Of a stretch of 42,984 nucleotides of DNA, positions 1 through 42,984 are shown piece after piece. The notes under the pieces were generated by a model. The model searched no databases, was not told the DNA's origin, and saw only the letters and a list, made by a program, of their open reading frames with translations. Source of the stretch: Deltaproteobacteria bacterium (GTDB taxonomy: Bacteria > Desulfobacterota > Deferrimicrobia > Deferrimicrobiales > Deferrimicrobiaceae); NCBI GenBank assembly GCA_020346465.1, contig CP070783.1, positions 1,848,773 to 1,891,756 on the forward strand. The letters are read 5' to 3'. Every line of letters begins with the position of its first letter. Within the stretch, counting starts at the first letter, position 1. The translations under genes and the position numbers were made by a program.

Positions 1-248
1 GCCCCGGCCAGAATCTCGACGTTCTCGTCGACCGGGGGGCCGGCGGGGACCATGAGCCAGACCACCCGGGGGGGAGACAGCTTCGTGACCGCATCGGCGA
101 CCGACGCGGCCGGGAGGGCCCCCTCGCGGGCGGCCTCCTTCACCGCTTTTCTCGACCGGTCGGCAGCAACGACCTCGTGCCCGCCGCGCAGAAGGCGGCG
201 GGTCATGTTCAGACCCATCTTCCCGAGGCCCACCATTGCGATCCGCAT
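1..248 (-). CDS. gnd: 6-phosphogluconate dehydrogenase, N-terminal part (runs off the left edge)
   Basis: Oxidative decarboxylation of 6-phosphogluconate to ribulose-5-phosphate, yielding NAD(P)H (family knowledge). The 82 visible codons begin at ATG 248 and read MRIAMVGLGKMG, a Rossmann dinucleotide loop GxGxMG at residues 7-12. The text then gives NMTRRLLRGGHEVVAADRS and later VVWLMVPAG, both typical of the N-terminal NAD(P)-binding domain of this family. The gene is last in a minus-strand run tkt-tal-gnd and begins 41 bases after the tal stop. A purine-rich GGAAGGAGGAGACG stretch precedes the ATG and holds the ribosome site. The remainder, including the substrate-binding helical domain, lies outside the window, so the exact subfamily (GndA or the shorter YqeC-like type) cannot be settled. 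A related beta-hydroxyacid dehydrogenase is the main alternative, but the pentose-phosphate context favours Gnd. Confidence 0.85.
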   Translation of the reverse strand, partial: MRIAMVGLGKMGLNMTRRLLRGGHEVVAADRSRKAVKEAAREGALPAASVADAVTKLSPPRVVWLMVPAGPPVDENVEILAG

Positions 249-289
249 CGTCTCCTCCTTCCCGTTGCCGTATCCGTGGAACGGAGGAT

Positions 290-1426
290 TCAGTCCACCT
301 CCGCCTCGGAGAGTTTTCTCTCGATCGTCGCGAGGAGCTGGCGGTAGGAGTCGGTGAAGCTCTGCACGCCGTCCCGGACCAGCTTCTCGCACACCTCCTC
401 GATCCCGATGTCCAGAAGGCCGAGAGTGTCGAGAACCTCCCTTGCCTCCTTCTCCTTCCCGGAGAGGGTGTCAGCGACCTTCCCGTGGTCGCGGAAGGCG
501 TCGATCGTGGGGAGGGGCATCGTGTTGACGGTGTTTCGGCCGATCAGTTCATCGACGTAGAGCACGTCCGAGTATTTCGGGTTCTTCGTCCCCGTGCTCG
601 CCCACAACGGGCGCTGCACCCGGGCACCCCTCGACGCGAGCTCTTTCCACCGCGGGGTGGAGAAGATCTCCCCGAACCGCGCGTATGCCAGCTGCGCGTT
701 GGCCACCGCCACCTTCCCCTTGAGGGAGATCGCCGTCTCCGCCTTGGGGGACCCCGGCCACCGGGGGATCACCTCGTCGAGCAGGCGGTCCACCGCCGTG
801 TCCACCCGCGAAACGAAGAAGGAGGCCACCGAGGCGACGCGGTGCGGGCTCTTTCCCGAAGCGGCCAGCCGCTCCACCCCGCGAATATACGCCTTCGCCA
901 CCTCCTCGTACCGCTGCACGGAAAAGATGAGCGTCACGTTCACCGGGATCCCCCGCGCGATCGTCTCCTCGATCGCGGGCAGACCCTCCCGGGTGCCGGG
1001 GATCTTGATGAGGACGTTCGGGCGGGAGACCGCCCGGAACAGCTCCTCCGCCCTCCCGATCGTCCCTTCCGTGTCGTACGCCAGGTCCGGATCGACCTCG
1101 AGGGAGACGTAGCCGTCCGCCCCCGACGTGGTGTCATGGACGGGCCGCAGCACGTCGGCAGCCTGCCGGATGTCCTCCGTCACGATCTCCTTGTACGCCT
1201 CCATCACGCCGGCGCTCCGGCCTGCAAGCTCCCGGATCTGTCTGTCGTATTCCCGGCCCCCGGAGATCGCCTTCTCGAAGATCGTCGGGTTGGAGGTGAC
1301 CCCCGTGATCCCGTCTTCGGAAACCAGGCGCAACAGCCCTCCCGACAGGAGCAATCCCCGCTCGATGAAGTCCAGCCACGGGCTCTGGCCGAACCTCCCC
1401 AGGTCCACGAGAGGATTCGCCGCCAT
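290..1426 (-). CDS. tal: transaldolase
   Basis: Cytosolic enzyme of the non-oxidative pentose phosphate pathway; transfers a dihydroxyacetone unit from sedoheptulose-7-phosphate to glyceraldehyde-3-phosphate. The protein is 378 residues, the length of the actinobacterial/cyanobacterial-type transaldolases rather than the short ~215-residue form. Visible motifs are TSNPTIF at 44-50 near the N-terminus and NVLIKIPGT around 137-145, in which K141 is the expected Schiff-base lysine. The frame is open far upstream, but ATG 1426 is preceded by AAGGAGG with good spacing, and translation from it begins MAANPLVDLGRFGQSPWLD as in homologues. It lies 16 bases after the tkt stop and 41 bases before gnd, so the three are probably cotranscribed. 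No truncation or missing residue seen. Confidence 0.95.
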   Translation of the reverse strand: MAANPLVDLGRFGQSPWLDFIERGLLLSGGLLRLVSEDGITGVTSNPTIFEKAISGGREYDRQIRELAGRSAGVMEAYKEIVTEDIRQAADVLRPVHDTTSGADGYVSLEVDPDLAYDTEGTIGRAEELFRAVSRPNVLIKIPGTREGLPAIEETIARGIPVNVTLIFSVQRYEEVAKAYIRGVERLAASGKSPHRVASVASFFVSRVDTAVDRLLDEVIPRWPGSPKAETAISLKGKVAVANAQLAYARFGEIFSTPRWKELASRGARVQRPLWASTGTKNPKYSDVLYVDELIGRNTVNTMPLPTIDAFRDHGKVADTLSGKEKEAREVLDTLGLLDIGIEEVCEKLVRDGVQSFTDSYRQLLATIERKLSEAEVD

Positions 1427-1442
1427 GCAGCCTCCTTTCCTT

Positions 1443-3461
1443 CTAGGTGTTTCCGGGCAACCCCTTCGCGCGGGCCGCGACGTTCTCCGCGGTGATCCCC
1501 AGCTCCCGGAAGATGCGTCCGGCGGGCGCCGAGGCGCCGAAGCGGTCGATGCCCACGCACGCGCCGCCGTCGCCCACATACCGCTCCCACCCGAACGTCG
1601 ACGCCGCCTCCACCGAGACCCTCGCCCGCACGGACGGGGGGAGCACGAAACGCCGGTACTCCGCGGGCTGCTCCTCGAACCGTTCCCTGCAGAGGAAGCT
1701 GACCACCCGGGTGGACATCCCTTCCGACTCGAGAAGGCCCGCGGCCTCGAGGGCCACATGCACCTCCGAGCCGGAGGCCAGAAGAATCACGGCCGGGCTC
1801 CCCTTCCCCCCTTCCTTGAGGATGTACGCGCCTCGGTAGACGTTCCCTTCCCTGCCCACATTCTCCGGGGGAAGAACCGGGACGTTCTGGCGGGTGAGCG
1901 CAATCGCCGAGGGCCCTGCGGTCCGCTCCATCGCCATCCTCCATGCCGCGGCCGTCTCATTGGCGTCGGCGGGCCGGAATACGTGCAGGTTCGGGATCGC
2001 CCGAAGCGACGGCAGCTGCTCGACCGGCTGGTGGGTGGGGCCGTCCTCGCCCAGTCCCACCGAATCGTGCGTGAAGACGTAGATCACGCGCAAGCCGGTC
2101 AGGGCAGCCAGGCGGATGGAGGGACGCATGTAGTCGGAGAAGACCAGAAACGTGGCGCCGTACGGGATGATCCCGCCGTGGCGCGACATCCCCGTGAGGA
2201 TCGCCCCCATCCCGTGCTCGCGCACGCCGAAGTGGACGTTCCTCCCCCCCGGGGGGGCGTCCGGAAGGAATGCCCCGCCGCCCTCGATCAGCGTTTCCGT
2301 GGAGGGGGCGAGGTCCGCCGACCCCCCGGCCAGTTCGGGGATTCTCCTGGCGATTGCATTGATCACCTTCCCCGAGGCCTTCCGGGTCGCCATCGGGCCG
2401 GACCCGGGGGAGAAGGAGGGAAGGTCGCTTTCCCACCCCTCCGGGAGATCCCCCCACATGACCCTCTCCCACTCCAAGGCAAGATCCGGGTACCCCTTCC
2501 CGTACTCCACCACCTTCAGACGCCACTCGCGCTCCGCCGCCTCCCCCCGGGGCACCGCCTCCCGGAAGTGCGCCAGGACGTCGTCGGGAACGAAAAAGTC
2601 CGGCTCCTTCGGCCAGCCGAGCGCCTCCTTGGCGAGCGCCACCTCCTTCTCCCCGAGAGGCGATCCGTGGGCGTCCGCCGTGCCCTGCTTGTTCGGACTG
2701 CCGAAGGCGATCGTCGTCCGGACGATCACGAGCGTCGGGCGCTCCGCTTCCGAAAAGGCCGCCTCGACCGCCCGGGAGATCCCCTCGAGGTCGGTGTTCC
2801 CGTCGGCGACCGTCAGGACGTTCCACCCGTAGGCGCGGAAGCGGGCCGCGACGTCCTCGCGGAACGCCAGGTCGGTCGACCCCTCGATCGTGATCCGGTT
2901 GTCGTCGTAGAAGGCGACGAGGTTCCCGAGGCGGTGGAAGCCGGCGAGCGACGCGGCCTCCGAGGCGACACCCTCCATGAGGTCCCCGTCCGAGCACAGC
3001 GCCACGATCCGGTGGGACACGATCTCGTGCCCCGGCCGGTTGAACCGGTGCGCCAGCATCCGGGAGGCCATCGCCATCCCCACGGCGTTTCCGATCCCCT
3101 GCCCGAGCGGCCCGGTCGTCACCTCGACGCCGGGAGTGTGCCCGGCCTCCGGGTGCCCGGGCGTCTTGCTCCCCCACTGGCGGAAGGCCTTGATCTCCTC
3201 CAGGGAAAGGTCGAACCCGGTGAGGTACAGCAGGGAGTACAGGAGCATCGAGGCGTGCCCGCAGGAGAGGACGAACCGGTCCCTGCCGGGCCAGTCCGGG
3301 TTCTTCGGGTTATACCGCAGGGCTTTCGTCCAGAGAAGGTACGTCAGGGGGGCAAGCGCCATGGGGGTGCCGGGATGGCCGGATTTCGCCTTCTGCACTC
3401 CGTCCACGGAGAGAAACCGGATGGCGTTGATCGAACGCCAGACGAGAGAACCGTTATCCAC
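1443..3461 (-). CDS. tkt: transketolase
   Basis: Thiamine-diphosphate enzyme that moves two-carbon ketol units between sugar phosphates. The 672-residue product matches usual bacterial length. Seen in order: the SGHPG segment at 27-31 (H29), the ThDP/metal motif SDGD at 157-160 closing at N188 (DDN), GSADLAPST at the start of the pyrimidine-binding domain, and FGVREHGM near the ThDP glutamate. The frame extends upstream without an ATG that fits the family. The chosen start is GTG 3461 (first residues MDNGSLVWRSINAIRFL), which has AGGGGG seven bases upstream, and the sequence before it looks non-coding. It is first in the tkt-tal-gnd run, giving the cell a linked set for interconverting pentoses and hexoses. 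Confidence 0.95.
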   Translation of the reverse strand: MDNGSLVWRSINAIRFLSVDGVQKAKSGHPGTPMALAPLTYLLWTKALRYNPKNPDWPGRDRFVLSCGHASMLLYSLLYLTGFDLSLEEIKAFRQWGSKTPGHPEAGHTPGVEVTTGPLGQGIGNAVGMAMASRMLAHRFNRPGHEIVSHRIVALCSDGDLMEGVASEAASLAGFHRLGNLVAFYDDNRITIEGSTDLAFREDVAARFRAYGWNVLTVADGNTDLEGISRAVEAAFSEAERPTLVIVRTTIAFGSPNKQGTADAHGSPLGEKEVALAKEALGWPKEPDFFVPDDVLAHFREAVPRGEAAEREWRLKVVEYGKGYPDLALEWERVMWGDLPEGWESDLPSFSPGSGPMATRKASGKVINAIARRIPELAGGSADLAPSTETLIEGGGAFLPDAPPGGRNVHFGVREHGMGAILTGMSRHGGIIPYGATFLVFSDYMRPSIRLAALTGLRVIYVFTHDSVGLGEDGPTHQPVEQLPSLRAIPNLHVFRPADANETAAAWRMAMERTAGPSAIALTRQNVPVLPPENVGREGNVYRGAYILKEGGKGSPAVILLASGSEVHVALEAAGLLESEGMSTRVVSFLCRERFEEQPAEYRRFVLPPSVRARVSVEAASTFGWERYVGDGGACVGIDRFGASAPAGRIFRELGITAENVAARAKGLPGNT

Positions 3462-3709
3462 GTGAATGCCCCCTGGTGGTTTTTGAAACGGGTTCCGCGC
3501 CGCTCCCCGGAAACGCCGCTGCGGGGAACGTGCCCCCATCTTATCACCGACCTTCCACGGGATATCTACCCCCTTTCTCGCTTCCCCCCTTCCTCTTGTC
3601 CCGGCGGGAGGGGAAAGGACGGCGGGATCCGGAGACCCCGAGGCGAAGACACGCCCCGGCAAGTCGTGAGAGAATACCTTTCCGGGATCTCGGTAATCCG
3701 GGAGGCGGG

Positions 3710-3970
3710 ATGAAGGTCCGGGTCGTCTGCTACGAGGGGTACCGCGCGGAAGAAACGCCGCGCTCCTTCACCATCGGGTACCGCCGTCTCGAAGTCACCT
3801 CCGTGCTCGACCGGTGGCGGGGGCAGGACCACGAATACGTGAAACTGACCGCCTCGGACGGGAACCGGTACATCCTCCGGTACGACCGGACCTCGGACGA
3901 ATGGGAGATCATCCTCATGGAGACCCCCGGGTGCCCCCCTTCCTCCGGGGGATACGACGGGCGCTCGTGA
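3710..3970 (+). CDS. small conserved-looking protein of unknown function
   Basis: An 86-residue soluble protein starting at ATG 3710 with GGAGGCGGG directly upstream. It begins MKVRVVCYEGYRAEETP and contains alternating hydrophobic and charged residues (VTSVLDRW, DHEYVKLTASDGNRYILRYDR, DEWEIILME), suggesting a small all-beta fold. There are no membrane segments, signal peptide or CxxC motifs. It stands alone, divergent from tkt and convergent with the peroxiredoxin-like gene, and a GC-rich hairpin follows its stop. I do not recognise a named family. The good ribosome site and a composition unlike the shadow frames are the reasons for calling it real. Confidence 0.65.
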   Translation: MKVRVVCYEGYRAEETPRSFTIGYRRLEVTSVLDRWRGQDHEYVKLTASDGNRYILRYDRTSDEWEIILMETPGCPPSSGGYDGRS

Positions 3971-3981
3971 CGCCGGCGCCG

Positions 3982-4018
3982 CGGCCCGGACCGGATGCCG
4001 GGCCGTGCGGGGTTTGTT
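3982..4018 (+). terminator. probable weak intrinsic terminator after the small unknown gene
   Basis: An 8-bp perfect stem CGGCCCGG/CCGGGCCG (3982-3989 with 3998-4005, 8-base loop) is followed by GGGGTTTGTT on the plus strand. It lies just after the stop of the upstream plus-strand gene. The T tract is interrupted and starts 9 bases past the stem, so it is weaker than the gdhA terminator. Confidence 0.4.
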
Positions 4019-4040
4019 CGTCCGCCTGCCGATCCCCTTC

Positions 4041-4688
4041 CTACGGTCCGCCCCGGATCCCCGAAAGGGCCGCCAGAATCTCCTCGATGTCCATCCGCAC
4101 GGTGTGGTCCGGGTCCGCCACGCCCGCTCGCACCACCCCCTGCCCGTCGAGGACGTAGGTGGCGGGAACGGGAAGCTCCCACCGCCCTTCCCCGTTCCGT
4201 TTGTCGAGGTTGATCCCGAGCTTGTCCCGGTACAACTCCTTGATCTCCGCCGGGACGGCGAACCAGAGGCGGTACTTCTTGAGCACTTCGCTGGTGGCGT
4301 CGCTCAACACGTCGATCGGAATGCCGTGCTTTTCCGCCATCGTCAGGGTGTGGTCGGGCAGTTCAGGGCTTATGGCGATGAGGTCCGCCCCAAGAGACCG
4401 GATTTGCGGTAGTGCCTTGGCCAGAGCTGCCAGCTCCAGGTTGCAATACGGTCACCACTCGCCGCGGTAGAATGACAGGACGACCGGCCCGGCGGCCAGC
4501 CGGTCGGCGAGACGGACCTCCTTGCCCACCTGGTTGGGAAGGAGGAAATCGGGAGCCCGTTCTCCCACCGAAAGGCCCGCGGCCCCCGAGGCCCTGATGC
4601 TCTCCCTCCCCCGCTTCATCGTCTCGACGACCTCCGGCGGAAACTGCCTCCCTGCCTTGAACTGCGCGATCTGTTCACTCAGTCTCAT
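4041..4688 (-). CDS. peroxiredoxin-like selenoprotein (UGA at the peroxidatic cysteine, read as Sec79)
   Basis: AhpC/TSA thioredoxin-fold protein of the peroxiredoxin-like family, expected to reduce peroxides or disulfides in the cytosol. The frame runs from ATG 4688 (GGGGGAGG upstream) through MRLSEQIAQFKAG, ERAPDFLLPNQVG and VVLSFYRGEW to an in-frame UGA at 4454-4452. It then continues without another stop as PYCNLELAAL, LGADLIAISPE, GRWELPVPATYVLDGQGVVR to TAG 4041-4043. Family members carry the segment FYRGxWCPYCNLEL, so the UGA sits exactly where the peroxidatic Cys belongs; the partner C82 is present (U79-P-Y-C82). With Sec the product is 215 residues, full family length. A hairpin with bacterial SECIS geometry follows the UGA. 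A gene caller would split this into 78- and ~99-residue pieces. A nonsense mutation is the alternative, but intact downstream sequence and the hairpin argue against it. Divergent from acnA. Confidence 0.9.
4421..4439 (-). promoter_or_regulatory. candidate bacterial SECIS hairpin of the peroxiredoxin-like gene
   Basis: Read on the minus strand, twelve bases after the UGA, CTGGAGCT (4439-4432) pairs with AGCTCTGG (4428-4421) through six Watson-Crick pairs and two G-U wobbles, closing a GGC loop (4431-4429). The loop begins 20 nt after the UGA with G in its first two positions. This fits the described bacterial SECIS rule (short apical loop about 16-37 nt after UGA, G in the first two loop bases). 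Binding by SelB is inferred. Confidence 0.7.
4452..4454 (-). other. UGA codon predicted to be decoded as selenocysteine (Sec79)
   Basis: In-frame TGA within the peroxiredoxin-like gene, at the position of the peroxidatic cysteine: W-UGA-P-Y-C. Reading continues in the same frame for 136 sense codons of family-typical sequence. Confidence 0.87.
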
Positions 4689-4823
4689 CGGCCTCCCCCT
4701 TCCTGCGTTTTTTCCTTCCGGCACAGATGCGATGCCGGAAAGGAACCGGCGATTCCCCCTCTCCGCGAAGGGTTCGCCCCTCCCCTCGAGAGTGTTTTCC
4801 CCGGGGGAAGGGAAGCGCCGTCC

Positions 4824-4844
4824 GTGATACCATTTTTATATCAC
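4824..4844. promoter_or_regulatory. inverted repeat in the acnA / peroxiredoxin divergent promoter region
   Basis: GTGATA-N9-TATCAC is a perfect 6-bp inverted repeat with an A/T-rich centre, ending 18 bases before the acnA start. It lies in the only AT-rich part of the 174-base divergent intergenic region. It could be an operator for a dimeric regulator overlapping the acnA promoter; no specific regulator is recognised. Confidence 0.4.
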
Positions 4845-4862
4845 CGACACGCGGAGGGGGTC

Positions 4863-7649
4863 ATGGGAAAGCGGACCGCCGACAGCTTCGGTTCCAAAGG
4901 GAGAAAGACCGTCGGGAAACGTACCTACGAGATCTTCCGCCTCGACGCGCTCGAGAAACGGGGCGTGGGGAAGATCTCCCGCCTGCCCCTGTCCCTCAAG
5001 GTGCTCCTGGAAAACCTGCTCCGCCACGAGGACGGCACGTCGGTCCGTCCCGAGGAGATCGAGGCCCTGGCCCGCTGGGAGCCCGGGGGGACGGAGGAGA
5101 GGGAGATCGCGTTCCGTCCCGCCCGCGTACTGCTCCAGGACTTCACCGGGGTGCCGGCGCTGGTCGACCTCGCCGCCATGCGCGACGCCGCCCGACAGAT
5201 GGGGAGCGACCCCGGAACGATCAACCCGCTGATGCCCGCGGACCTGATCATCGACCATTCGGTCCAGGTGGACCGGTTCGGATCGGCGCAATCGTTCGGG
5301 GCGAACGTCGCCCGCGAGATGGAGCGGAACGGCGAGCGGTACGCCTTCCTGCGGTGGGGGCAGGAAGCGTTCCGGAACCTGCGGGTGGTCCCCCCGGGGA
5401 CCGGCATCTGCCACCAGGTCAATCTCGAGCACCTCGCTCCCGTCGTCTTCCGGAAAAGAACCGGCCGGGTCACGCAGGCGTACCCCGACACCCTCGTCGG
5501 CACCGACTCCCACACCCCCATGATCAACGGCCTGGGGGTCGTCGGATGGGGCGTGGGGGGGATCGAGGCGGAGGCCGCGCTCCTCGGCCAGCCGGTCTCC
5601 ATGCTGATTCCGCCCGTGGTGGGATTCCGCCTCTCCGGGCGGCTTCCCGCCGGCGCAACGGCGACCGACCTCGTCCTGACCGTCACCCAGATGCTGCGGG
5701 CAAAGGGGGTCGTGGGAACGTTCGTCGAGTTCTACGGCCCGGGGCTCTCCTCTCTCCCGGTGCCGGACCGGGCGACGATCTCCAACATGTCCCCCGAGTA
5801 CGGCGCCACCGTCGGGTTCTTCCCCGTCGACCGGGAGACGCTCTCCTACCTCCTGTTTACCGGCAGGAGCCGGGAGCAGGTCGCTCTCGTGGAGCAGTAT
5901 TGCCGGGCGCAGGGCCTGTTCCGCACGGACGGATCCCCCGACCCGCAATTTTCGGACACCCTCTCCCTCGACCTGTCCTCCGTCGAGCCGTGCCTGGCCG
6001 GGCCGAAGCGGCCGCAGGACCGCGTGCTCCTGAGGGAAGCGAGGATTTCGTTCTCCCGGTCCCTCATCGACTGGGGGAGGGAGCCGAAGACGACCCCCAC
6101 GCCCGAATACGAACGATGGCACGCGGAAGGGGGGCGCCCGTCGGAGGAACCGGACACAACCCCGCCCGAGGGATCGGGAGAGGAGGGGATGCCGGTTACC
6201 CTGGGAAGGACTTCGTTCCGGCTGTACGACGGGTCGGTGGTGATCGCCGCGATCACCAGCTGCACGAACACCTCCAACCCCGCCGTGATGATCGGGGCGG
6301 GGCTGCTCGCCAGGAAGGCGGTCGAGCGGGGGCTGGACAAGAAGCCGTGGGTCAAGACAAGCCTTGCCCCCGGGTCCAAAGTGGTCAGCCTGTACCTGGC
6401 CAGGGCCGGGCTCACCCCCTATCTCGAGGCGCTGGGATTCCACCTGGTCGGGTACGGGTGCACCACCTGCATCGGCAACTCGGGGCCCCTTCCCGGGGCG
6501 ATCGCCGACGGGATCCGCCGGGGGGATCTGGTCGCCGTGTCCGTCCTGTCGGGGAACCGCAACTTCGAGGGGCGTATCCACCCGTTGTGCCGGGCAAACT
6601 ATCTCGCCTCCCCCCCTCTCGTCGTCGCGTACGCCCTCGCCGGGAACATGGACATCGACCTGTACAAGGAGCCCGTGGGGTTCGACCCCAACGGCGTGCC
6701 GGTCATGCTCCGCGACATCTGGCCGACGCCGGAGGAGATCGCGGAAGCGGTAAGGTCCTCCATCGGGGCGGAGATGTTCCGGAAAGAGTACGCCGCGGTG
6801 TTCGAAGGGGACGAGGCGTGGAAGGCCTTTCCCGTCCCGAAAGAGAAGTGCTTCGCGTGGGATCCCTCCTCGACCTACGTCAAGCACCCTCCCTTCTTTA
6901 CCGACCTCCCTCTCAAGCCGGCGCCCCCGGGGGATCTGCGGGGCCTGCGGGCCCTCGCCGTGCTGGGGGACTCGGTGACCACCGACCACATCTCCCCGGC
7001 GGGAGACATCCCGGCGGACAGCCCGGCGGGGAAGTACCTCCTCGTGCACGGGATCGCGAAGGAGGAGTTCAACTCCTACGGGAGCCGGCGGGGGAACCAC
7101 GAGGTCATGATGCGCGGCACGTTCGCCAACATCCGCCTGCGCAACCTGCTCGTCCCCGGCACGGAAGGGGGCTGGACGGCCCACCTGCCGGGCGCGGAGC
7201 AGATGACGATCTACGACGCGGCGATGCGGTACGCGGAGGAGGGCGTCCCCCTCCTCGTCATCGCGGGAAAGGAGTACGGCTCCGGATCCTCCCGGGACTG
7301 GGCCGCCAAGGGGCCGAAGCTTCTCGGGGTGAAGGCGGTGCTGGCCGAAAGCTTCGAGCGGATCCACCGGAGCAACCTCGTCGGGATGGGGATCCTCCCC
7401 CTGCAGATCGGGGACGGGGAAAGCCGGGAATCATTGGGGCTCACCGGGAAGGAGACGTTCACGATCGAGGGGATTGCCGCCGGAATCTCTCCGGGGAAAC
7501 GTCTGGCCGTGCGGGCCTCCCTGGACGGGACCGAGAAGACATTCCCCGCGATCGTGCGGGTCGACACGCCGGAGGAGGTCCGGTACTACGACAACGGGGG
7601 GATCCTTCCGTACGTCCTGCGGCGGCTCGCGAGGCGCAAGGCGAGGTGA
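4863..7649 (+). CDS. acnA: aconitate hydratase (AcnA type)
   Basis: TCA-cycle enzyme interconverting citrate and isocitrate through a [4Fe-4S] cluster. The 928-residue product matches the AcnA/IRP1-like monomeric family. The N-terminal part gives DFTGVPALVDLAAMRDA and a VGTDSHTPMINGLGVVGWGVGGIEAE segment typical of the active site. The three cluster ligands are visible: C467 in TSCTNTSNP, and C533 and C536 in GCTTCIGNSGP. The C-terminal swivel domain has GDSVTTDHISPAG and KEYGSGSSRDWAAKG. ATG 4863 was chosen because GGAGGGGG lies just upstream; an upstream in-frame start at 4824 would add a poorly conserved leader and lie within the inverted repeat. It converges with the CBS gene, with only four bases between stops. 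Confidence 0.96.
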   Translation: MGKRTADSFGSKGRKTVGKRTYEIFRLDALEKRGVGKISRLPLSLKVLLENLLRHEDGTSVRPEEIEALARWEPGGTEEREIAFRPARVLLQDFTGVPALVDLAAMRDAARQMGSDPGTINPLMPADLIIDHSVQVDRFGSAQSFGANVAREMERNGERYAFLRWGQEAFRNLRVVPPGTGICHQVNLEHLAPVVFRKRTGRVTQAYPDTLVGTDSHTPMINGLGVVGWGVGGIEAEAALLGQPVSMLIPPVVGFRLSGRLPAGATATDLVLTVTQMLRAKGVVGTFVEFYGPGLSSLPVPDRATISNMSPEYGATVGFFPVDRETLSYLLFTGRSREQVALVEQYCRAQGLFRTDGSPDPQFSDTLSLDLSSVEPCLAGPKRPQDRVLLREARISFSRSLIDWGREPKTTPTPEYERWHAEGGRPSEEPDTTPPEGSGEEGMPVTLGRTSFRLYDGSVVIAAITSCTNTSNPAVMIGAGLLARKAVERGLDKKPWVKTSLAPGSKVVSLYLARAGLTPYLEALGFHLVGYGCTTCIGNSGPLPGAIADGIRRGDLVAVSVLSGNRNFEGRIHPLCRANYLASPPLVVAYALAGNMDIDLYKEPVGFDPNGVPVMLRDIWPTPEEIAEAVRSSIGAEMFRKEYAAVFEGDEAWKAFPVPKEKCFAWDPSSTYVKHPPFFTDLPLKPAPPGDLRGLRALAVLGDSVTTDHISPAGDIPADSPAGKYLLVHGIAKEEFNSYGSRRGNHEVMMRGTFANIRLRNLLVPGTEGGWTAHLPGAEQMTIYDAAMRYAEEGVPLLVIAGKEYGSGSSRDWAAKGPKLLGVKAVLAESFERIHRSNLVGMGILPLQIGDGESRESLGLTGKETFTIEGIAAGISPGKRLAVRASLDGTEKTFPAIVRVDTPEEVRYYDNGGILPYVLRRLARRKAR

Positions 7650-7653
7650 CGCG

Positions 7654-8298
7654 CTAAAGGGAATCGGTGCCGGGCTCCAGGACCTCGAACTTCCTCGCCC
7701 GGAGGGCTCCCCGCACCATCGGCCCGTTCACCGTGTCGAGGCGGAGGAGAACCACCATCCGGTCCGCCCCCTTCGTCTCCGGGGCGATGAGGCAGCTTCT
7801 GAGCGCGACGCCGGTCTCCCGAACGGTATCGACTAGCTCCTCGAACCGGTCGAGGGACCGGGGGAGGACCACCTCGACCCGCAGGCCCACGTCGTCGATG
7901 TCCAGGACGTCGATGAAGGTGTTGATCATGTCGAGCTTCGTGATGATCCCCACCAGCCGGTCGCCGGCGAGCACGGGGAGGGCTCCGAACTTCTTCCGCT
8001 GGATGATGAGGAGCGCGTCCTCCACCGCATCCTCGGGGGTCAGGGACCAGACCTCGGTCTTCATCACTTCCCGCACCTTCCGCGCCTGAAGGTCCGGCTC
8101 CCCGGGACCGGAGGGGCGGTCGCTCGCAAGCGATACGTTCCTCAGGTCGGTATCCGACAGGATCCCGACGAGCTTCCCTCCCTCCACGACGGGAAGGTGG
8201 TTGAACCGGTGCTCCCGCATGATGTCCGCGGCGTGCGTCAGGGGGTCGTCGGGACCGACCGTTTTCGGATTCCTCGTCATCCTCCTGCCTACCAGCAT
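7654..8298 (-). CDS. two-CBS-domain protein with C-terminal ACT-like region (AcuB-like)
   Basis: A 214-residue soluble protein. The first CBS repeat covers about residues 1-60 (VGRRMTRNPKTVGPDDPL, HLPVVEGGKLVGILSDTDL) and the second about 75-135 (VREVMKTEVWSLTPEDAV, ALPVLAGDRLVGIITKLDM). The last ~75 residues (LRVEVVLPRSLDRFEELVDTV and following) resemble an ACT-type ligand-binding fold. CBS pairs usually bind adenine nucleotides and control an enzyme or transporter; AcuB-like proteins have this layout, but the target here is unknown. ATG 8298 has GGGAGG six bases upstream, and a TATAAT box lies just before that. Adjacent to acnA and gdhA but transcribed on its own. Confidence 0.85.
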   Translation of the reverse strand: MLVGRRMTRNPKTVGPDDPLTHAADIMREHRFNHLPVVEGGKLVGILSDTDLRNVSLASDRPSGPGEPDLQARKVREVMKTEVWSLTPEDAVEDALLIIQRKKFGALPVLAGDRLVGIITKLDMINTFIDVLDIDDVGLRVEVVLPRSLDRFEELVDTVRETGVALRSCLIAPETKGADRMVVLLRLDTVNGPMVRGALRARKFEVLEPGTDSL

Positions 8299-8316
8299 GA
8301 CCGACCTCCCGTCCCC

Positions 8317-8322
8317 ATTATA
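8317..8322 (-). promoter_or_regulatory. -10 box of the CBS gene promoter
   Basis: TATAAT on the minus strand (8322-8317), 19 bases upstream of ATG 8298, directly after the gdhA terminator. No good -35 element is seen at 16-18 bases, so strength is uncertain. It implies a leader of about 12 bases carrying the GGGAGG ribosome site. Confidence 0.5.
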
Positions 8323-8359
8323 ATGCCTGCCTTCCCCGATGCATCCAGGAAGAACGTGC

Positions 8360-8396
8360 AAAAAAAAAGGGGCCGCCTCCCGGGAGAGGCGGCCCG
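8360..8396 (-). terminator. intrinsic terminator of gdhA
   Basis: On the minus strand GGGCCGCCTCTCCCGGGAGGCGGCCC forms a long GC stem followed by an unbroken run of T residues (the nine A residues at 8360-8368 of the plus strand). It begins about 29 bases after the gdhA stop. It is the clearest rho-independent terminator in the window. Confidence 0.92.
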
Positions 8397-8424
8397 CCGA
8401 TCGTGCCCGTCCTTACGGTATGCG

Positions 8425-11012
<2,588 letters not shown>

Positions 11013-13744
11013 CAGACCGCTCTCTGTCCGGGCGAGTTGGCGTTGAGGTAGAGAGCCTTTCCGCCGGGAACGTCGGGAAGGTCGATGACGCGGACGACGC
11101 CGGACCAGCCGGACTCGTCCGGAAGCAGATCGGCGAGCCGGTTCCGTCTCCGGCCGAGGAATTCCTCGTTGAGGTGGTTCCCCCTCTTTCCCCGGAAGAG
11201 GGCGAGGTAGAGCATGTCCGCCTCGACCAGGTCGTTGAAGAAGTGGGTCCCCAGGGAGACGTCGGGGACGACGTCCCCCTGCATGCCGACGATTTCGCAG
11301 AGGATCGACACCGTGTTGATCTCCGCGAAGGAGACGGGAACCCCCAGGGACGGTGTGCTCGTCCCCCACCGTCCCGGTCCGAGGAGCATGATGGTCTTTC
11401 TCCCCCCCGCTTCCTCCTCCACGTGCGTCAGCCTGCCGATCATGCGCGCGATGGAATACCGGTCGGTGATCGGAAGTTCCCCGTAGGCGGAGGGCACGAC
11501 GTAGATCAGGCGGTCCACCGGCGTGAACGAGCTCTGCCCGACGATCGTCCCCTGGGCCTCGAGGGCCACATCCTCCGGGGAAAGGGTTTCCGGAACGGGA
11601 ACGATCCGCCCCCCCTCCCGCACCTGCAGCGGGCGGCACTGGACGAGGTTGATCCGGCAGCTGCTGTCGTCCGACAGGAAGTTCGCGGTGAATTCGACGT
11701 CGACCGGGTACTCGTAGGCATCCCGCAGGGTCTTGAGCATGTTCCGGATGTCCTCCACGAACGTCGTCTTCGAAAGGAGCCTGTCGAACGTCAGGACCCA
11801 TGGGGAGGGGATGGATGACCCCCCGCTTCCGAAGCGTTCGGACGGAACACGTTTCCGGGTGGCGAACATCCCGACGGGAAGGGAGGGGCTCTCCTGGAGA
11901 ATCCTGTCGAAGAAGAGCGAGCAGAACCGGTTCTCCGCCAGGTCGAGAACGTCGACCCTCTTCTGGGCGTACTCCATCACCTCGTCGAGGTTCGCCTCGG
12001 GGCGTCGGAGCGGCGCGTTCAGGGCGACCACCCGCGTGTAGTCGTCGTCGCTCCGGTTGACCGCCCTCGTGCCCAGCCCGAAGACCAGCCGGATGACGCC
12101 GGACTCGGGTTCGATGTACTCGCTCCACGCATACGGGTTGTACGAAAGCCCGACCCCCGCGATGTGGGGGAAGTACAGGTGGCCGTAAAAGGCCCCGGAC
12201 ACCCGCTGCACGAGGATCCCCATCTGCTCGTCCCTGTCGAGAAGCCCCCGGTGGGCCCGGTAGAGGAGCGCCTCCCGGCTCATGCTGCTTGCGTAGACGG
12301 TCTTGACCGCCGACAGGAACGCGGCCAGCCGCTCCTCCGGCGACCCCTGGTTCGGGCAGAAGACGCTTTCGTACTTTCCCGTGAACGCGTTGCCGAACCC
12401 GTCCTCCAGCAGACTGCTCGACCGGACGATGATCGGGGACTGCCCGAAATATTCGAGCATGGATACGAACTGCTCCCGGAAGAACGAGGGAAAGGTCCCC
12501 GACAGGATCTTCTCCTGCACCTCCTCGGACCCGTCGAGAAAGGTCGCGGGGGTCCGCTGGCTCCGGCGGATCCCCCAGCATCCGTTCCGGACGAGGTAGG
12601 TGTAGAAGACGTCCGACCCGATGTAGAAGGAGTCGTGCCGCTCCAGCTTCTCCTGCCACTTCCCCTCCGTCCGGCGCAGGATGGCGCGGGCCAGGAGCAT
12701 CCCGACCGATTTCCCCCCGAGCAGCCCCGTTCCGATCATGCGCTTCCGGATGGCGAGAAGGTCCGACAGGTCGAGGTACTTCGAGGCGAGGGAGGTGACC
12801 CGCTCGTCGCGCGTCACCATCATGCGAAGAAGCCACCGGTAGAGATTGTCCGCCTCCTCGGGCGGCATCTCCCCGCTCTCGACGCGGTCCAGGGCTTCCT
12901 TCGCCTGGACGAACTTCCTCTCCCAGATGTCGAGTGTCCGGGAGACGGAGTCGACCGGAAGCGACGTGATCCCGTCCAGGACTTCCGCCAGGACGGAGCT
13001 CTCGGCCACCGGCAGGAACTCGTCCTTCTCCCAGACGTGGGGAAGGTACATCGTGGGGGAGGTCCGCTGGTCGACCTTCAGGGGATGCACGTAGAGCCTG
13101 TCCCCGTGGCGGAAGATGTCGAGCAACAGCTGCGTCGTCTCCCGGATGGCGGAGACGGCGACGGAGGAGTGGAAGCCCCGCAGCAGAGCGAAGTACGTCA
13201 CGGTGTCCAGCTCGAAGAGGTACGGGCACGTCACCATGAAGAAGTTCCCGAGCATCAGGTCGCTGTACCAGTCGGCGGCCAGATCCGACAGGCAGTCGAA
13301 GACGTAGTACGCTCCCTTGCCGGACCGCTCGATCACCTTGTGGATCTGGGCGGTGAACGTCTCGAACCCGACTTCGGGGGAGAGAACGTGGATCTCCGCG
13401 CCGCACTTCTCGGGAAGGAGCGCCGGGTGGCGGGCGAACCGGAAGTAGACGAGCTTCCTGCCGTTCCGGAGCGCGTTTTCGCTGAACGACTTCACCAGGA
13501 CGGAGTAGTCGTCGATCAGGTCGATCCGCCAGACGATGTTGTCGCCCGGCATCACCCTCTGGATGACCCGGTCCAGGCTGGGAAGCCCGGTCCCGGGAGT
13601 CTCCGGCCCCTTGCCCATGCTCCCTCCTTGGTCCACGATGCCGTCCCGCGAAGCAAGGTCAATCATATCCGACCGGATCCCTCCCCGCCAACCGGAAGAG
13701 CGGATTCTCCCCGCTTCCGCCTCGGAAGGCGGGGGAGAGGACGG

Positions 13745-13750
13745 TATAAT
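13745..13750 (+). promoter_or_regulatory. possible -10 box for the 13787-15770 operon
   Basis: TATAAT in an otherwise GC-rich intergenic stretch, 37 bases before ATG 13787. No clear -35 at the usual distance, so this is a candidate only. Confidence 0.35.
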
Positions 13751-13786
13751 GGGCCCATGAGCCGAACCGGCCGCGGACGGGAGGAG

Positions 13787-14077
13787 ATGGAGAAGAAGTA
13801 CGGCGAGGTGGGGTCCGGTGCGACGACGATCGCCGTGCGGGGCGCACCGCACCGACTGCGCGAGATCCTCGCCCGGTGGATGATGGACGTCCCGGAGATC
13901 ATGACCCTCGACGGAGGGACCCTCGGGGAGGACCGCTACTGGATCCGCTTCATCGACAAGGACGACCGGTGCTACGTCGCCTTCGAGTTCAACGGGGAGT
14001 TCGACATCCTCTCGGAGATGCGGGTGGACAGCCTGGCGTGGGAAGGGGAGGACTTCTTCGCCTCCCGCTGGAGATGA
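13787..14077 (+). CDS. small unknown protein, first gene of a coupled operon
   Basis: A 96-residue soluble protein, MEKKYGEVGSGATTIAVRGAPHRLREIL, then acidic and aromatic stretches (GEDRYWIRFIDKDDRCYVAFEFNGEFDIL) and FFASRWR at the end. No recognised domain or membrane segment. ATG 13787 has GGGAGG two bases upstream. An upstream ATG at 13757 is possible and would add MSRTGRGREE, but it lacks a ribosome site. A perfect TATAAT at 13745-13750 may be the -10 box; transcription from it would start near 13757, which also favours the inner ATG. The stop overlaps the next start in ATGA, so it is translationally coupled to the DCC protein. Confidence 0.65.
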   Translation: MEKKYGEVGSGATTIAVRGAPHRLREILARWMMDVPEIMTLDGGTLGEDRYWIRFIDKDDRCYVAFEFNGEFDILSEMRVDSLAWEGEDFFASRWR

Positions 14078-14520
14078 CCCCGGGAGGGCCGCCCGTCTCC
14101 CGGGGGGAAGGGAAGAACCCCGACAGACCCGTCCTCATCTTCGACGGGGAGTGCTCCGTCTGCCGGAGCGCGGTCGAATGGATCCGGAGACGCTGCGGCC
14201 CGGAAACCTTCGAATACCTCTCCTGCCACGCGGAGGAACTCCCCCGCCGCTTCCCCCACGTCGGGAAAGACGAATGCCTCGAGGCGATGCACCTCGTCCT
14301 GCCGGACGGGACGGTGCTCGCGGGGGAGCAGGCAGCCGCGGAAATCTTCCCGAGGATTCGAGGATACCGGTGGATCGGAAGCCTTCTTCGGTTGCCCGGC
14401 TCGGAGATCATCACTGGCGTTCTCTATCGCCGGTTCGCAAAGAGAAGGCACGCGATCTCATCTTTTTTCGGATCCGGCATGACGAACCGAACGTCTCGGA
14501 AGGGAGGGAAGAACCCATGA
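14074..14520 (+). CDS. DCC-family thiol-disulfide oxidoreductase-like protein (DUF393)
   Basis: A 148-residue protein of the DCC family, named for the N-terminal DxxCxxC. Here it is LIFDGECSVCRSAVEWIRR with D24, C27 and C30. The middle (LVLPDGTVLAGEQAAAEIFPRI, YRWIGSLLRLPG) follows the usual family layout. The start ATG 14074 overlaps the upstream stop as ATGA, and its own stop overlaps the next start as ATGA, so the three genes are read as one coupled unit. Members are assumed to be redox-active because of the CxxC, but a defined substrate is not known. The operon link to a sulfur-metabolism enzyme is suggestive of thiol chemistry (inference). Confidence 0.85.
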   Translation: MTPGGPPVSRGEGKNPDRPVLIFDGECSVCRSAVEWIRRRCGPETFEYLSCHAEELPRRFPHVGKDECLEAMHLVLPDGTVLAGEQAAAEIFPRIRGYRWIGSLLRLPGSEIITGVLYRRFAKRRHAISSFFGSGMTNRTSRKGGKNP

Positions 14521-15770
14521 CCGACGTCAGGTGGAAGTTCGACACGGCCGTCATCCACGGCGCGCAGGCTCCGGGGGAGTGGAAAAGTGCGACCCTTGCC
14601 CCGATCTACCAGACCGCCTCTCACCGGTTCGACACCGCCGAGGAACTCTCGGACGTGTTCGCGGGGAAGAAGGCCGGTTTCATCTACCAGCGGCTGCGCA
14701 ACCCGACGAACCAGGTGCTGGAAAAACGCCTCTCCCAGCTCACGGGCGGCCTCGACGCAGTGGTTACCGGGTCGGGGATGGCCGCGATCAACAACGCGGT
14801 GCTCACGATCTGCCAGGCCGGGGACGAGATCGTTTCCGGAAACTCCCTGTTCATGTCCACGTTTCTTCTGTTCCAAAACGTCCACCGGAAGCTGGGGATC
14901 ACGGTCAAGCTGGTCGAGAGCGCCGACCTCGCCGCGTGGAAGGCGGCGGTGACGCCGAAGACAAAGCTCCTGTTCGTGGAGACAATCGGGAACCCGAAGA
15001 TGGACGTGCCCGACATCCGGGGCCTTGCCGATCTGGCCCACGCCAACCGGGCGCCCCTCATCGTGGACAACACGCTCGCCACCCCCTACCTGTTCCTGCC
15101 GCTTGCCCACGGGGCCGACATCCTCGTCTACTCCACCACCAAGTACCTCAACGGGCACGGTGCCGCGACGGGGGGCGCGGTGATCGACGCAGGGCGGTTC
15201 GACTGGCCGGAAGACAAGTATCCCGACTTCGCCCTGTTCAAGGAGCGCAAGGGGAACCTGGCCTACATCGACAAGGTCTGGCGGGAGATCCATATCAATT
15301 TCGGAACCACCCAGTCGCCGTTCCAGACATACCTGACCCTGATCGGGATGGACACCCTCGCGCTGCGTATGGAGCGTCACATGCGCAACGCGATCCACGT
15401 GGCCGAGTTCCTGGACCGACACCCGAAGGTGAAATGGGTGAATTTCCCGGGGCTTGCGAAGAGCCCCTCGCATGCTACGGCAAAGGCCCAGTTCGGAGGA
15501 AAAGGATATGGGGCGCTTTTGACGTTCGGTCTGGAAACGGAGAAGGCGTGCTTCGACTTCATCCGGAACGTGAAGCTCATCTATCACCTAGCCAACCTGG
15601 GCGACTGCAAGTCGCTTGTCATCCACCCCTGGTCGTCCCAGTACATCAGCTTCACCGAGGAATCGCGGCGGGAGAACGGCATCACCCCGGACCTCTTGCG
15701 CATCTCGGTGGGGATCGAGGCGATCGAGGACATCCTCGAGGACTTCGACCAGGCGCTGCGCAAGGTTTGA
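14517..15770 (+). CDS. O-acetylhomoserine sulfhydrylase-type PLP enzyme
   Basis: Cys/Met-metabolism PLP family, 417 residues. Expected to make homocysteine from O-acetylhomoserine and sulfide, or to act as a related gamma-synthase or gamma-lyase. Visible: TLAPIYQTASHRF, FIYQRLRNPTNQVLEKRL, GSGMAAINNAVLT, VDNTLATPYLFLP with D184 for the pyridine nitrogen, and STTKYLNGHG with PLP-binding K209. The C-terminal half has LSVG-like LRISVGIEAIEDILEDFDQAL. Start ATG 14517 overlaps the DCC stop, and GGGAGGG lies upstream. The insertion around 230-260 (PEDKYPDFALFKERKG) is typical of MetY-like rather than MetB-like members. The exact substrate cannot be fixed from sequence, so no gene symbol is given. 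Confidence 0.88.
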   Translation: MTDVRWKFDTAVIHGAQAPGEWKSATLAPIYQTASHRFDTAEELSDVFAGKKAGFIYQRLRNPTNQVLEKRLSQLTGGLDAVVTGSGMAAINNAVLTICQAGDEIVSGNSLFMSTFLLFQNVHRKLGITVKLVESADLAAWKAAVTPKTKLLFVETIGNPKMDVPDIRGLADLAHANRAPLIVDNTLATPYLFLPLAHGADILVYSTTKYLNGHGAATGGAVIDAGRFDWPEDKYPDFALFKERKGNLAYIDKVWREIHINFGTTQSPFQTYLTLIGMDTLALRMERHMRNAIHVAEFLDRHPKVKWVNFPGLAKSPSHATAKAQFGGKGYGALLTFGLETEKACFDFIRNVKLIYHLANLGDCKSLVIHPWSSQYISFTEESRRENGITPDLLRISVGIEAIEDILEDFDQALRKV

Positions 15771-15848
15771 TCGTGGCGGCAGGGAAGCGCGGAAACAGGA
15801 ACTCCCCCGGAGGGCCCCCCGCAGGCCGTTTCGGTTTCCCGGGAACAG

Positions 15849-16520
15849 TCAGCGGAGGGGCTCGATCAGCTGCGGCGAGTCCGTCTTCGGGTTGTTCACC
15901 GCCGTCCCGACGGGGAAGGCGGTCACCTCTTCGGGGGGGCAGGGGCGGAAGAGGCGCGCCAGCTCCTCGGGGTCCCGGACCTCGGGGGAGAGCCAGAGGT
16001 CGTAATCCGCCGGGGAGACGATCACGGGCATCCGGTCGTGGATCGGAAGGAGGAGTTCGTTCGCCGACGTGGTGAGAATCGTGCACGACTCGACCGCCGC
16101 CTGGCCCGGTCCCTCCCACGATTCCCAGAGCCCGGCGAACGCGAACGGCTTCCCGTCCGGACGGCGGATGTAGTACGGCTGCTTCCTGCCGTTGGTGCGC
16201 TTCCACTCGTAGAACCCGCTGGCCGGAACAAGACACCGCCTGCGCCGGATCGCGGAACGGAAGGCGGGCTTCCCGGCGGCCGTCTCCGCCCGGGCGTTGA
16301 TCATCCGGTCGCCGAGAGACGGATCCTTCGCCCAGGAGGGGATGAGCCCCCAGCGCAGCAGGACGACCTCCCGCGCGCCTCCGGAGGGCGGGATCCGCAC
16401 CGCGGCCACCGCCTGGGAAGGGGCGATGTTGTATCGAGGCGAAAGGGACGGCACCTCCGCCACCTCGAACGCCTCCGCGAGGGAGGCGGCGGTGTCGAAC
16501 AGGGTGAACCGCCCGCACAA
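15849..16520 (-). CDS. SOS response-associated peptidase, SRAP/YedK family (abasic-site crosslinker)
   Basis: Homologue of HMCES/YedK, which forms a thiazolidine crosslink with abasic sites in single-stranded DNA to protect them. 223 residues, full length. Catalytic features are present: C2 (exposed after Met removal), N31 in RYNIAPSQ, E105 in SGFYEWK and H161 in PIHDRMPVI. The start codon is TTG at 16520; family chemistry requires Cys directly after the initiator, so no other start is acceptable although the ribosome site (AAGAGA) is weak. It lies 39 bases after the Sec rhodanese stop on the same strand and converges with the sulfhydrylase operon. Confidence 0.93.
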   Translation of the reverse strand: MCGRFTLFDTAASLAEAFEVAEVPSLSPRYNIAPSQAVAAVRIPPSGGAREVVLLRWGLIPSWAKDPSLGDRMINARAETAAGKPAFRSAIRRRRCLVPASGFYEWKRTNGRKQPYYIRRPDGKPFAFAGLWESWEGPGQAAVESCTILTTSANELLLPIHDRMPVIVSPADYDLWLSPEVRDPEELARLFRPCPPEEVTAFPVGTAVNNPKTDSPQLIEPLR

Positions 16521-16559
16521 GACCGGTTTCTCTTTCCCCGCCCCGTCGGTGTCCCGGGG

Positions 16560-16970
16560 CTACTTCGTCTTCTCCGTCGGATACCCGGCGGAGATCCATT
16601 CGTTCCATCCTCCCTTCAGGGCGGACGCGTCCCTGAAGCCGAGAGCCCTGAGACGGAGCGCCGCACGGGCGCTCGTAGCCTCGTTGATTCAGGAGCAGTA
16701 CAGGACGATCTTCTTCCCTTTCGGATAGTTCGCGGACCAGCGATCGACGTTCCCGGGGTCCTCGAAGACCGCCCCCGCGATCTTCTTCGGGGCGCTTTTC
16801 CCCTCGATCCGGACGTCGATGACGATCAGGTCCGGGCTCCCGAGGAGGGCCTTGAGCTGCTCCTTCGCCATCCGGGGGGCCTCCTCCCCGGCCGCCGCGA
16901 ACGGAGTCATCCCCAGGGGAAAAAGCGCAGCCAGGAGCGCGACGATCAGCAATCCGCGTTTGCGTCCCAT
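16560..16970 (-). CDS. secreted rhodanese-like selenoprotein (UGA in the active-site loop, read as Sec94)
   Basis: Rhodanese-fold sulfurtransferase-like protein. ATG 16970 with GGGAGG upstream starts MGRKRGLLIVALLAALFPLG, a Sec-type signal peptide ending near AAAG (about residue 28). The fold follows: AKEQLKALLG, LIVIDVR, WSANYPKGKKIVLYCS, then an in-frame UGA (16691-16689). Translation continues as INEATSARAALRLRALGF, DASALKGGWNEWISAGYP to TAG 16560-16562, 136 residues in all. Family members commonly read YCxCPNEATSAR here, so UGA replaces the second, probably catalytic, cysteine; C92 remains. A strong hairpin fitting the bacterial SECIS rule lies 14 bases after the UGA. Without Sec the protein would lose its active-site loop and C-terminal helices. 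A conventional annotation would show a truncated 93-residue ORF. Location is periplasmic by inference. Confidence 0.88.
16656..16674 (-). promoter_or_regulatory. candidate bacterial SECIS hairpin of the rhodanese-like gene
   Basis: On the minus strand GAGCGCC (16674-16668) pairs perfectly with GGCGCTC (16662-16656) around the loop CGTGC (16667-16663). The loop starts 21 nt after the UGA and has G at its second position, followed by U, as in known bacterial SECIS loops. Seven Watson-Crick pairs make it the stronger of the two candidates. Confidence 0.75.
16689..16691 (-). other. UGA codon predicted to be decoded as selenocysteine (Sec94)
   Basis: In-frame TGA in the rhodanese-like gene: Y-C-S-UGA-I-N-E-A-T-S-A-R. 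Reading continues for 42 codons of family-typical sequence to a TAG stop. Confidence 0.85.
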
Positions 16971-16992
16971 GCACCAACCTCCCGTGTTCGTC

Positions 16993-17631
16993 CTACCTCT
17001 TCCGGATAAGATACACCCCGTCCCGCACCGGGAGCATGACTTTCTCCACCCGCCCGTCCTGTCTCACGATCCGGTTGAAGGAGACGATCGCCCGGGAATC
17101 CTCGTCCTGCGGAGAAAGGACGCGGCCGTACCAGAGGACGTTGTCGGCGGCGATCAGCCCTCCGCTCCGGAGGATCCGGACGCTCTCCTCGTAATAGAGA
17201 GGATAGAGCTCCTTGTCGGCGTCGATGAAGACGAAGTCGACGCTCTCCCCGGCGATCCCGCGCAGCGTCTCGAGCGCGGGAGCCAGGACGAGCCGGATCT
17301 TTTTCCCGTGGGGACTCCTGTCGAAGTACCCCTGCGCGATGGACGCGTACTCCTCCAGGATTTCGCACGTGACGAGTTCCCCGTCCTCGGGAAGCCCCTC
17401 CGCCATCATGAGGGCGGAATAGCCGGTGAAGCAGCCGATCTCCACCACCCTTCTCGCACCCGTGATCCGGACCAGCATCCGCAGGAGCGCCCCTTCGACC
17501 CTGCCGGTCAGCATCCCCGGCCGCCCCGTCTCCTCCTTCGTCCACCTCTCGAGTTCCTCGAGGAGGGGGGAGACGGGGCCGACGTGTTCCTCGATGTAGC
17601 GCTCCAGATCCTCGGGAAGATCCAGGGGCAC
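16993..17631 (-). CDS. class I SAM-dependent O-methyltransferase (caffeoyl-CoA/catechol OMT-like)
   Basis: A 212-residue soluble methyltransferase. The SAM motif EIGCFTGYSALMMA is at 64-77, the acidic motif CEILEEY at about 89-95, and the metal/substrate segment FIDADKELYPLYYE at 135-148 followed by GGLIAADNVLWYGRV. This is the layout of the cation-dependent OMT family (methyltransferase family 3). The start is GTG 17631, preceded by GGAGGAGG at five bases; a GTG 15 bases further upstream lies before that ribosome site and is less likely. The Sec rhodanese begins 22 bases after its stop on the same strand, so the two may be cotranscribed. The acceptor substrate is unknown. Confidence 0.88.
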   Translation of the reverse strand: MPLDLPEDLERYIEEHVGPVSPLLEELERWTKEETGRPGMLTGRVEGALLRMLVRITGARRVVEIGCFTGYSALMMAEGLPEDGELVTCEILEEYASIAQGYFDRSPHGKKIRLVLAPALETLRGIAGESVDFVFIDADKELYPLYYEESVRILRSGGLIAADNVLWYGRVLSPQDEDSRAIVSFNRIVRQDGRVEKVMLPVRDGVYLIRKR

Positions 17632-17785
17632 GGGAACCTCCTCCACCGGTCCGCGGGTCTTCCGTTCGCGCGGGCGACCGGGTGCGCATTGTCCACGACA
17701 CGATACAATATTACCGGAGTTCCCTCGATCCCGGCGAAGATCCTACTCTTCCCGGGGACGATCGGCCGCGGAGGAAACGGGGAGC

Positions 17786-18106
17786 ATGACCGGGCAAAGG
17801 AAGCCTTCCGGGCCCCCCGAAAGGGGAGAGACGGTGCGCAGGAAGATCCTCGCCCTTCTCTCGCGCACCCCCCTCTCCGCGAAACAGATTTCGGCCCGTG
17901 CCGGGATCCCCGAGAAGGAGGTGGTCGCGCACCTCCCCCACCTGAAAAGAACCGTCGGCCAGCGGGGGGAGCGCCTCGCGGTCATCCCCGCGGAGTGCCG
18001 GCGGTGCGGCTTCCTGTTCCGGAAGCGGGAGAGGCCGAAGAGACCGAGCAGGTGCCCCGTCTGCCGGGGCGAGTCGATCTCGGAGCCCCTGTTCCGGCTG
18101 GAGTAA
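17786..18106 (+). CDS. HTH plus zinc-ribbon predicted transcriptional regulator
   Basis: A 106-residue protein with a winged-helix-like N-terminal half (VRRKILALLSRTPLSAKQISARAGIPEKEVVAHLPHL, about 17-53) and a zinc ribbon built from C71-x2-C74 and C90-x2-C93. This arrangement matches the predicted regulators of the COG3357 type, which are commoner in archaea than in bacteria. ATG 17786 has GGGGAG just upstream. It is divergent from the O-methyltransferase and converges with the Mut7-C gene, whose stop is seven bases away. The regulated genes are not known. Confidence 0.8.
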   Translation: MTGQRKPSGPPERGETVRRKILALLSRTPLSAKQISARAGIPEKEVVAHLPHLKRTVGQRGERLAVIPAECRRCGFLFRKRERPKRPSRCPVCRGESISEPLFRLE

Positions 18107-18113
18107 GGAACCA

Positions 18114-18584
18114 TCAGGGCCCCAGGATCCTCCCCAGGTGCCTTTCCATCTCTTCCCGGTGGGTCGCTTTCCAGTAGATCCTCCCGCAACGGGCGCAGGC
18201 GTGGAAGGACTCCTGGGTCCCGAAGACGTACGGGGGAACCTTGCCGGCCGCGTCCTGCCTGCCGATCTTCTCCAGCGGCTCGTTGCAGCGCACGCACCGG
18301 GTGAAGAGGCCGGCCGCCGGGTCGATCGCGAAACGGGTCACCACCTGCCGCAACTGGTCCCGGTAGCTGTCCCCCCTGACGAAAAAATGGTTCTCCCGCA
18401 CGCTTCTCCTGCGGATCAGAAGGGTGTCCCGCGTGAGGATGATGCGCCCCTCCCGGAGCGCCCGGTCCGCGATCTCGTCGTCGGGGATGGTGGGGGCGAA
18501 GGCCGTGTCGCATCCGAGGATCCGCAGCCACTTGGCGAGCTTCCCGAGCATGGAATCGGCGAAGAACCGCACCCCCGGCTCCAT
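18114..18584 (-). CDS. Mut7-C RNase domain protein with zinc ribbon
   Basis: A 156-residue protein of the Mut7-C family, a PIN-like nuclease fold. The N-terminal part reads RFFADSMLGKLAKWLRILGCDT with D10, followed by PDDEIADRALREGRIILTRD with D53 as a second acidic residue. A zinc ribbon follows with C97-x2-C100 and C130-x2-C133. RNase activity is predicted for the family, not proven here. ATG 18584 lies four bases after the rtcA stop; only GGGTGA is available as a ribosome site, so translation is probably coupled to rtcA. The pairing with an RNA 3'-end cyclase suggests a joint role in RNA end processing (inference). Confidence 0.87.
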   Translation of the reverse strand: MEPGVRFFADSMLGKLAKWLRILGCDTAFAPTIPDDEIADRALREGRIILTRDTLLIRRRSVRENHFFVRGDSYRDQLRQVVTRFAIDPAAGLFTRCVRCNEPLEKIGRQDAAGKVPPYVFGTQESFHACARCGRIYWKATHREEMERHLGRILGP

Positions 18585-18588
18585 CGGG

Positions 18589-19665
18589 TCACCCGCGGCC
18601 GGCCCCCGGGACCGCGGCGACGGTATCGTCCGGGCCGATCCGGACCGTTCCCGGCTCCCCCACCTCCCCCTCCACGGAGTACCGGAACTTCCGGAACAAC
18701 CCGATCGTCCAGAGATTGGTCACGAGGTGCTCCGTCACCCGGGAGGTGGTGAAGACGGAACCCTCTCCGGACAGGGCCAGATACGGGGCCAGCTGGTCCG
18801 GGAGATACGGGTCGAGGGCCGCGCCCGTCCCGCAGTGCGCCGCGAGCGCCGCCGCGGCCTCCTCCCCGACCGCCTCCGCCCTCTTCCCCCGTTCCCCGAG
18901 GGAGCCAAAGCCCGCGACGCAATGCTCCGTCTCGACCGCGAGGAACAGGAACGTCCCCTGCCCCGGCGTCGGGACGGAGAGAATCTCGATCTCGACGGGG
19001 ATCGTCACGTCCCGCAGCCTTAACCGAAGCGCCTCGAGCGCGGCGTCGCGCTGGCGCCGGGCGATCGCCGGCGGCAGGTTCCCCGAAGCGGACCAGCCCT
19101 TCACCGCAAGGATTCTCCCTCTCTCCGGAAGGCGCAGCGGCCAGACCCCTTCCGCCGGAGAAATCCTGGCGTGGATCTCTCCCCCCCCCCTGGGGTAGAA
19201 CCCGTAGGACTTGATCGCAAGGGAAAGCTCCACCCCGATCCTGCCAAGCGTCGGGACGAGCACGGAGGCCGCGTAATGGAAGGAAGGGCTGAACGGCACG
19301 TGCGTCCCCCCCCGGACCGTGACGGCGCTCTTTCTCCCGGCAAACAGGAGGGCCGGCACGATCGACTGCAGCACGAGAAGGGTCGAACCCGCCGTTCCCA
19401 CGTCCAGGGAAGCGTCCCCCCCGGTCACCTCTCCCGGGGTAAAGACGAGTTCGGCGGACCCTTCCCGGTCGCCCGCCACCTCCGCCCCGGAGATCTCCCG
19501 CGCCGCACGCAAGGAGGCGAGGTGCTGGGGCGCAAGCCCCGGCTTTTTGCGCCCCTTGCGGATGTTGACCATCCGGAACGGCTTGCCGGTAAGGCAGGAA
19601 AGGGAAAGGGCCGTCCGCAGGATCTGCCCCCCCCCTTCCCCGTGGCTGCCGTCGATCTCGATCAT
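18589..19665 (-). CDS. rtcA: RNA 3'-terminal phosphate cyclase
   Basis: Converts RNA 3'-phosphate ends to 2',3'-cyclic phosphates using ATP through a covalent His-AMP. 358 residues, near the usual ~340. Seen: MIEIDGSHGEGGGQILRTALSLS at the start, HLASLRAAREI, GTAGSTLLVLQSIVPALLFA, FYPRGGGEI, and near the C-terminus DPYLPDQLAPYLALS followed by EHLVTN, in which H313 aligns with the adenylylated His (E. coli H309). ATG 19665 has GGGAGGCGGG upstream. It is first in a two-gene unit with the Mut7-C gene. No RtcB or RtcR is in the window, so it is not in the classic E. coli rtc arrangement. Confidence 0.94.
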   Translation of the reverse strand: MIEIDGSHGEGGGQILRTALSLSCLTGKPFRMVNIRKGRKKPGLAPQHLASLRAAREISGAEVAGDREGSAELVFTPGEVTGGDASLDVGTAGSTLLVLQSIVPALLFAGRKSAVTVRGGTHVPFSPSFHYAASVLVPTLGRIGVELSLAIKSYGFYPRGGGEIHARISPAEGVWPLRLPERGRILAVKGWSASGNLPPAIARRQRDAALEALRLRLRDVTIPVEIEILSVPTPGQGTFLFLAVETEHCVAGFGSLGERGKRAEAVGEEAAAALAAHCGTGAALDPYLPDQLAPYLALSGEGSVFTTSRVTEHLVTNLWTIGLFRKFRYSVEGEVGEPGTVRIGPDDTVAAVPGAGRG

Positions 19666-19785
19666 CCCGCCTCCCAGTGTATCGCGTTCCCTCTCCGCCC
19701 TCCAACACCGGGGAGGAACGCGGGGGGAGCCGTCTCCCGGGGCGCCGCACCCGGGAACTAAGGATTTCTGCCATTGAATCCAATC

Positions 19786-19794
19786 TGCTATATA
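19786..19794 (+). promoter_or_regulatory. extended -10 promoter of the amino-acid ABC operon
   Basis: TGC-TATATA (TGn followed by a -10-like hexamer at 19789-19794) in an AT-rich island about 60 bases before the ATP-binding gene. No convincing -35 is seen, as is common for extended -10 promoters. Confidence 0.45.
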
Positions 19795-19854
19795 CTACTT
19801 CTTATCCGTACAGCTGAAAGACCGGCTCTGGAATCCGACCTCCGGGGGACGAGC

Positions 19855-20589
19855 ATGATCCGGTTCGAAGGGGTCCACAAGTTTTTCGGGAAGCTCCACG
19901 TCCTGAACAACGTCAACCTGCACGTAAAGAAGGGCGAGGTCGTGGTCGTCTGCGGCCCGTCCGGCTCGGGGAAGTCGACCCTCATCCGGACGATCAACCA
20001 GCTCGAGCCGATCAACGAGGGAAAGCTCATCGTCGACGGGATGGACCTTTCCGACCCGAAGGTGAACATCAACAAGCTCCGGGCCGAGGTCGGCTTCGTC
20101 TTCCAGCAGTTCAACCTGTACCCCCACCTGACCGCCCTGAAGAACATCACCCTCGCCCCCATCAAGATCCGCGGGGCCACGAAGAGGGAAGCGGAGGAGC
20201 AGGCGGTAGCGCTGCTCACGCGGGTCGGTCTCGCGGAAAAGAAGGACGCCCACCCCTCCCAGCTCTCGGGGGGCCAGCAGCAGCGGGTGGCGATCGCCAG
20301 GGCGCTCGCCATGAAGCCGAAGATCATGCTCTTCGACGAGCCGACCTCCGCGCTCGACCCCGAGATGATCGGGGAGGTTCTGGACGTCATGAAGGACCTG
20401 GCCCAGTCCGGCATGACGATGATGGTGGTGACCCACGAGATGGGATTCGCGCGCGAGGTCTCCCACCGGGTCTGCTTCATCGACTTCGGCACCATCCTCG
20501 AGGAGGCCGAGCCCGCGGAATTCTTCAAGAACCCGAAACACGAACGGCTGAAGCAGTTCCTGAAGCAGGTGCTGTCCCCGATGCACTAA
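19855..20589 (+). CDS. polar amino-acid ABC transporter, ATP-binding subunit (GlnQ/HisP-like)
   Basis: 244-residue ATPase of a polar amino-acid importer. Walker [10 protein letters not shown] at 34-42, Q-loop [13 protein letters not shown], signature LSGGQQQR at 137-144, Walker B MLFDEP at 158-163, D-loop SALDPE and switch His in VVTHEMGFA. The HLT and HEMGFA segments are characteristic of the GlnQ/HisP (PAAT) family. ATG 19855 has GGGGGA upstream; an open extension of 27 codons before it would run into the promoter. First gene of a four-gene operon with its binding protein and two permeases. The substrate is a polar amino acid by family; glutamine or glutamate is plausible but not proven. 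Confidence 0.93.
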
Positions 20590-20614
20590 ATCCCACAAGG
20601 AGAGGAGACGGAAG

Positions 20615-21430
20615 ATGCGAAAAACGGTCACGATCGTGCTGTCGTTTCTCTTGATTGCAACCTTCCTCGCCGGGGCGTCCCTGGCCGGCGACACGCTGGC
20701 CGACGTCAAGGCGAAGGGGGTCCTGGTGGCGGGCGTCAAGGATTCGCTTCCGCCGTTCGGGTACGTGGACGCCAAAACGCGCACGATCGTCGGCTACGAC
20801 ATCGACTTCGTCAAGGCGATCGCGAACAAGCTCGGCGTGAAGGTCGAGCTCAAGCCGGTGACCTCGGCGACCCGGATGCCCCAGCTGCAGGAGGGGAACA
20901 TCGACATCATCGCGGCGACGATGACGAAGAACCCCGAGCGGGCCAAGGTGATCGACTTCAGCCACACCTACTTCCTCACCGGCCAGAAGTTCCTCACCAA
21001 GACCGGGACGGTCAAGAGCCTGAAGGACCTGGAAGGGAAGAAGATCGGCACGACGAAGGGGTCCACCTCCGAGCAGAACGCGAAGAAGGCGATTCCGAGC
21101 GCGACGATCCTTTCGTTCGACGACTACCCCCAGGGGGTTCTCGCATTGACGCAGGGAAAGGTCGTGGCGGTGACGACCGACGAGTCGATCCTGGCCGGCC
21201 TGCTCGCCAAGCTTCCGAAGGGAGCGTACGAGATCCCGGACATCCGGATCTCCGACGAGCCTTACGGACTCGGGATCCGCAAGGGGGACACGAACTTCCT
21301 GAACTTCGTCAACCAGACGATCCTCGAGATGGAGAAGAGCGGGGAGGCAGCGAAGATCTTCGACCGGTGGTTCGGGCCGGACTCGGATACGCCCCTGAAG
21401 AGGAACTTCACCATCACGGCCGACAAGTAG
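20615..21430 (+). CDS. polar amino-acid ABC transporter, periplasmic substrate-binding protein
   Basis: 271 residues with a signal peptide (MRKTVTIVLSFLLIATFLAG, cleavage near residue 24 after SLA or SLAG). The mature protein is a type 3 solute-binding domain: VKAKGVLVAGVKDSLPPFGYVD, GYDIDFVKAIANKLGVKVEL, RMPQLQEGNIDIIAATMT and the second lobe KIGTTKGSTSEQNAKK, VAVTTDESIL. The R88-type arginine in the SATRMPQL segment and the aspartate in TTDES correspond to positions that bind the amino-acid carboxylate and amine in relatives. ATG 20615 has AAGGAGAGGAG upstream. Lies 25 bases after the ATPase gene. Confidence 0.93.
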   Translation: MRKTVTIVLSFLLIATFLAGASLAGDTLADVKAKGVLVAGVKDSLPPFGYVDAKTRTIVGYDIDFVKAIANKLGVKVELKPVTSATRMPQLQEGNIDIIAATMTKNPERAKVIDFSHTYFLTGQKFLTKTGTVKSLKDLEGKKIGTTKGSTSEQNAKKAIPSATILSFDDYPQGVLALTQGKVVAVTTDESILAGLLAKLPKGAYEIPDIRISDEPYGLGIRKGDTNFLNFVNQTILEMEKSGEAAKIFDRWFGPDSDTPLKRNFTITADK

Positions 21431-21449
21431 CCGTAAAGGTCGGGCCCGC

Positions 21450-22157
21450 GTGCTGAAGTACAAATTCGACTGGGCGGTCGTCCTGTCGGGGAAGTATTTC
21501 GACTGGCTGGTATCGGGCGTCAAGGTCACGATCCAGCTCTCGGCGGTGTCGATCGCCCTCGCTTTCCTCCTGGGGCTGATCATCGCGGTCATGCGGATGA
21601 GCAGGGTCCGCCCCGTCCGGTGGTTCGCCCACGGCTACCTCGAATTCTTCCGCAACACCCCGCTGCTCGTCCAGATCTTCTTCTGGTACTTCGGGTCGTA
21701 CAAGGTCCTCCCGGAGGCGGCCAACGACTGGCTGGTCTCGACCAACTTCGAGTTCGCCTCCGCCGTCATCGCCCTGACGATCTACACCTCGGCGTTCATC
21801 GCCGAGGACATCCGCTCCGGGGTCCTCTCCATCCCGAAGGAGCAGATGGAGGCCGCAAGGAGCTCCGGATTTTCGTACATCCGGTCGATGCGGTACATCA
21901 TCCTGCCGCAGGCGGTCCGGATCACCGTCCCGCCGCTGATCAGCCAGTTCCTGAACCTGGTCAAGAACTCGTCCCTGGCGATGACGATCGGGGTGGCGGA
22001 GCTCACCTACCAGGCCCGGCAGGTGGAGAGCTACACGTTCAAGGGGTTCGAGGCGTTTACGGCGGCCACCGCCGTATACCTCGCCATGTCGATCCTCATC
22101 ACCATCGTGGTCACCTGGTACAGCAAGACGATCCTATCCCCGATGAAGGCGAGATGA
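21450..22157 (+). CDS. amino-acid ABC transporter permease (first subunit)
   Basis: 235-residue inner-membrane protein with about five hydrophobic segments (VTIQLSAVSIALAFLLGLIIAV; PLLVQIFFWYFGS; AVIALTIYTSAFIAE; and others). It shows the conserved coupling loop EQMEAARSSGFSYIRSMRYIILPQAVR that docks on the ATPase. The start is GTG 21450 with a weak AAAGGT site upstream; the short 19-base gap from the binding-protein stop suggests coupling. HisM/GlnP family. Probably forms a heterodimer with the next gene. Confidence 0.92.
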   Translation: MLKYKFDWAVVLSGKYFDWLVSGVKVTIQLSAVSIALAFLLGLIIAVMRMSRVRPVRWFAHGYLEFFRNTPLLVQIFFWYFGSYKVLPEAANDWLVSTNFEFASAVIALTIYTSAFIAEDIRSGVLSIPKEQMEAARSSGFSYIRSMRYIILPQAVRITVPPLISQFLNLVKNSSLAMTIGVAELTYQARQVESYTFKGFEAFTAATAVYLAMSILITIVVTWYSKTILSPMKAR

Positions 22158-22158
22158 G

Positions 22159-22854
22159 ATGGGGCTTGATTTTCACGTCATCTGGGACAACCTGACGTAC
22201 TTCTTCATCGGCCGCTACCCCCACGGGCCGCTGGGGGGGGTGGCGCTCACCTTCTACCTCGCGGTCGTCTCCTGCATCCTCTCCTTCTTCGGGGGGATGT
22301 TCCTGGGGCTTCTGGCGATCTCCCGCAACCGGGTGATCCGGTACGCCTCCGAGGCGGTGATCCAGATTGTGCGGGGGATGCCTCTCCTCATGGTCATCTT
22401 CTGGATGTACTTCCTCTACCCGGCCCTCATGGGCCGTGCAATGCCGGAGAGCCAGACGGTGATCCTGGCGCTCACGTTCTTCACCTCCGCCTACATGTCG
22501 CAGATCGTCAAGGCGGGCATCGAGGGGATCCCGAAGGGACAGACGGAGGCGGCGATCTCCACGGGCCTCACCCACCGGCACACCATGATCTACGTCATCC
22601 TGCCGCAGGCCCTGCGGAACATGATCCCGTCCTTCGTCAACCAGTTCGTGTCGCTCATCAAGGACACCTCGCTCGCCTTCATCGTCGGCGTCTCGGAGCT
22701 GACCCACGTGGCGACGCAGATCAACAACCGCAGCCTCATCTACCCCACCGAGATCTTCCTGTTCATCGCCGTCGTCTACTTCATCTTCTGCTACGCGTTC
22801 ACCACCCTCTCCCGGTGGCTCGAGAAGCGCCTGGCCTGGGCCAAGGCGATCTGA
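22159..22854 (+). CDS. amino-acid ABC transporter permease (second subunit)
   Basis: 231 residues, HisM/GlnP-type membrane subunit. Hydrophobic segments include VALTFYLAVVSCILSFFGGMFLGLLAI, MPLLMVIFWMYFLYP, TVILALTFFTSAYMSQ and IFLFIAVVYFIFCYAF. The coupling loop is PKGQTEAAISTGLTHRHTMIYVILPQALR. ATG 22159 follows the first permease stop by one base, so the two are coupled. It ends the operon; no terminator hairpin is obvious before the convergent epimerase gene, 21 bases away. Confidence 0.92.
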   Translation: MGLDFHVIWDNLTYFFIGRYPHGPLGGVALTFYLAVVSCILSFFGGMFLGLLAISRNRVIRYASEAVIQIVRGMPLLMVIFWMYFLYPALMGRAMPESQTVILALTFFTSAYMSQIVKAGIEGIPKGQTEAAISTGLTHRHTMIYVILPQALRNMIPSFVNQFVSLIKDTSLAFIVGVSELTHVATQINNRSLIYPTEIFLFIAVVYFIFCYAFTTLSRWLEKRLAWAKAI

Positions 22855-22875
22855 CCGCTCCTGTTGCCGATCCGC

Positions 22876-23775
22876 CTACTTCCCCAAGAGGGGACGAAGG
22901 GCCGTTTCCAGCTCCGGGAAGGCGAACCGGTACCCCGAGGCGAGGAGCTTCGCGGGCGCAGCGCGCGTGCTGGCCAGGAGCAGTTCGTCCGCCATCTCCC
23001 CGAAGAGCAGGCGTGCGGCGAAGGCGGGCAGGAGGGCGACGGTCGGGCGCCCGAGGATGCGCCCGAGGGTCTTCGTGAACTCCCGGTTCGTCACCGGATG
23101 GGGGGCCACCGCGTTCACGGGCCCCTGCAGGGACGCAGATGACAGCGCGTGACGGATGACCCCGACGAGGTCGGGAAGGGCGATCCAGCTCATGTACTGC
23201 TCACCGCTCCCGATCCGCCCCCCGGCGCCCGCCCGGAACGCAGGGAGCATCTTCGCCAGCGCCCCGCCTTCGGCGCTCAGGACCATCCCGATGCGCAGGT
23301 TGACCACCCGTAAACCCTTCCGGGCAGCCCCTTCGGTGGCCGCCTCCCATTCGCGGCAGACGTCCGCGAGAAATCCCTTCCCCGGCGGGCTCTCCTCGCG
23401 AAGAACCTCGGGGCCCCGGTCTCCGTAGTACCCCGTTGCGGACGCGCACACCATCACCGCCGGGGGGCGGTCGAGACGCTGGAGGGCGTCGCAGAGCTGC
23501 CGGGTCCCGCCGACGCGGCTGTCCCGTATCCTAGCCTTTCTCCCCGGGGTCCAACGCGCGCCCGCGATGTTCTCTCCGGCAAGGTGGACGACGGCATCGT
23601 GCCCCTCCATCCCCTCCAGGTCCACTGCCCCGGCCTCCGGGTCCCACCGGACCCCGTCCCGTCCGGCCTCCGAGGAGGATCGCACGAGGCGGGTGACGCC
23701 GTGCCCGCCGCCGGCAAGATCACGGACGAGCGCCGACCCGACCAGCCCGGTCGATCCGGAAACGAGCACCCTCAT
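22876..23775 (-). CDS. TIGR01777-type NAD-dependent epimerase/dehydratase-like protein (YfcH family)
   Basis: 299-residue extended SDR-type protein. Begins MRVLVSGSTGLVGSALVRDLAGGGHGVTRLVR, a Rossmann GxxGxxG at 7-13. It continues with AVVHLAGENIAGARWTPGRKARIRDSRV and ASATGYYGDRG, in which the YYG segment replaces the usual YxxxK neighbourhood, as is normal in this subfamily. A C-terminal DUF1731-like region follows (RILGRPTVALLPAFAARLLFGEMADELLLAS). ATG 23775 has GGAGG eight bases upstream. Stands alone. Substrate unknown; the family has been linked to cell-division-related functions in plants and to oxidoreductase activity in bacteria only loosely. Confidence 0.9.
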   Translation of the reverse strand: MRVLVSGSTGLVGSALVRDLAGGGHGVTRLVRSSSEAGRDGVRWDPEAGAVDLEGMEGHDAVVHLAGENIAGARWTPGRKARIRDSRVGGTRQLCDALQRLDRPPAVMVCASATGYYGDRGPEVLREESPPGKGFLADVCREWEAATEGAARKGLRVVNLRIGMVLSAEGGALAKMLPAFRAGAGGRIGSGEQYMSWIALPDLVGVIRHALSSASLQGPVNAVAPHPVTNREFTKTLGRILGRPTVALLPAFAARLLFGEMADELLLASTRAAPAKLLASGYRFAFPELETALRPLLGK

Positions 23776-23835
23776 TCGATCGGCCTCCTCCACGGGGGGA
23801 TCAGCGATCCCGTGACCCCGCCGAACATTCCCGTC

Positions 23836-24354
23836 TTACCGGACCGGGACGAGAACGATGTCGACATCGGCCTCCGTCTCCCCTCCCCGCAGATAGAGTT
23901 GCGTGGTGAGGGGCAGGTGCCCGGGGGCGAATGCCTTGACATGGATGTGGGGGGGACGTCCGGGATAGACGCCCGGGAAATCGGTGGAGAACCGGTAGGC
24001 CCCGTTCGCGCCCACGTTCTGACTCCCCCGGTGGGCGTCATCGTACCGACCCTGCCGGTCTGCCTGCCACCACTCGATCCTTCCTCCGGGAAGGGGTTTG
24101 CAGCCGGGCGCGCCGAGGAGGCGTCCCCGGATCACGAGTCCGCTGCCCGTGGAATCCCGAAGCGGAGCTTCCGGGATATAGAAAGGGCCTTCCACGTCCG
24201 GGGGAGTGGGCTTGCAGGCTTGCGCCGCAAAGGAATTGGCCGTTCCCGCGGCGACGATCATGACCAGCAATGCCGCTGCGGCAAGCGCCGATTCCGGACG
24301 CAGCGATCCCGGCAACCAGGCCGTTCCCGGGAACTTTCGTCTCGTCCCATTCAT
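23836..24354 (-). CDS. secreted intradiol ring-cleavage dioxygenase-like protein
   Basis: 172 residues. An N-terminal hydrophobic segment about 22-43 (ESALAAAALLVMIVAAGTANSFA) looks like a signal peptide with a long positively charged leader. The core is a short intradiol dioxygenase fold: CKPTPPDVEGPFYIPEAP, GSGLVIRGRLLG, IEWWQADRQGRYDD, and YPGRPPHIHVKAFAPGH. The Fe(III) ligands expected for the family are seen as Y104, Y130, H136 and H138. Classical catechol dioxygenases are cytosolic and longer, so this belongs to the extracytoplasmic short type whose substrates are poorly known. ATG 24354 is preceded by GGGGGA at very short distance. Divergent from the M1 peptidase. Confidence 0.82.
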   Translation of the reverse strand: MNGTRRKFPGTAWLPGSLRPESALAAAALLVMIVAAGTANSFAAQACKPTPPDVEGPFYIPEAPLRDSTGSGLVIRGRLLGAPGCKPLPGGRIEWWQADRQGRYDDAHRGSQNVGANGAYRFSTDFPGVYPGRPPHIHVKAFAPGHLPLTTQLYLRGGETEADVDIVLVPVR

Positions 24355-24459
24355 CCCCCATTAGGTGCGGAAAGAATCCCGGGAGATTCGGGGGCGCGGG
24401 CAGGCCGCCGGGAGGAAACGGGGAAACGATCGGAAGAAGCAGGTATTCTAACGGGTACC

Positions 24460-26577
24460 ATGCCGACTCGCGGGAAAAACGGCCTCGCCTCCCTCATTCT
24501 TTGTTCCGCCTCCTTTCTGGCGTTCCTCCTTCCGGGTCCGGCGGCGCGCGCTTCCGGACAGCCCTCCGTCGTGCACCACGACCTTTCGGTGCGCCTCCAT
24601 CCGGAACGCCACTCCCTGGCAGGGATGGACACCCTGACCGTGCGCACCGGCGGGGAGCAAACCCTTTCGTTCACGCTGTCCGCGACCGCCGAGGTGGAGA
24701 AGGTCACCGCGGGGGGAAAGGAGATTCCCTTCACGTTTGCGGGAGGGTCCCTTCGCGTTGTCCTGGCTCCGGAAACCGCCGGGAGAGGCAAACTGTCCCT
24801 CGCCGTGAAGTACCGGGCCTCGTTCCGGGACCGCGTTCCCGAGGGCCCGGTGGACACCGGGGACCCGGGCTACGGAGTACGGGGAACCATCCGGGAGAGG
24901 GGAACGTTCCTGGGCGGCGATGCCGGGTGGTATCCCGATCTCCCCGGGAGCCGGGCGACCTTCCGCGTGCTCGTCGAGGCCCCCCCGGGATACGAGTCGG
25001 TCACCGCGGGAAGGCGAATCCGGCGGGGGACGTCGGGCGGAGTCACCCGGTCGGAATGGGAGACCCGGGAATCCCCCGGGGGGCTCTCCCTCTCCGCGGG
25101 CCCGTATCGGGTCCGCGAGAAACGCTCCGGGGGGATCGTTCTTTCCACCTACTTCTACCCGGAAACCTACGCCCTGTCGGAGCCCTATCTCCGTGCGGTC
25201 GAACGGTTTCTCGACCTCTACCGGGGTCTCCTCGGTCCCTACCCGTTCGAAAAGTTCGCCGTGGTGGAGAATTTCTTCCCGACGGGATACGGGTTTCCCT
25301 CCTACACGCTGCTCGGAAGCACGGTCGTGCGGCTCCCCTTCATCGTGGAGACCAGCCTGGGGCACGAAGTGGCCCACTCCTGGTTCGGGAACGGGGTGCG
25401 CGCAGACTACGACCGGGGGAACTGGTCCGAGGGGCTCACCACCTACGTGGCCGACTACCTGTACAAGGAACGCTCCTCGGCGGAGGAAGGACGCGAATAC
25501 CGCCTCAAGATCCTGCGGGATTACAGCACCCTCGTCCCCCGCGGCGGCGGCTTCCCCCTGGCATCCTTCTCGGGGCGGGACAGCCCCGCCTCGCAGGCGA
25601 TCGGGTACGGGAAGGGCGCGATGGTCTTCCACATGGCAAGGCGGCTGGCCGGGGACGACGCGTTCTGGAACGGGTTGCGGGACGTGGTGCGGGAGAAGAT
25701 GTTCCGGGAGGCGACGTGGGGCGACTTCGCCCAGGCAATCGGGAGGGAATCGGGGATCGATCTCTCCCCCTTCTTCCGGCAGTGGGTGGAACGCGGCGGC
25801 GCGCCGGTCATCGCTCTTTCGGGGGTCACCGCGGAACGGGACGGGAAGGGATGGCGCGTCTCGGGAAGAGTCGTACAGGAAAAGCCGTACTTCGATCTCC
25901 GCGTGCCGATGCGCCTGGTCACCGAGGGAGGGAAAATCGACACCGTGCTCGATCTCTCCGGCGGGGAGGCCCCGTTTTCCTTTTCTGCGGAGGCGAATCC
26001 CCGAACCCTGCTCCTCGACCCCGAAACCGACCTGTTCCGCCGCCTCGACCCTTCCGAGATCCCCCCCACCGTCAACGCCATCCGGGGGTCGACGGATCTC
26101 CTGGTCGTGGCCGCACGGGGGGTTCCCGACGACATCCGGGACTCGTCGAACCTGCTCCTCGCCGGCCTGGGGAAGGAGCAGACCGCGATTCTCCGGGAAG
26201 AAGAGACTCCCCCTTCGCGGCTGGCCGGCCACGACGTGCTCTTCCTCGGAATCCCGAAAGGAAACGGCTATCTTCCTCCCCTTCCGGAGGAGCTGTCCCT
26301 CTCTCCGACACGATTCGCCCTCGGGGGGGAACGGTTCGATTCCCCCGGGGACTCCCTGTTCGTCGTCCTCCCCCACCCCGCGGGCGGGGGGCGGGTCACG
26401 GCCCTGTTCCTTCCCTTCTCGGCCGAAGCCGCATCCCTCGCGGCACGAAAGATCCCCCACTACGGCAAGTACAGCTACCTCGCCTTCTCGGAAGGGAAAA
26501 ACCGGGCGAAGGGGACGTGGCCACCCCTCTCCTCCCCCGCCACCCACGAATTCCCCGGGGGAACCGCTTCCCCATAA
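24460..26577 (+). CDS. M1-family zinc metallopeptidase, secreted
   Basis: 705 residues with a signal peptide (GLASLILCSASFLAFLLPG, ending near ARASG). The N-terminal beta domain is followed by the catalytic domain: VVENFFPTGYGFPSYTLLGS in the place of the exopeptidase loop, then H302-E303-VAH306-SWFGN and NWSE324-GLTTYVADYL. The second Zn ligand Glu lies 17 residues after H306, one fewer than in classical aminopeptidase N; the GNWSEGLTTY context is that of a bacterial M1 subgroup. The last ~150 residues (SSNLLLAGLGKEQTAI, HDVLFLGIPKGNGYL) are not catalytic. The start ATG 24460 has only a weak ribosome site. Probably degrades peptides in the periplasm or is surface-attached (inference). Confidence 0.9.
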   Translation: MPTRGKNGLASLILCSASFLAFLLPGPAARASGQPSVVHHDLSVRLHPERHSLAGMDTLTVRTGGEQTLSFTLSATAEVEKVTAGGKEIPFTFAGGSLRVVLAPETAGRGKLSLAVKYRASFRDRVPEGPVDTGDPGYGVRGTIRERGTFLGGDAGWYPDLPGSRATFRVLVEAPPGYESVTAGRRIRRGTSGGVTRSEWETRESPGGLSLSAGPYRVREKRSGGIVLSTYFYPETYALSEPYLRAVERFLDLYRGLLGPYPFEKFAVVENFFPTGYGFPSYTLLGSTVVRLPFIVETSLGHEVAHSWFGNGVRADYDRGNWSEGLTTYVADYLYKERSSAEEGREYRLKILRDYSTLVPRGGGFPLASFSGRDSPASQAIGYGKGAMVFHMARRLAGDDAFWNGLRDVVREKMFREATWGDFAQAIGRESGIDLSPFFRQWVERGGAPVIALSGVTAERDGKGWRVSGRVVQEKPYFDLRVPMRLVTEGGKIDTVLDLSGGEAPFSFSAEANPRTLLLDPETDLFRRLDPSEIPPTVNAIRGSTDLLVVAARGVPDDIRDSSNLLLAGLGKEQTAILREEETPPSRLAGHDVLFLGIPKGNGYLPPLPEELSLSPTRFALGGERFDSPGDSLFVVLPHPAGGGRVTALFLPFSAEAASLAARKIPHYGKYSYLAFSEGKNRAKGTWPPLSSPATHEFPGGTASP

Positions 26578-26611
26578 GGGGTTCCGGGGGACGGAAAGGA
26601 ATTGCCGCGCG

Positions 26612-27196
26612 TCAGGAAGCGGGGCGGTGGAAGATCTTCCGCACGGGGGCGTGCCGGAAGCAGTCGACCAGGTGGTCGTTCACCATCCCGACCGCCTGCA
26701 TGAAGGCGTAGCAGATCGTGGGGCCCACGAAGCGGAACCCCCGCGCGCGCAGATCCCCGCTCATCGCGACCGATTCCCGGGATTGGGAAGGCAGTTCGGA
26801 CATCTTCCGGAACCGGTTCACGATCGGCCTGCCTCCCGTGAACCTCCAGAGATAGGCATCGAAGGAGCCCATCTCCTCCCGAACTTCCAGAAAGAGGCGC
26901 GCGTTCGCAACCGCGGATTCGACCTTGGCCCGGTTCCGGATGATCCCGGGGTCGGCGAGGAGGCGCTCCACCTCTTTTCCGCCGAAGCGCGCCACCCGTT
27001 CCGGGTCGAATCCCCGAAAGGCCCTGCGGTACTGTTCCCGTTTCCGGAGCACCGTTCGCCAGCTCAGGCCCGCCTGGGCCCCCTCCAGGACGAGAAACTC
27101 GAACAGCTTCCGGTCGTCATGCACCGGCACACCCCATTCCCCGTCGTGGTACGAAATCATCAGCGGGTCATTGCCCGCCCAGTCGCAGCGCGTCAT
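26612..27196 (-). CDS. tag: DNA-3-methyladenine glycosylase I
   Basis: Base-excision repair enzyme removing 3-methyladenine. 194 residues. Begins MTRCDWAGNDPLMISYHDGEWGVPVHDDRKLFE. The HhH-fold zinc-snap ligands C4, H17, H175 and C179 are all present at the positions known from E. coli Tag, and E38 lies in LEGAQAGLSW, the substrate-binding segment. ATG 27196 has GGGGATAGG upstream. Divergent from gltB and convergent with the M1 peptidase. Confidence 0.95.
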   Translation of the reverse strand: MTRCDWAGNDPLMISYHDGEWGVPVHDDRKLFEFLVLEGAQAGLSWRTVLRKREQYRRAFRGFDPERVARFGGKEVERLLADPGIIRNRAKVESAVANARLFLEVREEMGSFDAYLWRFTGGRPIVNRFRKMSELPSQSRESVAMSGDLRARGFRFVGPTICYAFMQAVGMVNDHLVDCFRHAPVRKIFHRPAS

Positions 27197-27276
27197 GCCT
27201 ATCCCCGGGGTGGAAATTTCCTCCGATAACGCCTAATATTAATTGGTTGTGCCCGTTTCGGGACCGGCCGAAAGCG

Positions 27277-27300
27277 TGCCATAATATCAGAACTGATTAT
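27277..27300 (+). promoter_or_regulatory. gltB promoter: extended -10 with overlapping imperfect palindrome
   Basis: TGC-CATAAT (27277-27285) fits an extended -10. ATAAT-AT-CAG-AA-CTG-ATTAT (27281-27300) is an imperfect inverted repeat (8 bp with a 2-base bulge) overlapping the -10 and expected start. It could be an operator for nitrogen or amino-acid control; no known regulator site is recognised. Confidence 0.45.
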
Positions 27301-27320
27301 CGACAATGAGGCAACGGATC

Positions 27321-30300
27321 ATGCCCCATCATACAGGGTTTCCCCGAACCAACGCAGCCGGAACCGCCCTCCCGGCCGGCCTGTACCATCCGGACCAGGA
27401 GCATGACAGCTGCGGCGTCGGTTTCGTCGCCCGTCTCTCCGCAGTACCGGAGCATTCGATCGTGGAGCACGCCGTGCAGATCCTCGTGAACCTCGAGCAC
27501 CGCGGCGCGATCGGCGGCGACAAGTCGACGGGGGACGGGGCAGGGATTCTCCTGCAGATCCCGGACGCCTTTTTCCGCCACGGATGCCGGGACCTTCCCT
27601 TTCCCCTTCCGCCCCGGGGCGAGTACGCGGCGGGACTGGTCTTCCTGCCGACGGACGAAACGCTTGCCGACCGCTGCACGGCAACCCTCGAGCGCACGGC
27701 GAACGAGGAAGGGTGCCCCGTTCTGGGGTGGAGGCAGGTCCCCGCAAACGCGGATCCTCTCGGGGAGCTCGCCCGGATGTCGCAGCCCGCGATCCGACAG
27801 GTCTTCCTCTCGAACGGGTCCTGCCACGGGGACGACTTCGAGCGGAAGCTCTACGTCATCCGGCGCCTGGCGGAGAAGGAGGTCCGAAGCTGGACCGACG
27901 GCGACGCCAGCCAGTTCTACATCCCGAGCCTTTCGTCGCGTACCCTCGTCTACAAGGGGCTGCTCACGGGCTCCCAGCTCACCACGTTCTTCCCGGACCT
28001 GCGCGATCCGCTCTTCGCGAGCTCCTTCGCCGTCGTCCACCAGCGATACAGCACGAACACCCTCCCCACGTGGCATCTCGCGCACCCGTACCGGTTTCTC
28101 GCGCACAACGGGGAGATCAATACCCTTCGGGGGAACATCAACCGGATGCGCGCGCGGGAGGCGATCATCGAATCGAAGAGGTTCGGCGACGACCTCGAGA
28201 AGATCAAGCCCGTGATCATCGAGGAGGGAAGCGACTCCGCGATCTTCGACAACGCCCTGGAGCTGCTGGTGATGGCCGGCCGATCCCTCCCCCACGCCAT
28301 GATGATGATGGTGCCCGAGGCGTTCGGACCGCAGTTCCACATGAGCGAGGACAAGCGGGCGTTCTACGAGTACCACTCCGCCATCATGGAGCCGTGGGAC
28401 GGCCCGGCCGCACTCGTGTTCAGCGACGGGCGATACATCGGGGCCACCCTGGACCGGAACGGCCTGCGGCCCGCCCGGTACACGGTCACGCGCGACGGCA
28501 TGATCGTCATGGCCTCGGAAACCGGCGTGATGGACTTTCCCGCCGACCGGATCCTGCAGAAGGGACGGCTGCAGCCGGGAAAGATGTTTCTCGTGGACCT
28601 GGAGCAGAAACGGATCGTCCCCGACAACGAGATCAAGTCCCGCATTTCGCGCCAGCACCCGTACCGGCACTGGGTCAAGGACAACCGGATCGAGCTTCGG
28701 GGCCTGTTCAACCCGCCCGACATCCCTCCGGAGGACCCGGAGATCCTGGTCCGGAAGCAGATCGCCCTGGGGTACACCGAGGAAGACCTGAAGATGGTGA
28801 TCGCCCCGATGGCCTCGCAGGGGCAGGAGGCCGTGGGCTCCATGGGGGACGACTCCGCCCTGGCGGTTTTGTCCAACCGCCCGCAGCTGCTCTTCTCCTA
28901 TTTCAAGCAGCTGTTCGCGCAGGTCACCAACCCCCCGATCGACCCGCTCCGGGAGGAGCTGGTGATGTCGCTCCGGTGCTTCGTCGGGCGGGAGAAGAAC
29001 CTTCTGGACGAGACGCCGGAGCATTGCCGGATGCTCAAGCTCCCCCACCCCATCCTCACGCCGGAGGACATGGCGCGGCTGCGCAACGCCTCCCACCCGG
29101 AGATCGTCGCGCGCGACATCGACATCCTGTTTTCCGCGGGCGGCGACGGGAAAACCCTTGCCTCGGCCCTGACCTCCGTCTTCGTGCTGGCCGAAAAATA
29201 TATCCGGGAGGGAGCGACCTTCCTGATCCTGACCGACCGGAACATGGGCCCGGATCGCGCCCCGATCCCTTCCCTGCTCGCCGTCTCGGGCCTTCATCAC
29301 CACCTGATCCGAAGGGGTCTTCGCACGCAGGCCGCGATCGTCATCGAAACGGGGGAGGCCCGGGAGGTCATGCACTACGCGCTCCTCCTCGGCTACGGCG
29401 CCAACGGGATCTGCCCCCACATCGCATTTTCCACGGTGCGCCAGCTGGCCGAAAAGGAGCTGCTGGAAAAACCGCTCCTCCCGGCCGATGCCGTCGACGC
29501 CTACATCACGGCCATCAAGAAGGGGCTGCTCAAGACGATGAGCAAGATGGGGATCTCGACGCTGCGAAGCTACGTCGGGGCGCAGATCTTCGAGGCCGTC
29601 GGCCTCGGGCGAAAGCTCGTGGACAAGTATTTCTGCGGCACGGCCTCCCGGCTCGGGGGGATCGGGCTCGGCGAGATCGCCGCCGAGACCCTGGCAAGGC
29701 ATCGCCAGGCGTACGGGGAGGACACGGACGAACACCGGCTGCTGGACCCCGGCGGGCTCTACCAGGTGCGGGTCGGCGGGGAGAAGCACCTGTGGAATCC
29801 GGAGGCGATCTACAAGCTCCAGCAGGCGGTCCGCGCGGACGACTACCGGGTGTTCCGGGAGTACACGCGGCTGATCGACGACCAGTCGCAGGAACGCGCG
29901 ACGCTGCGCAGTCTCTTCCGGTTCCGAACAGGGGATCCGGTCCCGATCGACGAGGTCGAACCGGTGGAGAAGATCACCCGGCGGTTCACCACGGCGGCGA
30001 TGTCCTACGGGTCGATCAGCCAGGAGGTGCACGAGACGATCGCGCTGGCGATGAACCGTCTCCGCGGCCGCAGCAACTGCGGAGAGGGAGGGGAGGATCC
30101 CGCCCGCTACCTCCCGCTCCCCAACGGCGACAGCCTGCGCTCCCGGATCAAGCAGGTCGCCTCGGGAAGGTTCGGGGTCACCACGGAATACCTGATCCAC
30201 GCCGACGAGCTCCAGATCAAGATGGCCCAGGGGGCCAAGCCCGGCGAGGGGGGCCAGCTTCCGGGGCACAAGGTAAGCGCGGAGATCGCCAGGGTGCGGC

Positions 30301-31904
30301 ACACCACGCCGGGGGTCACCCTGATCTCCCCCCCGCCGCACCACGACATCTACTCGATCGAGGACCTCGCCCAGCTGATCTACGACCTGAAATGCGTGAA
30401 CCCGCAGGCCAACGTCTCCGTCAAGCTCGTTTCCGAGGTCGGGGTGGGGACGGTGGCGGCGGGAGTCGCCAAGGCGAAGGCGGACCTGGTGCTGATCTCG
30501 GGGCACGACGGAGGGACGGGGGCGTCCCCGCTCACGTCCATCAAGCACGCCGGGCTTCCCTGGGAGCTTGGCCTCGCCGAGACGCAGCAGGCCCTCATCT
30601 TCAACCGGCTGCGCGACCGGATCCGCGTGCAGACCGACGGGCAGCTCAAAACCGGACGCGACCTGGCCGTCGCCGCCCTGATGGGGGGGGAGGAGTTCGG
30701 GTTCGGGACCACGGTGCTCGTTACGCTCGGCTGCGTGCTGATGCGGAAGTGCCATCTCAACACCTGTCCGGTGGGGGTCGCCACGCAGGACCCGGTCCTG
30801 CGCGCCCGCTTCACGGGGAAGCCCGAGCACGTGGAGCGGTTCTTCCGCTTCCTCGCGCAGGAGCTTCGCGAGTACATGGCCGAACTGGGTTTTCGCACGG
30901 TGGACGAGATGGTCGGGCGGGTGGACCGGCTGGAGGTCCTGCCGGCGGTCGAACACTGGAAAGCGAGGGGGCTCGACTTCAGCGCGATCCTGCTCCCTGC
31001 GGGAATGGGGGAGGACACCCCCCGGCGCTGCGTCCGGAGCCAGGAGCACGAGCTCGACAAGTCCCTGGACAACGAGCTGATCCGGGAAGCGATGCCGGCT
31101 CTGGAGAAAGGGCAGCCCGTCGACATCGAGATGCCGATCCGGAATGTGCACAGGACGACAGGCGCCATGCTGAGCGGAGAGGTCGTCCGCCGGTTCGGTT
31201 CCCGGGGACTGCCCGACGACACGATTCGCATCTCCTTCCGCGGATCCGCGGGGCAGAGCCTCGGAGCGTTCCTCGCCCCGGGGATCACCCTCCGGGTCGT
31301 CGGCGACGCCAACGACTACCTCGCAAAAGGGATGTCCGGGGGCAGGATCGTCGTCGTCCCGCCGCCGGAGGCGGGGTTCCTGCCCCACCGGAACGTGATC
31401 GCCGGCAACGTCGTACTTTACGGGGCTACCGGCGGCGAGCTCTACCTGTACGGCACCGCCGGCGAGCGGTTCGCCGTGCGCAACAGCGGGGCGAAGACGG
31501 TGGTGGAGGGCGTCGGCGACCACGGCTGCGAATACATGACGGGGGGCGTCGTCGTGGTCCTGGGGGCCACCGGGAACAACTTCGCGGCGGGGATGAGCGG
31601 CGGGGTCGCCTACGTCTACGACGAGTCCGAGCTGTTCGACACGCGCTGCAACCTCGACATGGTGGACGTGGAAACCGTCTGGAACGCGGAGGACGAGAAG
31701 CAGCTGCGCGGCATGATCGAAAACCACTTCCGGTTCACCGGAAGCACGCGGGCCCAGATGATCCTCGAGAACTGGGAATCGCGCCTGCCCCTGTTCGTGA
31801 AGATCATGCCGGTGGAGTACCGGAAAGTGCTCGAGCGGATGCACCTCGAGGAATTCCGCGACGACGAGACGGTCTCGGCGACGGAGGAGGTGTACCGTGG
31901 TTAA
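27321..31904 (+). CDS. gltB: glutamate synthase (NADPH-type), large subunit
   Basis: Converts glutamine and 2-oxoglutarate to two glutamates with electrons from GltD. 1527 residues from ATG 27321, which has GAGG nine bases upstream; ATG 27306 lacks a site. A propeptide of 30 residues precedes C31 (DSCGVGF), the nucleophile of the class II glutamine amidotransferase domain exposed after cleavage. Then come the central domain, the FMN/2-oxoglutarate synthase domain (AMSYGSISQEVHETIALAMNRL, GEGGEDPARY), the 3Fe-4S cysteines C1138, C1144 and C1149 (CVLMRKCHLNTC), and the C-terminal beta-helix domain rich in GGxxxVxG repeats. Overlaps gltD by eight bases. Complete, with no disruptions. Confidence 0.97.
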   Translation: MPHHTGFPRTNAAGTALPAGLYHPDQEHDSCGVGFVARLSAVPEHSIVEHAVQILVNLEHRGAIGGDKSTGDGAGILLQIPDAFFRHGCRDLPFPLPPRGEYAAGLVFLPTDETLADRCTATLERTANEEGCPVLGWRQVPANADPLGELARMSQPAIRQVFLSNGSCHGDDFERKLYVIRRLAEKEVRSWTDGDASQFYIPSLSSRTLVYKGLLTGSQLTTFFPDLRDPLFASSFAVVHQRYSTNTLPTWHLAHPYRFLAHNGEINTLRGNINRMRAREAIIESKRFGDDLEKIKPVIIEEGSDSAIFDNALELLVMAGRSLPHAMMMMVPEAFGPQFHMSEDKRAFYEYHSAIMEPWDGPAALVFSDGRYIGATLDRNGLRPARYTVTRDGMIVMASETGVMDFPADRILQKGRLQPGKMFLVDLEQKRIVPDNEIKSRISRQHPYRHWVKDNRIELRGLFNPPDIPPEDPEILVRKQIALGYTEEDLKMVIAPMASQGQEAVGSMGDDSALAVLSNRPQLLFSYFKQLFAQVTNPPIDPLREELVMSLRCFVGREKNLLDETPEHCRMLKLPHPILTPEDMARLRNASHPEIVARDIDILFSAGGDGKTLASALTSVFVLAEKYIREGATFLILTDRNMGPDRAPIPSLLAVSGLHHHLIRRGLRTQAAIVIETGEAREVMHYALLLGYGANGICPHIAFSTVRQLAEKELLEKPLLPADAVDAYITAIKKGLLKTMSKMGISTLRSYVGAQIFEAVGLGRKLVDKYFCGTASRLGGIGLGEIAAETLARHRQAYGEDTDEHRLLDPGGLYQVRVGGEKHLWNPEAIYKLQQAVRADDYRVFREYTRLIDDQSQERATLRSLFRFRTGDPVPIDEVEPVEKITRRFTTAAMSYGSISQEVHETIALAMNRLRGRSNCGEGGEDPARYLPLPNGDSLRSRIKQVASGRFGVTTEYLIHADELQIKMAQGAKPGEGGQLPGHKVSAEIARVRHTTPGVTLISPPPHHDIYSIEDLAQLIYDLKCVNPQANVSVKLVSEVGVGTVAAGVAKAKADLVLISGHDGGTGASPLTSIKHAGLPWELGLAETQQALIFNRLRDRIRVQTDGQLKTGRDLAVAALMGGEEFGFGTTVLVTLGCVLMRKCHLNTCPVGVATQDPVLRARFTGKPEHVERFFRFLAQELREYMAELGFRTVDEMVGRVDRLEVLPAVEHWKARGLDFSAILLPAGMGEDTPRRCVRSQEHELDKSLDNELIREAMPALEKGQPVDIEMPIRNVHRTTGAMLSGEVVRRFGSRGLPDDTIRISFRGSAGQSLGAFLAPGITLRVVGDANDYLAKGMSGGRIVVVPPPEAGFLPHRNVIAGNVVLYGATGGELYLYGTAGERFAVRNSGAKTVVEGVGDHGCEYMTGGVVVVLGATGNNFAAGMSGGVAYVYDESELFDTRCNLDMVDVETVWNAEDEKQLRGMIENHFRFTGSTRAQMILENWESRLPLFVKIMPVEYRKVLERMHLEEFRDDETVSATEEVYRG

Positions 31905-33327
31905 GCCGACCGGGTTCCTGCTGTACCCGCAGGAACCTCCTCCGTACCGTCCGGTGGAGGAACGGGTTCACGACTATCAGGAAGTCGAGCAGTTCCTGCC
32001 GACGGAGCGCCTGGAGATCCAGGCGGCACGGTGCATGGACTGCGGCATCCCCTACTGCCACGCTTTCGGCTGCCCGGTCGTGAACCGGATCCCCGACTGG
32101 AACGACATGGTGTACCGGAAGCAGTGGCGCAAGGCGCTGACCCTCCTCCACGCCACGTGCAACCTGCCGGAAATCACCGGGAGGATCTGCCCCGCCCCGT
32201 GCGAGGCGGCCTGCACGCTGGCGATCAACCAGCCCCCCGTCACGATCCGGCACATCGAGCTGCAGATCGTGGAGATGGGATGGCGGGAAGGGTGGATCCG
32301 ACCGGAGCCCCCCCCCCGGAAGACGGGCAAGAAAGTGGGAATCATCGGCTCGGGACCCGCGGGGCTTGCCGCCGCGCAGCAGCTGGCGCGCAAGGGGCAC
32401 GAGGTGGTGGTCTTCGAAAAGGCGGGCCTGATCGGGGGGCTCCTCCGTTACGGCATCCCGGACTTCAAGCTCGAGAAATGGGTGATCGACCGGCGCCTCG
32501 AGCAGATGCGCGCGGAGGGTGTCGTCTTCGAGACCAGCGTGAACGCCGGCACCGACATCTCCGTCCGGTACCTGAGGCGGACGTTCGACGCCCTCGTCAT
32601 CGCGGCCGGCGCCACGGTCCCGCGGGATCTCCCGGTCCCGGGGCGCGAACTGCCCGGGATCCACTACGCGATGGACTTCCTCACGCAGCAGAACATGATG
32701 ATCGGCGGCGAGGAGGTGCCGGAGCAGGAGCGGATCACGGCCGCGGGGAAGCGCGTCGTGGTGATCGGGGGCGGCGACACCGGGTCCGACTGCGTGGGAA
32801 CCAGCCGGCGGCAGGGAGCACGGGAGATCCACCAGTTCGAGCTGCTGCCCGAACCCCCCGAGGAGCGCTCCCTCCACAACCCCTGGCCGACCTGGCCGGT
32901 CATCATGCGCACCTCCTCCTCCCACCAGGAGGGGTGCACACGCCTCTGGAGCGTGTCGACGAAGGAGTTCCTCGGGGGCCCGGACGGCGTCGAGAGACTG
33001 CGATGCGTCCTGCTCGACTGGTCGGAGCCGGACAGGAACGGCCGGAGCACCTTCCGGGAGATCCCGGGATCGGAATTCACGATGCAGGCGGACCTGGTGC
33101 TGCTCGCCATGGGGTTCGTCCACGTGGAGCACGGCCCTCTGGTCCGGGACCTGGACCTTGCCCTGGATCCCCGCGGGAACCTGGCGGTCGATTCCGACCT
33201 GATGACCACCGCTCCGGGCGTCTTCGCGGCGGGGGACAGCATGGTGGGGGCGTCCCTCGTCGTGCGCGCCATCGACTTCGGGAGGAAGGCGGCCGCGGGC
33301 GTGAACCGGTACCTGGCCGGCAGATAA
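31897..33327 (+). CDS. gltD: glutamate synthase, small subunit
   Basis: FAD-dependent electron-input subunit of GOGAT. 476 residues. The N-terminal iron-sulfur region has cysteines C46, C49, C54, C59 and C88, C98, C102, C106 that bind two [4Fe-4S] clusters. The FAD motif GSGPAGLAAAQQL follows at about 150, then the NADPH motif GGGDTGSDC. The last segment AAGDSMVGASLVVRAIDFGRKAA is the FAD C-terminal motif. Start GTG 31897 lies inside the end of gltB and has GGAGGAGG upstream, so translation is coupled. Confidence 0.97.
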   Translation: MVKPTGFLLYPQEPPPYRPVEERVHDYQEVEQFLPTERLEIQAARCMDCGIPYCHAFGCPVVNRIPDWNDMVYRKQWRKALTLLHATCNLPEITGRICPAPCEAACTLAINQPPVTIRHIELQIVEMGWREGWIRPEPPPRKTGKKVGIIGSGPAGLAAAQQLARKGHEVVVFEKAGLIGGLLRYGIPDFKLEKWVIDRRLEQMRAEGVVFETSVNAGTDISVRYLRRTFDALVIAAGATVPRDLPVPGRELPGIHYAMDFLTQQNMMIGGEEVPEQERITAAGKRVVVIGGGDTGSDCVGTSRRQGAREIHQFELLPEPPEERSLHNPWPTWPVIMRTSSSHQEGCTRLWSVSTKEFLGGPDGVERLRCVLLDWSEPDRNGRSTFREIPGSEFTMQADLVLLAMGFVHVEHGPLVRDLDLALDPRGNLAVDSDLMTTAPGVFAAGDSMVGASLVVRAIDFGRKAAAGVNRYLAGR

Positions 33328-33369
33328 TCCCTTTCTTCGGAAGACGCGGGACGCACACCGTTCCTGACG

Positions 33370-35526
33370 TCACACTCCCGGACAGGCGATCCGGTCATCC
33401 AGCGGAATGCAGACCGCCGTGTCGCCTGCGGCAAACAGGTCGCGGAACGCCTCGACCACCTCCGGATCGAACTGAACGCCTGCGTTCTCTTCGATGTAGG
33501 AGAGAGCCCGCTCCGGAAGCCAGCCGGACCGATATGGCCGGTCCGACGTCAGGGCGTCGTAGACATCGGCAACGGCCACGATCCGGGCACCCCGGGAGAT
33601 GCCGTCCCCGGACAGGCCCCGGGGGTAGCCCCGCCCGTTCACCCATTCGTGGTGCTGCGCCACGATGGGGATGATGTCCCGAAATGCCGGGATCGGTTCC
33701 AGAATGCGGATACCCTTTTCCGGATGCTCCATGATGGCTGCGAATTCTTCTTCCGTCAGTTTGTCCGACTTGTCCAGGATGGTTCCAGGGACCCCGATCT
33801 TGCCGAGGTCGTGAAGCAACCCGCCGCGCTGCAGACCATTGAGTTCCCACAACGCCATCCCCATTGCCCGGCCGATCCTCATCGATAACGCCGTCACCCT
33901 CTCGGAATGGCCTGCCGTCCAGTGGGATTTGGCGTCGACCGCCCGGGCCAGGGCGGTCATTGCCCCAAGGTTGAGGACGGCAAGCTCTTCGATCAGCCCG
34001 GTGTTGTCCAGGGCAACGGCAACCTGGTCCGCGATCTGGCGGGCCCGGAGAATGTCCTCCCTGGCCCGGGCCGTTCCCTTTCCGTACCCCATGGCGAGAA
34101 CCCCGGCCATCTTCTCCTTGCACAGGATCGGAAGGAGAACGAATGTCCTGAATCCATGCCCCGACAAGGGGGACAGGAGTCCCTGGAACCCGTTCCCCGA
34201 CTCGACGACCAGGCTCCCGTCCGTCATCCTCAGCCTCTGCGATTCTTCCGGGGCAAGAACCGCGGCGGTATGCTGCAGATCGGCCGATTCCCCCGTTCCC
34301 GAACCCTCCACATAGGTCCGTGCCGCACCGTTTCCACCGGGCTCCATCAGAGAGATACCGACCGTTTCACAGGGGATGACGGTCCGCAGATTCCCAAGCA
34401 CGGTTTTGACGATGGTTTCCCTTTCCAGCCCGGTGAGGACAGACCGGACAATCCGGCCTGTCTCGTTCAGGGCATGGAACTCCTTCCCCAGCCGCTCTGT
34501 CATCCGATTGAACGAATGGGCAAGATCTTCGAACTCGTCGCCGCTATGGACCTCGATCCTGCTCTCGAAATCCCCTCCCCGGATCTTTCGGGTCCCCTCC
34601 TTGAGCTTCGCCAGGGGAACAAGGTTTCTGCGGATCTGGACGATGCTGAACAGCGTAACCACCAAAACGGTGAGCCCCGTGACCAGGAGAAACGTCGTGG
34701 TCATGCGTGTCAACGGCGCAAAGGCATCCGCTTTCGACTGGCTGGCGATCACGATCCAATCCTCCTCAAAATAAACCACTTTGAGAAAGATCGTCCGGTA
34801 GTTGACAAAAAGAGGATCCCCCTCTCCGACCCATTCGAACTGGCCGGGGGAGATCTGCGCCGCAACCCGACCGACACGCCGGACAACCGGTTTTGGCAGC
34901 GGCCGCGAGCTGTACACCACCTCGCCGCCCGAATCCAGCAAGGTGACATCGCCCTGTGCCGGCAGGGATTGTTCGACAATATCCCTTAGATACTTCGGGT
35001 GGACTTCCCCCACCCAAACCGCCCGTCCCCCCAACATCCCCCCGGGCGCAAGAGCCATGTGCACACGGGAAGGGGCCCCGAACGCACGTTGGACGAAAAT
35101 CGCGGCCTGGCCGGACTCCAGATGGTTTCGTAACGCTTCGGTTCGGGGAGGGGGCGGGCACGGCGTCCCGAAAACGGTTTCCGCACCGGATCCCTCCGGG
35201 AAAAAGGTGAGGCCGGAAAAACGGGGTTTCCAGGGGTTGGGCATTTCCTTTCCGGCATCTCCGGCGGGTTTCCCCCGGTGGCTGCCGTAGGACAACGCCA
35301 GCACCTCCATTTCGGCCCGGAGAATGGAAAGACCATCAATGAGCGAAAAGGCGATCTGTTTATTCGTTTGGTGCCGTTGCTGATAGGACTTTTCCTCGAG
35401 ATTCCCGGCCATCTCCCGGAGAGAGAAGAACGCGAGGCAGCCGATCGGAAGCAAGGCGCAAACAATGAAAATCCCGAAGATGCGCTTCGCAACGCCGGTC
35501 CGCATGAAGGGAAGGATCGCCCTCAC
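33370..35526 (-). CDS. membrane sensor with HAMP, GAF and HD-GYP domains (c-di-GMP phosphodiesterase-like)
   Basis: 718-residue inner-membrane protein. TM1 at about 16-36, a periplasmic sensor region at about 37-273, TM2 at about 275-298, HAMP at about 300-352 (PLAKLKEGTRKIRGGDFESRIEV), GAF at about 370-520, and HD-GYP at about 535-705. In the catalytic domain H572-D573 (LLHDLGKIG), H625-H626-E627 and G633-Y634-P635 (HHEWVNGRGYP) are present, which fits an active cyclic-di-GMP phosphodiesterase. The start is GTG 35526, 12 bases after the pseudopilin stop; an ATG 21 bases downstream is possible. The gene is visibly less GC-rich than its neighbours. Signal sensed is unknown. Confidence 0.92.
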   Translation of the reverse strand: MRAILPFMRTGVAKRIFGIFIVCALLPIGCLAFFSLREMAGNLEEKSYQQRHQTNKQIAFSLIDGLSILRAEMEVLALSYGSHRGKPAGDAGKEMPNPWKPRFSGLTFFPEGSGAETVFGTPCPPPPRTEALRNHLESGQAAIFVQRAFGAPSRVHMALAPGGMLGGRAVWVGEVHPKYLRDIVEQSLPAQGDVTLLDSGGEVVYSSRPLPKPVVRRVGRVAAQISPGQFEWVGEGDPLFVNYRTIFLKVVYFEEDWIVIASQSKADAFAPLTRMTTTFLLVTGLTVLVVTLFSIVQIRRNLVPLAKLKEGTRKIRGGDFESRIEVHSGDEFEDLAHSFNRMTERLGKEFHALNETGRIVRSVLTGLERETIVKTVLGNLRTVIPCETVGISLMEPGGNGAARTYVEGSGTGESADLQHTAAVLAPEESQRLRMTDGSLVVESGNGFQGLLSPLSGHGFRTFVLLPILCKEKMAGVLAMGYGKGTARAREDILRARQIADQVAVALDNTGLIEELAVLNLGAMTALARAVDAKSHWTAGHSERVTALSMRIGRAMGMALWELNGLQRGGLLHDLGKIGVPGTILDKSDKLTEEEFAAIMEHPEKGIRILEPIPAFRDIIPIVAQHHEWVNGRGYPRGLSGDGISRGARIVAVADVYDALTSDRPYRSGWLPERALSYIEENAGVQFDPEVVEAFRDLFAAGDTAVCIPLDDRIACPGV

Positions 35527-35538
35527 CCCTGTTCCCCG

Positions 35539-36072
35539 TCAGTACTTGGCGCCCAAACCGACGTAGGCGCCGCTGTTTGCACGGACAATATCGTCGCCCC
35601 CTGCACCACTCCCGACGGGTTTTGCGGTTTCTCCGTCGGCGCCCATGCTGTAGAGGTCAAAGTCCAGGCTCAGCGGCTTGTTGCCTTTGTCTCTCCGGGC
35701 GTTGGGGTAAGCAGGCGGACTGTCGTTGCGAATGTTCAGGTACCGGTAGGGATTCCCCCACGGGTCGGGGAAAGGGGGAGGCCGGGTGACGGTCTTTCCC
35801 CCGACATCCAGCAGGGCAACGGGGCCCAGCTCGTTCAGGTTGTTCGGCAGGCGCAGGTTCTCGAGCTCGAACGTCTTGATCGCCCCTTCCAGGATCCGGA
35901 TATTGCGGATCGTCATCTTTTCGAGATTTTGATCGATATATTTCGTGTAGGCGGTAACGGCCAGGGTCGCCAGGATGGCGATGATGCCGAGGACAATGGC
36001 GATTTCGATGATGGTGAATCCCCGGTTGGCGGGCGATCCTTTTCCCTCCCGGATGGCACGAAATGCGCTCAC
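35539..36072 (-). CDS. type II secretion/type IV pilin-like pseudopilin (GspG-like)
   Basis: 177 residues. A prepilin peptidase site G18|F19-TIIE23 is followed by the hydrophobic helix IAIVLGIIAILATLAV, with Glu at +5. The globular part has PDPWGNPYRYLNI and LDFDLYSMGADGE, and a C-terminal region GGDDIVRANSGAYVG, all features of GspG-type major pseudopilins, including the calcium-site region. The start is GTG 36072 with GGGGAGG four bases upstream. It lies between dtd and the HD-GYP sensor on the same strand. No other secretion genes are nearby, so it is an isolated pseudopilin. A type IV minor pilin is the alternative. Confidence 0.88.
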   Translation of the reverse strand: MSAFRAIREGKGSPANRGFTIIEIAIVLGIIAILATLAVTAYTKYIDQNLEKMTIRNIRILEGAIKTFELENLRLPNNLNELGPVALLDVGGKTVTRPPPFPDPWGNPYRYLNIRNDSPPAYPNARRDKGNKPLSLDFDLYSMGADGETAKPVGSGAGGDDIVRANSGAYVGLGAKY

Positions 36073-36125
36073 TTCGCCTCCCCTGGTATTCCCGGTTACT
36101 CTTTCGGTGAATCCTTACGGAAAGT

Positions 36126-36620
36126 TTACGGTTTTTCGAAACGTTCTTCCCGGTGTCCGCCGCCGGAAACGGACGCCGGCGGCCGCTCGAGGAGGATCGT
36201 CACCGGCCCGTCGTTCACCAGCTCCACCTCCATCTGCGCCCCGAATGCCCCGGAGGCCACAGGCAGGGAAGTCCGTTCCGCAAGAGATGCGACCAGCTCC
36301 CGGAAGAGCGGTTCCGACCGTTCGGGCCGGGCCGCCGCGTCGAAGCCCGGGCGGTTCCCCTTCTGCGCGTCGCCGTACAGGGTGAATTGCGGCACGACGA
36401 GGACCCCGCCGCCGACGTCGGCGACCGACCGGTTCATCTTCCCCGCCTCGTCCTCGAAGATCCGCAGCTTTACGATCTTCTGTGCCATCCAGGCGACGGC
36501 CGCGCTGTCGTCACCGTGGCCGAAGCCGACGAGAACCAGCAGTCCCTGCCCGATCGCGCCCAAGGGCTTCCCTTCCGACGACACCTTCGCCCTGCTCACC
36601 CGCTGGATCACCGCCCGCAT
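36126..36620 (-). CDS. dtd: D-aminoacyl-tRNA deacylase
   Basis: Hydrolyses D-aminoacyl-tRNAs, recycling tRNA and preventing D-residue incorporation. 164 residues, slightly longer than the usual ~145 because of a C-terminal extension (PPASVSGGGHREERFEKP). Begins MRAVIQRVSRAKVSSEGKPLGAIGQGLLVLVGF. The NxGPVT motif is present (NDGPVT). The SQFTLY motif reads VPQFTLYGD, with Pro in place of Ser, a small departure from the common form. ATG 36620 has GGGAGGG upstream. Divergent from the aldehyde dehydrogenase-like gene. Confidence 0.93.
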   Translation of the reverse strand: MRAVIQRVSRAKVSSEGKPLGAIGQGLLVLVGFGHGDDSAAVAWMAQKIVKLRIFEDEAGKMNRSVADVGGGVLVVPQFTLYGDAQKGNRPGFDAAARPERSEPLFRELVASLAERTSLPVASGAFGAQMEVELVNDGPVTILLERPPASVSGGGHREERFEKP

Positions 36621-36736
36621 GGGTACCCTCCCGGGAACGTTCGACCGGATCCAATGTACCTTCCCCGGACTTTACCCGCAATCCGCCCCGGTGGCATCAT
36701 GGAGAAACGCTGTCCTGCCAGGGAGGGCCGTCACGG

Positions 36737-38014
36737 ATGCGGATGACCTATGACGAGCGGTTCCGGAACGTCCTCGATCTCGCGGTTTCGATCGGAAAGC
36801 GCCGGGACGAGATCATCCGGCAGGCGGTCCGGGACATCCGGTTCACCGCCCGGGACACCGCAAAGGAAGTGGACATCACGGTCGACCGGCTGAAGATGTA
36901 CGAGGAGGCCCGGCCCCTCCTCGAGGAGAGACGGCCCCTGGGAGGCAAAGGGTCGAGCGTCTCGCTCATGCTCTCCTACAACGGCAGTGCCTGGCTCAAC
37001 ACGGCCATCACCTCGATCTACATGGTGGGGAACCGGGTGAACGTGAAGTTCTCCTCCAGGGGGACAGGGATCTGCGACCTCACGGAATCGCTTTACCGCC
37101 CGATCTTCGGGGACGACATCCGCTTCTCCCGCAGGAGCGGAAAGAACTTCGTGGAGAGTTCGCTCAAGGATCCCTCCACGTCCGCCGTCATCATCTTCGG
37201 CTTCGACGAAAACGTCCTTCCGTACGAGGAGGCGTTCCGGCGGAGCGGAAAGAAGCTCGTCTTCGAGGGGCCGGGGCAGGATCCGTTCATCGTCTTCGCC
37301 GACGCCGACCTCGACCTCGCCCTGTCGGACCTCGTGACGGCGAAGTTCATGTACTCGGGGCAGACGTGCACCGCCCCGAAGCGGATCTTCGTCCATCGGT
37401 CCCTCTACGGGGAGTTTCTCGACCGGTTCGAGGAGAAGGCCGCGAGACTGATCGTCGGGGGGCCGGAGGACGAGCGGACCGACATCTCCCCCGTCGCGAG
37501 CTCCCTTGCCGTCGACCGGATCCGGGCGCAGCTCGCGGATGCCCTGTCGAGGGGGGCGAAGATCGTCCTCGGAGGGAGGATCGAGGGGAATACGATCCAC
37601 CCCACGATCGTGCGGGACGCCACCGACGACATGCTCGGGATGCGGGAGGAGGTCTTCGGCCCCGTGGCGTTCACCTCGCCGTTCGACACGAAGGAGGAGG
37701 TGCTCCGGCGCGCGAAGGACCACAAGTACGGGCTTCGGGCCGCCGTGTTCGGGGGAAGAGAGGCGGTGGAAACGGCAGGGGAGCTCGCGGGCGGATCGTA
37801 CTGCCACCCGGTTCCCGGCTACACGTTCGGGAAGTTCGGGACGGTCGCCCTCAATCAGACCCGGGCGGAATCGTGGAGGGGGGCCTTCGTCGTGAAGGCC
37901 GTGGGAGGGTACGGCTATTCCGGCTGGATCTGGGAGACGGTAAACGGCTCTTTCCGGATCAAGCAGGGGCCGAAGCTCCTGAGCCTCGAGACGGCCGCGG
38001 ACGGGGAGGATTGA
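36737..38014 (+). CDS. aldehyde dehydrogenase-family enzyme
   Basis: 425-residue NAD(P)-dependent oxidoreductase, shorter than the usual 450-500. Seen: FEGPGQDPFIVFADADLDLA with general-base E177, and SGQTCTAPKRIFVH with nucleophile C211. EEVFGPVAF follows in the C-terminal half. The N-terminal part lacks much of the usual first ~60 residues, and the cofactor-binding PWNxP region is reduced to LSYNGSAWLNTA, so cofactor use is uncertain. ATG 36737 has GGGAGGG upstream; a second ATG six bases on is possible. The substrate cannot be assigned. It converges with the HerA-like gene. Confidence 0.85.
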   Translation: MRMTYDERFRNVLDLAVSIGKRRDEIIRQAVRDIRFTARDTAKEVDITVDRLKMYEEARPLLEERRPLGGKGSSVSLMLSYNGSAWLNTAITSIYMVGNRVNVKFSSRGTGICDLTESLYRPIFGDDIRFSRRSGKNFVESSLKDPSTSAVIIFGFDENVLPYEEAFRRSGKKLVFEGPGQDPFIVFADADLDLALSDLVTAKFMYSGQTCTAPKRIFVHRSLYGEFLDRFEEKAARLIVGGPEDERTDISPVASSLAVDRIRAQLADALSRGAKIVLGGRIEGNTIHPTIVRDATDDMLGMREEVFGPVAFTSPFDTKEEVLRRAKDHKYGLRAAVFGGREAVETAGELAGGSYCHPVPGYTFGKFGTVALNQTRAESWRGAFVVKAVGGYGYSGWIWETVNGSFRIKQGPKLLSLETAADGED

Positions 38015-38045
38015 CGGCCGGCCATCTCCCCCCGGGAGAGCCGCC

Positions 38046-40499
38046 TCAGCGGGCCGGCGCGATCCCCCCCTTTTCGTCCCGCCAGTGCGGGAACCACGCA
38101 AGCGAGACGAGGGAGACCGAGATGTCGGCCTTTTTCGGCCGGACCTCGCACGGTTCCAGCTCTTCGGCCATGGGATCGGCACTCGCCTTGACCTCTGCGG
38201 TCTCCTGGTCCAGGAGCGCCTGAAGCTCCCCGAGCTGCCTCGCAAGCGCCTCCACGCTCTCCGCGGCCCGGGCAACGTCCTGCGCCTCCTTCATCGTCCT
38301 GCTCGCCCCCCGGGCCGTGGTCGCGGCTCTCCCGAGCGTGGACTGGCTGACGGCTTTTCTTCCGGTCAGCGCCGAAAGAAGCGTGGCCCCGAAGGAGATG
38401 GCGGTGGAGAGTTTCTGCTGCGTCGCCTGCGCCTTCTCCCGCTCCACGGCCTGCTCTGCGCGGCGGATCCTGTCCTGCAGGGCGGCGATCCTGGGCGCGT
38501 ACTTCTTGCGCAGCCTCTCGATCTGCAGGTCCCGTTTCTCCCGGGCGCCCTGCGTGAGCCGGATGCGGAAGTCGCGCTCCGGTTCCCCGGGTTCGGAGAC
38601 GATTCCGAGCGAGGGGCTTTTGAGCAGTTCCAGTTTCCGGTTCCGGTAGATCCAGTCCCGGAAGGCGTTCCCCCACGCCGCGTAACTCTTGGGGCTGGAT
38701 CCCTCCGGCGGCAGTTCCCCGTAGGAGGAGTCCGGATCGTGGGGGACCTTCTCGAGATCGCCTTCCCGGATCTGCGCCTCTTGCGCCTCGTCCCAGTCGA
38801 CCCGGGAGGCGGCGCCGGAGAACTCCGTGATGAGGCAGACCTCCTTCTGCGCGGCGACCCCGACCTTCGCGCTGGCATAGTAGACCTTGCCGATTCCCAG
38901 CAGCATCGGCTCGTAGTGGAGGGATCCTCCCTCCGGCTGCGCGGCGCGGGGCGGGAGGAAGAACTGGGGGACCTCCGGCGGGAGGACCGGGCGGGCGGAG
39001 GCAGGGGCGGTCGCACGCTCTTTCCCCGTCGGCGCCGCGGGTGCCCCGGCGGGCGGGGTCGCCGCCGGCGCTGCGGGCTGTGACGGCCTGACCGGGTCCA
39101 TCAGCTGCTTGATCTGCGTCCGGGTGAGAGGGCCCCTAAGGTACGACATCGCCCACCGGGTCTGGAAGACGACCGGGGCATCCTCGTGGACGTTGTTCAT
39201 CAGGAACACCCGCTGCCCCAGGCCGGCGAGAATCTGCTCCATCCGTTTCCTGTCGAACCTGCCCGCCCCGCCGGCCGCCGCCCCCTCCAGGCCGTCCAGG
39301 ACCCTCTCCTTGTCCCGCTCGGTCTGCAGCCTGCCGAGGAACCAGGTCCCCGCGTTGGAGAGCCCCTTGTAGTCGAGGTCCACGGGGTTCTGGGTGGCGA
39401 GAACGATCCCCAGGCCGAACGCCCGCGCCTGTTTCAGAAGCGTCAGGAGGGGGCCCTTCGACGGGGGGTTGGCCACGGGGGGGAAGTACCCGAAGATCTC
39501 GTCCATGTAGAAAAGCGTCCTCAGGCTGGTCGTTCCCGACTGGGAGCGCATCCACCCCAGAAGCTGGGTGAGGAGGAGGGAGACGAAGAACATCCGCTCC
39601 GCATCGCTCAGGTGGGCGATGGAGAAGATGGAGACCCGGGGCTTGCCCTTGGCCGTGTAGAAGATCCGGTCGATGTCCAGGGGGTCGCCCTCGAGCCAGG
39701 CGGAGAACCCCGGCGCCGCCAGGAGGTTGTTGAGCTTCATGGCGAGACCGAACCGTTCCTTGGAGGGGAAGAACGACTCGAGGTCGAAGACGCCGATGCG
39801 TGCCACGGGGGGGGACTGGATCGCCTGGATGAACCCGGCGAGGTCGAGGTCCTTCCCCTGGTTCCAGGAGGCGTCAAGGATGGTGGAGAGGAGGATGTGC
39901 TCCCTGCTCTGGATCGGGTCGGCCTCCACCCCCAAAAGACTGAGCAGGCTCGTCACCGTGGTGCCGATCCGCTCCCCGAGCAGTTCGCTGTCGTCCGTCA
40001 CCGCCTTTCCCGGGGAGGAGAACGATTTGAGGATGGAGACGGGCAGACCCGCGGTGCTGCCGGGGGTGTAGATGGCGAATTCCGCGGCATCGCGAAGCTT
40101 GCGGATCCGCGCCCCGTCCTGCCCCCACTCGGCCAGCCCTTTCTTCCAGAGGGCGGCCTGCCGGGCCGCGAACTCCTGCGGGGAGACCCCCTTCCTGCGC
40201 GCCTCCTCCTCGTTGATCCAGGGAAGAAAATCGGCGTCCGCAAGGTCGGGGAAGGTCAGGAGGAGGTTGGCCAGGTCGCCCTTGGGGTCCACCACGATGG
40301 CGGGGATGTTGTCGATCACCGCCTCCTCCAGGAGCCCGATGCAAAGACCGGTCTTCCCGCTTCCCGTCATCCCCACGCAGACCGCATGGGTGACGAGATC
40401 CCGGGAATCGTAGAGGACCAGGTCGTCCTTGCACGCGTTCTTCTCCAGGTCGAATTCGCGTCCGAGGTAGAACATCCCGAGTTTCTCGAAATCCTCCAC
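38046..40499 (-). CDS. HerA-like P-loop ATPase with coiled-coil C-terminus
   Basis: 817-residue ATPase related to HerA/FtsK-type hexameric pumps (DUF87/DUF853 group). Walker A GMTGSGKT at 43-50 and Walker B with LFYMDEIFGYFPP near residue 350, then LATQNPVDLDYKGLSNAGTWFLGRLQT typical of the family. After about 465, a Pro/Ala-rich linker (QPAAPAATPPAGAPAAP) leads to a second region with long helices and Glu/Arg/Gln-rich coiled coil (EKRDLQIERLRKKYAPRIAALQDRIRRAEQAVE). Start GTG 40499 with AAGGGGGGGG upstream. Usually HerA works with NurA, but no NurA-type nuclease is seen here, so the role may differ. It may move DNA or a protein partner (inference). Confidence 0.88.
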   Translation of the reverse strand: MEDFEKLGMFYLGREFDLEKNACKDDLVLYDSRDLVTHAVCVGMTGSGKTGLCIGLLEEAVIDNIPAIVVDPKGDLANLLLTFPDLADADFLPWINEEEARRKGVSPQEFAARQAALWKKGLAEWGQDGARIRKLRDAAEFAIYTPGSTAGLPVSILKSFSSPGKAVTDDSELLGERIGTTVTSLLSLLGVEADPIQSREHILLSTILDASWNQGKDLDLAGFIQAIQSPPVARIGVFDLESFFPSKERFGLAMKLNNLLAAPGFSAWLEGDPLDIDRIFYTAKGKPRVSIFSIAHLSDAERMFFVSLLLTQLLGWMRSQSGTTSLRTLFYMDEIFGYFPPVANPPSKGPLLTLLKQARAFGLGIVLATQNPVDLDYKGLSNAGTWFLGRLQTERDKERVLDGLEGAAAGGAGRFDRKRMEQILAGLGQRVFLMNNVHEDAPVVFQTRWAMSYLRGPLTRTQIKQLMDPVRPSQPAAPAATPPAGAPAAPTGKERATAPASARPVLPPEVPQFFLPPRAAQPEGGSLHYEPMLLGIGKVYYASAKVGVAAQKEVCLITEFSGAASRVDWDEAQEAQIREGDLEKVPHDPDSSYGELPPEGSSPKSYAAWGNAFRDWIYRNRKLELLKSPSLGIVSEPGEPERDFRIRLTQGAREKRDLQIERLRKKYAPRIAALQDRIRRAEQAVEREKAQATQQKLSTAISFGATLLSALTGRKAVSQSTLGRAATTARGASRTMKEAQDVARAAESVEALARQLGELQALLDQETAEVKASADPMAEELEPCEVRPKKADISVSLVSLAWFPHWRDEKGGIAPAR

Positions 40500-40682
40500 G
40501 GCCCCCCCCTTGCGAGAGATTCACGAACGACTATACACCAACGGACCCCCGGCCCGACTGCGCCGATTCCGGAAACCGGGAAGACCGGGCGACTCCCCGA
40601 TCCGGGAAGAGGGGGGGTGTTCCCGCCGCGGTCGCGCCGGCGGGGCAGGGGTCCGTGCCCGGGCGGGGGCGGGAGCGGCCTG

Positions 40683-41561
40683 TCAGTAGTCGGAGAGGGA
40701 GAACCGGATGCCGTTGTCCGCGAGAAACGCCACGATCAGCTCGGGGTGGATCCCGATCCCGAGGTTGACGCACTGCTCCTGCTCGACTTCCCTGCCGTCC
40801 CGTTCCACCCGCGTGACGAATCCGTAGGTGTAGTTGTCGGTTCTGCTCTGCACGCCCCAGACCGTGCCGTTCGCATCCAGGATGGGTCCGCCGCTTTGGC
40901 CCTTCAGGCCCGGCGACGACGTCTCGAGGAACTTGATGGCGTACCGCCCGTCGCCGGATTCCCCCGCGACCAGCGTCCTCGTATAGAGCCCCTCCATCGG
41001 AAAGCAGGCCAGCGTGCGCACCGACGGACTGAGCTCGAAGGAGTTGTTCGCCTCGCGAAAGGTGGCGTGGACCTTCTGGAACGGGTATCCCAGCTTGCAG
41101 AGGGCCGTCCCGACGCCCAGGTCGACAGGGGACTTGAAGACCGGATAGACGGGCCACGCGCCCCGGTCGAACGGGGACAGCCGCCCCAGGACGAGGTCCC
41201 CCTCCGGGAGAGGCCGGATGTCGGTGAGCTGGACGCCGTCCATGCCCCACCAGTAAGAGAGGTTGGTGATCCACTTCGGGTTGTCCTGCAGGGATCGGAT
41301 CCTCTCGAATTTCTCCCCCGTCGGGACCCCGCCCTCCTGCTCGATCGTGTGGATCGTATGGTAATACTCGATGATTGCCTCCGTATCCTGCTGGATCCTG
41401 TCGTATGCGGACAACAGGTGGGCCGCCGTCACGATCCAGCCTTCGTCGTTGATCACGACGAAGGCGCCGCACCCGCAATCGGTGCTCCTGTCGAAATACC
41501 GACGGGAGATCACCACCGGCCGGGTGAAACCGGTTGCCTGCCTGCAGGCGTGCGCGAACAT
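40683..41561 (-). CDS. trypsin-like serine protease, apparently without signal peptide
   Basis: 292 residues with a chymotrypsin-fold layout. The triad is H48 in IVTAAHLL, D122 in PEGDLVLGRL and S223 in KGQSGGPILD. The region between has long insertions (DTEAIIEYYHTIHTIEQEGGVPTGEKF). There is no N-terminal hydrophobic segment, and the beginning (MFAHACRQATGFTRPVVISRRYF) is not a signal, so it is probably cytosolic. ATG 41561 has GGAGGAGAG upstream. A 10-bp perfect inverted repeat lies in its leader, only 18 bases before the start. Neighbour genes do not suggest a substrate. Confidence 0.85.
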   Translation of the reverse strand: MFAHACRQATGFTRPVVISRRYFDRSTDCGCGAFVVINDEGWIVTAAHLLSAYDRIQQDTEAIIEYYHTIHTIEQEGGVPTGEKFERIRSLQDNPKWITNLSYWWGMDGVQLTDIRPLPEGDLVLGRLSPFDRGAWPVYPVFKSPVDLGVGTALCKLGYPFQKVHATFREANNSFELSPSVRTLACFPMEGLYTRTLVAGESGDGRYAIKFLETSSPGLKGQSGGPILDANGTVWGVQSRTDNYTYGFVTRVERDGREVEQEQCVNLGIGIHPELIVAFLADNGIRFSLSDY

Positions 41562-41578
41562 GGGAACTCTCCTCCCAC

Positions 41579-41629
41579 CGGGTTTCCTGCCTCCGTCCCT
41601 GCCGCCTGGAGCACGGGGGAGGAAACCCG
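41579..41629 (-). repeat. 10-bp inverted repeat in the leader of the serine protease gene
   Basis: CGGGTTTCCT (41579-41588) and AGGAAACCCG (41620-41629) are perfectly complementary with a 31-base centre that can partly extend the stem. In the minus-strand mRNA the hairpin lies directly before the GGAGGAG ribosome site of the protease. It may affect translation or transcript stability. Confidence 0.6.
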
Positions 41630-41970
41630 ATCAACGAGGGGAGAAAACGGCCGCCGGGCCGCCTCCCGCGCAGGTTCACCGCTTACATCTTTTTTGGATT
41701 ACGCCGCAACGGCTTGATGGTTGACCGGAGCCGACCCGATGTTCCCATCCTATCGGGAAACGGAAAGGGAGACAAGGGCTATCCTGCGGGTGTGGCCCGG
41801 AGAGACCGCCCGGCAGGAACGCCGTCCCGGAGCGGGAACCGGCGATACCCCCCGGATTCGTTTCTTGCCGTCCTTGCTGTCGGATTGCTGCCGATAATCA
41901 TTCTGCAATTTCTGGATTTCCGGGGTACATTGGGGGTCTGGCCGTCGAGCAACCGGAGGAAAAGGGGGTC
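41630..41970. other. non-coding stretch between the protease leader and the outer-membrane-protein remnant
   Basis: About 340 bases with no frame that looks coding on either strand; open frames here are GC-driven shadows. It presumably holds the promoters for the two divergent genes. A less GC-rich segment is seen near 41680-41715 (ACATCTTTTTTGGATTACG) and around 41890-41920, but no clear sigma70 pair was found. Confidence 0.5.
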
Positions 41971-42291
41971 TTGTCCCGCCGCAGTTCCTGTGGTCTGGAA
42001 TGGAGAAGGACCATCTCTGTTCCCGCCGCCGCATACCGAAAGGCAACGGTACTGCTCTGTTGCGCCGTGCTCCTCCCGTTCCTGTTTCCCCCCCCGCATC
42101 GCCGTTGCCCCGGTCTTCAGCGCTTCGGCCTCTTACTACACCGAAACCCCGCGGGACTGGTGACGCTCGCTGCCGGCTACCGGTTCGCCGACCATTGGAT
42201 CGCCCGCTTTCACTGGAACCGGGTGGCGGCCCGCGACGACCGGGACGCCGACATGTTCGTCCTCGGGGTCGGATACCGGTGGAACCGGTGA
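41971..42291 (+). pseudogene. small outer-membrane beta-barrel-like protein gene, interrupted by two compensating frameshifts
   Basis: From TTG 41971 (GGAGG upstream) the frame has a signal-peptide-like segment KATVLLCCAVLLPFLFP. At a run of eight C (42088-42095) coding character moves to another frame, RIAVAPVFSASASYYTETPRDW. At GG 42159-42160 it returns to the first, VTLAAGYRFADHWIARFHWNRV and DADMFVLGVGYRWNR. Removing one C and adding one G gives a continuous ~106-residue reading with ETPRDWVTLAAGYRF across the join. Alternating hydrophobic strands and the end GVGYRW are typical of small beta-barrel outer-membrane proteins. Both shifts are at homopolymers, so sequencing error is as likely as real decay. 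Family name not assigned. Confidence 0.5.
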
Positions 42292-42319
42292 TCCCGAACC
42301 GCGGCGGCGAACAGGATCA

Positions 42320-42346
42320 GGGGGCCTGACGATCCGCCAGGCCCCC
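42320..42346 (+). terminator. possible bidirectional terminator between the barrel gene and katG
   Basis: GGGGGCCTG (42320-42328) pairs with CAGGCCCCC (42338-42346) around a 9-base loop, in the gap between two convergent genes. The T tract after it on the plus strand is weak (TTGCCTTG) and absent on the minus strand. Confidence 0.5.
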
Positions 42347-42387
42347 CTTGCCTTGCCCAGAAGCCCTCGAAGACGGTTATGGGTCGA

Positions 42388-42984
<597 letters not shown>

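Follow-up and report, generated by a model that had tools for sequence, protein, structure and literature searches.

A rhodanese gene in a 42,984-nucleotide stretch of deltaproteobacterial DNA (the window) contains an in-frame TGA close to its active-site cysteine, and the question is whether this codon ends the protein or is read as selenocysteine (Sec), and which role a Sec at this place would have. Standard ORF calling ends the gene at 16689, giving a protein of 93 amino acids. When TGA is translated as Sec (U), the frame starts with the ATG at 16970 on the minus strand, passes through YCS-U-INEATSAR (YCS-U being codons 91-94), and continues for 42 sense codons after the TGA up to codon 136 at 16561 and a TAG at 16558-16560, just as the original prediction had described it. 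The N-terminus (MGRKRGLLIVALLAALF...AAA), judged by eye, is basic, then hydrophobic, and has an Ala-rich cleavage-like site. Coordinates of the gene and its surroundings are listed in Table 1. The results presented below show that the internal UGA is almost certainly used to insert Sec into a rhodanese-type sulfur-handling protein.

Table 1. Features of the selenoprotein gene and its surroundings (positions of the window).
Feature	Position	Strand	Evidence
Gene for a rhodanese-like selenoprotein, predicted to be secreted, 136 codons plus TAG stop	16558..16970	-	Translation with TGA as U; NF041203; PF00581
TGA of codon 94, decoded in frame as selenocysteine	16689..16691	-	Position shared with four further genomes of the genus; about 90 loci with YCxU/YUxU
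Codon 92 (Cys in an invariant column), probably the catalytic-cysteine site of canonical rhodaneses	16695..16697	-	Alignment; directly after strand 87-91 in the model
SECIS hairpin, 7-bp stem GAGCGCC/GGCGCTC, loop CGTGC	16656..16674	-	Comparison of 92 relatives; bSECIS rules quoted in PMC13188914
Signal-peptide-like N-terminus, about residues 1-28	16887..16970	-	Seen in sequence; pLDDT 62-68 there
Ribosome-binding-site-like GGGAGG, upstream of ATG	16978..16983	-	Seen in sequence
O-methyltransferase-like gene, upstream neighbour, ends 22 nt before the ATG	16993..17646	-	Function by sequence resemblance only
SRAP/YedK-like (SOS response-associated peptidase) gene, downstream neighbour	15849..16520	-	Function by sequence resemblance only

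Insertion of Sec depends on a dedicated decoding system, and the genome (2.32 Mb, one contig) was searched for its components. SelA (552.7 bits in all), SelB (332 bits) and tRNA-Sec (74.2 bits) were all found above their cut-offs; together with SelD the set is complete, and the lack of a decoding system, which would have spoken against the original prediction, is not the case here. The selenophosphate synthetase gene selD (L142, G000:C1:501581-502384) contains one in-frame TGA in SSCAG-U-ASK with a stable hairpin downstream, and SelD is thus predicted to be a selenoprotein itself, which means that UGA would have to be read as Sec in another gene of this genome too. The search for a selenium-type formate dehydrogenase as an independent selenoprotein of the genome gave only weak matches without a TGA, and SelD was taken for this purpose in its place.

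The hairpin downstream of the TGA was compared to the model for bacterial SECIS elements (bSECIS), which asks for an apical loop of 3-9 nt, an upper stem of 4-16 bp, a G among the first two loop positions, a distance of 16-37 nt between UGA and loop, and an MFE of -7.5 kcal/mol or lower (PMC13188914). GAGCGCC-CGUGC-GGCGCUC starts 14 nt past the UGA and its loop starts 21 nt past the UGA with G second, which matches the hairpin of the original prediction exactly. It agrees with every rule of the published model (5-nt loop, 7-bp stem, G second, 21 nt), the energy being -12.4 kcal/mol for the stem alone, -13.5 with 36 nt and -20.1 with 40 nt. Synonymous codon shuffling of the window's own sequence reached the hairpin energy in 0.65% of trials. 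An Rfam scan of the window at gathering thresholds gave no match for the hairpin or anything else. Among distinct relatives, the full 5-bp core was present in 88 of 92, compared to 2.0 ± 1.4 expected from protein-preserving synonymous shuffling (maximum of 7 in 200 trials), and the apical-loop G (G22) in 92/92; these sequences share ancestry, so that the counts do not represent independent events. At pair 17/29, T-A was found in 48 relatives and C-G in 41, the changes on both sides falling on third positions of Ser and Ala codons; pairs 16/30 and 18/28 also showed two-sided changes, less often.

Only one of the 13 long-loop relatives without Sec has the full core, namely L105, in which the codon is TCA (Ser). 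Since it keeps a complete SECIS core, L105 seems to have exchanged Sec for Ser recently and to retain the SECIS as a relic. Four further loci (L115, L120, L121 and L125) likewise have a TCA Ser codon, one base apart from the TGA of the others. L120 additionally has a TGA, in frame but outside the motif, in place of the conserved tryptophan codon of GGW, possibly a nonsense mutation or a sequence error.

Conservation of the TGA itself was analyzed in genomes of the same genus and in more distant ones. In all four other genomes of the genus the TGA is found at the same codon and the frame runs to the same end; homologues in close relatives ending at this TGA would have contradicted the original prediction, but here conserved protein and SECIS continue beyond it. 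A search with the single protein as query yielded only three loci, and searching whole genomes gave far more. Among the matches listed for 395 sampled genomes of the phylum, 83 exceed the NF041203 cut-off and 74 of these carry the TGA; it is present at YCxU or YUxU in about 90 fetched loci from many families. Neither TAA nor TAG was seen at that codon among the fetched loci. Within the genus, dN is 0.05-0.19 after the UGA compared to 0.07-0.32 before it (0.022 and 0.020, respectively, for the closest pair), showing that protein divergence is no larger past the UGA than ahead of it. For some pairs of the genus, dN/dS past the UGA is not low because dS is also depressed there, as expected where RNA structure overlaps code. 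Direct Cys counterparts (YCSC) were found in L103 and L082; relatives with Cys in the loop do exist, as had been proposed, but they are rare, and most long-loop relatives without Sec have Ser or Ala.

These data bear directly on two other explanations for the TGA. It could be a true stop, with a truncated or decayed rhodanese as product, arising from a pseudogene or a sequencing error, and a plain ORF indeed ends there. We consider this very improbable, given that five genomes of the genus and about 90 loci from many families share this TGA, that protein and hairpin are conserved past it, that no TAA or TAG was seen in its place and that the genome has the Sec machinery. Alternatively, the UGA might be read as another residue, or be passed by readthrough without SelB. 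Here the codon lies within a Cys motif and is replaced by Cys in L082 and L103, the hairpin fits the bSECIS rules and tRNA-Sec is present, making this explanation extremely improbable. Pseudogene and non-Sec readthrough were both rejected on the grounds of conservation.

The protein belongs to a family that has already been described. It scores 136.6 bits with NF041203 (curated cut-off 115; residues 21-134 on profile positions 10-125 of 126) and 47.3 bits with PF00581 (gathering cut-off 22.2 bits, E=3e-12). The AlphaFold2 model has a mean pLDDT of 90, with 62-68 for the first 30 residues and 94-98 for the domain, and a structural search returned rhodaneses of the PDB as best matches; the rhodanese fold noted originally is therefore confirmed by profile, model and structure search alike. 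A review lists the family as 'rhodanese-like domain-containing protein form 3, CxU', with one Sec (PMC13188914), and a CxU form (form 2) of COG0607 has been listed as well (PMC9312934). From the NF041203 score and this listing it follows that the protein is a further member of a predicted family that was already known. The 'hidden selenoprotein' of the original prediction is thus supported as a selenoprotein but not as a novel one: the gene is a sound but ordinary example of an already catalogued family. No experimental or biochemical study of the NF041203-type family turned up in the open-licence literature searched. With a high degree of confidence, the product is a single-domain selenoprotein of the rhodanese-like NF041203 family, predicted to be exported, in which UGA-94 is decoded as Sec; the confidence refers to what was computed from frame, SECIS (conservation and pair switching), machinery and family.

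Several relatives deviate from the one-Sec arrangement or the domain layout of this protein. Eleven of them (L057, L063, L067, L078, L090, L099, L100, L102, L104, L110 and L127) have YUxU, with two in-frame TGAs six nt apart, and a single hairpin; its loop is located about 27 nt past the first TGA and about 21 nt past the second, both within 16-37 nt, and both UGAs are apparently served by this one hairpin. The UxU variant was absent from the reviews checked, one of which gives the family one Sec only (PMC13188914). Mapping UxU onto the tree required seven changes, at least five of them forced by supported branches, the short alignment limiting resolution; the state thus appears to have changed repeatedly. 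In nine loci (L027, L029-L032 and L038-L041), a DedA-like membrane domain is joined to a rhodanese that carries (F)YCxUPxEATSA and has a SECIS of the same type. These fusions score below the NF041203 cut-off (L031: 91 bits) and occur in several genera of the bacterial family to which the window belongs; none was found in the window's genome. Short rhodaneses with YCAUPxEA and a SECIS-like hairpin (L033, L034, L035 and L045) form a separate branch of the tree and lie far under the cut-off (L034: 50 bits).

The original prediction had placed Sec at the persulfide-forming position. In the model, strand 87-91 is followed by Cys92-Ser93-Sec94 and helix 95-109, with a pLDDT of about 98 around the motif. 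Position 92 is an invariant Cys (Sec in the UxU members, U being written as C in the alignment), and relatives can have Ser, Ala or Cys at residue 94. Alignment with rhodaneses gave a divided answer: in profile alignments to 3tp9 and 6pfz, Cys92 coincides with the Cys of these proteins and the loop contains a gap of two residues, whereas the alignment to both domains of 6mxv is gapless and puts Sec94, not Cys92, on the catalytic cysteine. Sec94 might therefore be the nucleophile that forms the persulfide (or selenenyl sulfide), with Cys92 as resolving residue, and residue 94 is as far from the Ser-Ala of the next helix as the Cys of canonical rhodaneses is from theirs. We regard this assignment as unlikely, since position 92 is always Cys or Sec while 94 varies, the 3tp9 and 6pfz alignments place Cys92 on the Cys of these proteins and Cys92 comes straight after the strand. 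Alignments, invariance and model together indicate with moderate confidence that Cys92, two residues before Sec94, probably occupies the canonical rhodanese cysteine site. Sec at +2 in a loop that is two residues longer makes a CxU pair likelier than a simple replacement of the persulfide cysteine.

A mechanism can be proposed. UGA-94 is almost certainly decoded by SelB and tRNA-Sec, directed by the bacterial SECIS hairpin 14-33 nt downstream. The protein, predicted to be exported, would act on sulfane sulfur outside the cytosol, where Cys92 would take up sulfur or form a mixed disulfide, and Sec94 of the CxU pair would resolve it via a selenenyl-sulfide bond and thereby accelerate thiol-disulfide exchange or the release of sulfur; for the location and the roles of both residues jointly, we see the chances as roughly balanced. 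More tentatively, the CxU pair (UxU in some lineages) could constitute a selenenyl-sulfide/diselenide redox couple at the rhodanese site outside the cytosol, giving selenium-dependent persulfide reductases or thiol oxidoreductases with the fold of a rhodanese and not ordinary sulfurtransferases. The neighbouring genes offer no clue to function. The O-methyltransferase-like gene adjoins the orthologue in L020, L021, L023 and L079 and was not found beside it in L022, and the SRAP/YedK-like gene adjoins it in L020-L023 and L079; in the other genomes of the genus the downstream neighbour is thus retained in 4/4 and the upstream neighbour in 3/4. The locus is a well-supported addition to a predicted selenoprotein family and suggests a +2 position for Sec relative to the cysteine of canonical rhodaneses. 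The many natural relatives with CxU, UxU, CxC, CxS and CxA would be well suited to experiments on the contribution of selenium to sulfane-sulfur chemistry.

Among known systems, NF041203 (rhodanese_LYCAU, 'rhodanese-related (seleno)protein') is like the window protein in length, YCxU motif and single Sec; the window protein has S-U-I-N-E and most members have (A/S/T)-U-P-N-E, a difference in local residues and nothing structural. Seleno-rhodaneses of form 1 (UxxS), form 2 and form 4 (UxxG), and likewise the TsoB rhodanese/DsbD fusion (NF045694), also combine the rhodanese fold with a Sec close to the active site; the window protein scores 19 bits with NF045694 (cut-off 805). All four differ from the window protein in Sec spacing or domain layout. 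Canonical single-domain Cys rhodaneses such as Alr3790 (3ilm), lp_1913 (3fnj) and GlpE (1gmx) have the same fold and strand-Cys-loop-helix layout (TM 0.65-0.69 to 3ilm and 3fnj), but in profile alignments with Cys in register their loop after the Cys is two residues shorter, and they contain no Sec.
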